NCBI GenBank assembly: GCA_030539395.1
Contig: JAUNSC010000027.1
Coordinates: 1 to 49,493, forward strand
Origin: Eubacteriales bacterium
GTDB lineage: Bacteria > Bacillota > Clostridia > Lachnospirales > Lachnospiraceae
Length of the DNA: 49,493 nt
Direction of reading: 5' to 3'
Position 1 is the stretch's first letter. The number at the start of each line of letters is the position of its first letter. A program made the position numbers and the translations under genes. Positions 1-49,493 of the stretch are shown piece after piece. A model generated the notes under the pieces. That model was not told the origin of the DNA. It was given only the letters and a program-made list of their open reading frames with translations, and did not search any database.

Positions 1-2
1 AT

Positions 3-83
3 GACAGAGCAGATGCAGAACGCTATCTGAAGACCATCGTGGATTTTTTTACACCGGGCTGGCGAATGATCACAGGACTTTAA
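3..83 (+). CDS. C-terminal end of a probable TetR-family regulator (partial, 5' end outside window)
   Basis: An open frame enters from the left edge and stops with TAA at 81-83, leaving 26 residues that end DFFTPGWRMITGL. An amphipathic tail with an FF-x-PGW motif resembles the last helix of TetR regulators that precede ABC exporter pairs in Clostridia. No DNA-binding domain is visible, so the family rests on context and tail similarity. It is followed by a hairpin that overlaps its stop codon and by a palindrome in front of the ABC genes, which fits a local repressor. Inference only. Confidence 0.4.
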   Translation, partial: DRADAERYLKTIVDFFTPGWRMITGL

Positions 84-115
84 TAAAAGGGGGAATATTA
101 TTTCTCCCTTTTATT
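82..115 (+). terminator. Hairpin between the regulator tail and the ABC exporter operon
   Basis: Arm AATAAAAGGGGGAA (82-95) pairs with TTCTCCCTTTTATT (102-115), with one G-T wobble and a six-base loop. The T-rich right arm could act as the U-tract of a terminator or attenuator. No separate T-run follows, so strength is uncertain. Confidence 0.5.
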
Positions 116-125
116 GAAAATGTAT

Positions 126-141
126 GTTAGTTAAAACTAAC
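126..141. promoter_or_regulatory. Palindrome, candidate TetR operator
   Basis: GTTAGTTAAAACTAAC is a perfect inverted repeat (7-bp arms, 2-bp centre). It ends one base before the ribosome binding site (AAAGGAG, 143-149) of the ABC exporter. Size, symmetry and position suit a TetR-type repressor, presumably the gene ending at position 83. The protein-DNA pairing is inferred. Confidence 0.55.
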
Positions 142-158
142 CAAAGGAGATGAAGCAT

Positions 159-1922
159 ATGAACAACAAAACCGAAAAAAAGCGCTCCGCAGTTTCCTGG
201 CTGGCTGAGTTGGCAGGCCCCCGTAAAGGAGAATATCTGCTGAGTGTGTTGGCGGCGCTGGCTGGTACAGGTTGCTCGCTGGTACCGTATTTTATCATGA
301 TTGAGCTGATTGGCGGCCTTGTGGGAGGAACGGCGGACAAAACATGGTGTCTGAACCGCTGCCTGATTATGGGGCTGTGGTGGGTGCTGCGTTATATCCT
401 GCACTCAATTTCCACCACGCTATCCCACCATGCCACTTTCCATGTGCTGGCTGGCATTCGGGTTCGCCTGATGGAGAAGCTGGCAACGCTGCCTCTGGGT
501 GAGGTGCTGGAAAAGTCCTCCGGCTCTTACAAGAATATTATTGTGGAGCGGGTAGATTCCATTGAGACAACGTTGGCTCATATTGTGCCGGAGATGACCT
601 CTAACATCGTGGGCGCTGTTGCTGTGCTGGCGCTGCTGTTCCGGGTAGATTGGCGTATGGGGCTGGCGACGCTGATCGTTTTGCCCCTGGGCGTAGCGTG
701 CTTCCTGTCCATGTTCAACGGATATGAAGCTAGGTTTCAGCGCGCTGTAAACTCTACTAAGGCCCTGAACGATACAGCAGTAGAATACATCAACGGCATT
801 GAGGTTATCAAGGCATTTGGGCAGTCCAAAACCAGCTATACCAAGTTCGTCTCGGCGGCGAAAGAGGGCGCAGACTGCTTTATCGAGTGGATGCGGAGCT
901 GCCTGTTCGGGCAATCTGCCGGCATGGCGATCTTCCCCTCCACACTGATCGGTATCCTTCCTGTTGGCTGCCTGCTCTTCATGCACGGCACCCTGACAGT
1001 GGAAACTTTTCTGACCGTGATCATCCTTTCTTTCGGCGTTATGCAGCCCCTGATCACGGCTTACTCCTACACAGACGATCTGGCTCAGCTTGGAACAATT
1101 GTCGGTGAGGTGGCCGAGATTCTTGACCGCAAAGATCTGCAGCGTCCTGATACAGCCAGGGAATTGCCAAAGGACAACGCTATTGAGCTGAAAGACGTCT
1201 GCTTTGCTTATCACGAAAAGGAGGTGCTGCATAGCGTCAGCCTGCGCATCGAACCGGGAACCGTGAATGCCCTGGTAGGGCCTTCCGGCAGTGGCAAATC
1301 CACCATCGCCCGCCTGATTGCCTCCCTGTGGGATGTGGACAGCGGCAGCATTACCCTGGGCGGCGTGGACATTCGCACACTCCCACTCAAGGAATGCACC
1401 GACCGCATTGCCTATGTATCTCAGGATAACTACCTGTTTGATCTCTCTGTCATGGACAACATCCGTATGGGCCGCAAGGGTGCCACGGATGAACAGGTCA
1501 TTGCTGCAGCAAAGGCATGCGGATGCCATGACTTTATCATGAGCCTGGAAAAGGGCTACCGGACCGTTTGCGGTTCCTCCGGCGGACACCTGTCCGGCGG
1601 CGAGCGTCAGCGTATCTCTATTGCCCGGGCTATGCTGAAGGACGCGCCGGTGATCATTATGGACGAGGCGACCAGCTACACCGATCCTGAGAATGAGGCG
1701 GTAGTCCAATCTGCCCTGGTCCGATTGATCCGTGGCAAGACACTGCTGGTCATCGCCCACCGCCTTTCCACGGTGGCAGATGCGGATCAAATCTTTGTGG
1801 TGCAGGACGGCAGGATTGCCGCCCGGGGCACACAGGATGAGCTGCTGGAGAGCTGCCCGCTGTATAAGACAATGTGGGAAGCTCATATAAGTGTTAAGGA
1901 CAATGACGAGGAGGTGGCATAA
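159..1922 (+). CDS. ABC exporter half-transporter, fused permease-ATPase (first of a heterodimeric pair)
   Basis: A 587-residue type I (ABCB-like) exporter subunit. The first ~340 residues hold the six-helix membrane domain. The nucleotide-binding domain follows, with Walker A GPSGSGKST (374-382), signature LSGGERQR (478-485) and Walker B VIIMDE (498-503). The D-loop reads SYTD rather than the usual SALD. I chose ATG 159, nine bases after AAAGGAG; an upstream in-frame ATG at 150 touches that site and is unlikely. It is joined directly to a second half-transporter, so the two probably form a heterodimer exporting drugs, peptides or lipids, or moving a siderophore; the substrate cannot be read. 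A TetR-type regulator tail and a palindrome sit just upstream. Codons are richer in GCC, CTG and CGC than in later genes, suggesting transfer. Confidence 0.9.
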   Translation: MNNKTEKKRSAVSWLAELAGPRKGEYLLSVLAALAGTGCSLVPYFIMIELIGGLVGGTADKTWCLNRCLIMGLWWVLRYILHSISTTLSHHATFHVLAGIRVRLMEKLATLPLGEVLEKSSGSYKNIIVERVDSIETTLAHIVPEMTSNIVGAVAVLALLFRVDWRMGLATLIVLPLGVACFLSMFNGYEARFQRAVNSTKALNDTAVEYINGIEVIKAFGQSKTSYTKFVSAAKEGADCFIEWMRSCLFGQSAGMAIFPSTLIGILPVGCLLFMHGTLTVETFLTVIILSFGVMQPLITAYSYTDDLAQLGTIVGEVAEILDRKDLQRPDTARELPKDNAIELKDVCFAYHEKEVLHSVSLRIEPGTVNALVGPSGSGKSTIARLIASLWDVDSGSITLGGVDIRTLPLKECTDRIAYVSQDNYLFDLSVMDNIRMGRKGATDEQVIAAAKACGCHDFIMSLEKGYRTVCGSSGGHLSGGERQRISIARAMLKDAPVIIMDEATSYTDPENEAVVQSALVRLIRGKTLLVIAHRLSTVADADQIFVVQDGRIAARGTQDELLESCPLYKTMWEAHISVKDNDEEVA

Positions 1923-3662
1923 ATGCTGCAAACATTGAAAAAATTCTTTGCCTTCTGCGGAACGGAGAACCGCAGGCTGTTCATAATTTCCATCTGGTTG
2001 GGGGTATTAAGCGCCATCTGCTCCGCTATGCGCATCCCGGCAGCCTATATTGTCATTCAGGCGCTGCTGGCAAACAGTGTGACAATGTCTACCCTCTGGA
2101 GCAGTCTGGCTATCATCCTGGGTTCTGTTGCTGTAACAATTCTCATCAACATGAAATCCACCATGCTGCAGACCCGCGGCGGTTATCGGGCCTGCGCCAA
2201 CAAGCGCATTGAGATTGCGGAACATCTGCGTTATCTGCCCATGGGCTGGTTTAATGCCAATAGTCTGGGTGAGGTTACTTCTGTTACGACAAACACCATG
2301 GAAAATATGGCGAACATAGCGACCCGGGTGGTCATGATCACCACCAAGGGGTTTCTGACAGCCGGAATTATCGCTGTAATGATGCTTGTATATGACTGGC
2401 GTATTGGCCTTATCACACTGGCGGGGCTGCTGGTATTCATGGGAGTCAATGCTCTGATGCAGCGTAAGGAGCAGGCTGTGTCCCAGCGCAAATTTAACGC
2501 GGACGAGCGCCTGGTTGCCAGGGTGTTGGAGTATGTACAGGGTATTTCGGAGGTCAAAAACTTCGACCTGACAAAGGATTCCACCACCCAGGTCAGCGGT
2601 GCGGTGGAGGAGTGCCGTAAGGCCGCCTTTGGCATGGAACTGCCTTCAGTGCTGTTTATCTTTCTGCAATTTATTGCCAACAAATTTACCGGTGTAGCAG
2701 TATGCGCTGCAGCGCTTACCTTCTGGTTTGACGGCACATTGCCCCTGGAGAACTGTCTGCTGATGCTGATCTGCTCTTTTATTCTGTTTGAACAGCTGGA
2801 CAGCGCCGGCAGTTATTCCACGCTTTTCCGCTCCATCGATATCGGTGTGGAAAAGGCCAATGCTATCCTGAACGTGGAATCCATGGACATCGATGGCAGA
2901 GAGATCGTCCCGAATTACTGCGACATTACGCTGGAGCACGTGGATTTCTCCTATGACCAGAAGAAAATTCTGGATGATGTGTCGTTGACTATCCCGGAAA
3001 GGACTACTGTGGCTATCGTCGGACCCAGCGGCGGCGGCAAGACTACGCTGTGCAATCTGATGGCTCGATTCTGGGATGTGCAGGGAGGAAGGGTCACTCT
3101 TGGAGGTCAGGATGTGAGGGATTACAACTATGACAGTCTGATCCGCAACTTTTCCTTTGTGTTCCAGCGCACTTACCTGTTTTCCGATACCATTGCAAAC
3201 AATATCCGCTTTGGCAGGCCCGGGGCCTCCATGGACGAGGTCATTGCCGCTGCCAGGAAGGCGCGCTGCCATGACTTTATTATGGCGCTTCCTGACGGTT
3301 ACGACACAGTGATCGGCGAAGGTGGTGCCTCTATTTCCGGCGGTGAACGCCAGCGCATCACCATTGCCCGGGCAATCATGAAGGATTCCCCCATCATTGT
3401 TCTCGATGAGGCGACTGCCAATGTTGACCCCGAAAATGAGAAAGACCTGGTGGAGGCCATTGGAGAGCTTACTCACGACAAGACGGTCATCATGATTGCC
3501 CACCGGCTGAAAACCGTGCGCAATGCCGACCGCATCTTCGTGGTGGACGGCGGCAAGATTGTCCAGCAGGGTACCCACGATGAATTGATAAGTCAGGACG
3601 GCATCTACCGACATTTTGTGGTGGAGCGCCGCCAGGCCGCTGGTTGGAAGGTTGGAGCATAA
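1923..3662 (+). CDS. ABC exporter half-transporter, fused permease-ATPase (second of the pair)
   Basis: A 579-residue type I ABC exporter subunit whose ATG directly follows the stop of the preceding subunit; its ribosome binding site GAGGAGG (1908-1914) lies inside that gene, indicating translational coupling. The N-terminal ~330 residues form the membrane domain. The ATPase domain has Walker A GPSGGGKTT (367-375), signature ISGGERQR (471-478) and Walker B IIVLDE (491-496), followed by the D-loop NVDPENE. Both subunits carry intact catalytic motifs, so neither nucleotide site is clearly degenerate, unlike many heterodimeric exporters. It shares the GC-rich codon style of its partner and no transport gene follows it. 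The substrate is unknown. Confidence 0.9.
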   Translation: MLQTLKKFFAFCGTENRRLFIISIWLGVLSAICSAMRIPAAYIVIQALLANSVTMSTLWSSLAIILGSVAVTILINMKSTMLQTRGGYRACANKRIEIAEHLRYLPMGWFNANSLGEVTSVTTNTMENMANIATRVVMITTKGFLTAGIIAVMMLVYDWRIGLITLAGLLVFMGVNALMQRKEQAVSQRKFNADERLVARVLEYVQGISEVKNFDLTKDSTTQVSGAVEECRKAAFGMELPSVLFIFLQFIANKFTGVAVCAAALTFWFDGTLPLENCLLMLICSFILFEQLDSAGSYSTLFRSIDIGVEKANAILNVESMDIDGREIVPNYCDITLEHVDFSYDQKKILDDVSLTIPERTTVAIVGPSGGGKTTLCNLMARFWDVQGGRVTLGGQDVRDYNYDSLIRNFSFVFQRTYLFSDTIANNIRFGRPGASMDEVIAAARKARCHDFIMALPDGYDTVIGEGGASISGGERQRITIARAIMKDSPIIVLDEATANVDPENEKDLVEAIGELTHDKTVIMIAHRLKTVRNADRIFVVDGGKIVQQGTHDELISQDGIYRHFVVERRQAAGWKVGA

Positions 3663-3822
3663 CTATATACCTTTTGCTATATGCAGAACAATTAAAAAAC
3701 CTGACGTCAAAGAAAAACATTAATTAAGTAAAAATCCTCTTGACCATTTTTTTTGACATTTTTCCCGTATTTAGAATTCTTGCATAATTCCGCTCACGTC
3801 AGCACACTCTATCCATGAGGTG

Positions 3823-3975
3823 ATGAGCATGGACAAAAAAGAACCGGAAAAACAGCAGAGGAAGAAAAGTAATGAAGAATTTAACAGTGTAACACAGAAA
3901 GCAAAGGTGGAAAACCAGAACCAGACGCATAACGTTCGAAAAGAAGGAATTGCACCAATCAATCAGAAACGATAG
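3823..3975 (+). CDS. Small basic hydrophilic protein, 50 residues
   Basis: ATG at 3823 follows a GAGGTG ribosome binding site at 3817-3822. A second in-frame ATG at 3829 is possible. The 50 residues are almost entirely Lys, Glu, Gln, Asn and Arg with no hydrophobic core, and end HNVRKEGIAPINQKR. That tail reminds me of a class of very short clostridial proteins (possibly the CPC_1213 family) with a conserved HN-x-KE-x-x-x-P-N-x-(K/R)R ending; this is from memory and weak. Composition suggests an intrinsically disordered, perhaps nucleic-acid-associated protein. It stands alone in the otherwise AT-rich 408-base gap at 3663-4070. No function is assigned. Confidence 0.55.
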   Translation: MSMDKKEPEKQQRKKSNEEFNSVTQKAKVENQNQTHNVRKEGIAPINQKR

Positions 3976-4070
3976 TTGCTGAAAAGGTAGATAAGTTAGA
4001 AAACCTGTGATAAAATCTGCGTAGGTAAAAAATTGTTGATCCAGCTGTAAGGAGTGAACGGGGTAAAACG

Positions 4071-5006
4071 ATGATAATTAATACGGGAATGCGGACAGAT
4101 ATATCGGCTTTTTATGCACAATGGTTTTCTAACCGCTTAAAAGAAGGTTTTGTATATACCAGAAATCCTTACTATCCGCATCAGGTGACAAGGTATGATC
4201 TGTCGCCTGATGTGGTGGACATCCTTGCTTTCTGCACTAAAAATCCGCTGCCTATGTTTCAATACATGGATCTGCTGGAAGAATATGGACAATATTGGTT
4301 TGTAACAATCACGCCATATGGAACAGATATAGAGCCGGGAGTACCGCCAAAAGAGGAAATTATGGAAAGCTTTCGGAAGTTATCGAGTATGGTTGGAATA
4401 GATAGCATAGGCTGGAGATACGATCCGATTTTGATTACGGATACCTATACGCCGGAGCGCCATATATCTGATTTTGAAAAAATGGCTGAAATGCTTGCAG
4501 GATATACCAGGACCTGTGTGATAAGCTTTGTAGATCTGTATAAAAAAGTTCAAAAGAATTTTCCACAGGCAAGGGAAGTATCTTCAGAGGACCGTATTAC
4601 TTTGGGAAAAGAATTTATCCGTATTGCCAAAAAATACGGTATGGTTATCAAACCCTGTGCGGAAGGAAGTGAACTGTCGCAATATGGCGCAGACTGCAGC
4701 GGATGCATGACACTGCATACATTTGAAAATGCGATTCACGGGAAATTGAATGTACCATCAATTAAATCACAGCGTACAGAGTGTGCCTGTCTGCTGGGAA
4801 AGGATATTGGGCAATATGATACCTGTGGTCATTTGTGTAAGTATTGCTATGCCAATACAGATGCTGCTTCCGTAAAGAGAAATATGAAGATGCATAATCC
4901 ACAGTCTCCATTTCTTACAGGAGAATTACAGAAGGATGATATAATACATAAGGCAAGGCAGGAAAAATGGCGGAGTGGGCAAATGAGCCTGTTTGATCTG
5001 CTGTAA
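4071..5006 (+). CDS. DUF1848 family protein with C-terminal cysteine clusters
   Basis: A 311-residue protein of the DUF1848 family, recognised by the opening INTGMRTDI, the segment IGWRYDPI (113-120) and the cysteine-rich C-terminus. Cysteines lie at 196, 209, 212, 238, 240, 252, 256 and 259. The last three form CGHLCKYC (252-259), a C-x3-C-x2-C spacing like that of radical SAM enzymes but at the wrong end of the protein. The clusters most likely bind iron-sulfur or zinc; the reaction is unknown. It lies 20 bases upstream of a CobW-type GTPase, so the GTPase may help metallate it (inference). The start has a modest upstream GGAGTG site. Confidence 0.8.
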   Translation: MIINTGMRTDISAFYAQWFSNRLKEGFVYTRNPYYPHQVTRYDLSPDVVDILAFCTKNPLPMFQYMDLLEEYGQYWFVTITPYGTDIEPGVPPKEEIMESFRKLSSMVGIDSIGWRYDPILITDTYTPERHISDFEKMAEMLAGYTRTCVISFVDLYKKVQKNFPQAREVSSEDRITLGKEFIRIAKKYGMVIKPCAEGSELSQYGADCSGCMTLHTFENAIHGKLNVPSIKSQRTECACLLGKDIGQYDTCGHLCKYCYANTDAASVKRNMKMHNPQSPFLTGELQKDDIIHKARQEKWRSGQMSLFDLL

Positions 5007-5026
5007 ATTTCAGGGAGAAGAAAACG

Positions 5027-5968
5027 ATGGTAAAAATTGATTTGATCACGGGATTTTTGGGTTCCGGAAAGACGACATTTCTAAGAAAATATGCATCATA
5101 TTTGCTGGAACAGGGAATCAGAATCGGAATTCTTGAAAATGATTTCGGAGCTGTGAATGTGGACATGATGCTTCTTTTGGATTTGGAAGGAGACAATTGT
5201 GACCTCGAAATGATTTCAGGAGGATGCGATGCGGATTGCCATAAGAGAAGGTTCAAGACAAAACTGATCGCATATGGGATGAATGGTTTGGACCGTGTTC
5301 TGGTAGAACCTTCAGGGATTTATGATGTGGATGAATTTTTTGATACACTTCGCGAAGAACCCCTTAACCAATGGTACGAAATTGGAAGCGTAATTGCGAT
5401 TGTTGACGCAAACCTGGAGCAGAACCTGTCAGAAGAAGCACAATATCTCCTTGCCACGCAGATTGCTAATGCCGGACGGGTAATTTTAAGCAGGAGTCAG
5501 TATGCTTTCCGGGAGGAAATTGCGGGAACTGTCTCAAAACTTAATGATATTCTGATAAAACATGGATGCAGGCGCAAACTGGAGGAGGAACTGGTTTGTA
5601 AACCATGGGATGTATTGACACCTGAAGATTTTGATGAAATTGCTGCCTGCGGATATGTCCCTGCGGATTGTACAGGCTCTGGGATTAATAAAGAAAATAC
5701 ATTTACTTCTCTGTATTTTATGAATGTCCATATGACGGAGAAAGAACTCCGGCTGGCAATACAGAATATATTTCATGATACTGCCTGCGGCCGGGTTTTA
5801 CGCATCAAGGGCTTTATGGCAACAGAGAGCGGAACATGGAATGAGATAAATGCCACAGGCCGGCAAACTGTGATAAAGCCGATAGAAGCAGGTCAGGAGA
5901 TTTTAATAGTAATTGGCGAGGCACTGGAGGAGCATGTAATCCGATCTTATTTCCCAGGGGAAGTTTGA
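5027..5968 (+). CDS. CobW/COG0523-type GTPase, putative metallochaperone
   Basis: A 313-residue G3E-family GTPase. Walker A is GFLGSGKTT (9-17), a Mg/switch region gives EPSG (95-98), and a C-terminal CobW domain covers about 205-310. Two family hallmarks are altered. The CxCC metal motif is replaced by CDADC (Cys67, Cys71), and the guanine-specifying NKxD position reads SRSQ (155-158), so nucleotide specificity may be relaxed or changed. COG0523 proteins deliver Zn, Co or Fe to client enzymes. The adjacent DUF1848 protein with eight clustered cysteines is the obvious candidate client, by context only. A terminator follows at 6035-6074. Confidence 0.85.
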   Translation: MVKIDLITGFLGSGKTTFLRKYASYLLEQGIRIGILENDFGAVNVDMMLLLDLEGDNCDLEMISGGCDADCHKRRFKTKLIAYGMNGLDRVLVEPSGIYDVDEFFDTLREEPLNQWYEIGSVIAIVDANLEQNLSEEAQYLLATQIANAGRVILSRSQYAFREEIAGTVSKLNDILIKHGCRRKLEEELVCKPWDVLTPEDFDEIAACGYVPADCTGSGINKENTFTSLYFMNVHMTEKELRLAIQNIFHDTACGRVLRIKGFMATESGTWNEINATGRQTVIKPIEAGQEILIVIGEALEEHVIRSYFPGEV

Positions 5969-6034
5969 AAGCGGATGAAAGAATACATGTGGAAAACTGG
6001 TCAAACAGAAAAATCATATAAATGGTGGATGACG

Positions 6035-6074
6035 AAAGCACCGGGGACCGGCATGGTGGTCTGCGGTGCTTTTT
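6035..6074 (+). terminator. Rho-independent terminator after the DUF1848-GTPase pair
   Basis: AAAGCACCG (6035-6043) pairs with CGGTGCTTT (6064-6072), followed by TT. The loop is long and contains short complementary GACC/GGTC pieces. The rest of the 363-base gap up to 6331 is AT-rich with no gene; a TTGACA at 6220-6225 has only a weak -10 partner. Confidence 0.75.
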
Positions 6075-6331
6075 GTGTAATTATCAGGAATATGTGTTTT
6101 TGAGGTTTCCTTCTTATTCAGATGTTTATGCGCTTTGCTGAATATAGAGCTGGTAATTTTGAAATTAATACAAAATATGCACCAGAAAAAGACAGAATAG
6201 GAACAGCCTATTGTTATTTTTGACAGGAAATTATAGAATGTGTCATAACAAATGTCTGCGCGGATATGTTTCAACAGTTCGGAATGTCTGCAGCGTTCCG
6301 GAACAGGACAAATTCAGGAGGTAAGAGAAAT

Positions 6332-9208
6332 ATGAAACATTCCAGAGTATGGACTGGCCTGTCATCTCTGTTTACATTTCTGCTGGTGCTGGCACTGGTA
6401 GGAATGGACTGCATGATGGGATACGCAGGAACCGTAAATCAGGCACTCGGCATTCAGACCAGTAAGATTGTCAATGAGGGCAGTGCAGGTGAGGATACAA
6501 CCTATTATGAGAGCGGTTATGGAGAACTGAATGCGGATAATCTGCAGAAACTCATTGAGGACACTTATGCCGAAGCGGTTCAGGAAGAGGCAGAAGGTGC
6601 AGTTCTGTTAAAAAATGAAAACCAGGCATTACCGTTGTCTGAAGAAGAAACAAGAGTAACACTGTTCGGGCATGCAGTAGCCCAGCCACTTTATAAAAAT
6701 GCATCTGCAGGCTCGAAAGGCTATCAGAGTGAGTACAATATTGATTTGTATCAGGCTTTAAGCGATGTCGGTTTTGAAATGAATGATACATTGTACGATG
6801 CATATGTGGCAAGTGAGACAGCACGCGGTACAGGTGCCTACGATTTTGTATCGGGAACCAGCAGCGTGAAATCTTTGGGGGAGGAAAATATTTCTTTCTA
6901 TACGGATGAACTAAAGAGTTCGTGGGAAAAAGACTATAATGATGTTGCGATTGTAATGTTTGCCCGCGAAGCCGGAGAGGGCATGGAACTGGAAGTCACA
7001 GATTCTTATGAGGGAATCAGTCAGCTGGCACTGCATCAGGAGGAAAAAGATCTGCTGCAGATGATAAAGGATTCCGGTAAATTTAAGAAAACAATTGTGT
7101 TGATAAACAGCGGCAATCCGATGGAAATGGAATGGCTTGATGAGTACGGAGTGGATGCTTGCCTGTGGATCGGGCAACCGGGTCAGAGAGGCTTTGAGGC
7201 GGTAGCCGGTATTCTGACAGGAGCAATCAATCCATCGGGGCATCTGACAGATACTTATGCTGCAAATTCTCTTTCGGCGCCATCTGTTGTAAATGGCAGC
7301 TTCAATAATCAGAACTGGAGTAATCTGGATGAAGTTCTGGAAGCAATCGAAGATGAAGATTCCGGAATTTCCTGGTCGACTGTTCAGGCTGAAGGCATTT
7401 ATATCGGATACAAATATTATGAGACAAGATATGAAGATGTTATTTTAAAACAGGGCAATGCGGACGATGGGGCAGGTTCTTCTGATGGAAAAGCCTGGAA
7501 TTATGCAGCCGAAGTGACTTATCCGTTTGGATACGGACTGTCTTACACAGAATTTGAACAGACACTGGATCATGTAACGGTGGAAGACGACAGGATTACT
7601 GTGACAGTAACTGTAAAAAATACTGGTGACATCGCCGGAAAATCAGTGGTACAGGTATATGCCCAGACACCGTACGGAGATTATGAAAAAGAGAATCTGG
7701 TAGAAAAGTCAGCGATTCAGCTTCTTGATTTTGGCAAGACAGAAATGTTGCAGCCGGGAGAGAGTCAGACACTCACAATAGAAGGTGACAAATATCTGCT
7801 GGCAAGCTACGATTATATGAAGGCAAACGGTTATATTATGAGTGAAGGCGATTATTATATCGCTATCGGAGAAAATGCTCATGATGCACTCAATAACATA
7901 CTGGCAGCAAAGGGCGCAGAAGGTATGGTGGATGCGGACGGCACAGAGGTTGCAGGTGCTGAGAATAAAACTTATACGTGGAATGAAAAATTTGATCAGG
8001 ATACATACAGGACATCCAGATACACCGGAGAAGAAGTAACAAATCAGTTTGCTGATGCGGATATCAATTACTGGCAGGAAGGTACGGTAACATATCTTTC
8101 CAGAAATGATTGGGCAGGAACTTATCCGACGGTGGCAACACGGATTGAACTTTCGGAAGAAATGATTACGGCTTTAGCGGGTGATTACTATACGAAACCG
8201 GATGATGCACCGTCTGTAAGTGAATTTATTCAGGGAGAAAATCAGGGTATTCCGCTGGCAGCAATGATTGGTCTTGACTATGATGACGAGCAGTGGGAAA
8301 CTTATTTAAATCAGTTCACAATTGAAGAACTGGCAGTATCCATTGCAGATAACTTCGGAACAGCAGAAATTACCAGTGTCGGTAAACCGGCTATCCTTGT
8401 GGGTGACGGCCCGGATGGTGTGGGCGGAAGTTTTAATGCAGAAAGTTATGGTGACGGCAGACAGGATTGCTGCTTCCCGACAGAAATTGTCTTGGCATCT
8501 ACCTTTAATAAGGAACTGATGAGAAAACGCGGGGAACTGATGGCGGAAGAGTGCCTGTATCTGGGGATGATGGAAGATTGGATGCCGGGTGCAAAGCATT
8601 GTATCGGCAACGATCAGGAAAATAACAGAGAAGGTATTGCCGTATTCTTTAATGAGCAGGCTTTTCGTGAAGGGGCGCTGCGCGGTGTAGAAGGTGCGCT
8701 GGCAGTAGCCGGCGGGCAGGCGGTTATGCACGGATTTAATCGTCTTGGGTTTGTGTGGTGTTCTTCCAGCACAGCGCTTTGTACGCAGATATTAGAGAAC
8801 GAGTGGGGTTTTGTCGGTCAGCAGGAAACAGATGCGGTGGCAGGTGCAGTCGGTACTTATAAAGGACACTTTGTATCGGCAGTTGCAGCAGGGACCGACA
8901 ACTTCTGTCTGGATTTTTCCGGGGACAGTTCCCGCGCACTTGTTCAGGCAATTACAGAAAATGATGACGGTTATCTGCTGATCGCTCTCAGAAAATCAGC
9001 CCATGATTATTTGTATATGGCAGCAAACAGCAATATCATGAATGGTTATAGTGTGAACTCTAAGGTAGTATCGGTTATACCCTGGTGGCAGCCGCTGATG
9101 TACGGCCTGATTGCGGTATTTGCAGTGTTGGACATTTTGTGCCTGATTATGTTGTTCAGAAAAAGATTCAGTAAAAAGTCTAATATAAATGTGGAGGTGC
9201 AGGAATGA
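6332..9208 (+). CDS. Membrane-anchored glycoside hydrolase family 3 protein with reversed domain order
   Basis: A 958-residue GH3 protein, probably a beta-glucosidase or beta-xylosidase acting outside the membrane. ATG 6332 is chosen because AGGAGG sits about ten bases upstream and it opens a hydrophobic signal/anchor helix (about 8-30). The order is reversed from classical GH3: the alpha/beta sandwich comes first (from GAVLLKNENQ, near 89), then a fibronectin III-like module (about 400-530), then the TIM barrel (about 620-900). In the barrel, KHCIGNDQENN gives the conserved Lys755-His756. The nucleophile position of the SDW motif reads TDA, keeping Asp834 but losing the tryptophan. A second membrane helix (about 915-940) and a basic tail end the protein, so it is anchored at both ends. 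First gene of the GH operon. Confidence 0.88.
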   Translation: MKHSRVWTGLSSLFTFLLVLALVGMDCMMGYAGTVNQALGIQTSKIVNEGSAGEDTTYYESGYGELNADNLQKLIEDTYAEAVQEEAEGAVLLKNENQALPLSEEETRVTLFGHAVAQPLYKNASAGSKGYQSEYNIDLYQALSDVGFEMNDTLYDAYVASETARGTGAYDFVSGTSSVKSLGEENISFYTDELKSSWEKDYNDVAIVMFAREAGEGMELEVTDSYEGISQLALHQEEKDLLQMIKDSGKFKKTIVLINSGNPMEMEWLDEYGVDACLWIGQPGQRGFEAVAGILTGAINPSGHLTDTYAANSLSAPSVVNGSFNNQNWSNLDEVLEAIEDEDSGISWSTVQAEGIYIGYKYYETRYEDVILKQGNADDGAGSSDGKAWNYAAEVTYPFGYGLSYTEFEQTLDHVTVEDDRITVTVTVKNTGDIAGKSVVQVYAQTPYGDYEKENLVEKSAIQLLDFGKTEMLQPGESQTLTIEGDKYLLASYDYMKANGYIMSEGDYYIAIGENAHDALNNILAAKGAEGMVDADGTEVAGAENKTYTWNEKFDQDTYRTSRYTGEEVTNQFADADINYWQEGTVTYLSRNDWAGTYPTVATRIELSEEMITALAGDYYTKPDDAPSVSEFIQGENQGIPLAAMIGLDYDDEQWETYLNQFTIEELAVSIADNFGTAEITSVGKPAILVGDGPDGVGGSFNAESYGDGRQDCCFPTEIVLASTFNKELMRKRGELMAEECLYLGMMEDWMPGAKHCIGNDQENNREGIAVFFNEQAFREGALRGVEGALAVAGGQAVMHGFNRLGFVWCSSSTALCTQILENEWGFVGQQETDAVAGAVGTYKGHFVSAVAAGTDNFCLDFSGDSSRALVQAITENDDGYLLIALRKSAHDYLYMAANSNIMNGYSVNSKVVSVIPWWQPLMYGLIAVFAVLDILCLIMLFRKRFSKKSNINVEVQE

Positions 9209-9606
9209 GCAGTATAGTATCGAAAAAAGCGTTTGGGTTTTATCTGATCATGATTGCTGCGGTTGCGGCTGTCATATCTCTTGTTCGTTTTTCAGTGTGG
9301 GCACCGGCGCATAATGCAATGGATACGACAATTACAGCGGCACTTGTGGCAGCGATTGTAATGGATGTTATCATGATTGTAAAGGATAGAGATATTTTAG
9401 TAGTTCTGTCGACTGCATGTTATGCTTATGCTCTGTTCCGTCATCTGACAAACCAGGTGGGATCTTTTGTAGATGCTTTTCAGGGAATCAATATGTTTGG
9501 TGACGCTACTCAGGTTGGAACTGTCATTTCGATTGCAATTGTGATGGCGGTCAGTGCGGGTTTGTCTGTTCTGGCAGGCTTTATGAGGCGGGAAAAGGAA
9601 GTATGA
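9205..9606 (+). CDS. Small four-helix integral membrane protein of unknown function
   Basis: A 133-residue hydrophobic protein with four predicted membrane helices (about 9-29, 42-58, 64-82 and 106-127) and a basic C-terminal RREKEV. No family motif recognised. It overlaps the stop of the GH3 gene and the start of the GH2 gene, each by an ATGA, so the three are translationally coupled. It may be a membrane partner of the double-anchored GH3 or a small transport or assembly factor; neither is shown by sequence. Confidence 0.75.
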   Translation: MSSIVSKKAFGFYLIMIAAVAAVISLVRFSVWAPAHNAMDTTITAALVAAIVMDVIMIVKDRDILVVLSTACYAYALFRHLTNQVGSFVDAFQGINMFGDATQVGTVISIAIVMAVSAGLSVLAGFMRREKEV

Positions 9607-11987
9607 GAAAAGAATCATTTAACAAGGACTGGATTTGTTATCAGACAGGGAAAACGGAAACGGCATTTACCGTTTCCGTTCCCCATGACGCCATGCTGCT
9701 GGATAAAAAAGGTGATAACAGTGTTGGCGGTGTCAACAACGGCTGGATTGAAGCCGAAGATTATACATACGAGAAGACATTTGTTGTCCCCGAAAAATGG
9801 CGGGAACTGGAAACGGTATTTTATTTTGAAGGTGTTTATCATAAAGCAACAATATACCTGAACGGAGAAAAAGTATGCCGGCACGATTACGGTTATACCG
9901 GATTTTTTGTAAATGTATCAGGAAAGCTGCGCTACGGCGAAGATAATACACTTACCGTAGAGGCAGTCAACCGTGATCAGCCAAACAGCAGATGGTATTC
10001 GGGAACGGGAATTTACCGTCCGGTCTGGCTGTATCTGCTGCCAAAACAGCATATTTGCCTGCAGGGAATTAGGATTACAACCCTGGATTACCGTAAACCC
10101 GAAATTCGTGTGCATGTGAAGACAACCGGCAGCGGAAAGGTAAAAGCGGAGATTATGGAATATCGCTCGCGGGAGGTGCTGTGGTCCGCAGAAGGAGAGA
10201 CGGATGGAAAATTCCAACGGGACATGGTACTGGAAGGTGCGAAATGCTGGGATGAAGAACATCCGAATCTGTATACCTGCCGTGTGTCTTATGGAGAAGA
10301 TGTGCAGGAAGAGCATTTTGGTATCCGCATGATTGGCTGCGATACGGAAAATGGTTTTACAATTAATGGAAAACGTGTGATTATACGGGGAGCATGTATC
10401 CATCATGATAACGGTGTGCTTGGCGCTTGCGCTTATGATTTTGCTGAGTACCGTAAAATCCGGATTTTGAAAGAGAATGGTTACAATGCTGTGCGTTCGG
10501 CCCACAATCCCTGTTCGGAAGCGATGCTTCGTGCCTGTGATGAGCTGGGAATGCTGATGATGGACGAATATGTTGATGTATGGTATATTCATAAGACAAA
10601 GAATGATTATGCGACAGAAGTAGAAGCACACTATAAAGAAGATTTGAAGACGATTGTCGATAAAGATTACAATCATCCCAGTGTGGTATTGTATTCAACC
10701 GGAAATGAAGTGTCAGAGACAGCGCAGAAACGCGGCATAAAGCTGTGCGGAGAACTGACAGAAAGGCTTCACGAGCTGGATGGCACACGTCCGGTGACGT
10801 GCGGCATCAATATTTTCTTTAATTTTTTAAGTTCCATGGGCTTTGGCGTTTACAGCGACAAAAAAGCGGAGCAGGAAGTTCGGAATGTGAAAAAGAAAAA
10901 GGCAGTGGGCAGTGAATTTTTCAATACGCTGGCCGGTCTGATGGGTTCGGAATTCATGAAGTCTGGCGCAACTTTATATCCCTGTGACGTAAAGACAAGA
11001 GATGCCTTTGCGGCTATGGATGTGGCGGGATATAATTATGGCATTAAGCGTTATGAACATGATCTTAAGAAGTATCCGAAACGGCTGATACTGGGAAGTG
11101 AGACATTTTGCTCGGATGCATATAAATTCTGGGAGATTGCGAAAAAGAATCCGCGGATTATAGGTGATTTTGTATGGTCAGGAATGGATTATCTGGGTGA
11201 GGTCGGGATTGGAAGCTGGGAATATAAAGATTATGCACCGGATTTTTCCCATGGCAAGGGTTGGGTATCGGCAGGCTCCGGCAGAATAGATCTGACTGGC
11301 AGACCGCTGGCGGAGATGACGTATACAAAGGTAGCTTTTGAACTGGAAAATATTGGTATCGGGGTCATACCGGTACCGTATGCGAAACAGAAGCATTCTC
11401 CGTCGGCATGGAAGATGACCAATGCGGTGGAGAGCTGGTCCTGGAGAGGATGTGCGGGAAAGGAAACGCAGGTAGAGGTATATGCAAGAGCGGATCATGT
11501 GTCTCTGTTTGTGAACGGAAAATGTGTGGGAACCAAAAAACCCGAAGGAGACTGCCGCGTTATATTTAAGACCGTTTACCAGGATGGAAGCGTTAAAGCG
11601 GTTGCTTATGATGCGAAAGACTGTGTGATTGCGGAAAAAGAGCTGAAAACTGCCGGAAGAGAGACGGTTTTGACCGTGAAACCCGAACAAAAGTGTATCA
11701 ACAGGGAAGATTTGTGCTACGTACGTTTGCAGTACACCGACAGGGAAGGAACGGTCAAACCGTTGATGCGCGGCGATATTACCGTACATGTGGACGGAGG
11801 GAGACTTCTGGGACTTGGAAGTGCATGCCCGTATTACGAAAAAAGCTATCTGGGGAATGTGACAGATACGTACTACGGAGAAGCTCTGGCGGTCATCAAA
11901 CCGGACGGTGAAGGACGGATTTGTGTGACGGCTGAGAGTAAGCATGTAAATGGCAGAGCTGAAATTGAGGTGGTGAGCATATGCTAG
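9603..11987 (+). CDS. Glycoside hydrolase family 2 protein (beta-galactosidase/beta-glucuronidase type)
   Basis: A 794-residue cytoplasmic GH2 enzyme without signal peptide. Domains are a jelly-roll sugar-binding module (about 1-160), an immunoglobulin-like module (165-255), a TIM barrel (260-560), a DUF4982-like module (about 610-690) and a C-terminal beta domain. The acid/base glutamate is Glu369 in GNEVSE and the nucleophile is Glu500 in LGSETF, both matching family patterns; ENGYNAVRSAHNP is another hallmark. Substrate is not readable: beta-galactosidase is the default, beta-glucuronidase or another glycosidase is possible. ATGA overlap with the preceding membrane protein and a seven-base overlap with the following gene put it mid-operon. 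It probably cleaves oligosaccharides after the surface GH3 has acted. Confidence 0.9.
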   Translation: MRKESFNKDWICYQTGKTETAFTVSVPHDAMLLDKKGDNSVGGVNNGWIEAEDYTYEKTFVVPEKWRELETVFYFEGVYHKATIYLNGEKVCRHDYGYTGFFVNVSGKLRYGEDNTLTVEAVNRDQPNSRWYSGTGIYRPVWLYLLPKQHICLQGIRITTLDYRKPEIRVHVKTTGSGKVKAEIMEYRSREVLWSAEGETDGKFQRDMVLEGAKCWDEEHPNLYTCRVSYGEDVQEEHFGIRMIGCDTENGFTINGKRVIIRGACIHHDNGVLGACAYDFAEYRKIRILKENGYNAVRSAHNPCSEAMLRACDELGMLMMDEYVDVWYIHKTKNDYATEVEAHYKEDLKTIVDKDYNHPSVVLYSTGNEVSETAQKRGIKLCGELTERLHELDGTRPVTCGINIFFNFLSSMGFGVYSDKKAEQEVRNVKKKKAVGSEFFNTLAGLMGSEFMKSGATLYPCDVKTRDAFAAMDVAGYNYGIKRYEHDLKKYPKRLILGSETFCSDAYKFWEIAKKNPRIIGDFVWSGMDYLGEVGIGSWEYKDYAPDFSHGKGWVSAGSGRIDLTGRPLAEMTYTKVAFELENIGIGVIPVPYAKQKHSPSAWKMTNAVESWSWRGCAGKETQVEVYARADHVSLFVNGKCVGTKKPEGDCRVIFKTVYQDGSVKAVAYDAKDCVIAEKELKTAGRETVLTVKPEQKCINREDLCYVRLQYTDREGTVKPLMRGDITVHVDGGRLLGLGSACPYYEKSYLGNVTDTYYGEALAVIKPDGEGRICVTAESKHVNGRAEIEVVSIC

Positions 11988-12580
11988 ACCGGTGGAGAAA
12001 AAAATGGGTGCTGTTTGCCGAGGCCCATCCGAAGGCGGCAAAATGGATTCACCAGTTGTTTTACTTTTATGCGTTCAGCCTGAGTGTTACAATTTTTCAG
12101 TATCTGATGTTTACTTTCCTTCCGTATGCGTTTGGCATCGGGCTTGCCGGAACAGAATTTATGTGGCCGCAGATTCCGATGTATGTAGCCGGCTATAATT
12201 ATAAATGGAATATTCTTGGTTATGATATAGCGCGTAATGCGGCGGGGGAAGCAGTGATCGGCGGCGGCCTTGGCTATTTTCTCAGTTATGAGATTGGGGC
12301 TTTCCTTGCGCAGTGTATCAATTTTCCTCTGCAAAGAAACATTACATTTAAAAGCCACGGAAAAATCTCGTGGCAGATTATGTGGTATGTAATAGCATGG
12401 ATTCTGATATCCCTGTTCTGTAATGCGATTAATGGCCTTTGGCTGCCGATTGCCCAGCAGCATTTTGAGCCAGGTGTCTATAATTTGCTGGTAACTTTTA
12501 TTACCGGCGGTGTTTCAATGGTTATTTATTTCTTTGTGTATAAAATTATTTTCCCCGAAGGGGAAACAGATAAGCATTAG
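11981..12580 (+). CDS. GtrA-like four-helix membrane protein
   Basis: A 199-residue membrane protein with helices near 27-47, 92-112, 130-150 and 165-188. The segment NFPLQRNITFKSHGK resembles the asparagine/arginine signature between helices of GtrA-like proteins, which are linked to flipping or transfer of lipid-linked sugars. It is longer than the usual ~130 residues because of an inserted loop around 50-85. The start overlaps the GH2 stop by seven bases, with GAGGTGGTG upstream. Its place between glycosidases and a two-component system suggests a surface-polysaccharide role; the family call is moderate. Confidence 0.65.
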   Translation: MLDRWRKKWVLFAEAHPKAAKWIHQLFYFYAFSLSVTIFQYLMFTFLPYAFGIGLAGTEFMWPQIPMYVAGYNYKWNILGYDIARNAAGEAVIGGGLGYFLSYEIGAFLAQCINFPLQRNITFKSHGKISWQIMWYVIAWILISLFCNAINGLWLPIAQQHFEPGVYNLLVTFITGGVSMVIYFFVYKIIFPEGETDKH

Positions 12581-12599
12581 CGGATATGTGGGAGTAGTT

Positions 12600-13310
12600 A
12601 TGATAAAAGTAGCAATCGTGGATGATGAGAAAAAAGAATTGGATACATTAAGCGCTTTTTTCAAAAAGCTGCAGACGGAAGTATGTGAAGAAATTTCCGT
12701 CTGTACATTTTTCAGTGGGGAAGCGCTGCTGGAGAGCTATGACTACTCCTGCGATTTGATTTGTCTGGATATAGATATGGGTGGAAAAACCGGTATGGAT
12801 ATAGCGCGGGAAATTCGCAGGCAGGACGAACAGGTTGTTATTCTTTTTATCACAAACATGGCGCAGATGGCGATTCAGGGCTATGAAGTCCGGGCTCTGG
12901 ATTTTATCGTAAAACCCGTCAGTTATTATTCTTTTTCTATGAAGCTCCGGGGAGCGGTAAACCTGATTAAGAAACGGAAGAGCCGTAATATTCTTCTTCC
13001 TGTGGCAGGCGGTATCCAGAAAATATCTACGGATCAGTTGTATTATGCGGAAGTGAACGGCCACTACCTGTACTATCACACCGCCTGCGGCGTGTTTAAG
13101 CAAAAAGCATCGCTGAAAGAGCTGGAAGATAAACTGGAAGGTCTTTCTTTTAAACGGTGCAATAACTGTTATCTTGTAAATTTGAAATATGTGGACGGTG
13201 TAAACAGGGATGATATACAGATTGCAGGCGAATGGTTAAAAATCAGCAGGCCGAGAAAACGGGAATTTTTACAGGCTCTGGCAAACTATATGGGAGGGAT
13301 TGATATATGA
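12600..13310 (+). CDS. LytTR-family response regulator
   Basis: A 236-residue response regulator. The receiver domain (1-120) has the acidic pair Asp8-Asp9, phospho-acceptor Asp57 in CLDID and the conserved lysine in VKPV (Lys105). The LytTR DNA-binding domain (about 130-236) ends with ISRPRKREF. ATG 12600 begins IKVAIVDDE; GGGAGT precedes it, and the longer in-frame extension to 12510 is overlapped by the GtrA-like gene. Its stop overlaps the sensor kinase start by ATGA. It probably controls this glycosidase operon or a nearby transport gene. The paralogue at 47064-47774 has the same length and nearly superimposable motifs. Confidence 0.9.
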   Translation: MIKVAIVDDEKKELDTLSAFFKKLQTEVCEEISVCTFFSGEALLESYDYSCDLICLDIDMGGKTGMDIAREIRRQDEQVVILFITNMAQMAIQGYEVRALDFIVKPVSYYSFSMKLRGAVNLIKKRKSRNILLPVAGGIQKISTDQLYYAEVNGHYLYYHTACGVFKQKASLKELEDKLEGLSFKRCNNCYLVNLKYVDGVNRDDIQIAGEWLKISRPRKREFLQALANYMGGIDI

Positions 13311-14584
13311 TGGAACAATGGGAAAAAATTTCCTATATAGTCCAGCTTATCGCAGCATGCGTCCTGTTCATGGTACACTGCAGAAAACGCACAAAATTTG
13401 TGCCCCGGGTACTTGGCTGTTCCGGGGCATTTGTGCTGTTGTCATACTGGGCAAACAGCATGGTGCAGCAGCATGGATTTTCGGTATGGACAGTGATGTA
13501 TTGGGCAGTATTTCTCGTGGCCTGTGTTTTTTTCATGTATCTCTGTCTTGATATGGAGCTGCTTCAGGCGGCATACTGTGCCGTGTGTGCCTGTGCCATG
13601 CAGCATGTTGCCTTTGATGTAAATGAAATTTATCTTGGTCTTGGAGGCATCAGTCGTCTGGTCCAGGTGCTTTTATATATCATTGTTTATTTTCTTTTTT
13701 ATCGTCTGTTTGCCAAAAAAATTCATGAGCGGGGAGAAATCAGGGTAAGTCTCGAATCCATGTTTCCAATGGTAACGATTATTATTATTGTCTGGATTTT
13801 GAGCGTTTTGGAAAATTCCGGCCTGAATGGCTTTCAGGCGGAGGCCGGAAGCAGGATTTTTTATCGTGTTATCGATGGATTATGTTGTTATTATGTACTC
13901 TGGGTTCAGGCAAATCAGAAAGAAAAATTGATTCTGAAACAGGAACTGGACGGCATAAATACCGCATGGATGCTGCAAAAGGAGCAGTATGTGATCAAAC
14001 AGGAGATTATCGACAATATTAACCGTAAATGCCATGATCTGAAACATCAGCTGCAGGCGCTGCGCCAGATGACGAACGAGGAAGAAAAAGAGGCTTATTT
14101 CAATGAGATGGAGCATGATATCATGATTTATGATACGGCAGTAAATACGGGAAATAAAGCATTGGACGTGATTCTGATGGACAAAGGGCTGTTCTGTAAA
14201 AATCATGATATTCAATGGACCTGCATGGCGGATGGCTCATGCCTGAGTTTTATGAGGATTGAAGATATCTACGCGATTTTTGGCAATGCGCTGGATAATG
14301 CAATTACGGCAGTAATGGCAATTCGTGAGAGGGATAAACGTGTAGTTGGATTGAAAATGATCATGCAGAATAATATTCTGGTAATTCAGGTGCAGAATTA
14401 TTATGAGACAACGCTTCATTTTGAACAGGGACTTCCGGTAACTACAAAAGGTAACCGGAAGGAGCATGGATATGGAATGAAGAGCATACGCTATATTGCG
14501 GAAAAATATGGTGGAACGATTACCGTGAATGGCCAAAATCAGGTTTTTACACTACAGATACTGATACCGTTAGAGAAGGGATAA
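13307..14584 (+). CDS. GHKL-type sensor histidine kinase
   Basis: A 425-residue membrane sensor kinase of the AgrC/LytS-like GHKL class. The N-terminal ~200 residues contain about six hydrophobic helices with almost no extracellular domain. The dimerisation motif KCHDLKHQ places the likely phospho-histidine at 243 (His247 follows). The ATPase domain has N-box FGNALDNA and G-box HGYGMKS. It overlaps the response regulator by ATGA. The ligand is unknown; small integral-membrane sensors of this class often detect peptides or cell-envelope state, while the operon suggests a carbohydrate signal. Confidence 0.88.
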   Translation: MMEQWEKISYIVQLIAACVLFMVHCRKRTKFVPRVLGCSGAFVLLSYWANSMVQQHGFSVWTVMYWAVFLVACVFFMYLCLDMELLQAAYCAVCACAMQHVAFDVNEIYLGLGGISRLVQVLLYIIVYFLFYRLFAKKIHERGEIRVSLESMFPMVTIIIIVWILSVLENSGLNGFQAEAGSRIFYRVIDGLCCYYVLWVQANQKEKLILKQELDGINTAWMLQKEQYVIKQEIIDNINRKCHDLKHQLQALRQMTNEEEKEAYFNEMEHDIMIYDTAVNTGNKALDVILMDKGLFCKNHDIQWTCMADGSCLSFMRIEDIYAIFGNALDNAITAVMAIRERDKRVVGLKMIMQNNILVIQVQNYYETTLHFEQGLPVTTKGNRKEHGYGMKSIRYIAEKYGGTITVNGQNQVFTLQILIPLEKG

Positions 14585-14674
14585 ATGGGATTTGAAGTAT
14601 ATGTTTATTCCTGTAAGGGGACAATAAGCCGACATCATAAATAGAAAAGAATCAGAAATAAACGGAGGGATTTT

Positions 14675-15649
14675 ATGTGCACAGCGGTAACATATAAAAC
14701 AGAGAATTTTTATTTCGGCAGAACACTGGATTATGACTGCTCCTTCGGTGAAGAGGTCGTGGTGGCTCCACGGAGGTTTCCCCTGCGCTTTCGCCATATG
14801 GAAACGATGAAAATGCATTATGCTATGATCGGCATAGCGTATGTTGCGGGAGGTTATCCGTTGTATTATGATGCAGTCAATGAAAAAGGGCTTGGAATGG
14901 CGGGACTGAACTTTGTCGGAAATGCGCACTACAATGAAAAAGCACCGGATAAAGAAAATGTGGCACAGTTTGAATTTATTCCGTGGATTCTTGGTCAGTG
15001 TGATTCCGTAAAACAGGCCCGGAATCTTCTTGGGAACATCAATCTGGTTAATACACCCTTCAGCGAAGAACTGCCGCCGGCGCAGCTCCACTGGATGATT
15101 GCGGATCGTACGGAGGCGATTACAGTGGAGTTTGTAAAAGAAGGACTTCGCATATACGATAATCCGGTGGGAGTCTTAACGAATAATCCGCCATTTGATG
15201 AGCAGATGTTTCAGTTAAATAATTATATGCATCTGTCCCCAAAAGATCCCCGAAATCATTTTTCAGAAAAGTTGCCTTTGAATACGTACAGCCGCGGTAT
15301 GGGAGCGCTGGGGCTTCCGGGAGATCTGTCTTCTCAGTCACGTTTTGTGAGAGCTGCTTTTACAAAAATGAATTCCGTTTCCGGAGATTCGGAAGAGGAA
15401 AGCGTCAGCCAGTTTTTCCACATCCTTGGTTCTGTTCGGCAGCAGAGAGGATGCTGTGAGACCGGTGACGGAAAGTATGAAATTACTGTCTACACATCCT
15501 GCTGCAATGCCGATAAAGGTATTTACTATTATACTACCTATGAAAACCATCAGATTACAGGGGTGGATATGTTTCGGGAAGATCTGGATGGTGCGCAGCT
15601 GGCATGCTGTCCGCTGATCTGTAAGGAACAGATCAGGATGCAGAATTAG
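14675..15649 (+). CDS. bsh: Bile salt hydrolase (choloylglycine hydrolase family)
   Basis: A 324-residue Ntn-hydrolase. Cys2 directly follows the initiator methionine, as required for the autocatalytically exposed nucleophile. Other active-site positions match: Arg16 and Asp19 in GRTLDYD, Asn79 in AGLNF, Asn171 in LTNNPPF, and Arg223/Arg226 in SRFVRAAF. Asn at position 79 and the GLPGDLSS segment favour bile salt hydrolase over penicillin V acylase. The enzyme cleaves the amide of glycine- or taurine-conjugated bile acids in the cytoplasm. CGGAGGGA lies just upstream. It lies 90 bases after the sensor kinase gene and before a strong terminator, so it could be co-transcribed with the GH operon. 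No bile acid transporter is adjacent. Confidence 0.92.
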   Translation: MCTAVTYKTENFYFGRTLDYDCSFGEEVVVAPRRFPLRFRHMETMKMHYAMIGIAYVAGGYPLYYDAVNEKGLGMAGLNFVGNAHYNEKAPDKENVAQFEFIPWILGQCDSVKQARNLLGNINLVNTPFSEELPPAQLHWMIADRTEAITVEFVKEGLRIYDNPVGVLTNNPPFDEQMFQLNNYMHLSPKDPRNHFSEKLPLNTYSRGMGALGLPGDLSSQSRFVRAAFTKMNSVSGDSEEESVSQFFHILGSVRQQRGCCETGDGKYEITVYTSCCNADKGIYYYTTYENHQITGVDMFREDLDGAQLACCPLICKEQIRMQN

Positions 15650-15714
15650 CAGACTTATAAAGAGTAAGCGCCTGATTTTATCCGGATTATTTTGAAAGAG
15701 ACTGTGAAAAGCGG

Positions 15715-15745
15715 CCGGGATTCGAAAACTTCGAATCCCGGTTTT
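15715..15745 (+). terminator. Strong rho-independent terminator after the bile salt hydrolase
   Basis: A perfect 12-bp stem, CCGGGATTCGAA (15715-15726) with TTCGAATCCCGG (15730-15741), a three-base loop and TTTT. Almost the same hairpin recurs at 29221-29252. Around it, the 304-base gap at 15650-15953 otherwise holds only the promoter below. Confidence 0.9.
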
Positions 15746-15845
15746 GCAATTTGCAGAGAAGAGACCGGATATGATTGTGGTTATGATGGGGCAGTCCGGC
15801 AGAAATGGGAAGATGAAAAATTCATTGCAAAAATGCGATTGATAG

Positions 15846-15873
15846 TTGACAAAAAGTTTATTAATAGTATAAT
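15846..15873 (+). promoter_or_regulatory. Consensus sigma-A promoter of the regulator-pot operon
   Basis: TTGACA (15846-15851) and TATAAT (15868-15873), both perfect, are separated by 16 bp, about 80 bases before the XRE-cupin regulator start. Such a strong promoter implies that repression, probably by the encoded regulator, sets expression. Confidence 0.8.
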
Positions 15874-15953
15874 TTTTCTCGGGACAGAAGTTTAGTAAAA
15901 AATGATTTTTAGTTTAGGATTCGGAAGAATAAGGTGAAGGAGAAATTATACCA

Positions 15954-16511
15954 ATGGAATTGGATTATGTGAATGCCCAGATAGGTAAAAAAATAAAAGA
16001 TCTGCGGAACCGCAATGGGCTGACACAGCAGGAACTGGCTGACCGGGCAGAGCTGACGAAGGGATTTATTTCGCAGTTGGAGCATGGACAGGTTTCCCCG
16101 TCTGTGGTGACATTGCTGGATCTGATTGAATGTCTGGGAACGACGGCATCGGAATTTTTCAAAGAAGCAGTAGAAGAACAGATTGTATTTTCTGAGAACG
16201 GTTTTTTTGAGAAAGTGGATGAAGTGGGAAACAGCATTCAGTGGATTGTGCCTACGGCCCAGAAATATCAGATGGAACCTCTTTTGGTGTCAGTGCAGCC
16301 TCATCAGAGTCTGGATGAGGACAAGCCGCATAATGGAGAGGAATTTGGGTATGTGATTTCGGGGAAACTAAACCTGTATCTTGGAGATCAGATCTATCAC
16401 GTGAAAGCGGGGGAGAGCTTTTATTATCCTGCCAAACGTAAGCATCGTATTGAAAATCCGGGCAGCCGTCCGGCAAAATTTATCTGGGTGAGTACTCCGC
16501 CCATGTTTTAA
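15954..16511 (+). CDS. XRE-family regulator with C-terminal cupin domain, probable polyamine-responsive regulator
   Basis: A 185-residue protein with an XRE helix-turn-helix (about 8-66: LTQQELADRAELTKGFISQLEHG) motif region and a cupin barrel (about 105-180, with PHNGEEFGYV and HRIENPG). This architecture is typical of PuuR-like regulators next to spermidine/putrescine genes. The cupin probably senses a polyamine. It is the first gene behind a perfect promoter and lies 34 bases before potA, so it is likely autoregulatory. The ribosome binding site AAGGAGAAA is upstream. Confidence 0.88.
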   Translation: MELDYVNAQIGKKIKDLRNRNGLTQQELADRAELTKGFISQLEHGQVSPSVVTLLDLIECLGTTASEFFKEAVEEQIVFSENGFFEKVDEVGNSIQWIVPTAQKYQMEPLLVSVQPHQSLDEDKPHNGEEFGYVISGKLNLYLGDQIYHVKAGESFYYPAKRKHRIENPGSRPAKFIWVSTPPMF

Positions 16512-16545
16512 AAAGTATGATTTTTTACAGAATTGTGAGGGAGCT

Positions 16546-17988
16546 ATGATGGAACAGAGAGAAAATATCATCGAATTGAAACATATTACAAAGACGTTTG
16601 AGGATGGGTTCAATGCGGTATCAGATTTTAATCTGGAAGTAAAGCGCGGAGAGTTTGTGACATTCCTGGGACCGTCCGGATGCGGAAAGACTACAACACT
16701 GCGGATGATCGCGGGTTTTGACATTCCATCGGAAGGAGAAATTTTGCTGAACGGGAAGCCGATTACAGATCTGCCTCCTAATAAGCGGCCGATCAACACC
16801 GTGTTTCAGAGGTATGCCCTGTTTCCTCATATGAATATTTTTGAGAATATTGCGTTCGGACTGAAGCAGAAAAAAGTGTCTAAAGATGTGATCGAGAAAA
16901 AGGTAAAAAAGGCCCTGGAGCTGGTGGATCTGGAGGGATTTGAAAAACGTAAGGTTTCTACTTTGTCCGGCGGACAGCAGCAGAGGGTTGCTATTGCCAG
17001 AGCTGTGGTCAACGAGCCGGAGATATTGCTTCTGGACGAACCCCTTGGCGCACTGGATTTGAAAATGCGTAAAGAGATGCAGCTGGAACTGAAAGCTATG
17101 CATAAGGAACTTGGCATTACGTTTATTTATGTGACTCATGACCAGGAAGAAGCCCTTACGATGTCCGATAAGATCGTGGTCATGTCTGAGGGGAAAACCC
17201 AGCAGACAGGAACACCGGAAGATATCTATAATGAACCGAAAAATGCATTTGTGGCGGATTTTATCGGTGACAGTAATATTTTTAACGGTATTATGACAGG
17301 ACATTTAAAAGCACGTTTCTGCGGCGGTGAATTTGACTGCGTAGATGATGTGGAGGAAGGAACTCATATTACGGCGGTTGTGCGTCCGGAGGATGTAATA
17401 TTGACAGCGCCTCAGGAAGGTACCATCAAAGGCGTGGTTACTTCTGTAATTTTCAAGGGCATGCATTATGAGATAGCAGTGGCATCGGGCAAAAATGAAA
17501 TGGTGATTCAGTCTGTAAAATCGGCAAAAACAGGTGATTTTGTCGGGATGAAGGTGGAACCGGATAATATCCATATCATGATCGCAGAGGACCACACGAA
17601 TATTTTTGCAGTGGAGATCAATAAAAATCACCGTCTGGAATATAACGATACTGTTCTGGACACCAGTCTGACCAAAATTATCAAAGGCAGCAGGAGAGCG
17701 GAGAGCGGTGTCCTTCTGGATGCAGCGGGAGAAGAAATAGATCCGGCTAAAATTAAGGTAATGGCAGCAATCGGGCCGAATGATATTAAATTGACTGACC
17801 ATCAGGATGAAGGTCTGGTGCAGGGATATATCAGCAATCTGATCTATAAAGGAGACCATTACAGCTATGTAATACATACTGATATGGGACAGGATTTTGT
17901 AGTGAATGATGAATACCTGTGGAATATGGATGACCAGGTGGGCCTGATCATGCCGGTAGAGAAAATGACCTTTTCGGTTAAGAGATAA
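16546..17988 (+). CDS. potA: Spermidine/putrescine ABC transporter ATP-binding protein PotA (extended)
   Basis: A 480-residue ATPase of a polyamine importer. Walker A is GPSGCGKTT (42-50), signature LSGGQQQR begins at 140, and Walker B/D-loop LLLDEPLGALD follows. The length exceeds the usual ~360 residues of PotA. The extension appears to be a second TOBE-like module: GTIKGVVTSVIFKGMHYE and, about 140 residues later, GLVQGYISNLIYKGDHYS share the same pattern. An extra regulatory or substrate-sensing module is inferred. ATG 16546 has GAGGGAG upstream; ATG 16549 is equally possible. First of the potABCD set. Confidence 0.92.
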   Translation: MMEQRENIIELKHITKTFEDGFNAVSDFNLEVKRGEFVTFLGPSGCGKTTTLRMIAGFDIPSEGEILLNGKPITDLPPNKRPINTVFQRYALFPHMNIFENIAFGLKQKKVSKDVIEKKVKKALELVDLEGFEKRKVSTLSGGQQQRVAIARAVVNEPEILLLDEPLGALDLKMRKEMQLELKAMHKELGITFIYVTHDQEEALTMSDKIVVMSEGKTQQTGTPEDIYNEPKNAFVADFIGDSNIFNGIMTGHLKARFCGGEFDCVDDVEEGTHITAVVRPEDVILTAPQEGTIKGVVTSVIFKGMHYEIAVASGKNEMVIQSVKSAKTGDFVGMKVEPDNIHIMIAEDHTNIFAVEINKNHRLEYNDTVLDTSLTKIIKGSRRAESGVLLDAAGEEIDPAKIKVMAAIGPNDIKLTDHQDEGLVQGYISNLIYKGDHYSYVIHTDMGQDFVVNDEYLWNMDDQVGLIMPVEKMTFSVKR

Positions 17989-18000
17989 GGAGGCGGACAA

Positions 18001-18798
18001 ATGGGCAAAATTTCATTTTCCAGAAAAAGTCTGGGTATTCCCTATGCACTCTTTCTGGTGCTGTTTGTAGTGGCACCGCTGTTTGTACTGATCTACTATG
18101 CTTTTACTAATGGGCAGGGGCAGTTTACACTTGCGAATCTGACAGGATTTTTCACTAATCCCAATACGCTGGGAACGCTGTGCTACAGCTTTGCCGTTTC
18201 AATGACGACTACGGCTGTATGTTTACTGCTGGCTTATCCTACAGCCTATATTCTGGCAAAGAGCAGGCTGAAAGCAAAATCTGTGATCGTGATGATTTTT
18301 ATTATGCCCATGTGGATCAACTTTTCTCTGCGAATCACAGCTTTGAAAGAGATCCTTACACTGATTGAGGGTAATCTGGCATATTATCCGTTTGCAAATG
18401 CAGTGATTGGTATGACTTATGATTTCCTGCCGTTTATGATCCTTCCGATTTACAATACGATTGTAAAGCTGGACGAGTCGCTGCTGGAAGCAGCCAGGGA
18501 CCTGGGGGCAGGTGAAACAGAGGCATTTTTAAAGGTAACACTGCCGCTTTCCGTACCGGGAATCGTCAGCGGTATTGCAATGGTATTTTTGCCGGCCATG
18601 ACTAACTATGTAGTGCTGGATATGCTGTATAACAGCACATATATCATGGGAAGCTTGATTGGCAGTTATTTCGCGGCATATAACTGGAACGGCGGTTCCA
18701 TGATAGCGCTGATTCTGCTGGCTATCATTTGCCTGTTTACTCTGCTGACGAAAGGGGCAGAAGAGGAAGAAAATCCAAGAGGAGGTGCGCTGCTATGA
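18001..18798 (+). CDS. potB: Spermidine/putrescine ABC transporter permease PotB
   Basis: A 265-residue permease with about six membrane helices. The cytoplasmic EAA loop reads EAARDLGAGETEAFLKVTLP, which contacts the ATPase. It starts 12 bases after potA with AAGGAGG upstream and ends in an ATGA overlap with potC. Pairs with PotC to form the polyamine import channel. Confidence 0.92.
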   Translation: MGKISFSRKSLGIPYALFLVLFVVAPLFVLIYYAFTNGQGQFTLANLTGFFTNPNTLGTLCYSFAVSMTTTAVCLLLAYPTAYILAKSRLKAKSVIVMIFIMPMWINFSLRITALKEILTLIEGNLAYYPFANAVIGMTYDFLPFMILPIYNTIVKLDESLLEAARDLGAGETEAFLKVTLPLSVPGIVSGIAMVFLPAMTNYVVLDMLYNSTYIMGSLIGSYFAAYNWNGGSMIALILLAIICLFTLLTKGAEEEENPRGGALL

Positions 18799-19598
18799 TG
18801 AAAAAGGCATGGAAAAGCATCGTGATTATAATAGTTCTTTTATTCCTGTACCTGCCAATACTGATTCTGGCAGTGTACAGCTTTACAGACGCAACACAGC
18901 TTGGTGCGATCCGCGGATTTTCTCTGCATAATTATGTGACACTTTTTACAACTCCCGAGCTGCGGGATATGATTCTCGGAACGATAGTGCTGGCATTTTC
19001 TTCTGCGGTTATTGCAACGGTTCTTGGTACCATTGGAGCGATTGGTTCTTTCTACAGCGGAAAAAATGTATCCTCGGCAATTTCCACGGTGAATCAGGTT
19101 CCGGTAGTGAATGCAGATGTGGTGACCGGATTTTCTATCTGTATCTTACTTGTGGTTGTATTCGGCATCAGCAAGGATACCTTTGTGCCTCTGATCGTCG
19201 GACATGTAACATTGTGTGCGCCTTTTGTATTTTTGTCGGTGGTTCCGAAACTGAAACAGATGGATTCCAGTATTTATGAGGCGGCGCTGGATCTGGGGGC
19301 AACTCCGGCTGCGGCGCTTTGGAAAGTTGTGATTCCTCAGATTCTTCCCGGGGTCGTATCGGGATTTGCACTGGCGGTGACGCTTTCGCTGGATGATTAT
19401 TTCGTGGCAACATACACGAAACCGGCCACTTTTGATACCATCAGTACCTACGTGGTAAATGCAACGAAGGGTTCCCAGACTACAATCAAAACGGCTTTGT
19501 GGGCATTGTCTACAGTGATTTTTCTGGTGGTCATCCTGTTTGTGGTGCTGATGAATCTACAGGCGAACAAAGAGGCGACAGAAAGGGCAGGAGTATGA
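18795..19598 (+). CDS. potC: Spermidine/putrescine ABC transporter permease PotC
   Basis: A 267-residue permease with about six membrane helices and the EAA loop EAALDLGATPAAALWKVVIP. ATG 18795 overlaps the potB stop (ATGA) and has GGAGGTG upstream, so I prefer it to the longer in-frame start at 18729 inside potB. Its own stop overlaps the potD start in the same way. Confidence 0.92.
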   Translation: MMKKAWKSIVIIIVLLFLYLPILILAVYSFTDATQLGAIRGFSLHNYVTLFTTPELRDMILGTIVLAFSSAVIATVLGTIGAIGSFYSGKNVSSAISTVNQVPVVNADVVTGFSICILLVVVFGISKDTFVPLIVGHVTLCAPFVFLSVVPKLKQMDSSIYEAALDLGATPAAALWKVVIPQILPGVVSGFALAVTLSLDDYFVATYTKPATFDTISTYVVNATKGSQTTIKTALWALSTVIFLVVILFVVLMNLQANKEATERAGV

Positions 19599-21097
19599 TG
19601 AAAAAGAGAAGATGCAAAATACTTGCTGTATTTTTGAGCAGTATCATAATGTGCTCTGCTCTGCCGGCCGGGACTGCGGCAGAGAATGAAACGCAGGCAG
19701 ATGTACCGGAAGTGACCTTAAGAGTCTGCAACTGGGAAGAATATATTGATCTGGGCGATTGGGATGAGGATGAGACCATTGACCTGGAAAGCGGAGATAT
19801 TATCGGCGTGAATTCTATGGTAGAGGATTTTGAAGAGTGGTACTATGAGACTTACGGTATCAAAGTAAATGTAGAGTATTCTACCTTTGGAACAAACGAA
19901 GATCTTTATAATATGCTTACGCTGGGAGATGTGTATGACCTGGTCTGCCCATCGGAGTATATGATCATGAAGCTGATGGCACAGGACCGGCTGGTGCCGC
20001 TGTCGGAGGCGTTTTTCGATACGGCGGATGAAAATAATTACTATATAAATGGCGTTTCACCCTATATCCGTTCTGTTTTTGAGGAGAGTGAGATAGAGGG
20101 GGAGGCATGGGCAAAATATGCTGCCGGTTACATGTGGGGTATAACAGGAATTGTTTACAATCCGGAGCTGGTAACAGAAGAGGATGCTTCCAGCTGGAAA
20201 ATACTGAATGATCCGGCTTATTACCGTCAGATTACCATCAAAGATAATGTGCGCGATTCTTATTTTGCGGCAGTGGGTGCCCTGAAATCGGATCTGCTGA
20301 CATCGGAAGAATTTCTGCAAAGCCCTGATTATTCAAAAAATCTGGAAGCAGAAATGAATGATACATCCATAGAAACGATTGCGCTGGTTCAGAATTACCT
20401 GCAGGATGTGAAAAAGAATGCCTATTCCTTTGAGACAGACTCTGGAAAAGCAGATATGGTGACCGGAAAAGTAGCGGCTAATTATCAGTGGTCCGGAGAT
20501 GCGGTATATACTATGGATCAGGCGGATGAAGATGATTTTACTTTGGCTTTTGCTGTACCGCAGGAATCAACCAATATTTATTTTGACGGTTGGGTAATGC
20601 TGAAAAACGGTATCGGCGGGGATACGGCAAAACAGCATGCGGCAGAGGCGTTTATCAATTTTAATTCCAGACCGGACAACGTCATTCGCAATATGTACTA
20701 TATTGGTTATACCTCTGTTATTTCCGGAGGTGAGGACGGACGTATTTTTGAGTATGCCGACTGGTGTTACGGAGCAGAGGAAGATGAAGAAGAGACAACA
20801 GACTACGATATCGCATACTTCTTTACAGAAGAAGATTGTGAGGATTACATCATCACGGCGCCTGCAGAGCAGGCAAATCGCCAGCTGTCTGCCCAATATC
20901 CAACCCGGGAAGCAATTGCAAGATCCTCGATTATGGTATATTTTAATGATGAGCAGAATGAGGCGATCAATCAGATGTGGATCAGTGTCCGATGCTTTAA
21001 TATCCATGATGTTCCGGTATGGGCGTGGATCCTGACAGCATGTATGGTTGTTGTGCTGGCAGTTTTTATGGTGCAAAATGCGAAAAGAAGACGATAA
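19595..21097 (+). CDS. potD: Polyamine-binding protein PotD with a C-terminal membrane anchor
   Basis: A 500-residue extracellular binding protein of the PotD/PotF family; LRVCNWEEYID near residue 45 is the typical first strand, and polyamine-site segments such as WGITGIVYNPE and YQWSGDA are present. ATG 19595 overlaps the potC stop. The N-terminal helix is followed by an alanine-rich cleavage region; the only early cysteine follows IIM, a poor lipobox. The C-terminus instead ends in a membrane helix (about 473-495, VWAWILTACMVVV region) and NAKRRR, so it is probably tethered at the C-terminus. An acidic stretch around 390-402 (EEDEEETTDYD) could bind cations. Captures polyamine for PotBC. 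Confidence 0.9.
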   Translation: MMKKRRCKILAVFLSSIIMCSALPAGTAAENETQADVPEVTLRVCNWEEYIDLGDWDEDETIDLESGDIIGVNSMVEDFEEWYYETYGIKVNVEYSTFGTNEDLYNMLTLGDVYDLVCPSEYMIMKLMAQDRLVPLSEAFFDTADENNYYINGVSPYIRSVFEESEIEGEAWAKYAAGYMWGITGIVYNPELVTEEDASSWKILNDPAYYRQITIKDNVRDSYFAAVGALKSDLLTSEEFLQSPDYSKNLEAEMNDTSIETIALVQNYLQDVKKNAYSFETDSGKADMVTGKVAANYQWSGDAVYTMDQADEDDFTLAFAVPQESTNIYFDGWVMLKNGIGGDTAKQHAAEAFINFNSRPDNVIRNMYYIGYTSVISGGEDGRIFEYADWCYGAEEDEEETTDYDIAYFFTEEDCEDYIITAPAEQANRQLSAQYPTREAIARSSIMVYFNDEQNEAINQMWISVRCFNIHDVPVWAWILTACMVVVLAVFMVQNAKRRR

Positions 21098-21114
21098 GTG
21101 AGGGAAAACATTTT

Positions 21115-22371
21115 ATGAGAATGATGCTGGTTGGAGCAGGCGCTGTGGGAGAGAGCATCCTGAAAATAATGCAGTGGAGAGATCCGCAGGGGGAATGGCT
21201 CAAATACGTGCTGGTCTGTGATTATGACAAAAAAAGAGCGGAGCAGGTGGCAGAAATGCTGGGCGGAGATAATAGATTTGAAGTTTCGGAAATCAATGCC
21301 ACGGACAGGGAGGAAATGAAGCGGGTCATCCGGGAGCATGACATAGATTTTGTCATGGATGCGGCGCCGCCATTTGCCAGCAATATGATATTTGATGCGG
21401 CTTTTGAAACAGGCTGCAATTATGCCAGTATGGGGACATGGTCGGTACCTTTGGATGAGCCGGCATACGGGCCGGGTATTGAAAACAGCTATGCTGAACC
21501 TATGACAAAATATAATTTTGACCGTCATGAAGCATGGAAGGAAAAAGGGCGGATGGCAGTTATCTGCCTTGGAATCGATCCGGGCGTGGTAAATGTGTTT
21601 GCCAAATATGCGGCGACAGAGCTGCTGGATGAAATTTATGAGACTCATGTAAAAGACGGCGGAAATCTGTCTGTTCCGGGGGCAGATCCGGATGACATCA
21701 TGTTTGGCTTTAACGTCTGGACGGTACTGGATGAAGTCATGAATCCCAATGTGGAATATGATGAAGAAAAGGGTGGCTTTTTTGTGGAAAAAGCCTTTGC
21801 CGGACAGGAAGTTTTTGAAATGCCGGAAGGTGTCGGTCTCAATACCCTGGTTAAGGTGGAGCATGAGGAAGTAGTCACTATGCCCCGCTATCTGAAACAG
21901 TATGGACTTAAAAAAGCTACTTTTAAGATCAGTCTGGATGAAAATCTGATCACAGCTCTGAAGGTGCTGGATAAGCTGGGACTGCGGGGAATCCACCCTG
22001 TACAGGTGGGGGATGTAAAAATCATACCCCGTGACGTGGTGGCAGCATGTGCACCGCAGCCAAAAGATATTGGGAATGAGATGGTTGGCAAGATGCTGGT
22101 GGGAGTTCATTGCATCGGGCAGAAAGACGGCGGGAGGAAAGAATATTTTCTGTACCAGCCCTTTGATAATCAGGAATCCATGAAACGCTTCGGGAGCCAG
22201 GCCGTAACCGCCCAGACAGGTTTTGGCGCGGCCCTTGCACTGGAACTGATCGGGCGCGGAATCTGGAAAGATGCCGGGGTATTTTCGCCGGAATATTTTG
22301 ATCCGAAGCCGTATCTGGAGCTCATGAAAGAAAGCGGATTCGAGTATGTGATAAAAGAATGGCACAGTTAG
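21115..22371 (+). CDS. Saccharopine dehydrogenase-like oxidoreductase (possibly polyamine-related)
   Basis: A 418-residue NAD(P)-dependent enzyme. The Rossmann motif is MMLVGAGAVGESIL (3-16), followed by the catalytic-domain segments DAAPPFASNM and CLGIDPGVVNVFAK typical of the LYS9/saccharopine reductase family. The same fold includes carboxynorspermidine dehydrogenase, which makes carboxyspermidine from putrescine and aspartate semialdehyde. Because it follows potABCD by 17 bases, a polyamine reaction is more likely than lysine metabolism, but no carboxynorspermidine decarboxylase is in the window. ATG 21115 is preferred over the frame extension into potD; GAGGGAAA lies upstream. Substrate assignment is inference. 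Confidence 0.8.
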   Translation: MRMMLVGAGAVGESILKIMQWRDPQGEWLKYVLVCDYDKKRAEQVAEMLGGDNRFEVSEINATDREEMKRVIREHDIDFVMDAAPPFASNMIFDAAFETGCNYASMGTWSVPLDEPAYGPGIENSYAEPMTKYNFDRHEAWKEKGRMAVICLGIDPGVVNVFAKYAATELLDEIYETHVKDGGNLSVPGADPDDIMFGFNVWTVLDEVMNPNVEYDEEKGGFFVEKAFAGQEVFEMPEGVGLNTLVKVEHEEVVTMPRYLKQYGLKKATFKISLDENLITALKVLDKLGLRGIHPVQVGDVKIIPRDVVAACAPQPKDIGNEMVGKMLVGVHCIGQKDGGRKEYFLYQPFDNQESMKRFGSQAVTAQTGFGAALALELIGRGIWKDAGVFSPEYFDPKPYLELMKESGFEYVIKEWHS

Positions 22372-22381
22372 AGGAGCTCAT

Positions 22382-23086
22382 ATGTATAGTGATGCATTCT
22401 GTAAAGTATATAATGAATTTGGATGGAACTATTTCCCCGAGGCATTTGGGGAACAGCTGCTGGAGTGGATCAGCCAAAACCGGGTGACAGTGAAAACAAG
22501 TCTGGATCTGGCCTGCGGAACAGGCATATTGTGTGAGATCCTTTATAAACATGGGATTAAAGCCTGCGGCATGGACTTTTCGGAAGGCATGATTAAAATT
22601 GCCGGAGAAAATAATCCTGATATTGATTATGAAGTTGCAGATATGATCCATTATCGTCCTCAAAAAAAGTTCGACCTTGTGACATGTACGGGAGATGCCC
22701 TGAACCATATTATAGACCTGAAAGATGTGGAGCAGATTTTTAAAAATGTGTATGGTTATCTGAATGAGGGCGGATATTTCATTTTTGATATCCTGAATGA
22801 GAAAGAGGCCGTGCCGGGAGAATCCATACCCCTGGATTTCAGTGATGAAATAAAAGCTCAGTTTACGATCATACAGGATCAGAAAGGAATCATTACTCTA
22901 AAAACAGTTGTATTTGAAAATGGGAAGAAGCAGTTCGAGGAAAATATTACAGAAACCGTGCATGATCCGAAGACGATCTGTGAGCTTTTGCAGCAGAACG
23001 GTTTTCAGGTAATAAAGTGTGCAGATCAGCTGCTGGAAAATGCAAAGAATCACGGGACAACGTGGTTTATAATAGCGAAAAAGTAA
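22382..23086 (+). CDS. Class I SAM-dependent methyltransferase
   Basis: A 234-residue methyltransferase with motif I LDLACGTG (about 41-48), acidic GMDFSEGM (about 62-69) and motif IV-like LVTCTGDALNHI. The family methylates small molecules or modified RNA; the substrate cannot be read. It starts ten bases after the oxidoreductase stop with AGAGGAG upstream, so it belongs to the pot operon and may act on a polyamine-derived product, by context only. Confidence 0.85.
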   Translation: MYSDAFCKVYNEFGWNYFPEAFGEQLLEWISQNRVTVKTSLDLACGTGILCEILYKHGIKACGMDFSEGMIKIAGENNPDIDYEVADMIHYRPQKKFDLVTCTGDALNHIIDLKDVEQIFKNVYGYLNEGGYFIFDILNEKEAVPGESIPLDFSDEIKAQFTIIQDQKGIITLKTVVFENGKKQFEENITETVHDPKTICELLQQNGFQVIKCADQLLENAKNHGTTWFIIAKK

Positions 23087-23103
23087 TGCAAAAAAGATGA
23101 GAT

Positions 23104-24189
23104 ATGGGCGATATGAAATCAATGTTTAGAAAACTGAGACATGTTTTGATCATAATGCTTTTTGCCTTGTTCATAACCGTTCCGGCGAAAGGGGAAGAAG
23201 CTTTTGAACTGCATTTGCTTGATGTGGGCCAGGGAATGAGTACGCTGATCAGGGCAGGCGGGCATTATATGCTGATTGACGGCGGAGGCAGGGCGGCCTC
23301 CTCCTTTGTTGTAAGCTATCTGCAGCAGCAGGGAATAGAAAAACTGGATTATGTAGTGGTTTCCCATTATGATGAGGATCATATCAGCGGTATTATCGGT
23401 GCGTTGCATGTGTTTGACTGTGATACGATACTGGCACCGGATTATCAGGCGGATACGGAGATCTATGCATCCTATTTATCAGCGGCAGATGCTTCCGGCG
23501 CGGAGATCATCTATCCCCGGCAAGGGGAGGAATATCCTCTTGGAGATGCGGTCATCACTGTTGTCGGTCCGGCATCTTATTCCGGTGATTTAGAGAATGA
23601 CAGGTCTGTGGCGATAAGGATCTGTTATGGGAATACCAGTTATCTGATATGCGGAGATGCACAGGGGCAGGAAGAAGAGGATATGGTGAATTCCGGTTTG
23701 GAGCTTGCATCAGATGTTTATGTGGTAAATCACCACGGAAGCGGGGACTCCAGTGGTTTGTATTTTCTGAATGAAGTACATCCTGCCTATGCTCTGCTAA
23801 GCTGTTCGGCAGATAACGCATATGGACATCCGGCCCTGGAAACAATGGAACGGCTTAACGCAGAAGGCGTTTCTTTGTACAGGACGGATAAGCAGGGGAC
23901 CATAACAGTATATTCGGACGGAACAGGTTTGTGGTTTGATCAGGAACCGTGTAATGACTTTTCTGCCGGAGGGCAGCCGGAGACGGATATTTCATCAGAA
24001 AGCGGGACAGAAATAAATGCAGATGCCGTTGCAGTCACATATGTGTGCAATTTAAATACGAAAAAGTTTCATTATGAATATTGTGACAGCGTGAATAAAA
24101 TGAAGGAATCAAATAAAAAGTTTACAAATGAGAGCAGAGACAGCCTTATTGCGCAGGGGTATGTTCCGTGTAAAAATTGTAATCCATGA
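23104..24189 (+). CDS. Secreted MBL-fold (ComEC-like) hydrolase with C-terminal Cys4 Ada-like domain
   Basis: A 361-residue protein with a signal peptide (about 10-28), then a metallo-beta-lactamase fold beginning LHLLDVGQGMSTLI. The metal motif HYDEDH (88-93) is intact; later HHGSGDSS and GHPALET match the ComEC/Rec2 beta-lactamase branch. There are no membrane channels, so it is a free secreted hydrolase, perhaps a nuclease. The last ~50 residues form a small Cys4 module (Cys315, Cys327, Cys356, Cys359; TKKFHYEYC ... GYVPCKNC), resembling the zinc-binding Ada-type domain found on secreted nucleases. ATG 23104 has only a weak Shine-Dalgarno; ATG 23113 is an alternative. Last gene before a gap with no clear terminator. 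Confidence 0.85.
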   Translation: MGDMKSMFRKLRHVLIIMLFALFITVPAKGEEAFELHLLDVGQGMSTLIRAGGHYMLIDGGGRAASSFVVSYLQQQGIEKLDYVVVSHYDEDHISGIIGALHVFDCDTILAPDYQADTEIYASYLSAADASGAEIIYPRQGEEYPLGDAVITVVGPASYSGDLENDRSVAIRICYGNTSYLICGDAQGQEEEDMVNSGLELASDVYVVNHHGSGDSSGLYFLNEVHPAYALLSCSADNAYGHPALETMERLNAEGVSLYRTDKQGTITVYSDGTGLWFDQEPCNDFSAGGQPETDISSESGTEINADAVAVTYVCNLNTKKFHYEYCDSVNKMKESNKKFTNESRDSLIAQGYVPCKNCNP

Positions 24190-24319
24190 GAGATGATCAG
24201 GGAAAATTTTTTCGATTTTTTGAGCGGCCTATTGCAAAAACGAAACGTGTATGATAGCCTGTCTGAGTATCCGGATTTGTGCGGACAAAAGTTGGAAAGA
24301 AAAGCAGGTAATATGTATC

Positions 24320-25714
24320 ATGAGGGCAATTGCAAAAGCACAGAAAAGCACACATGACAGGCCGCAAAACAGCGGACCTGGGGAGAAGATTACAGAAGGT
24401 GTAATATGGCAGCAGCTTTTGATTTTTTTCTTCCCGATTTTAATTGGAACATTTTTTCAGCAATTATATAATACAGTAGACGCTGTAGTGGTGGGAAGAT
24501 TTGCGGGAAAAGAAGCACTGTCCAGCGTAGGCGGCTCATCAAGCCAGATTTTGAATCTGGTGGTGGGCTTTTTTACCGGGCTGTCCGCCGGTGCCACGGT
24601 CATTATCTCCCAGTATTTCGGAGCGAAGAAGAAAGAGGAACTTCACAGGGCGCTGCATACAGCATATGCTTTTGCTGTCTGTTTCGGAATCCTGATCGGG
24701 CTGGCCGGAGTGGCTGTTACCCCTTTGCTGATGAAGCAGATGAATACTCCGGCGGAACTTATGAGGGATTCTACGCTGTATGTGCGGATTTATTTTGCGG
24801 GGCTGGTATTTGTCCTGATCTACAACATGGGTTCTGCTATTTTGCGGGCTATTGGTGATTCGAAACGTCCGCTGTACTATCTGATCATTTGCTGCATTAT
24901 TAATATTATTCTGGATCTGGCACTTGTTTTGGGATTAAGGCTCGGGGTGCTGGGAGTGGCTGTTGCGACTTTATTTTCTCAGGGAGTCAGCGCGGTGCTG
25001 GTGACCCGTGCATTAATGTTTAAAACAGAGGGGCTGGAACTTAAGGTAAAGGAAATACGGTTCCAGAGGGAAATGCTGGTGAAAATGCTGCGTATCGGAC
25101 TTCCCACAGGCATTCAGTCCTGCATGTATAATCTTTCTAATGTGCTGATACAGGCTGCGCTGAATAACTTTGGAGTAGATACGATGGCGGCCTGGGCCGC
25201 TTTTGGAAAAATCGACAGTATTGTGTGGATGATCAACGGGGCTTTCGGCATAGCAGTCACTACTTTTGTGGGACAGAATTTTGGGGCCAGAAAGTGGGAC
25301 CGGGTAAGGAAGGGGACCAGAGACTGCCTGTTTATGACGCTGGGAACAGAAGCTGTGCTGAGTGCAATGATCGTGTTTGTGGGACAGTACCTGTTCGGAA
25401 TTTTTACATCTGATGCAGGCGTGGTCCAGATCGGACTTCGTATGGTGAGGGTGATTTCTCCTACCTATTGGCTGTTTGCTTTCATTGAAATTTATTCCGG
25501 CTCTCTGCGGGCTCAGGGCAGCGTATTGGTAACTACCATTATGACCATGACAGGTGTGTGTATTCTGAGGGTGGTCTGGGTGATGTTCCTTGTGCCGGAC
25601 GGAAGTCTGGAACAGCTCATTGCATGCTATCCTGTCACCTGGATCGTGACGGCAGCAGCCATGATTGCTTATTATTTTTATAAGCAGAAACGGATGATTC
25701 AAGCTAATATATGA
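24320..25714 (+). CDS. MATE-family efflux transporter
   Basis: A 464-residue twelve-helix multidrug/oligosaccharidyl-lipid/polysaccharide flippase superfamily protein of the MATE branch (VVVGRFAGKEALSSVGGSS and SAGATVIISQYFGAKK segments). It exports cationic or other organic compounds using Na+ or H+ gradients. ATG 24320 has a weak AGGTAA upstream; the in-frame ATG 24251 would add 23 residues with two cysteines and no better site. A hairpin terminator follows. Substrate unknown. Confidence 0.9.
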   Translation: MRAIAKAQKSTHDRPQNSGPGEKITEGVIWQQLLIFFFPILIGTFFQQLYNTVDAVVVGRFAGKEALSSVGGSSSQILNLVVGFFTGLSAGATVIISQYFGAKKKEELHRALHTAYAFAVCFGILIGLAGVAVTPLLMKQMNTPAELMRDSTLYVRIYFAGLVFVLIYNMGSAILRAIGDSKRPLYYLIICCIINIILDLALVLGLRLGVLGVAVATLFSQGVSAVLVTRALMFKTEGLELKVKEIRFQREMLVKMLRIGLPTGIQSCMYNLSNVLIQAALNNFGVDTMAAWAAFGKIDSIVWMINGAFGIAVTTFVGQNFGARKWDRVRKGTRDCLFMTLGTEAVLSAMIVFVGQYLFGIFTSDAGVVQIGLRMVRVISPTYWLFAFIEIYSGSLRAQGSVLVTTIMTMTGVCILRVVWVMFLVPDGSLEQLIACYPVTWIVTAAAMIAYYFYKQKRMIQANI

Positions 25715-25725
25715 TTAATTTTTCT

Positions 25726-25745
25726 AAGGCCCTTCGGGGCCTTTT
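25726..25745 (+). terminator. Rho-independent terminator between MATE and AraC genes
   Basis: AAGGCCC (25726-25732), TTCG tetraloop, GGGCCTT (25737-25743), then TT. The arms are flanked by T-rich (left) and T-run (right) sequence, so it may also serve the converging AraC gene. Confidence 0.85.
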
Positions 25746-25762
25746 ACGATTTTTCATGAAAA

Positions 25763-26662
25763 TCAGATACGGTAAATTGTATTATGCTGTTTTCGATATT
25801 CTGTCGGTGTGCAGCCATATTTATGCAAGAATATTTTGGAAAAATAGCTTAGATGGTTAAATCCGCAGGAAATGGCGATCTGCGCAATGCTGGACCTGGT
25901 ATTTGCCAGGAGATGGCAGCTGACTTTCAGACGGTATTCATTAGTAAAGTCTATAGGAGATTGCTGAAGGTATTTTTTAAAAATCTTGCAGCATTTACTT
26001 CTGCTAACATTTGCGGAAGCAGAAATCTCATCAAGTGTAAGGCTGTTTTGATAATGTTCGTATATGTAAGCCACCATCTTTTTTTGAAGGGCAATATCAT
26101 TGTAGCCCGGCGCAGAATTTTTGTTGAGCACAGGCCGGTACAGATTAAAAAAAATTTTCCACAGGCGGTATAGTGTACTGATGATTTCCAGTTCGTATCC
26201 GTCTTCCGGCCGGCCCTTTAAAAGATAAATCTGATTTACGAGTGATGCAACATGATCATAATCAGAAATCTGTGGAGTATATAGAATATACTCAATTGTT
26301 TCGCATTCTGTAAAAGGGCGGACATAATCGTTATAGATTTTTTTGTTTGCTGAAAGAAGGCCGGGATGAAACAGGATGCAGATAAAATGGCACTCATGAT
26401 GCAGATTGGAATAACCATAATGTAACTGGCGGGAATTAACTATGAGACAGTCTTTCTCCTGCAGTAAAATGGATTTGCCATTAATGTTGTAACGCATCTC
26501 GCCTTTTTGAATATAAATGATTTCAATGTCTTCATGCCAGTGGCAGAGCGCTTTCATATCCGGATATTTTGACAAAACTCTGCCCTGGATGTAAAGCGGA
26601 ATATCCGCCTGGTCATAATGGATGATTTCTGATGCGTCCTGCATCGTTTCTATATCTGCCAT
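25763..26662 (-). CDS. AraC-family transcriptional regulator
   Basis: A 299-residue regulator with an N-terminal cupin sensor (about 25-160, with HWHEDIEIIYIQKGEMRYNI region and LHYGYSN) and a C-terminal double helix-turn-helix (about 200-295; LDEISASANVSRSKCCKIFK, then SIAQIAISCGFNHLSYFSK). AraC proteins with such sensors usually activate sugar or efflux genes. It is transcribed away from the MATE gene at 26801 and shares its 138-base upstream region, so that pump is the likely target. GGAGG precedes its start on the minus strand. Confidence 0.9.
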   Translation of the reverse strand: MADIETMQDASEIIHYDQADIPLYIQGRVLSKYPDMKALCHWHEDIEIIYIQKGEMRYNINGKSILLQEKDCLIVNSRQLHYGYSNLHHECHFICILFHPGLLSANKKIYNDYVRPFTECETIEYILYTPQISDYDHVASLVNQIYLLKGRPEDGYELEIISTLYRLWKIFFNLYRPVLNKNSAPGYNDIALQKKMVAYIYEHYQNSLTLDEISASANVSRSKCCKIFKKYLQQSPIDFTNEYRLKVSCHLLANTRSSIAQIAISCGFNHLSYFSKIFLHKYGCTPTEYRKQHNTIYRI

Positions 26663-26716
26663 ATATCCTCCAAAATACGATTGTTATAAAAAACAGCGAT
26701 AAAAATGATAGATTCT

Positions 26717-26745
26717 TTGTCTGATATCTACTATCATTATATCAT
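26717..26745 (+). promoter_or_regulatory. Candidate promoter for the second MATE gene
   Basis: TTGTCT (26717-26722), 17-bp spacer, TATCAT (26740-26745) in the divergent AraC/MATE region. Both boxes deviate from consensus, as expected where an activator such as AraC is needed. Confidence 0.4.
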
Positions 26746-26800
26746 TCCATAGAAAACGTGGCAAGAAAGATGCGCGGATGGAGGAACAGGAAAAAGTATC

Positions 26801-28144
26801 ATGAATCAAAATGAATCATTTTATAAAAAGCTGTTTGTATTGGTTCTGCCGCTTGCATTTCAAAATCTGATGACAGCTCTTGTCAGTGCCTCGGACGCGC
26901 TGATGCTGGGTTTGCTTAGTCAATCCTCATTGTCAGCGGTTTCTTTGGCAACTCAGGTTCAGTTTGTATTAAATCTTTTTTACCTGGCAGTGACGATAGG
27001 GGCGACCGTTTTGGCGGCCCAGTATTGGGGTAAAGGGGATGCGGAGTCTGTTGAAAAAATACTTGCGATCACTCTTAGAGTATCGATCATGATATCAGCG
27101 GTATTTTTTCTGCTTGCAGTATTTGTGCCGGGAGCATTGATGCGTATTTTTACCGGCGAAAGGGAACTGGTACACCTGGGAATCCCGTATCTTCGGGTAG
27201 CAGGCTGGTCGTATTTATTTACAGGGGTGTCACAGGTTTATCTCTGCATTATGAAAAACAGCGGAAGAGCGCTGCGAAGTACAGTTTACGGTTCGGTGGC
27301 GGTTGTGCTGAATATCATATTGAATGCGATCCTTATTTTTGGGTTGTTCGGATTTCCGAAGCTTGGAAGCGTAGGAGCTGCGGCTGCAACTCTTATCTCA
27401 AGAGCGGTAGAATTTGCACTGGTGATTGCTGAGAACAGAAAGAAAAATGTTGTGCGTATTCGCCGGAAGTGGCTTAGCAGGACGGATAAAGGTCTCAAAA
27501 AAGACTACTATCATTACATGCTGCCGGTCCTGGCAAATGAAATATTATGGGGATGCGGATTTACAATGTTTTCGGTAATTATGGGACATTTGGGAAGTGA
27601 TGCGGTTGCTTCCAATTCTATTGCGACAGTTGTTAAGAATATTATTTCCTGTATGTGTATGGGGATTGGAAGCGGCAGCGGAATCCTTGTGGGAAACGAA
27701 CTTGGCAGCGGGAATTTAAAAATGGCAAGGGAATATGGCGGCAGACTGTGTCGGATTGCCATAGCTGCGGGAATGATATCGGGAGTGGTTTTGCTCTTGT
27801 GCAAACCGGTGATTTTTTCTTTCGCCGGAAGTCTCAGCGTAAATGCTCTGGAATATCTGGATGTGATGTTGTATATCTGTGCATACTACCTGATCGGAAA
27901 ATCCATTAATTCCACAGTAATTGCCGGTATTTTCTGTGCAGGAGGTGACACAAAATTCGGTATGCTCTGTGATGCGGTCACGATGTGGGTGATTATCATA
28001 CCAATAGGAATGGTATCTGCTTTTGTGCTGAAATTACCAATCCTTTGGGTGTATTTTCTGCTGAATCTGGATGAATTTGTGAAACTGCCTGCAGTTTACC
28101 GCCATTACAGGAAATATAATTGGGTAAAAGATTTGACAGCGTAA
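26801..28144 (+). CDS. MATE-family efflux transporter (second)
   Basis: A 447-residue twelve-helix MATE transporter, distinct from the one at 24320. Recognisable segments are ALVSASDALMLGLLSQ and TIGATVLAAQYWGKGD at the N-terminus and GSGSGILVGNELG in the second half. It is divergent from the AraC regulator and 29 bases upstream of an O-acetyltransferase gene. Substrate unknown; modified sugars or antimicrobials are possible. Confidence 0.9.
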   Translation: MNQNESFYKKLFVLVLPLAFQNLMTALVSASDALMLGLLSQSSLSAVSLATQVQFVLNLFYLAVTIGATVLAAQYWGKGDAESVEKILAITLRVSIMISAVFFLLAVFVPGALMRIFTGERELVHLGIPYLRVAGWSYLFTGVSQVYLCIMKNSGRALRSTVYGSVAVVLNIILNAILIFGLFGFPKLGSVGAAAATLISRAVEFALVIAENRKKNVVRIRRKWLSRTDKGLKKDYYHYMLPVLANEILWGCGFTMFSVIMGHLGSDAVASNSIATVVKNIISCMCMGIGSGSGILVGNELGSGNLKMAREYGGRLCRIAIAAGMISGVVLLLCKPVIFSFAGSLSVNALEYLDVMLYICAYYLIGKSINSTVIAGIFCAGGDTKFGMLCDAVTMWVIIIPIGMVSAFVLKLPILWVYFLLNLDEFVKLPAVYRHYRKYNWVKDLTA

Positions 28145-28173
28145 ACAGTATATTTGTAAAGGAGAGAAAGGTT

Positions 28174-28806
28174 ATGACACACAGAGAAAGAAGAGACATG
28201 GAACTGCCGTATATTTCTGATAATGAGGTGTTTGAAGAACAGAAGAGGGCCAGAAGGCTGACACAGGAATTAAATACGGCAGACCGCACTGATTTTGAGA
28301 AGATCGGTAAGATCGTGAAGGAACTTTTGGGTAAATCAGAAGGTGCGTTTATTAATCCGCCGTTTTACTGTGATTATGGTTCGCACATAGAGGTGGGAAA
28401 GAATTTTTTTGCAAACTATAATTGTACGATTCTGGACGTGGCGAAGGTAGTGATCGGGGATAATTGCCAGATGGCTCCAAATGTGGCAATTTATACTGCA
28501 GGCCATCCGGTGCATCCGGATACACGCAATACAGCATATGAGTATGGTATTGAAGTTACAATTGGGGACAATGTGTGGATCGGCGGCAATACCGTTGTCT
28601 GCCCGGGCGTGCATATTGGGAGCAATACTGTGATCGGTGCAGGAAGTGTCGTGACAAAGGATATTCCTGATTGGGTGATTGCGGCCGGAAATCCGTGCCG
28701 TGTGATCCGCAAAATTACAGAGGCAGACAGAAGATTATATTTTCGTGACAGAGAATTTGATAAAGAAGCCTGGGAGGATATCGAGAGAAAAGCTGCTGAA
28801 AAGTAA
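28174..28806 (+). CDS. Sugar O-acetyltransferase (maltose/galactoside acetyltransferase family)
   Basis: A 210-residue LacA/Maa-type enzyme transferring acetyl from acetyl-CoA to a sugar hydroxyl. The N-terminal Mac domain (about 8-60) precedes a left-handed beta helix of hexapeptide repeats (about 65-185). The catalytic histidine is in AGHPVHP and the coenzyme A segment is GAGSVVTKDIP. ATG 28174 follows GGAGAGAAAG; the longer frame to 28120 overlaps the MATE gene. It may detoxify non-metabolised sugars that the upstream MATE pump then exports, as proposed for LacA; context inference. Confidence 0.9.
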   Translation: MTHRERRDMELPYISDNEVFEEQKRARRLTQELNTADRTDFEKIGKIVKELLGKSEGAFINPPFYCDYGSHIEVGKNFFANYNCTILDVAKVVIGDNCQMAPNVAIYTAGHPVHPDTRNTAYEYGIEVTIGDNVWIGGNTVVCPGVHIGSNTVIGAGSVVTKDIPDWVIAAGNPCRVIRKITEADRRLYFRDREFDKEAWEDIERKAAEK

Positions 28807-28818
28807 AGGAAAGACGGG

Positions 28819-29202
28819 ATGGAAAAGAAATATGGTTTTCCGATTGAAACGATTGGGATGGCTTTTTCTGCCGGATATGGGTATGATGAAGACTGGTTTG
28901 ATCATACGATGGATACTATCTGGAATAATTACAGATATTTGAAAGAAGAATTAAATAAAAGGCTGCCGCAGGTTACTGTATATGTGCCGAAAGGAACCTG
29001 TCAGGTCTTTTTGGATTTGAGAGAACTTGTACCGGAAGATCAGGTTCAGGAATTTGTGCAGATAAAGTGTCATCTCCCCGTAGATTGCGGCGGTTGGTCC
29101 GGTGAAAATGATAAGGGATCTGTCAGAATAAATTTAGCAACAGGCCCTGCTTATATAAAAAACGCAGTGGAAACTTTGATTTTTGAAGCAAAGAGATTAT
29201 GA
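28819..29202 (+). pseudogene. C-terminal fragment of a PatB/MalY-type PLP aminotransferase
   Basis: 127 residues align by eye with only the final third of cystathionine beta-lyase/aminotransferases of the MalY/PatB type: YLKEELNKRLPQV, then VPKGTCQVFLDLRE, then SVRINLATGPAYIKNAVE. The PLP lysine and the whole N-terminal domain (about 260 residues) are missing, and the preceding bases encode the acetyltransferase, so the fragment cannot be an enzyme. An ATG and weak AAGGA site remain. Most likely the relic of a deletion fused at about 28815. Confidence 0.75.
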
Positions 29203-29220
29203 ATAACGGAACATAGAAAA

Positions 29221-29252
29221 TCGGGATTCGAAATTTTCGAATCCCGATTTTT
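29221..29252. terminator. Bidirectional terminator, near copy of the hairpin at 15715
   Basis: Arms TCGGGATTCGAAA (29221-29233) and TTTCGAATCCCGA (29235-29247) with TTTTT after and AAAA before, so it can stop both the + strand fragment and the - strand LacI gene. The core GGGATTCGAA/TTCGAATCCC equals that at 15715-15741. Confidence 0.85.
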
Positions 29253-30342
29253 ATAGTACAGTATCGCTTTCTTCTTTTTTCTCTATGAAAAGTGGAACGG
29301 AGAAAATAGTATTATCATTGAATTGCGCGTTTTTTTGCGGTACAGAGGACTGCCGTATGATCAATTCCGTGTTATGCAAAATGTGCTGGGTGTATGCGAC
29401 TGGAGAGGCAATGTGTTCGTTTAGTATTTCTCCGGCAGTATATCCGATCTGAAAACGCGGCTGGCTGACAGTGGTGATAGACGGACTGCTGATTGTAGAA
29501 ATGTCTATGTTGTCAAATCCAACCACAACAAGATCGTCTGGAATGTTCAAATGATACTGCTGGGCTGCTTTTATGACGGCCGCTGCCACTAAATCAGAAG
29601 AGGCAAAAATCGCATCGGGCGGATTACTGGAGGTAAGCATTTGACAGGCGGATGCATATGCCATATCATAATTAATTTCGGCGAGACTGATACACCATCC
29701 GGGATATACATTAAGTCCGGACTGATGGATAAATGTATCATACCCTTTTTGACGTTCGGTTGAATACTTGTATGTAAGGGGACCATTGATAAATGCAATT
29801 TTTCGCCGCCCTTGTGAGTAGATGTGTTCCATTGCGCTAAATGCAGCTTTGTAATCATTGATACTAACATAAGAATATTCTTCTGAAGCATATTCGCAGC
29901 ATTGAACTAACGGTATTGATTCCCCGATTTGATGATACTGTTCTGGTTTGGATAAAGGGGAACAAAGAATGATGCCGTTAGTATGAAGAGATTTTGCAAA
30001 ACTCATAAAGGAACGGATTTCTTCATCGGTGCTTAAGGGCTCCTGACTGATCAGTGTTCTATATTTGTGATTCGAAGCAGAAGATTCAATACCTCGGATG
30101 ATTTCACTATAGAAGGGGTTGCTGATTTGAGGCACATTAACTAAGATCAATTTGGGGATACCTTTGTTTTTTTGCGCAGAAGAACGTTTAGGCACATAAT
30201 CCAGCTCTTTCATAGTGGAACGAACCAGTTCGATAGTTTTGCTGTTAACCAGTTCTGGATGGTTTAATACCCGGGAAACCGTGGCAGTTGAAATCCCGGC
30301 TTTTTCTGCAATAGTGAAAATGGAAATATTACTGTTCTTCAT
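29251..30342 (-). CDS. LacI-family repressor of the glycoside catabolic locus
   Basis: A 363-residue regulator with the LacI helix-turn-helix at the N-terminus (IFTIAEKAGISTATVSRVLNH, about 8-28 region) and hinge helix, then a periplasmic-binding-protein-like sensor (about 65-330; LVNVPQISNPFYSEIIRGI). AAGGAGG lies four bases before its ATG on the minus strand. It is divergent from the sugar ABC transporter and catabolic genes, and the shared 364-base region (30343-30706) holds repeated palindromes. It is therefore the probable local repressor; the inducer is presumably the imported glycoside or its sugar. Confidence 0.92.
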   Translation of the reverse strand: MKNSNISIFTIAEKAGISTATVSRVLNHPELVNSKTIELVRSTMKELDYVPKRSSAQKNKGIPKLILVNVPQISNPFYSEIIRGIESSASNHKYRTLISQEPLSTDEEIRSFMSFAKSLHTNGIILCSPLSKPEQYHQIGESIPLVQCCEYASEEYSYVSINDYKAAFSAMEHIYSQGRRKIAFINGPLTYKYSTERQKGYDTFIHQSGLNVYPGWCISLAEINYDMAYASACQMLTSSNPPDAIFASSDLVAAAVIKAAQQYHLNIPDDLVVVGFDNIDISTISSPSITTVSQPRFQIGYTAGEILNEHIASPVAYTQHILHNTELIIRQSSVPQKNAQFNDNTIFSVPLFIEKKEESDTVL

Positions 30343-30460
30343 GAGGCCTCCTTAAGACGTTTTTTCCTCAACTAATATTTATATCATACTATAAACCAAA
30401 AAAAAGAACAAGATATGATATAGTGAAGAGCTTTATATTAATTGTCATACTTAATTTAAC

Positions 30461-30525
30461 ATAAAATGAAAATTAATGCAAGATAAAATGAAAGTTTTCA
30501 TGAAAGTAAAATGAAAATAAATGCA
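30461..30525. repeat. Short direct repeat in the LacI/ABC intergenic region
   Basis: TAAAATGAAAATTAATGCA (30462-30480) recurs as TAAAATGAAAATAAATGCA (30507-30525), one base different, 45 bp apart. The upstream palindrome copy (30493-30507) lies between them. Possible regulatory repeats; role unknown. Confidence 0.5.
30493..30507. promoter_or_regulatory. Palindromic motif copy 1, candidate LacI-family operator
   Basis: AGTTTTCATGAAAGT, with perfect core TTTCATGAAA. The identical 15-mer recurs at 30655-30669. It overlaps ATGAAAGTTTTCAT (30488-30501), itself a 14-bp palindrome. Located about 90 bp upstream of the -35 box. Confidence 0.5.
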
Positions 30526-30593
30526 TTTTTCACAAAAATAGGATGTTATATTTGGGTAAAAGGTCTAAAAATTCCAATAATTGAATAAAAAAG

Positions 30594-30623
30594 TTGACAA
30601 AATAGCAAGAAAAGAGCTAAAAT
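30594..30623 (+). promoter_or_regulatory. Promoter of the sugar ABC/glycoside operon
   Basis: TTGACA (30594-30599), 18-bp spacer, TAAAAT (30618-30623). The inferred transcription start near 30630 puts palindrome copy 2 inside the early transcript, a classic repressor position. Confidence 0.7.
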
Positions 30624-30638
30624 GACTAATGTAAACAA

Positions 30639-30675
30639 GATGTAACTTACAAATAGTTTTCATGAAAGTTACATC
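30639..30675 (+). promoter_or_regulatory. Inverted repeat with nested operator copy 2 in the leader
   Basis: GATGTAACTT (30639-30648) and AAGTTACATC (30666-30675) are perfect 10-bp inverted repeats with a 17-base spacer containing most of AGTTTTCATGAAAGT (30655-30669). It could be a repressor site or an mRNA hairpin; the ribosome binding site (ACGGAGGG, about 30694-30701) lies outside. Confidence 0.5.
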
Positions 30676-30706
30676 AAAAAAAGATAAGAATGAACGGAGG
30701 GTAAAA

Positions 30707-31657
30707 ATGAAGAAGAGACAGGCAGTTACATTATTTACATTAGCAGCAGCAATGGCTATAGGGACAACAGCATTTGCTGAAGATGCAGCGGAAAAGAAAA
30801 CACTGAAAATCGGCATGGCGTGGGCGATTTTAGATGATGGACAGACAAATCTGACAAATGCAATCAAGAAGTGCTTTGATGAAAACTACCCGGATTACGA
30901 AATTGAATATACTCTGACAAATGCAGATGGTGACATTGCAACATTGTTAAATGATGTCGATGCACAGATCGCAAAGAATCCGGATATGATTTATATTATG
31001 AATTCGGTAGGCGATACAGGCGTTATTCCGGCAATTGAAGCCTGCGTGGAAGCAGAAATACCAGTAGGAATTGGTGTGGCAATTGGGGGAGAAGCACCGT
31101 ATACATATCTGTATGAGGGATTTAGCCAATATGCATGCGGACAGATGCAGGCTGAATACATGGATAGTATCTATGATGAGGCAGTAGAATATAAAGTGGC
31201 CTGCATTACCGGTGATGCGGGAAATGTTGCCGGTCAGGCCAGAACAGATGGCTTTAAAGAGAATTTTATTGATAAATATGACAATGTAGAACTTGTAATT
31301 GAAGGTGAAGGAAACTGGAATACAGATGATGCTCAAAGCCTGGCGGAAGACTGGCTGATCGCTCATCCGGAAATTAATATAATTGTATGTGTGAACGATG
31401 ATGAGGCTCAGGGTGTAATCAATGCCTGCGATGCAGCTGGAAGAGAAGATGTAATTATTCTGGGAATGGATGCCAGTGATGTGGGAAAAGGAAATGTGGA
31501 ATCTGGAGCTCAGGCAGCTTCCGTAGGAATTGATTTTGGCGGTGTAGCTTCTGCCTGTGCTGATGCGATGATAGAGTGCGCTGAAGGCAAGATGGAAGGA
31601 ACTGGCAATGAAGTTATGCTTACTACAGAAAACCTGTATACTTTAGCAAGAGAATAA
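30707..31657 (+). CDS. Sugar-binding protein of a ribose-type ABC importer
   Basis: A 316-residue extracellular binding protein of the RbsB-like family. It has a signal peptide (about 1-23, ending in AFA before EDAAEK) and no lipobox cysteine. The mature part is one periplasmic-binding-protein-1 fold starting LKIGMAWAILDD, with MDASDVG near 260 in the second lobe. ATG 30707 follows ACGGAGGG. In a Gram-positive cell a soluble binding protein without lipid anchor is odd; the signal helix may stay uncleaved as an anchor. It probably captures the glycoside or sugar handled by the downstream enzymes. The ligand is not readable. Confidence 0.9.
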   Translation: MKKRQAVTLFTLAAAMAIGTTAFAEDAAEKKTLKIGMAWAILDDGQTNLTNAIKKCFDENYPDYEIEYTLTNADGDIATLLNDVDAQIAKNPDMIYIMNSVGDTGVIPAIEACVEAEIPVGIGVAIGGEAPYTYLYEGFSQYACGQMQAEYMDSIYDEAVEYKVACITGDAGNVAGQARTDGFKENFIDKYDNVELVIEGEGNWNTDDAQSLAEDWLIAHPEINIIVCVNDDEAQGVINACDAAGREDVIILGMDASDVGKGNVESGAQAASVGIDFGGVASACADAMIECAEGKMEGTGNEVMLTTENLYTLARE

Positions 31658-31690
31658 TAGAAAACTTTTGATAAAGTGATAGCAGAAGTG

Positions 31691-31718
31691 AACCGGGGCT
31701 AAGAGATTAGCTCCGGTT
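31691..31718 (+). promoter_or_regulatory. Intra-operon hairpin after the binding-protein gene
   Basis: AACCGGGGCTAA (31691-31702), GAGA tetraloop, TTAGCTCCGGTT (31707-31718): a 12-bp stem with one G-U pair and a GNRA loop. No U-run follows, so it is more likely an mRNA-stabilising or partial attenuating element, allowing more binding protein than ATPase. Confidence 0.6.
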
Positions 31719-31766
31719 TCAAATAAAAAGAAACAATATGGAAGACTGTCATATGTGAGGAAAAAA

Positions 31767-33257
31767 ATGCAGGAAAGAAATGTACTTGAAATAACGGAAC
31801 TGTCAAAGAGCTTCCTTGGGGTAATGGCGCTGAACAAGGTGAAGCTTTCTGTACAGGCGGGAGAGGTTCATGCGGTTATTGGCGAAAATGGGGCCGGGAA
31901 AAGTACGATGATGAATATCATTATGGGCGATCTTAAGAGAGACGGAGGAAAGATTTTTTTAAAAGGAATGCCTGTAGAGTTCAGATCCCCCGCAGACGCG
32001 ATCACGGCTGGAATCTCTATGATTCATCAGGAAATCAGCCTTGTTCCTACGTTAACAGTGGCGGAGAATATATGGCTTCATAGAGAAGACCGGTTTATGA
32101 GAGGACCTTTTATTAATTATGCAGCGAGAAATGAAGCCACAGATGAACTGCTGATGAAAATGGGGATCCAAATTAAGTCTACAGCACTTGTGAGTGAACT
32201 TACGGTGGCTCAGGCCCAATTAGTGGAACTTGCCCGGGCAATTTCTTCAAATGCGGAAATTATTATTATGGATGAGCCAACATCTTCTTTATCAGACAAG
32301 GAGATATCGATATTGTTTCGTGTTATGCAGGATTTGCGGGACAAAGGCACGGCAATTATTTTTATCACACATAAAATAGAGGAATTGCTGACAATTTCGG
32401 ACAGGGTGTCTGTATATAGGGATGGATGTTATATTGGAACACGTAGATGCGCGGAAACAACAAAAGATGAGCTTATCAGCATGATTATAGGAAGGACTTT
32501 AACCGAACAATATCCCCGTATTGATACAAGAGAAGGAAGGCCGGTACTTGAGGTGAAAAATTTAAGTGGTACGTCTTATCGAGACATCAGCTTTACTGTA
32601 CATGAAGGAGAGATTATTGGTTTCTCAGGTTTGGTAGGCGCTGGGCGAAGCGAAATTATGAGGGGGATTTTTGGAATAGACAAAAAATTTGGCGGAGAAG
32701 TCTATATGAATGGAAATAAGGCAGAAATTCATTCGCCACGGGATGCTGTTCAGTATGGCATGGCTATGGTAACTGAGGACAGGCGGGATATGGGTATTAT
32801 CCAGACGGGCAGTGTAAAAGGAAATATGTCAATTTCAACGATTTCAAATTTTTGCAATAAACTGGGAATCGTCAATGATAAGAAAGAACAGCAGGCAGTA
32901 GAAGAAATGATACAGAAGCTGTCTGTTAAAGCGGCAAATATGAATATGCTGATCACATCTTTGTCCGGGGGAAACCAACAGAAAGCGATCATAGGAAGGT
33001 GGCTGATGACTGAGCCAAAGCTTTTGATACTGGATGAACCAACAAGGGGTATTGATGTGGGAGCAAAAGCAGAGATTTACCGGCTGATTGGAAAATTGGC
33101 AGAGCAGGGAATGGCAATCATTCTGGTTTCATCGGAGATGCCTGAAATATTAGGCATGAGCAGCAGGATATTTGTTGTGCGCGACGGCTCTATTGTATTT
33201 GAATGTAAAGCGGGCGAAGCGACCCAGGACTTGCTGGGAAAACATGCGCTTGGTTAA
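31767..33257 (+). CDS. Ribose-type sugar ABC importer ATP-binding protein (double ATPase)
   Basis: A 496-residue RbsA/MglA-like ATPase with two cassettes. The first has intact Walker A GENGAGKST and Walker B IIIMDEPTSSLS. The second has a degenerate Walker A GLVGAGRSE, signature LSGGNQQK and Walker B LLILDEPTRGID, as normal for this family. The first signature is unusual (LTVAQAQ in place of LSIGQ-type). ATG 31767 is six bases after GTGAGG; an upstream GTG at 31755 is less likely because it overlaps that site. It energises the permease encoded next. Confidence 0.92.
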   Translation: MQERNVLEITELSKSFLGVMALNKVKLSVQAGEVHAVIGENGAGKSTMMNIIMGDLKRDGGKIFLKGMPVEFRSPADAITAGISMIHQEISLVPTLTVAENIWLHREDRFMRGPFINYAARNEATDELLMKMGIQIKSTALVSELTVAQAQLVELARAISSNAEIIIMDEPTSSLSDKEISILFRVMQDLRDKGTAIIFITHKIEELLTISDRVSVYRDGCYIGTRRCAETTKDELISMIIGRTLTEQYPRIDTREGRPVLEVKNLSGTSYRDISFTVHEGEIIGFSGLVGAGRSEIMRGIFGIDKKFGGEVYMNGNKAEIHSPRDAVQYGMAMVTEDRRDMGIIQTGSVKGNMSISTISNFCNKLGIVNDKKEQQAVEEMIQKLSVKAANMNMLITSLSGGNQQKAIIGRWLMTEPKLLILDEPTRGIDVGAKAEIYRLIGKLAEQGMAIILVSSEMPEILGMSSRIFVVRDGSIVFECKAGEATQDLLGKHALG

Positions 33258-33270
33258 TGAGGGAAGGACA

Positions 33271-34266
33271 ATGAATAAAAAGAAAACATTTGACTCAGAA
33301 AAATTGATGCAGTTTTTCATGGATAACAAAGCAGTGATTATTCTTATTATCTTTGTTGCGATTGTGAGCTGCCTCACCAGTGACTTTTTTACTGCGAGAA
33401 ATATTTCTAATATTTTTCGTCAAATTTGTGCCAGCTGTGTATTGTCGCTGGGATTTACATTGGTATTAGGATCCGGGGCCATTGACCTGTCGGTTGGTTA
33501 CATGCTGGGAATGATTGGTATCGCCACTGCTTTGATGGCAGTAAATAATGTGCCGGCGCCGGTTGTAATCATAAGTGCTGTCCTGATTGGAGGATTTTGC
33601 GGATTTTTCAATGCATTTCTTACTTTGACTTTTGAATTGGCACCATTTATCGTGACGCTTGCAATGGGTATGGTCTACCAGGGAATAAATTTGCTGATGT
33701 GCCATTCAAAAAGTATAGCTAATTTGCCGGAATGGTATAAGTTTTTTGGAAATGGCAAAATTGGATCCGTTCCGTTTGCGATAGTTTTAATGCTGATAAT
33801 GGTTTTTGTTGTTATGGTTATGGTGCAGAAAACAAAATTTGGCAGATATGCACTGGCATGCGGGGGCAATCGAAAGGCTGCCAGGGTTTGCGGCATTTCT
33901 ACAGAGAAAATTACCTATACAGTATATATATTGACAGGCATATGTGTTGGAATAGCGGCACTTCTGTTGACCGGGCGTACTGCATCAGCACAGACTGGAG
34001 CAGGAGCGGGTATGGAGATGGACTGTGTTGCATCTGTTGTTATTGGCGGAACGCCGATGGAAGGCGGAAAAGTGAATGTATTTGGAACACTGGTAGGGTG
34101 CCTGCTGATTCAGGTAATTTCCAACTCACTTAATTTGCTGGGCGTGGATTCTAACTGGCAGAAGATTGCAAAGGGAGCGGTTATCATCATTGCGATTATT
34201 TTGGATCGTCAGGGATCAAAATTGCTGGAACGAATTCGGGTAAAGAAAGTACAGGCAGAGAATTAA
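33271..34266 (+). CDS. Ribose-type sugar ABC importer permease
   Basis: A 331-residue RbsC-like permease with about nine to ten membrane helices. Family segments are GSGAIDLSVGYMLG near 70 and ASVVIGGTPMEGGKVNVFGTL region near 255. ATG 33271 follows GAGGGAAGG and lies 13 bases after the ATPase stop; the longer frame overlaps that gene. Probably works as a homodimer with the preceding ATPase and binding protein. Confidence 0.92.
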   Translation: MNKKKTFDSEKLMQFFMDNKAVIILIIFVAIVSCLTSDFFTARNISNIFRQICASCVLSLGFTLVLGSGAIDLSVGYMLGMIGIATALMAVNNVPAPVVIISAVLIGGFCGFFNAFLTLTFELAPFIVTLAMGMVYQGINLLMCHSKSIANLPEWYKFFGNGKIGSVPFAIVLMLIMVFVVMVMVQKTKFGRYALACGGNRKAARVCGISTEKITYTVYILTGICVGIAALLLTGRTASAQTGAGAGMEMDCVASVVIGGTPMEGGKVNVFGTLVGCLLIQVISNSLNLLGVDSNWQKIAKGAVIIIAIILDRQGSKLLERIRVKKVQAEN

Positions 34267-34283
34267 AACGTGGAGGTTAAATA

Positions 34284-35168
34284 ATGGGAGTGATAAGAAA
34301 TTTGTTTCATGTTTCATTGCAGGCGCGTGAATGGGATAAAGCTCTGACATTTTATCGTGACGTGCTTGGATTTGAACAGATGTTTGAACTTAAGGTTGGG
34401 CAATTTAAAGATATGCTGCAGATGGGAGAGCATAATGAGGATGATGATAATCACTGGCTGACATATCTTAGAGTTGCTCCGGATGAGTATATAGAGATGT
34501 TTAATGCGGTTATCAACCCGCCGGAATTCAAGACGGAACCATTGGGGTGTCATGAGGATACAGTTTTGGAATCATTTGCACTTGGGTGTGAAAATCTGGA
34601 AAAAACTGTGGAAGGATTAAAAGACAGGGGCATTGAAATAACAGATGGGTACATTGTTGATCCGTCTGGTGTAAAAATTCGTATTGTAGAGAGAAGCGGC
34701 CATGCATCGGTAAAAGAACGCCTGTTTACTTCTCTGGCCGGCATTTCTCTTTATGTGAATGATTTGGATATCATGACGAACCATCTGAAAGCAATGTGTT
34801 TTGAACTGAAAGATAAGACTTCTGACAGAGCATTATTCACGGTTGGTGAGTTTGGGCAGTATGTGGAACTGATTCAGGCCGGGGAGCAGGTTAAAGTATA
34901 TGATGATGATCTTCTGGGACATTTTGCTCTTCGGATTTATAAGGTGACGGATACGGTGAAAGCATGGGGTGCAAATGGGGTACATTGCTGTCCGCAGCCG
35001 TTTATGAAAGAAGTAAAGGTTCCGTCTGATGATACTGCAAAAGGAAATGTGGGATTGGATGGCTGTGAAATCATCTGGATGGTCTGCCCGGAGGGAAATA
35101 AGATTGAAGTTATGGTAGAGCCCGGCAATACAATGCAGCAGGAATATGAGCGGACACATGTATATTGA
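34284..35168 (+). CDS. Two-module VOC-superfamily (glyoxalase/extradiol dioxygenase-like) protein
   Basis: A 294-residue cytoplasmic protein with two vicinal-oxygen-chelate modules. Module 1 (about 4-135) has His9 in LFHVSL and Glu in EYIEMFN; module 2 (about 147-280) has QYVELIQ, GHFALRI and KIEVMVE. These His/Glu positions are typical metal ligands. The two-module layout resembles catechol 2,3-dioxygenases, but an oxygen-dependent ring cleavage is improbable in a strict anaerobe; an isomerase, epimerase, lyase or aglycone-handling role is more likely. It lies 17 bases after the permease and opens the enzyme part of the operon. Substrate unknown. Confidence 0.8.
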   Translation: MGVIRNLFHVSLQAREWDKALTFYRDVLGFEQMFELKVGQFKDMLQMGEHNEDDDNHWLTYLRVAPDEYIEMFNAVINPPEFKTEPLGCHEDTVLESFALGCENLEKTVEGLKDRGIEITDGYIVDPSGVKIRIVERSGHASVKERLFTSLAGISLYVNDLDIMTNHLKAMCFELKDKTSDRALFTVGEFGQYVELIQAGEQVKVYDDDLLGHFALRIYKVTDTVKAWGANGVHCCPQPFMKEVKVPSDDTAKGNVGLDGCEIIWMVCPEGNKIEVMVEPGNTMQQEYERTHVY

Positions 35169-35244
35169 TTTGGATTGGCATTTTAGTATATTTCCGGAGG
35201 AGACAACTGCCTGACATGGAATGAAAGAGAGGACAATACGTTAA

Positions 35245-36384
35245 ATGAAAGAATTAAGAGCAGCTGTTATTGGCGTTGGATTTATTGGTGCCGTGCATAT
35301 TGAGACGATCCGCAGGTTGGGAAATGTAAAGATCGTTGCCTTATGTGATGCAAACGGCGCGAAGAAAAAAGCAGAGCAGCTTCATATTGACAAAGCATAT
35401 ACTGATTTTAAAAAGATGATAGATGAATGTGAATTGGATGCAATTCATATTTGTACACCTAATTTTACACATTATGAAATTGCAAAGTATGCAATCGAAC
35501 ATGGAGTGAATTTTATTTGTGAAAAGCCATTTACTACAACAGTAGAGCAGGCCAGAGAATTGATTGTGCTGTCAAAGGAAAAGAATGTGACTGGAGCTGT
35601 GAATTTTCATAATCGGTTATATCCCATCACAAATGAAATGCATCAACTAATCCGGGAAAATGAGATTGGTGATATATTTTCAGTTCATGGTGAATATATA
35701 CAGGACTGGCTTCTCTATGACACGGATTACAGTTGGCGTCTTGAGAAGAACCAGGTTGGAAAAACCAGAGCAATTGCGGATATTGGTTCACACTGGATGG
35801 ATTTGGCTGAGTTTGTTACATGCATGAAAGTGAAACGGGTGAATGCAAAGTTCAGAACTGTTTATCCAGTCCGCAAAAAACCAGTGGGGCAGATAAATAC
35901 ATTTGAGCATAGCACAGAGGAACAGCAGTATGAAAATATGGCGATAGACACCGAGGATGAAGCGGTGGTTATGTTTGAATTTGAGAATGGCGCTATTGGA
36001 AGCATGATGATTTCCATGGTTTTCGCCGGGAGAAAGAATACAATTACTTTAAGTGTAGCTGGAAGTAAAAAGGCGCTGAAATGGGATTCGGAGGATTCGA
36101 ATAATCTTTGGGTCGGGTATCGTGACAGAGCCAATGAAAGCCTGACTAAAGATGCTTTTTTACTGCATGACCGCGCTTCGCGTTTAGGCTCGTATCCGTC
36201 CGGACATGTGGAAGGATTCGGTGATGCATTTAAAAATGTATTTCGGCAGTTTTATGATAGTTTGCTGATGCCTGAAGGAGAGTATGAATATGCAAAAATG
36301 GAAGATGGATTAAGAGAAATGCTGCTTTGCGATGCGGTATTTGAAAGCGCCCAGAGCGAAAAATGGGTAGAGGTTCAGGAGTAA
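35245..36384 (+). CDS. Gfo/Idh/MocA-family sugar oxidoreductase (candidate glycoside 3-oxidase)
   Basis: A 379-residue NAD(P)-dependent dehydrogenase. The Rossmann motif is GVGFIG (10-15), the conserved EKP is at 93-95, and the catalytic segment ADIGSHWMD holds Asp179 and His183. In gut C-glycoside degradation an enzyme of this family (DgpA in the puerarin pathway) oxidises the C3 hydroxyl of the glucosyl group, which makes the C-C bond cleavable. Because the deglycosidase subunits lie two genes downstream, that reaction is the leading hypothesis here. Inositol or other sugar dehydrogenase activity is the alternative. GAGAGGA lies upstream of the start. Confidence 0.88.
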   Translation: MKELRAAVIGVGFIGAVHIETIRRLGNVKIVALCDANGAKKKAEQLHIDKAYTDFKKMIDECELDAIHICTPNFTHYEIAKYAIEHGVNFICEKPFTTTVEQARELIVLSKEKNVTGAVNFHNRLYPITNEMHQLIRENEIGDIFSVHGEYIQDWLLYDTDYSWRLEKNQVGKTRAIADIGSHWMDLAEFVTCMKVKRVNAKFRTVYPVRKKPVGQINTFEHSTEEQQYENMAIDTEDEAVVMFEFENGAIGSMMISMVFAGRKNTITLSVAGSKKALKWDSEDSNNLWVGYRDRANESLTKDAFLLHDRASRLGSYPSGHVEGFGDAFKNVFRQFYDSLLMPEGEYEYAKMEDGLREMLLCDAVFESAQSEKWVEVQE

Positions 36385-36407
36385 GGCCTGACCGGAAAGG
36401 AATATGT

Positions 36408-37340
36408 ATGAAATTAGGATTTATTACTTCTATCCTGCAGGATGAGAGTTTTGAAGAAACGATTGATTTTGCGGCAAAACACGGGTTTTCATGTGTTGAA
36501 ATGGCATGCTGGCCCAAAGGGAAGGCAGAGAGAAGATATGCGGGGGTAACACATATAGATGTTGATGATCTGAATGATGAAAAAGCAGCATACATACAGA
36601 ATTACTGTCGGGAAAGAAACGTAGAAATTTCTTCTCTGGCATTTTACCCCAATACTCTGGATCCTGATCCTGAAAAGCGCGAAGCGGTTGTCGGACATTT
36701 GCTGAAAGTAATCCGTGCCTCTGCGAAGCTGAAAGTTGGGATGGTTACAACTTTTATCGGAAGAGTGGAAAATGCATCGGTTGAGGAAAACCTGAAAGTA
36801 GTTCAGCAGGTATGGCCACAGATTCTGAAAACTGCAAAAGAATGCGGCGTAAGAATCGCAATAGAGAATTGTCCGATGCTGTTTGGCCCGGAACAATGGC
36901 CGGGTGGACAGAATCTTTTTACAAGCCCTGAAAACTGGAAAAAAATATTTGATATTCTTCCGGATGAAAATTTGGGAATTAACTATGATCCTTCTCATTT
37001 TGTATGGCAAATGATGGATTATATCCAGCCGATATATGATTTTAAAGACAAAATTTTTCACGTTCATATAAAAGATATTAAACTTTATCCGGAAAAACTG
37101 CAGCGCGTGGGAACTATGGCATATCCGCTGGAGTATATGTCTCCAAAGCTTCCCGGGCTGGGAGATGTAAACTGGGGAAAATATATCAGTGCACTGACAG
37201 ATATCGGATATGACGGATATGTCTGCCTCGAAATAGAGGACAAGGCTTTTGAGAAGACAAAAAAGGATGTCTATACATCTCTTCTGCAGTCAAAAAGATA
37301 TATCGAAAATTATTTAATGGATTTTTCAGCTGCTTTATAA
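36408..37340 (+). CDS. TIM-barrel sugar isomerase/epimerase-like protein 1
   Basis: A 310-residue xylose-isomerase-like TIM barrel. Candidate metal ligands follow the family Glu-Asp-His-Glu pattern: Glu153 in AIENCP, Asp194 in NYDPSH, His220 in HVHIKD and Glu275 in LEIED. Enzymes of this fold isomerise or epimerise ketosugars, or hydrate/eliminate 3-oxo-glycosides. ATG 36408 follows AAAGGAA and lies 23 bases after the oxidoreductase gene. A role on the 3-oxo intermediate or on the released sugar is inferred. Confidence 0.85.
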   Translation: MKLGFITSILQDESFEETIDFAAKHGFSCVEMACWPKGKAERRYAGVTHIDVDDLNDEKAAYIQNYCRERNVEISSLAFYPNTLDPDPEKREAVVGHLLKVIRASAKLKVGMVTTFIGRVENASVEENLKVVQQVWPQILKTAKECGVRIAIENCPMLFGPEQWPGGQNLFTSPENWKKIFDILPDENLGINYDPSHFVWQMMDYIQPIYDFKDKIFHVHIKDIKLYPEKLQRVGTMAYPLEYMSPKLPGLGDVNWGKYISALTDIGYDGYVCLEIEDKAFEKTKKDVYTSLLQSKRYIENYLMDFSAAL

Positions 37341-37397
37341 AAAATAAAAGTCATAGGATAATAAGAAGTTCTGTGCGTTTAAAAAGGAGGAAAAGAC

Positions 37398-37826
37398 ATG
37401 TTTATGACACAGTTTGCCCAGTGGGATAAGTATATGTTATGTGATGCGCCAATTTGTAATGTAAAGGCAGGGGATGTTGTATACGGATATGAATTTAAAA
37501 TTCATTATCCGACTTACCGGGGAACATATTTAAGCTGCATTGAAGAGCTGTATTTTGAATTGGATGGAAAGCGAATCCCGAATGAAACAGTACAGTTTCG
37601 GTTAAATGGAAAGCAGTTTCTGCTGTCAGAACTTGAAAATTTGTTCCAGGAATACTGGTGGATTCGTGATGATGCAGTCATTCGTGTAGTAGACTTGGAA
37701 GGATTAGAAAAGGGCAGTGTTCATTCGGTTCATGTACATATGCAGCATCGCATTCCATATACCGGATATGAAGGAGAATACGGTGTTGAAATTTCCGATT
37801 GCACAAAAGAATTGGTTGTGGAATAA
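37398..37826 (+). CDS. C-glycoside deglycosidase beta subunit (DUF6379 family)
   Basis: A 142-residue beta-sandwich protein. I recognise the family of small subunits of C-glycoside deglycosidases from GYEFKIHYPTYRGTYLS (about 34-50), the following IEELYFELDGKRIP, the FRLNGKQF segment and the WW dipeptide near 92. In the characterised enzymes the small subunit packs on a TIM-barrel large subunit and is needed to cleave the C-C bond of 3-oxo-C-glycosides such as 3''-oxo-puerarin. The gene for a matching large subunit begins 17 bases later, with GGAGG before each. The ~20 residues at the N-terminus differ from my memory of known members, so the aglycone may differ. Family recognition is from memory, not a search. 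Confidence 0.8.
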   Translation: MFMTQFAQWDKYMLCDAPICNVKAGDVVYGYEFKIHYPTYRGTYLSCIEELYFELDGKRIPNETVQFRLNGKQFLLSELENLFQEYWWIRDDAVIRVVDLEGLEKGSVHSVHVHMQHRIPYTGYEGEYGVEISDCTKELVVE

Positions 37827-37843
37827 GAGGAGGACAAAAAGAT

Positions 37844-38800
37844 ATGGCGAAAGATATAAAAATTGGTTGTACAATATATAGCTTTAGTTATTTTTATGAT
37901 CTCAGGCTTATGGATTTGGAAGAGATTCTTAGAAAAACACATGAGATGGGATATGAAGGGATTGAAATTGTTGCAGCCCAAATGACACCGGAATATCCAA
38001 ATGTTTCGGATGAATGGATTGCAGAATTTAAAGGTCTGTTAGATAAATATAATCTGCATCTTGTTTCCTGGAGTGCTTATGTGGATATGGGAATTCATAA
38101 AGACCGGGATTTGACAGATGAAGAGATTATTGAGCATACAACGCGTGATATGATTATTGCAAAAAAACTTGGGGCAGATCTGGTACGTACACAGCATGCG
38201 ATTGGTCCCAAAAACTTTAGGGCTATGCTTCCGGTTTGCAAAAAATTAGGTGTAAAACTTTGTGTAGAAATGCATGCACCGCACCATCCTCGTGTTCCGG
38301 TGTGGAAAGAACTGTTGAAAATAATGGCAGAGCCGGAAAGTGAAGGATATCTGGGCGTAGTTCCGGACTTCTCAATTTTTCAGTATGAACCGCATCCACA
38401 GATGATTGATAATTACATCCACGGCGGCTTTCGAAAAGAAAAACTGGATAAAGTAGTAGAATTGAATACTGCCAGAAAAACTGTAGAAGAAATTTTGGCT
38501 GCAGATGAGTTTACAGAGTATGAAAAAACGGTAATAGAGGACATTGTGGATCACTATCAGCCTCAGACGTTTTTGGAAGATTTGAAGCAATTGATTCCAT
38601 TGTCACCCTATATTCATGGAAAGTTCCATTACCTCGACGAAAATAATCATAATCCGAGTATTCCGTATGAGGAGATTATTCCTGAAGTGCAGAAATTAGG
38701 TTTTCATGGTTATATTGCAAGCGAGTATGAGGGGTGGGACGAGGCGTGCATTGAACAGTTGCAGCGATATGTGAAATTGCTTGACAGTTTGATTAGTTGA
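37844..38800 (+). CDS. C-glycoside deglycosidase alpha subunit (TIM-barrel, probable metal-dependent lyase)
   Basis: A 318-residue TIM barrel of the sugar isomerase superfamily. Candidate metal ligands are Glu142 in VEMHAPHHP, Asp175 in VPDFS, His262 in KFHYLDE and Glu294 in ASEYEGW. The HAPHHP stretch and the KFHYLDE segment resemble large subunits of C-glycoside deglycosidases more than ordinary sugar isomerases. With the beta subunit encoded 17 bases upstream it should form the complex that breaks the C-C bond of a 3-oxo-C-glycoside, releasing aglycone and an oxidised or dehydrated sugar. AGAGGAGG precedes ATG 37844. Function is inferred from the pair; substrate unknown. Confidence 0.78.
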   Translation: MAKDIKIGCTIYSFSYFYDLRLMDLEEILRKTHEMGYEGIEIVAAQMTPEYPNVSDEWIAEFKGLLDKYNLHLVSWSAYVDMGIHKDRDLTDEEIIEHTTRDMIIAKKLGADLVRTQHAIGPKNFRAMLPVCKKLGVKLCVEMHAPHHPRVPVWKELLKIMAEPESEGYLGVVPDFSIFQYEPHPQMIDNYIHGGFRKEKLDKVVELNTARKTVEEILAADEFTEYEKTVIEDIVDHYQPQTFLEDLKQLIPLSPYIHGKFHYLDENNHNPSIPYEEIIPEVQKLGFHGYIASEYEGWDEACIEQLQRYVKLLDSLIS

Positions 38801-38810
38801 GGGGAAATTT

Positions 38811-40484
38811 ATGAAAGAGTGGACACAGATTTGGGCCAAACCACGTTCAATTACAGATCCTGAAGGTAACTATAATGGATTTAACCCGTCAGTTACCACA
38901 TTGAAAGCGGGATATTGCCACCCGAAAGGAAATATTCCTCTTAACTGTGACGTGATTTGGGAACGTGATAACGCAGTAGTACTGCGGGATGGAACAACTA
39001 TTTACACGGATATTTATCGCCCTGCAGTGCAGGAAAAAGTGCCGGTGGTGATTTCCTGGAGTCCCTACGGGAAATCTAATATAGATCTGCCATGGGCTTA
39101 TGATGAGGGAGATTTGTCACACCTGCAAAAAGAAGAAGGCGTTGATCCGGCTTTTTGGTGTGCCGGTGGATATGCAGTAGCTCATCCGGATGCAAGGGGA
39201 GCTTATATGTCAGGCGGAAATATTTATCATTGGGGAACGAATGAAGGTCGGGATATTTATGACTATATCGAGTGGCTGGCGAAACAGGAATGGTGCAATG
39301 GCTCAGTAGGAATGGCGGGAAATTCATATCTGACGATAGCCCAGTGGTTTGCAGCGGATCAGAAACCTCCCCATTTAAAAGCGATCGCACCATGGGAAGG
39401 GCAGACAGATGCGTATCGGGAAGTGATACTTAGAGGGGGGATTGTGGATAATGCATTTCCCAGGCAGGCCATTTCTGTAATGCACGGTAATCATTATGTA
39501 GATGATATGGCTTCCATGGCTGATGAATATCAGATGATGAATAGTTATTGGGAAAATAAGCGTGCGGTGTTAAAAGAGATTGAAATACCTGCTTATATTG
39601 TGGCAAGCTATACAAATCCGATCCATACTCAGGGAACGTTCCGGGCATATCGGGAGTTATCTTCTAAAGAAAAATGGCTCAGGATTCATAATTCCACAGA
39701 ATGGGTGGATTTTTACCGGCCCCAAAATCAAAAAGACCTGATGACGTTTTTTGATTATTATCTGAAGGGGATTGAAAATGGATGGGAGAAGACACCGGCT
39801 GTAAGATATGCGGTTCTTAATCCTGGTGGAGAGGATGCAGTTGATCTGATAGATGAGGTTTTCCCACCTGTGGGTACTCAGTATCAAAAATTGTATCTGA
39901 ATTGTGAAAGTATGAAATTAACAGAGATTATTGGAAGAGAAACTTCTGCATCATATAGTGGGGGTGATGCTTCAGCAGAAATATTATTTCGATATACATT
40001 TCAAAGGGATACAGATATTATCGGTTATCCGGATATCTGCCTGTTTGTAGAGGCGGAGGGGACAAACGATATGGATATTTTTGTTGAGATCGGAAAAGAG
40101 GGAGAGCCTGGGCGGTTCCTGGCTTGGGACTGCAAACCACATAATCGGTATTTCCAGCCTTTCCCGGCGTATGAAGGCCGCTTGAGGGTATCTATGAGAG
40201 CATTGGATCAGGAAAAGACAAAAGATCATTTGCCGGTGCACAGTTTTGAAAAAGCAGAATATTTGGAAGAAAACGTGCCCGTGAAAGTAAATATTTCGAT
40301 TCGTCCCATGGGATTGAGGTTTCGGGCCGGTGAGACACTGCTTCTTCGAATCGGAAATGAGCAGAGCGATGTGCTTGCAGGCGGAAGAAAGCTGGGCAGA
40401 GCAAACAACGGAGGAATACATAGAATTCATGCAGGAAAAAATATGCCGTCATATTTGGAGCTGCCATTCAGGGAGGTACTATGA
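38811..40484 (+). CDS. CocE/NonD-family serine hydrolase
   Basis: A 557-residue hydrolase with an alpha/beta-hydrolase domain (about 45-340) and a C-terminal PepX_C-like beta sandwich (about 350-555). The nucleophile is Ser172 in GMAGNSYL, the family GxxGxSYxG-like elbow, and DARGAYMSGG (127-136) forms the oxyanion side. No signal peptide, so cytoplasmic. Family members hydrolyse esters, amides or Xaa-Pro peptides. Within this operon it may remove acyl groups from an acylated glycoside or aglycone before or after deglycosylation; that is context only. It starts ten bases after the alpha-subunit gene and overlaps the next by ATGA. Confidence 0.88.
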   Translation: MKEWTQIWAKPRSITDPEGNYNGFNPSVTTLKAGYCHPKGNIPLNCDVIWERDNAVVLRDGTTIYTDIYRPAVQEKVPVVISWSPYGKSNIDLPWAYDEGDLSHLQKEEGVDPAFWCAGGYAVAHPDARGAYMSGGNIYHWGTNEGRDIYDYIEWLAKQEWCNGSVGMAGNSYLTIAQWFAADQKPPHLKAIAPWEGQTDAYREVILRGGIVDNAFPRQAISVMHGNHYVDDMASMADEYQMMNSYWENKRAVLKEIEIPAYIVASYTNPIHTQGTFRAYRELSSKEKWLRIHNSTEWVDFYRPQNQKDLMTFFDYYLKGIENGWEKTPAVRYAVLNPGGEDAVDLIDEVFPPVGTQYQKLYLNCESMKLTEIIGRETSASYSGGDASAEILFRYTFQRDTDIIGYPDICLFVEAEGTNDMDIFVEIGKEGEPGRFLAWDCKPHNRYFQPFPAYEGRLRVSMRALDQEKTKDHLPVHSFEKAEYLEENVPVKVNISIRPMGLRFRAGETLLLRIGNEQSDVLAGGRKLGRANNGGIHRIHAGKNMPSYLELPFREVL

Positions 40485-41272
40485 AAGAAAAAAAACTGAA
40501 GTATTCCATTTGTATCGATGCTGTTTTTATGCATGAGAAAATCTCTTTTGCGGAAGCGATGAAAAAGGTTGCTGATCTGGGATTTGAAGCGGTAGAGTTC
40601 TGGTCCTGGTGGGATAAAGATATCGTACAGATCAGAAAATGTATGGATAAAACAGGATTGAAAATAGCGGCGTTTTGTACAAAGTTTATCAATCCGGGAG
40701 AAGAGTTTCTCCGGGAAGAGTATTTAAAAGGAGTCAGGGAAAGCATTGCGGCTGCCAGACGGTTGAATTGCAATACACTTATTGCTCAGGCCGGCTGGGA
40801 ATTTGACAGTTTCTCAAAAGGAATAACAAAGGCGAAGCATCGAGAATCTTTGATTGAAACCATGAAGCGTGCAGGTGAATTGGCAGTTTCAGAAAATGTA
40901 AATCTTGTAATTGAACCACTGAATCTTCTGGTAAATCATCCGGGATATCATTTATCAACATCTGAGGATGCATTTAATCTGGTTTCTCAAATTGACTGTC
41001 CGAATGTGAAAATATTATTTGATATTTATCATCAGCAGATTACAGAAGGAAACCTGATTCGAAATATTATTCCGAATATTGAAAAAATCGGACATTTTCA
41101 TGCAGCGGGCAATCCGGGAAGAGGAGAACTTGCAGAGGGGGAGATCCATTATCCCAATGTGCTGAAATCTATTGCCAAATGTGGGTATAAGGGCTATATC
41201 GGGCTGGAATATATGACTGCCGAAGATCCTGTGCCGGGATTGGAGAGAGCTGTCAGAGACATACTGGTCTGA
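40481..41272 (+). CDS. TIM-barrel isomerase-like protein 3 (hydroxypyruvate isomerase type)
   Basis: A 263-residue TIM barrel closest in look to hydroxypyruvate isomerase. Likely metal ligands are Glu145 in VIEPLN, Asp181 in LFDIYHQQ, His207 in GHFHAAGNPGRGE and Glu243 in GLEYMT. The loop GNPGRGELAEGEIHY corresponds to the conserved PGR-x-E-x-x-x-GE-I-x-Y of that family. ATGA overlap couples it to the CocE gene. It may isomerise the sugar product freed by the deglycosidase or a C3 fragment. Confidence 0.85.
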   Translation: MKEKKLKYSICIDAVFMHEKISFAEAMKKVADLGFEAVEFWSWWDKDIVQIRKCMDKTGLKIAAFCTKFINPGEEFLREEYLKGVRESIAAARRLNCNTLIAQAGWEFDSFSKGITKAKHRESLIETMKRAGELAVSENVNLVIEPLNLLVNHPGYHLSTSEDAFNLVSQIDCPNVKILFDIYHQQITEGNLIRNIIPNIEKIGHFHAAGNPGRGELAEGEIHYPNVLKSIAKCGYKGYIGLEYMTAEDPVPGLERAVRDILV

Positions 41273-41323
41273 CAACTGTTTTGTAAGGCAGCAGAACAAG
41301 AGAGAAAGAGAAGAAAAAAGAAT

Positions 41324-41731
41324 ATGAGAATGGTGAGTGATGATCCTGTTTTCAGCAATGGGATTGATATCAGGCTTTTAGGCATTGATTTGCAGAAAGT
41401 GGAAGAGAAAGATCCGGATTGCCTGTGGATAGCGGGAAACTATTGGCAGTGTTATCCTGTCCTTGAAGATAGCATTTCAGAAAAGCCGATTGATGTGGTA
41501 ATTGTTAATTATATGAGAAAAACACCGACAGGAAGAGAGCACCGAATTCGATTTTATGCTGGTTTAGCTGTAAAAGATGGAAAGCTGGTGAGAACAGGAT
41601 TACCGGATAATGCTCTTTCTGAGGAATATGCAAAATGTCATATGCGTCATTTGATGTTAGAATATGGAAATGAAGCTCGTATGGTAAATGAGTTTTGGGA
41701 CAGATACGCGAAAAAGCTTTACGTAAAATAG
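41324..41731 (+). CDS. Unrecognised 135-residue protein, last gene of the glycoside operon
   Basis: No family recognised. The protein is soluble, mixed alpha/beta by eye: a beta-rich first half (PIDVVIVNYMRKT, HRIRFYAGLAVKDGKLV) and a helical, charged C-terminus (EEYAKCHMRHLMLEYGNEAR region). The only cysteines are Cys33, Cys43 and Cys105. It ends the locus just before a terminator and has a purine-rich but weak Shine-Dalgarno. Its size is like the deglycosidase beta subunit but it lacks the FKIHYPTYRG-type motif, so I do not call it a second beta subunit. It could be an accessory subunit of the preceding TIM barrel. Confidence 0.7.
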   Translation: MRMVSDDPVFSNGIDIRLLGIDLQKVEEKDPDCLWIAGNYWQCYPVLEDSISEKPIDVVIVNYMRKTPTGREHRIRFYAGLAVKDGKLVRTGLPDNALSEEYAKCHMRHLMLEYGNEARMVNEFWDRYAKKLYVK

Positions 41732-41738
41732 GTAAAAG

Positions 41739-41800
41739 AAGGCAGGGAGTGTTTCGACTAAAAATATTTAGTTAGAAAAACAGCCCTGCCTTTTCTTTTT
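41739..41800 (+). terminator. Terminator ending the glycoside operon
   Basis: AAGGCAGGG (41739-41747) pairs with CCCTGCCTT (41784-41792), followed by TTCTTTTT. Inside the loop, ACTAAA and TTTAGT form a second small stem. Confidence 0.88.
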
Positions 41801-41822
41801 AAATAAACAAATGAATTTATGA

Positions 41823-41851
41823 TTGTAGAATAAGTCATTTCCTGTTATAAT
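41823..41851 (+). promoter_or_regulatory. Extended -10 promoter of citrate synthase
   Basis: TGTTATAAT gives a perfect TATAAT (41846-41851) with an extended -10 TG. TTGTAG (41823-41828) is 17 bp upstream as a weak -35. The gene starts 53 bases downstream. Confidence 0.65.
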
Positions 41852-41904
41852 GCGTGAAAAGAAGGTTTTAATGTGACCGCAGGAAGGTGGTTTGAGGAGA
41901 GATT

Positions 41905-43287
41905 ATGGAAAACAAGCTGGAAAATTATGAAGAAAATCTGGAAGAAAACAGTGTTTCTGGCATAGAAGCGCTGAACGAGAAGCTGCTGACAAAACACCGG
42001 ATCAACCCGAATCTTTATGTAGAATATGATGTAAAACGCGGTCTGCGTGACTCTTCGGGTAAAGGTGTCCTGACCGGCCTGACAGAAATTTCGGATGTCA
42101 GCGGCCATGAACTGGTGAATGGCCGGCGTATTCCTGCAGAGGGAAAACTTTTTTATCAGGGGATAAATGTAAATGACCTGATAAATGGTCTGAAAGGCCG
42201 TAAGTATGGATTTGAGGAGACAATTTATCTGCTGCTTTTCGGCAGACTGCCGAGTTCGGCAGATATGAAAGAATTTTTGGATATCTTTTATGATATGCAG
42301 GAATTGAAAAATTCCTTTGTCCGGGATGTGGTTATGAAAGCGTCCAGTGAAAATATTATGAATGCTTTGCAAAGATGCGTACTTTCCCTGTATACATATG
42401 ATCCGAAGGCAGAAGATATTTCGGTAGAAAATGTACTGCGCCAGTCTCTGGATCTGATTGCGAAACTGCCGCTTTTAGCAGTGTATTCTTATCATTCTTA
42501 CCGTCATTTCAGAAAAGATGACACGCTGCTTATCCGCAATCCGCAAAAAGGTCTTTCCATGGCGGAAAATATTTTGTTAATGCTTCGCCCGGACGGAAAG
42601 TATACGGAGCTGGAAGCAAAGGTTCTGGATATCGCTCTTGTACTGCATGCAGAGCATGGCGGCGGTAACAATTCTACGTTTACTACCCACGTAGTAAGTT
42701 CTTCCGGAACCGATACGTATTCTGCGGCTGCTGCGTCTATCGGTTCTCTGAAAGGACCGCGTCACGGCGGTGCGAACCTTAAGGTTCAGAATATGTTCAA
42801 AGATATTAAAGATCATATTAAAGACTGGACAAATGAAGAAGAGGTTGCAGCTTATCTTGCAAAGATTTTGAATAAAGAAGCGTTTGATCATACCGGTCTG
42901 GTTTATGGTATGGGACATGCGGTTTATACGCTGTCTGACCCGAGAGAAGTTATTCTGAAGAAATTTGCGAAAGCTCTGGCACAGGAAAAAGGTATGATGG
43001 AAGAGTTTGCTCTTTATGAGACGGTGGAACGTCTTGCAGGAAATATAATCTGTGAACATCGTAAGATTTTTAAGAATGTGTGTGCTAACGTAGATTTTTA
43101 CAGCGGGCTGGTATACTCCATGCTTGAGATTCCTCAGGAATTATTCACTCCGATTTTTGCAATCGCACGTATGCCGGGATGGAGTGCGCACCGTCTGGAA
43201 GAGTTGATGAATGCAGGAAAGATTATCCGTCCGGCATATAAGTATGTCGGTACACATGCGGAGTTTATTCCGTATGGTGAACGTTAA
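41905..43287 (+). CDS. gltA: Citrate synthase (citrate/2-methylcitrate synthase family)
   Basis: A 460-residue enzyme condensing acetyl-CoA with oxaloacetate. The catalytic triad is visible: His251 in HAEHGGGNNSTF, His338 in GMGHAVY and Asp397 in VDFYSG; ARMPGWSAH supplies the conserved C-terminal motif. It is longer than the usual ~370-430 residues, with ~40 extra residues at the N-terminus and a longer first-to-second histidine spacing, a form common in Clostridia. Monocistronic by layout, with its own promoter and a converging TetR gene downstream. In an anaerobe it probably feeds glutamate synthesis. 2-methylcitrate synthase is less likely, as no prp genes are near. Confidence 0.92.
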   Translation: MENKLENYEENLEENSVSGIEALNEKLLTKHRINPNLYVEYDVKRGLRDSSGKGVLTGLTEISDVSGHELVNGRRIPAEGKLFYQGINVNDLINGLKGRKYGFEETIYLLLFGRLPSSADMKEFLDIFYDMQELKNSFVRDVVMKASSENIMNALQRCVLSLYTYDPKAEDISVENVLRQSLDLIAKLPLLAVYSYHSYRHFRKDDTLLIRNPQKGLSMAENILLMLRPDGKYTELEAKVLDIALVLHAEHGGGNNSTFTTHVVSSSGTDTYSAAAASIGSLKGPRHGGANLKVQNMFKDIKDHIKDWTNEEEVAAYLAKILNKEAFDHTGLVYGMGHAVYTLSDPREVILKKFAKALAQEKGMMEEFALYETVERLAGNIICEHRKIFKNVCANVDFYSGLVYSMLEIPQELFTPIFAIARMPGWSAHRLEELMNAGKIIRPAYKYVGTHAEFIPYGER

Positions 43288-43327
43288 AGGTATTGATGCC
43301 GGGATTGCGGGAGTGCGAAGCACACTT

Positions 43328-43894
43328 TTATTCCGGAAATTCTGTCTGTGAAGGCCGCTGAAGGCTGCCAAAAGTATCGTGTATGATACGGGCAGTTTCT
43401 TCTGCCGGTTTGCTCCGGCCGTCTTCTTCCCACTTTAAAAAGACATTCAGCAGTGCACCGGCATAGACATATAACTTATAAATAGAATCGTCAAAGTCAG
43501 AAGAAAAGTGCCGCAGCATAAAATCATTGATGGCATTGATAATAAGGGAATGAAGGCCTGCGTGGGTTAATGTAAGAAAAAAGCAGCGGTAGCGGTCAAA
43601 AAATTTCAGTGAAAACAAAATGTGCCGGTAATCCCGGAAACCTCCGATATCGGGCTGCTGACGGCTTTCTTTTAAGTACAGTGAGATAATTTCGTCCAGG
43701 TAATCCGTGAGAACATCTGTTTTAGAGGAATAATAGTGGTAAAAGGTCATCCTGGATACACCTGCTCTGCGGACAATGTCGGATACCCGAATGACGGAAA
43801 AATCTGATGACTGCATCAGAGCAATAAGCGCTTCTCCAATGCACATCCGGGTGAACTGGTTTCGATGTGTTTTATTTTTTATTCTTTCAAACAT
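43328..43894 (-). CDS. TetR-family regulator, divergent from degV
   Basis: A 188-residue repressor. The helix-turn-helix (about 15-55) contains FSVIRVSDIVRRAGVSRMTF, close to the TetR-like YfiR/DhaS type with a C-terminal TetR_C_8-like domain (about 80-175). GGAGGG precedes its start on the minus strand. It diverges from the DegV gene; a palindrome at 44003-44019 over that gene's start point is a likely operator. Ligand unknown; a lipid-like ligand would fit its neighbour. Confidence 0.9.
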   Translation of the reverse strand: MFERIKNKTHRNQFTRMCIGEALIALMQSSDFSVIRVSDIVRRAGVSRMTFYHYYSSKTDVLTDYLDEIISLYLKESRQQPDIGGFRDYRHILFSLKFFDRYRCFFLTLTHAGLHSLIINAINDFMLRHFSSDFDDSIYKLYVYAGALLNVFLKWEEDGRSKPAEETARIIHDTFGSLQRPSQTEFPE

Positions 43895-43968
43895 ATTTTC
43901 CCTCCAGAAAATAGAATAGATTTCCGCCTGCAGCCTCTTAAAGTTTACATTTCATACAGTTTTGTAAA

Positions 43969-43997
43969 TTGTATCACAAAAAGGTTCGAGTTACAAT
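43969..43997 (+). promoter_or_regulatory. Candidate promoter of the DegV gene
   Basis: TTGTAT (43969-43974), 17-bp spacer, TACAAT (43992-43997). The predicted start falls inside the palindrome at 44003-44019. Confidence 0.45.
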
Positions 43998-44002
43998 GGG
44001 AT

Positions 44003-44019
44003 GTAGTTTTAAAAACTAC
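44003..44019. promoter_or_regulatory. 17-bp palindrome, candidate TetR operator
   Basis: GTAGTTTTAAAAACTAC has 8-bp arms around a central A and sits six bases after the -10 box of the DegV promoter, 108 bases upstream of the divergent TetR start. Good repressor geometry; binding inferred. Confidence 0.55.
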
Positions 44020-44071
44020 TTAACGGAGTACTACGTATTAATTTCAAGTGTATGAATTGTGGAGGTAAACT

Positions 44072-44923
44072 ATGAAATATGGCATTGTAGTGGATTCTGG
44101 CTGTGATCTGAGACTGCTGGAAGGCGATGATGAAAATCTGATTTATCGGCAGGCACCTCTCAGCCTGCGGCTGGATGAATCTGAGTGGGTGGATGATAAC
44201 GGTCTGGATACAAAGATTTTTATGAGAGAGATGGCCAAATGCACCCGGTCAGGCAGTGCGGCGCCAGGCCCTGAGGACTGGTGCCGGTTTTATATGGAAG
44301 CAGAAGAGATATTTGCCATTACTATTACAGGCACATTGTCAGGAAGTTATAACAGTGCCGCAGCCGCAAGGCAAATGGTCATGGACAAATATCCAAATAA
44401 GAAAATCTTTCTGCTGGACAGTAAATCAACAGGACCGGAAATGACGCTTCTGGTGTACAAAATAAGGGAATGCGTCAGAAAGGGAATGACCTTTGAGGAA
44501 ATTACAGAAGAGATTACCATGTACCACAGGAAAACCAGATTACTGTTTGTTCTGGAGTCTCTGGACAACCTGGTAAAAAATGGACGGGTCAGTAAGATCA
44601 GGGGAATTATGGCAGGCGTGCTTGGTATTCGAATTCTGGGACGCGCAAGTGAAGAGGGGACGCTCGAAATTCTTAAAAAGTGCAGAGGAAAACAGGGGGC
44701 ATATGACAAGCTGGTACAACAGATGGCAGAAGATGGGTATCAGGGGACGAAGGTGGTAATCAGCCATTGTTTTCAGGAAGAGATGGCGCAGTATCTTTGT
44801 GATCTTCTGAGGAAGAGATTTCCGGCCTGTCAGACAGAGATCATGCCGACAAGTGGATTATGCAGTTATTACGCAGAGCAGGGCGGGATTCTGGTAGGAT
44901 ATGATATCTGTTCAGGGGAATAA
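44072..44923 (+). CDS. DegV-family fatty-acid-binding protein
   Basis: A 283-residue protein of the DegV/FakB family, recognised by IVVDSGCDL near the N-terminus, the TGTLSGSYNSA segment (about 90-100) and STGPEM. Members bind a fatty acid for the FakA kinase, which phosphorylates exogenous fatty acids. No fakA is adjacent. Expression is probably set by the divergent TetR. GGAGG precedes the ATG. Confidence 0.9.
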   Translation: MKYGIVVDSGCDLRLLEGDDENLIYRQAPLSLRLDESEWVDDNGLDTKIFMREMAKCTRSGSAAPGPEDWCRFYMEAEEIFAITITGTLSGSYNSAAAARQMVMDKYPNKKIFLLDSKSTGPEMTLLVYKIRECVRKGMTFEEITEEITMYHRKTRLLFVLESLDNLVKNGRVSKIRGIMAGVLGIRILGRASEEGTLEILKKCRGKQGAYDKLVQQMAEDGYQGTKVVISHCFQEEMAQYLCDLLRKRFPACQTEIMPTSGLCSYYAEQGGILVGYDICSGE

Positions 44924-44960
44924 GCGGGATTTCGTTTTTGCGTCCGCCACAGGCGGACTC

Positions 44961-46103
44961 TTATGGAGTTTTAGTATACGATTTGCCATATGTACATTTC
45001 ACATGGCGGGCGAAAATTTCATCAATCAGCACCTTCCTTGTGCCTGCCTTTTTGTACAAACGGATAAATCCGGTACCGGTACCGCCAGACCATAAGTGGT
45101 CCGGGTGTATATTGCCGTCCGGTGATTCGTAGTTCATCAGAAGCATATCTTTTTTGGGACAGTGAATTTCCATCTTCATTAGGGACATGAGATTTTCCTG
45201 ACGGATATCCCATATCAGTTCCTCATCCGTTTCTCTGCAGTAAAAGCTGGTGACCGGCAGCATCCAGAATTTCAGATAGTTAAATTCAAACTGTTTGCCT
45301 TCATAGAGCAGACCGCCTGTAAATTTGCGCTTTAAAGGCAAAAAGAATAATTTGGAGCGGTAACCTGTGACAGTAAAAGCACTGTTTTTCAGACTGTTTC
45401 CGGTTTTGGAGCTGAGAAGGTTACAGGAGGAGACCCAGATATATGAGGAACTGAAGTCACTGCCCCATTTCTTGTCCGCATAGCCATAGGAGGTTTCAGG
45501 AATAACCTGGTAATTTTCTCCGTCTAATGTAATAATTCCTTCGTATTCTGTTTTCATCCCTTCCGCATGCCAGTATGAGTTGAATGCAGAGACAGAACGG
45601 AAAAGCTGTCCTGCGCTATAGCCGGTATGAAAGGGTATTTTTTTATTTATTTTCAGATGCCAGGACATGGTACCGGACTGGCACATGTATTCGGGATGGC
45701 GTTCTGCTTCTTCCGGAGAGATGCTTACAGCGCCTTTCAGATATGTTTCAGATAAAAGACAGTCGCTTGCTTTGATGGAAAAGGGCGCACTTTCATGAAG
45801 TGATATTTTTTTCCAGGCCACAAAGCGGTGTATCTGACGGGCGTTTTGTCCCCAGTGGCCGGCTTTGATCATAAGATAGGAAGGAAGCCTGCCGGCGGTC
45901 TTGTTTTCCGGGGCCTGTCCAAGAATGGGACGATTCCCTGCCAGTGCAGGATTGCAGAGAAAGAATTCTATAAAAAAGGTTTTTTCTTCGCCTGTGATGG
46001 AACTTCTTCCGGAAAAAGAATGCCGCCACAGATCATAACCCTGTCTGGACAGATTTTCAGTAAGCATATATGCATTTCTGGAAAGGTCAGATTTTGTAAA
46101 CAT
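44961..46103 (-). CDS. Tocopherol cyclase-family protein
   Basis: A 380-residue cytoplasmic protein on the minus strand. The call rests on the beta-rich body and the segments SYGYADKKWGSDF and SSSYIWVSSCNL, which match the tocopherol cyclase-like family. Plant members close the chromanol ring; bacterial homologues in organisms without tocopherol have no established reaction. The start is ATG at 46103, seven bases after GGAGG; the longer frame to 46184 is rejected because it would overlap the divergent promoter region without a ribosome site. Lipid, quinone or hydrophobic-ligand modification is possible. It converges on the DegV gene. Confidence 0.75.
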   Translation of the reverse strand: MFTKSDLSRNAYMLTENLSRQGYDLWRHSFSGRSSITGEEKTFFIEFFLCNPALAGNRPILGQAPENKTAGRLPSYLMIKAGHWGQNARQIHRFVAWKKISLHESAPFSIKASDCLLSETYLKGAVSISPEEAERHPEYMCQSGTMSWHLKINKKIPFHTGYSAGQLFRSVSAFNSYWHAEGMKTEYEGIITLDGENYQVIPETSYGYADKKWGSDFSSSYIWVSSCNLLSSKTGNSLKNSAFTVTGYRSKLFFLPLKRKFTGGLLYEGKQFEFNYLKFWMLPVTSFYCRETDEELIWDIRQENLMSLMKMEIHCPKKDMLLMNYESPDGNIHPDHLWSGGTGTGFIRLYKKAGTRKVLIDEIFARHVKCTYGKSYTKTP

Positions 46104-46243
46104 AAAAATTCCTCCTGACATTAATTTCCTTTTTACTATAACGGAAAATGAGAAAAAAATCAATGAAACCCTATCCAGACTCAATCTTAAATGATATACT
46201 ATTTGTTAAGTGTTATGAAAAGTTTAACGAAAGGAAGAAGAGA

Positions 46244-47035
46244 ATGATCAAATTGATTGCTTCGGATATGGACGGAACACTTTTACCGGAAGGGACACCT
46301 GATATAAATCCGGAACTTTTTGAAGTCATATTAAAGTTAAAAGAAAAAGGGATCATGTTCGTGGCTGCCAGCGGAAGGCAGTTTGAGAGCATGAGAGGTG
46401 TGTTTGGAAAAATAGAAAAAGATATTTTGTTTATCGCAGATAACGGAGCTTATGTGATATGCCGGGGGCAGCTGATGAAGTGTCGGAGTTTTAAGAGATG
46501 TATATTGGAAGAGATTGTAGACTACATCCGGCATATGGAGGATATTTTCTGTATGGTATCTACTCCGGAGGGCGCATATACAGATAATGGCGATGATAAA
46601 GATATGGTCAAATGGATTCGGGAAGGTTATCATGTACAGTTGGATGAGGTGGAGGATATACTGAAACTGGACAAGGATATTATGAAGGTTGCGATTTTCT
46701 GTAAAGGAGTGGATGCGGCTCAGGTGGCAAAGAAGATTGTGCCCAGATTTGAAGGAAAATCTCATGTGATGGTTTCGGGTGAACATTGGATTGATTTTAT
46801 GGAAGTGAGCGCAGATAAAGGAAATGCGCTGTCGGAGATCCAGAAGATGATGGGCATCAAAAAAGAGGAAACAATGGCTTTTGGTGATAATTTAAATGAT
46901 ATTGGTCTTTTAAACTGTGCCAAAGAAAGCTATGCTGTCGCCGGAGCAAGAGCGGAAGTAAAAGAAGCTGCAGCGCATGTGCTGGCAGATGTATCGGGTG
47001 ATGCGGTATTAAATGAATTAAAAAAATTATTGTGA
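46244..47035 (+). CDS. Cof-type HAD-IIB sugar phosphatase
   Basis: A 263-residue HAD hydrolase. Motif I is SDMDGTLL with nucleophile Asp8 and acid/base Asp10; motif II VAASGRQ; motif III lysine in SADKGNAL; motif IV FGDNLNDIGLL. Cof-type members dephosphorylate sugar phosphates, pyridoxal phosphate or flavin precursors. ATG 46244 with AGGAAGAAG upstream is preferred to the longer frame at 46148. Twenty-eight bases separate it from the response regulator gene, so they may be co-transcribed. Confidence 0.92.
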   Translation: MIKLIASDMDGTLLPEGTPDINPELFEVILKLKEKGIMFVAASGRQFESMRGVFGKIEKDILFIADNGAYVICRGQLMKCRSFKRCILEEIVDYIRHMEDIFCMVSTPEGAYTDNGDDKDMVKWIREGYHVQLDEVEDILKLDKDIMKVAIFCKGVDAAQVAKKIVPRFEGKSHVMVSGEHWIDFMEVSADKGNALSEIQKMMGIKKEETMAFGDNLNDIGLLNCAKESYAVAGARAEVKEAAAHVLADVSGDAVLNELKKLL

Positions 47036-47063
47036 GAGATACCGGGAGAAGGGAGAGGATGTT

Positions 47064-47774
47064 ATGATACGGATCGCGATTGTAGAAGACGATAAAGTAA
47101 GTGCCGGACAACTGCAGGAGTACATTCGCCGATATGAGTTGGAAAGCAGTGAGAGTATTCAGATAACCGTTTTTGAAGATGGCGAGGATATTGTAACAAA
47201 TTACCGGCCGGTTTACGACATTATTCTTATGGATATTGAAATGCGGTTTATGGATGGCATGTCTGCATCAGAAGAGATACGGAAGTTAGATGAAAAGGTG
47301 ATTATTATTTTTATCACCAATATGGCACAGTATGCGATTCGGGGGTATTCTGTTGGTGCTCTGGATTATGTATTAAAACCGATATCCTATTTTGCCTTTT
47401 CCCAGAGACTGGACAGGGCAGTGGAGAGGCTGAAAAAGAATGAAAAAAGATATCTTATCATCCGGGTGAAAGGCGGATCAAGGCGAATTGCAACGGAAGA
47501 CATTTATTATATTGAAAGTCAGGGACATGTTCTGATCGTTCATGAAAAAGACGGTGAAGAGATTACCAGCGGCACTATGACAGAGATGGAAGAAAAACTG
47601 GCAGAACTTCATTTTTGCAGATGCAATAAAGGATATCTGGTGAATCTGGAGCATGTGGAGAGCATCCGGGACGGATGCGCGGTTGTAGGCGGTGATTTTC
47701 TGACGATCAGCCGTCCGCGTAAGAAGATTTTTCAGGAGACGCTGGCAGCCTATATGAATGAGGTGATGTTATGA
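47064..47774 (+). CDS. LytTR-family response regulator (second system)
   Basis: A 236-residue response regulator with receiver acidic residues Glu8-Asp9-Asp10, phospho-acceptor Asp57 in LMDIEM and VLKP lysine, then a LytTR DNA-binding domain (about 130-236) ending ISRPRKKIF. It equals the regulator at 12600-13310 in length and shares FITNMAQ and KP-(V/I)-SY, so the two are paralogues. GAGAGGATG precedes it; the stop overlaps the kinase start by ATGA. Confidence 0.92.
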   Translation: MIRIAIVEDDKVSAGQLQEYIRRYELESSESIQITVFEDGEDIVTNYRPVYDIILMDIEMRFMDGMSASEEIRKLDEKVIIIFITNMAQYAIRGYSVGALDYVLKPISYFAFSQRLDRAVERLKKNEKRYLIIRVKGGSRRIATEDIYYIESQGHVLIVHEKDGEEITSGTMTEMEEKLAELHFCRCNKGYLVNLEHVESIRDGCAVVGGDFLTISRPRKKIFQETLAAYMNEVML

Positions 47775-49090
47775 TATTCGAACAGGTGATACCAAATATC
47801 CCCAGAACATATACGGCATTGGCGGAATGGCTGGCATGTGTTGTTTATATCGGAGTTTTAAAAAGGCGTTATTCAAAAGGAGCTACAGCCGCAGTCCTGG
47901 CGGTCGGGCTGGCGGTGCAGATGGGGATTCAGCTGATTGACGGAATGCTGCCGGAAATTCTTTGGATTCCCGGAATGCTGGCTGCGGTGGCAGCCATGGT
48001 AGGACTTATGATGATCTGTTGTGAAATGTCCTGGAAGAACGCCATGTATAATGGTGTACGGGCATTTTTGCTGGCTGAGCTGGTGGCGTCGCTGGAATGG
48101 CAGCTCTATTTTTATATGGTGGATGGAAAACCATGGGATGTTTTCGGGGTTCGTTTTTTGTACCTCGCTGTCATCTATGGAGCAGGATTTACAACGGCAT
48201 TTTTTCTGGAAAGGCGTGTATTGATTGATGGTGATATGCTGCAGGTGTCCGCTAAGGAGCTGGCTTCAGCCGCCATGATCGGATCCTTCGCCTTCTTTTT
48301 GAGCAATCTGAGCTTTGTTTACGAAAATACGCCTTTTAGCAGCAGCCTGGAAACTGATATTTTTAATGTCCGCACCTGGATTGATGTGGCGGGGTTCTTT
48401 ATTCTCTATGCGTATCATGCGCTGCTGAATGAGTTTCATGTACGGTATGAGCGGGATACGATGGAAAATATGCTCCAGAACCAGCTTATGCAATACAAAT
48501 TATCAAGAGAAAGCATTGATCTGGTGAACCGCAAATATCACGACCTGAAGCATCAGATAGCAGTTCTGCGTGCGGAGAGCAATGCCGATAAACGAAATGC
48601 TTATCTGGATGAGATGGAGAGCGAAATTAAAATATATGAAGCTCAGAACAAAACGGGAAATCATATTCTGGATACGCTTTTGACTTCCAAAAGCCTGTAT
48701 TGTATGAAGCACCAGATCAGTATTACCTGTGTGGCAGACGGACATCTTCTGGATTTTATGGATGTTATGGATATCTGCACAATATTTGGCAATGCTTTAG
48801 ACAACGCCATTGAATGTGAGCTGAAGATTCCGGATAAGGAGAAACGCCTGATTCATCTGTCTGTTTCTGCCCAAAAACAGTTCCTTGCCATCAGCATTGA
48901 AAACTATTGTGAAGAAGAACCGGTGATGAAAGACGGCCTGCCCATGACGTCCAAAAGTGATCACGCCCATCATGGATTCGGTGTAAAAAGCATTCAGCAC
49001 AGCGCCCAAAGGTATGGCGGGACATTATCAGTGGGTATGGAAAAGAACTGGTTCAGGCTGATGGTCATGATACCGCTTCCGCAGAAATAA
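47771..49090 (+). CDS. GHKL-type sensor histidine kinase (second system)
   Basis: A 439-residue membrane kinase with about six to seven N-terminal helices, then KYHDLKHQ with likely phospho-His257, N-box FGNALDNA and G-box HGFGVKS. It is a paralogue of the kinase at 13307-14584, most alike in the catalytic half and divergent in the membrane half, so it probably senses a different signal. It is coupled to its regulator by ATGA and followed by a strong terminator, after which a secreted protein gene starts; that gene is the probable target. Confidence 0.9.
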   Translation: MIFEQVIPNIPRTYTALAEWLACVVYIGVLKRRYSKGATAAVLAVGLAVQMGIQLIDGMLPEILWIPGMLAAVAAMVGLMMICCEMSWKNAMYNGVRAFLLAELVASLEWQLYFYMVDGKPWDVFGVRFLYLAVIYGAGFTTAFFLERRVLIDGDMLQVSAKELASAAMIGSFAFFLSNLSFVYENTPFSSSLETDIFNVRTWIDVAGFFILYAYHALLNEFHVRYERDTMENMLQNQLMQYKLSRESIDLVNRKYHDLKHQIAVLRAESNADKRNAYLDEMESEIKIYEAQNKTGNHILDTLLTSKSLYCMKHQISITCVADGHLLDFMDVMDICTIFGNALDNAIECELKIPDKEKRLIHLSVSAQKQFLAISIENYCEEEPVMKDGLPMTSKSDHAHHGFGVKSIQHSAQRYGGTLSVGMEKNWFRLMVMIPLPQK

Positions 49091-49206
49091 CGCAGGTTTG
49101 GCAGTTTGTACAAAAGTGAAAAAATTGAATTGTATAAAATGCATAAAATAGATCTTAATATAAAGAGAATAGATGACAATTTGTGCAGAAAAGACAACAG
49201 CTTAGG

Positions 49207-49248
49207 AAAGAAATATACCACAAAGATTGTTTTGTGGTATATTTCTTT
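49207..49248 (+). terminator. Long perfect hairpin terminator after the second two-component system
   Basis: An 18-bp perfect stem, AAAGAAATATACCACAAA (49207-49224) with TTTGTGGTATATTTCTTT (49231-49248), loop GATTGT. The right arm ends in a T-rich run. Confidence 0.85.
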
Positions 49249-49308
49249 TACTGTAAAAACCACCATAAGGTGATGCTGGAAGGGTATCGATGTGGAGGTT
49301 AAACAAAA

Positions 49309-49347
49309 ATGGAAAGAGGAGAAGCAGCTCAGCTCTTCTTTCATTAA
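49309..49347 (+). CDS. Possible 12-codon leader ORF before the secreted protein
   Basis: ATG GAA AGA ... CAT TAA encodes 12 residues (MERGEAAQLFFH) with GGAGG at 49294-49298, ten bases upstream. It lies in the leader between terminator and the next gene, and could be a translated leader peptide or chance. Confidence 0.25.
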   Translation: MERGEAAQLFFH

Positions 49348-49370
49348 AAGAGAAAAGGAGGATAAATATT

Positions 49371-49493
49371 TTGAAACGAAAGAAAGTATTATCGCTGTTA
49401 TTGACATCGACTATGGTTCTGAGCATGACCGCAGGCGCGGCAGCAGAAGATCCGTACAAAAATGCAGGTGCGGCAGCAGATCCGTACAAGAAT
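49371..49493 (+). CDS. Start of a secreted protein with TTG start and repeated N-terminus (partial)
   Basis: AAAGGAGG (about 49355-49362) is followed eight bases later by TTG and an open frame to the window end (41 codons). The N-terminus is a clear signal peptide: basic KRKK, hydrophobic VLSLLLTSTMVLSM, then TAGAAA. The mature part begins EDPYKNAGAAADPYKN, in which AGAAA-(E)-DPYKN occurs twice. An in-frame ATG at 49413 would discard most of the signal peptide, so TTG is preferred. A binding protein of a sugar transporter is a common partner of a LytTR/GHKL pair, but nothing beyond the leader is visible. Confidence 0.75.
   Translation, partial: MKRKKVLSLLLTSTMVLSMTAGAAAEDPYKNAGAAADPYKN
49431..49493 (+). 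repeat. 33-bp tandem repeat in the secreted protein N-terminus
   Basis: GCAGGCGCGGCAGCA then GAA then GATCCGTACAAAAAT (49431-49463) repeats as GCAGGTGCGGCAGCA then GATCCGTACAAGAAT (49464-49493), differing by two bases and one GAA codon. It may continue beyond the window. Confidence 0.8.

What the first reader, a model, noticed from the sequence alone, without database searches (positions are those of the whole stretch)
29251..41731. LacI-controlled locus that may import and cleave a plant C-glycoside
Seen: divergent LacI repressor, ribose-type ABC importer, two-module VOC protein, Gfo/Idh/MocA oxidoreductase, three TIM-barrel isomerases, a DUF6379-type beta subunit beside its TIM-barrel alpha subunit, a CocE hydrolase and an unknown protein, all co-oriented from one promoter to one terminator. 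Known: gut C-glycoside degradation (puerarin, Dgp proteins) uses a Gfo/Idh/MocA 3-oxidase and an alpha/beta deglycosidase. Inference: this is an expanded version with its own importer, acyl hydrolase and sugar-processing isomerases, possibly for an acylated or otherwise unusual C-glycoside.
Basis: partly seen in the sequence, partly recalled or inferred. Interest (0 to 1): 0.9.

Follow-up and report, generated by a model that had tools for sequence, protein, structure and literature searches.

The report
C-glycoside-cleaving operon with second C–C hydrolase
This gut-bacterial gene cluster very probably imports a plant compound whose sugar is joined by a carbon-carbon bond and strips the sugar off; in a close relative the same cluster also carries a second carbon-carbon-cutting enzyme, of which only a broken piece is left here.

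Summary
The 142-aa protein is a CGDB (PF19906) beta subunit (E 1.7e-30) next to a DgpC/PuCGD-type alpha subunit (E 1e-55) that keeps the published metal ligands, the catalytic His and, in beta, Tyr39. Two exact copies of a 15-bp palindrome, found nowhere else in the genome, flank the promoter, and a strong terminator closes the operon.

Three corrections. (1) The "unknown protein" is the C-terminal remnant of a PF18089 (phloretin/DAPG hydrolase-type) C–C hydrolase; a relative of the same genus keeps the full-length gene at that place. (2) One "isomerase" belongs to a group that tracks CGD genes across the family (23 of 34 CGD genomes against 27 of 363 others) and best fits the hydratase that handles the eliminated sugar. 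(3) The Gfo/Idh/MocA enzyme is nearer to levoglucosan dehydrogenase than to DgpA.

PF18089 recurs near CGD genes in a few independent loci. I read the pathway as adapted to C-glucosides of acylphloroglucinols (for example nothofagin or iriflophenone C-glucosides, possibly galloylated): one enzyme set removes the sugar, another the acyl group, from one ring. Substrate and activities are inferred, not shown. It is a new variant of the known dgp/dfg/car kind.

The parts
29251..30342 (-). LacI-family repressor, divergent
   Evidence: Pfam LacI + Peripla_BP_3; 61-86% identical orthologues at the same place in L002, L003, L004, L155
30493..30507 (.). upstream operator copy AGTTTTCATGAAAGT
   Evidence: exact only here and at 30655 in the assembly; core TTTCATGAAA twice in the same intergenic region of L002, L003 and L155, not in L004
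30594..30623 (+). sigma-70-like promoter TTGACA-18-TAAAAT
   Evidence: 11 of 12 consensus
30655..30669 (.). second operator copy, between -10 and start codon
   Evidence: sequence
30707..31657 (+). sugar-binding protein of the importer
   Evidence: PF13407 1.8e-34
31767..33257 (+). importer ATPase, ribose type
   Evidence: ABC_tran; nearest NCBIfam RbsA, below cut-off
33271..34266 (+). importer permease
   Evidence: PF02653 4.8e-38; nearest NCBIfam ribose permease, below cut-off
34284..35168 (+). VOC-superfamily protein of 294 aa, role unknown
   Evidence: Glyoxalase 4e-8; H9, E71, H213, E275 invariant in a five-row alignment with L002, L155 and two single-domain VOC proteins of L157
35245..36384 (+). 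Gfo/Idh/MocA dehydrogenase, putative glycoside 3-oxidase and 3-keto-glucose reductase
   Evidence: PF01408 9e-28; PDB 4h3v 1e-40, 6a3f 2e-39, DgpA 1e-17; NF052479 levoglucosan DH 8e-54, below its cut-off
36408..37340 (+). TIM1, putative 2-hydroxy-3-keto-glucal hydratase
   Evidence: PDB 2zds 1e-12, AtHYD 8ro4 9e-7; same two top a low-confidence model comparison; genome co-occurrence with CGDB
37398..37826 (+). C-glycoside deglycosidase beta subunit (CGDB, DUF6379)
   Evidence: PF19906 1.7e-30; 9m3a_B 1e-17, DgpB 7bvr_B 3e-15; Tyr39-beta equivalent kept
37844..38800 (+). C-glycoside deglycosidase alpha subunit (TIM barrel)
   Evidence: PuCGD alpha 7bvr_A 1.2e-55; metal ligands and His143 equivalent kept
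38811..40484 (+). CocE/NonD (S15) hydrolase, putative acyl esterase
   Evidence: TIGR00976 198 bits against 66.3; PDB 3ib3 9e-89, cocaine esterase 1e-17
40481..41272 (+). TIM3, hydroxypyruvate/2-oxo-tetronate-isomerase-like
   Evidence: NCBIfam 148 bits, below cut-off; PDB 3ngf 2e-23, 3-keto-D-glucoside 4-epimerase 6wn6 3e-14
41324..41731 (+). C-terminal remnant (135 aa) of a PF18089 phloretin/DAPG-hydrolase-type gene
   Evidence: PF18089 profile positions 148-220 of 223; full-length orthologue L002:13581-14510, 79% identical over 131 aa
41737..41794 (+). intrinsic terminator
   Evidence: fold -26 kcal/mol, z -5.2, U-rich tail

Best explanation
A LacI-controlled catabolic operon of a gut bacterium (family inferred as Lachnospiraceae from kin) for a plant C-glucoside. 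Inferred course: the ribose-type ABC importer takes up the glycoside; the CocE hydrolase removes an acyl (for example galloyl) ester; the Gfo/Idh/MocA enzyme oxidises the sugar at C3 with NAD; the Mn-dependent alpha/beta eliminase cuts the C-C bond of the 3-keto glucoside, releasing the aglycone and 2-hydroxy-3-keto-glucal; TIM1 hydrates that to 3-keto-glucose, which the same dehydrogenase could reduce to glucose, so that NAD is recycled. In relatives a PF18089 hydrolase then splits the acyl group from the released phloroglucinol ring; in this genome only its C-terminal 135 residues remain, so that step is lost here or done by another protein. Shown by sequence: the gene set, family memberships, conserved residues, operator-like pair, terminator, truncation, recurrence. 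Inferred: every reaction, the order, the substrate.
Against: No activity or substrate is known. Two residues named in PuCGE modelling differ (Asn144 to Ala, Tyr303 to Trp). PuCGE also cleaves a 3-keto O-glucoside, so the gene set does not exclude O-glycosides. In the window the PF18089 gene is broken, and the otherwise orthologous L155 operon shows none in the stretch fetched. In one search only 6 of 75 CGD stretches (4 distinct loci) match the PF18089 queries; by a rough count the family-wide co-location within 10 kb (2 beside the window, or 3 with the G339 copy that one search missed, against 0.67 expected) is not or only marginally significant (Poisson 0.15 or 0.03). TIM1 also occurs in 27 genomes without CGDB, and its AlphaFold model is weak (pLDDT 64), with many TIM barrels close in Z. 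The Gfo enzyme is far from DgpA.
Confidence: 0.62

Rival explanations
1. Same C-glycoside chemistry, but for an ordinary flavone, isoflavone or xanthone C-glucoside; the PF18089 gene is an accidental or occasional neighbour that degrades dihydrochalcones from elsewhere.
For: No PF18089 match in the L155 operon or in 69 of the 75 CGD stretches, and the gene is broken in the window; family-wide co-location is not or only marginally significant; known CGDs act on flavone, isoflavone, xanthone and anthraquinone C-glucosides (PMC8563793).
Against: Full-length PF18089 sits as last operon gene in L002, inside a differently built CGD cluster in L157 and directly behind TIM1 in L075, on separate alpha branches. 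The four loci where I found a close copy (window, L002/G005, L157/G339, L074/G351) all lie within 10 kb of CGDB.
Confidence: 0.27
2. A 3-keto-O-glycoside beta-elimination operon (for example phlorizin or levoglucosan-like substrates), with beta kept for binding.
For: Gfo closest to levoglucosan dehydrogenase-like proteins; PuCGE cleaves 3-keto-phlorizin; TIM1 also in 27 genomes without CGDB.
Against: CGDB present with the Tyr39 equivalent that is specific to C-C cleavage; characterised O-eliminase AtOGE lacks the second subunit.
Confidence: 0.15
3. Inositol, rhizopine or other sugar catabolism with borrowed TIM barrels.
For: IolE-like and IolG-like profile neighbours and ribose-type importer.
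Against: Those NCBIfam scores are far below cut-offs (IolE 41.9 of 290, IolG 111.7 of 355), whereas CGDB is far above its own.
Confidence: 0.04

Closest known systems
dgp cluster of Dorea-like strain PUE (DgpA, DgpB-DgpC = PuCGD)
   Same: CGDB beta plus TIM-barrel alpha with the same metal site and a Gfo/Idh/MocA oxidoreductase
   Different: Gfo is not a DgpA orthologue; here LacI, ribose-type importer, VOC, CocE, TIM1, TIM3 and a PF18089 remnant. The PUE cluster also carries transporters and accessory genes of unclear role (PMC8398226 passages); I had no PUE cluster sequence, so gene-by-gene synteny was not compared
Agrobacterium AtOGE/AtHYD operon and Bacillus smithii levoglucosan operon (PMC10628242)
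   Same: oxidation, elimination, hydration, reduction logic; TIM1 resembles AtHYD, Gfo resembles levoglucosan dehydrogenase
   Different: eliminase here is the CGDB-type alpha/beta complex, not AtOGE
Phloretin hydrolase (5xey/5xe5) and PhlG (3hwp)
   Different: about 20% identity, own subfamily, placed in a CGD operon; window copy lacks about 162 of the 295 residues of P0047 at its N-terminal side
Catenibacillus scindens/decagia dgpBC clusters and phy (PMC11170127, abstract and passages seen)
   Same: Lachnospiraceae with several dgpBC clusters and a phloretin hydrolase in one genome
   Different: no linkage of phy to dgpBC is mentioned in the passages I saw

Membership tests
C-glycoside deglycosidase (CGD/CGE) alpha/beta complex | beta subunit of the CGDB/DUF6379 family | tested here: met
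   PF19906 105.6 bits, cut-off 27.6; DgpB 3e-15
C-glycoside deglycosidase (CGD/CGE) alpha/beta complex | adjacent TIM-barrel alpha homologous to PuCGD alpha | tested here: met
   7bvr_A 1.2e-55; 17 bases between the genes
C-glycoside deglycosidase (CGD/CGE) alpha/beta complex | metal ligands (2 Glu, Asp, His, Lys) and catalytic His143 | tested here: met
   all six positions identical
C-glycoside deglycosidase (CGD/CGE) alpha/beta complex | Tyr39 of beta, needed for C-C cleavage | tested here: met
   TYRG in the query; Y in 36 of 44 homologues
C-glycoside deglycosidase (CGD/CGE) alpha/beta complex | Asn144 and Tyr303 of PuCGE | tested here: inconclusive
   Ala and Trp here; whether they are obligatory is not established in what I read
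C-glycoside deglycosidase (CGD/CGE) alpha/beta complex | aglycone release from a 3-keto C-glycoside | not testable with these tools
   needs an assay
DgpA-type glycoside 3-oxidase | closest solved relative is a DgpA | tested here: not met
   DgpA 7xr9 E 1e-17 against 4h3v 1e-40 and 6a3f 2e-39; no tree was made
Levoglucosan dehydrogenase | NCBIfam equivalog cut-off | tested here: not met
   182.7 of 650 bits
2-hydroxy-3-keto-glucal hydratase (AtHYD) | closest to AtHYD among solved structures | tested here: inconclusive
Phloretin/DAPG hydrolase (PF18089) | full-length domain in the window | tested here: not met
   only profile positions 148-220 of 223; 135 aa against 295 in P0047
Phloretin/DAPG hydrolase (PF18089) | fold and profile in the full-length relative | tested here: met
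Phloretin/DAPG hydrolase (PF18089) | zinc ligands (two His, two Glu; recalled from the PhlG/Phy literature) | tested here: inconclusive
   H144, E154, H271 and E275 invariant in the 19 rows of A2; H144 column aligns with 5xey H123; geometry not inspected

The most novel reading that the evidence does not exclude
The operon type is a dedicated anaerobic pathway for (acylated) C-glucosyl acylphloroglucinols, such as nothofagin or galloylated iriflophenone C-glucosides: it removes both carbon-linked substituents, the glucose by a CGD eliminase and the acyl chain by a PF18089 hydrolase, from the same phloroglucinol ring, with an esterase clearing the sugar first. The window strain has lost the second C-C hydrolase of the operon and would release the acylphloroglucinol intact.
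Probability: 0.42. Interest if true: 0.7.

Novelty: new variant of a known kind. Interest (0 to 1): 0.55.

Why it matters
Which gut and herbivore bacteria degrade C-glycosides, and which gene set fits which aglycone, is largely open; accessory genes of the dgp cluster are described as of unclear function (PMC8398226 passage). The comparison gives testable assignments: a sugar-side enzyme (TIM1) that stays alike across CGD loci, and aglycone-side partners (PF18089, CocE, VOC) restricted to some alpha branches. It also gives a concrete substrate class and a natural loss case.

Tried and rejected
Considered and set aside. O-glycoside or inositol pathways: see rivals. PF18089 as a family-wide partner of CGDB: rough count, 0.67 pairs within 10 kb expected without the window genome; 2 seen in the lists (G321, G351; Poisson 0.15), 3 with G339 (0.03). 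One search scored only the 7 best candidates per genome and so missed the G339 copy beside CGDB, which I found through the matching contig length 27311 and confirmed. One search scored only 5 candidates per genome, so TIM1 counts may be low. dN/dS on the truncated ORF against L002 was useless: no dS value for 7 of 9 genes; identity of the fragment (77%) is like that of TIM3 (74%), so there is no sign of fast decay. Fragment ORF alone against PDB: best E 0.57. VOC: only one weak PDB hit, 0.0013. Own-genome operator scan with 2 mismatches gave 18 sites against 28 for the reversed control pattern, so only the two exact sites mean anything. Protein search with the fragment found 2 proteins, itself and P0002; P0002 alone has no Pfam match. 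NCBIfam has no match for the beta subunit, the fragment or the L002 PF18089 protein. Synteny with the published PUE, orientin or carminic-acid clusters was not compared, because their sequences are not in the collections I could search by name. Literature searches with no direct answer: (PMC12724307) held none of the six terms. In some searches I saw listings and abstract starts only, except for papers then opened. None of the listings or passages I saw joins a CGD operon with a phloretin-hydrolase-type gene; most subscription papers are not held.

Data handling. TIM1 of L165 was used for its 16-row list. The tree used 66 rows; long rows such as L159 and L100 are unsure. In one search the ABC gene was started one codon late.
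Full report
WHAT IS THERE. One divergent LacI gene faces a run of eleven co-oriented genes from 30707 to 41731. Between them lies a TTGACA-18-TAAAAT promoter flanked by two exact copies of AGTTTTCATGAAAGT, at 30493-30507 and 30655-30669; no other exact copy exists in the 3.37-Mb assembly. The palindromic core TTTCATGAAA stands 3 times in the window against 0.17 expected (the third copy, at 25752, is outside the locus), and recurs twice in the corresponding intergenic regions of L002, L003 and L155, though not in L004. That is good evidence for a LacI operator pair. Behind the last ORF a hairpin of -26 kcal/mol (z -5.2, 0 of 200 shuffles as good) followed by a U-rich tail closes the unit.

THE ELIMINASE. 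The 142-residue protein scores 105.6 bits against PF19906, C-glycoside deglycosidase beta subunit (cut-off 27.6), and matches solved beta subunits 9m3a_B (1e-17) and DgpB (3e-15). The gene 17 bases further on matches PuCGD alpha at 1.2e-55. The metal ligands named for AgCGD2 in PMC8563793 (passages seen) and the catalytic His143 of PuCGE (PMC10628242, passages seen) are all kept: PuCGD E141, H143, D173, H263, K265 and E299 against E157, H159, D190, H273, K275 and E309 of the ORF that starts at 37799 (first three counted by eye, the others by script). Asn144 and Tyr303 are Ala and Trp here. Tyr39 of beta, whose change to Phe costs nearly all C-glucoside but little O-glucoside activity, is kept; in 44 aligned homologues the column is Y in 36, W in 6, E in 1 and a gap in 1.

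THE OXIDOREDUCTASE. It is nearest to 4h3v and 6a3f (1e-40, 2e-39), with DgpA at 1e-17, and scores 182.7 bits on the levoglucosan dehydrogenase model, below that model's cut-off of 650. Levoglucosan operons are described as analogous in logic, so C3 oxidation is plausible but not shown.

RECURRENCE. 75 stretches around CGD genes were compared with the window proteins. L155 (G214) has the operon at 61-77% identity per protein but no PF18089 match in the stretch, and its TIM3 homologue (47%) lies behind LacI. L157 (G339) is built differently: importer, CocE, a fused CGDB-TIM protein of 474 aa, two single VOC genes, a PF18089 gene identical to P0060 over 296 residues, and a divergent LacI; no Gfo or TIM1 match was seen there. 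L075 (G321) has LacI, beta, alpha, importer, Gfo, TIM1 and PF18089 in a row. L074 (G351) has PF18089 about 9 kb from its CGD genes with two opposed genes between. In the alpha tree of 66 rows the window joins L002, L003, L004 and L155 (100/100), with L157 and L012 as sister group (97/87), L075 on another branch, and L074 in a distant part. Strong matches (E below 1e-50) to the PF18089 subfamily profile A2 were the window and G005 among 394 genomes and the window and G351 among 331; with G339, whose copy is in A2 itself, these four loci all lie within 10 kb of CGDB. Against this, 69 of the 75 CGD stretches show no PF18089 match, and a rough family-wide count is not or only marginally significant (0.67 pairs expected, 2 or 3 seen; Poisson 0.15 or 0.03). 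CocE is near 6 of 9 CGD stretches with beta identity of 45% or more and 4 of 56 others (Fisher 1.8e-4; rows dropped are listed under Tried and rejected).

SUBSTRATE. PuCGE releases phloretin from 3-keto-nothofagin, a dihydrochalcone C-glucoside, and phloretin hydrolase splits phloretin into phloroglucinol and an acid (PMC8398226 passage). Iriflophenone 3-C-glucosides with 2-O-galloyl and 2,6-di-O-galloyl groups were tentatively identified in mango leaf (PMC9312095, passages and table seen). An acylphloroglucinol C-glucoside, possibly galloylated, would give work to CGD, PF18089 and CocE at once. This is inference. The VOC and TIM3 steps are unassigned.

VERDICT. A real and well conserved C-glycoside-type operon, a new variant of a known kind. 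Its most interesting feature is the second C-C hydrolase, which the window strain has lost.

Noticed in passing
L074, L075, L105, L108, L131, L140, L152 and others: Proteins of about 800 residues that resemble two cupin/AraC-HTH/GH39-like (PF01229) proteins of L074 and L075 match within 33 of the 75 CGD stretches (L165 repeats L074; L125 matches only the first 281 residues; Pfam was run on three of them): perhaps a recurrent regulator type of CGD loci.
   Followed up: partly
window 28819-29202: 127-aa ORF matching only positions 272-379 of 384 of PatB C-S lyase (TIGR04350, 1.3e-13): probably a second gene remnant beside the locus.
   Followed up: partly
G000:C60:62701-65060 (L073:10669-13256, minus strand): Two full-length PF18089 genes with a short-chain dehydrogenase gene between them in the window's own genome; a similar pair of A2-profile matches is in G002 and G006 of the same genus. 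They might stand in for the lost hydrolase.
   Followed up: partly
window 25749-25763: Palindrome ATTTTTCATGAAAAT, two changes from the LacI operator, between the converging ends of a MATE gene and an AraC-type gene, so probably not an operator.
   Followed up: no
L157:8668-10095: Natural fusion of CGDB and the TIM-barrel alpha subunit in one 474-aa protein, in the same order as the solved 435-aa chain 8qrz.
   Followed up: no
L157:2351-4992: Two further AP_endonuc_2 proteins and a SnoaL-like protein on the far side of LacI in the L157 cluster.
   Followed up: no
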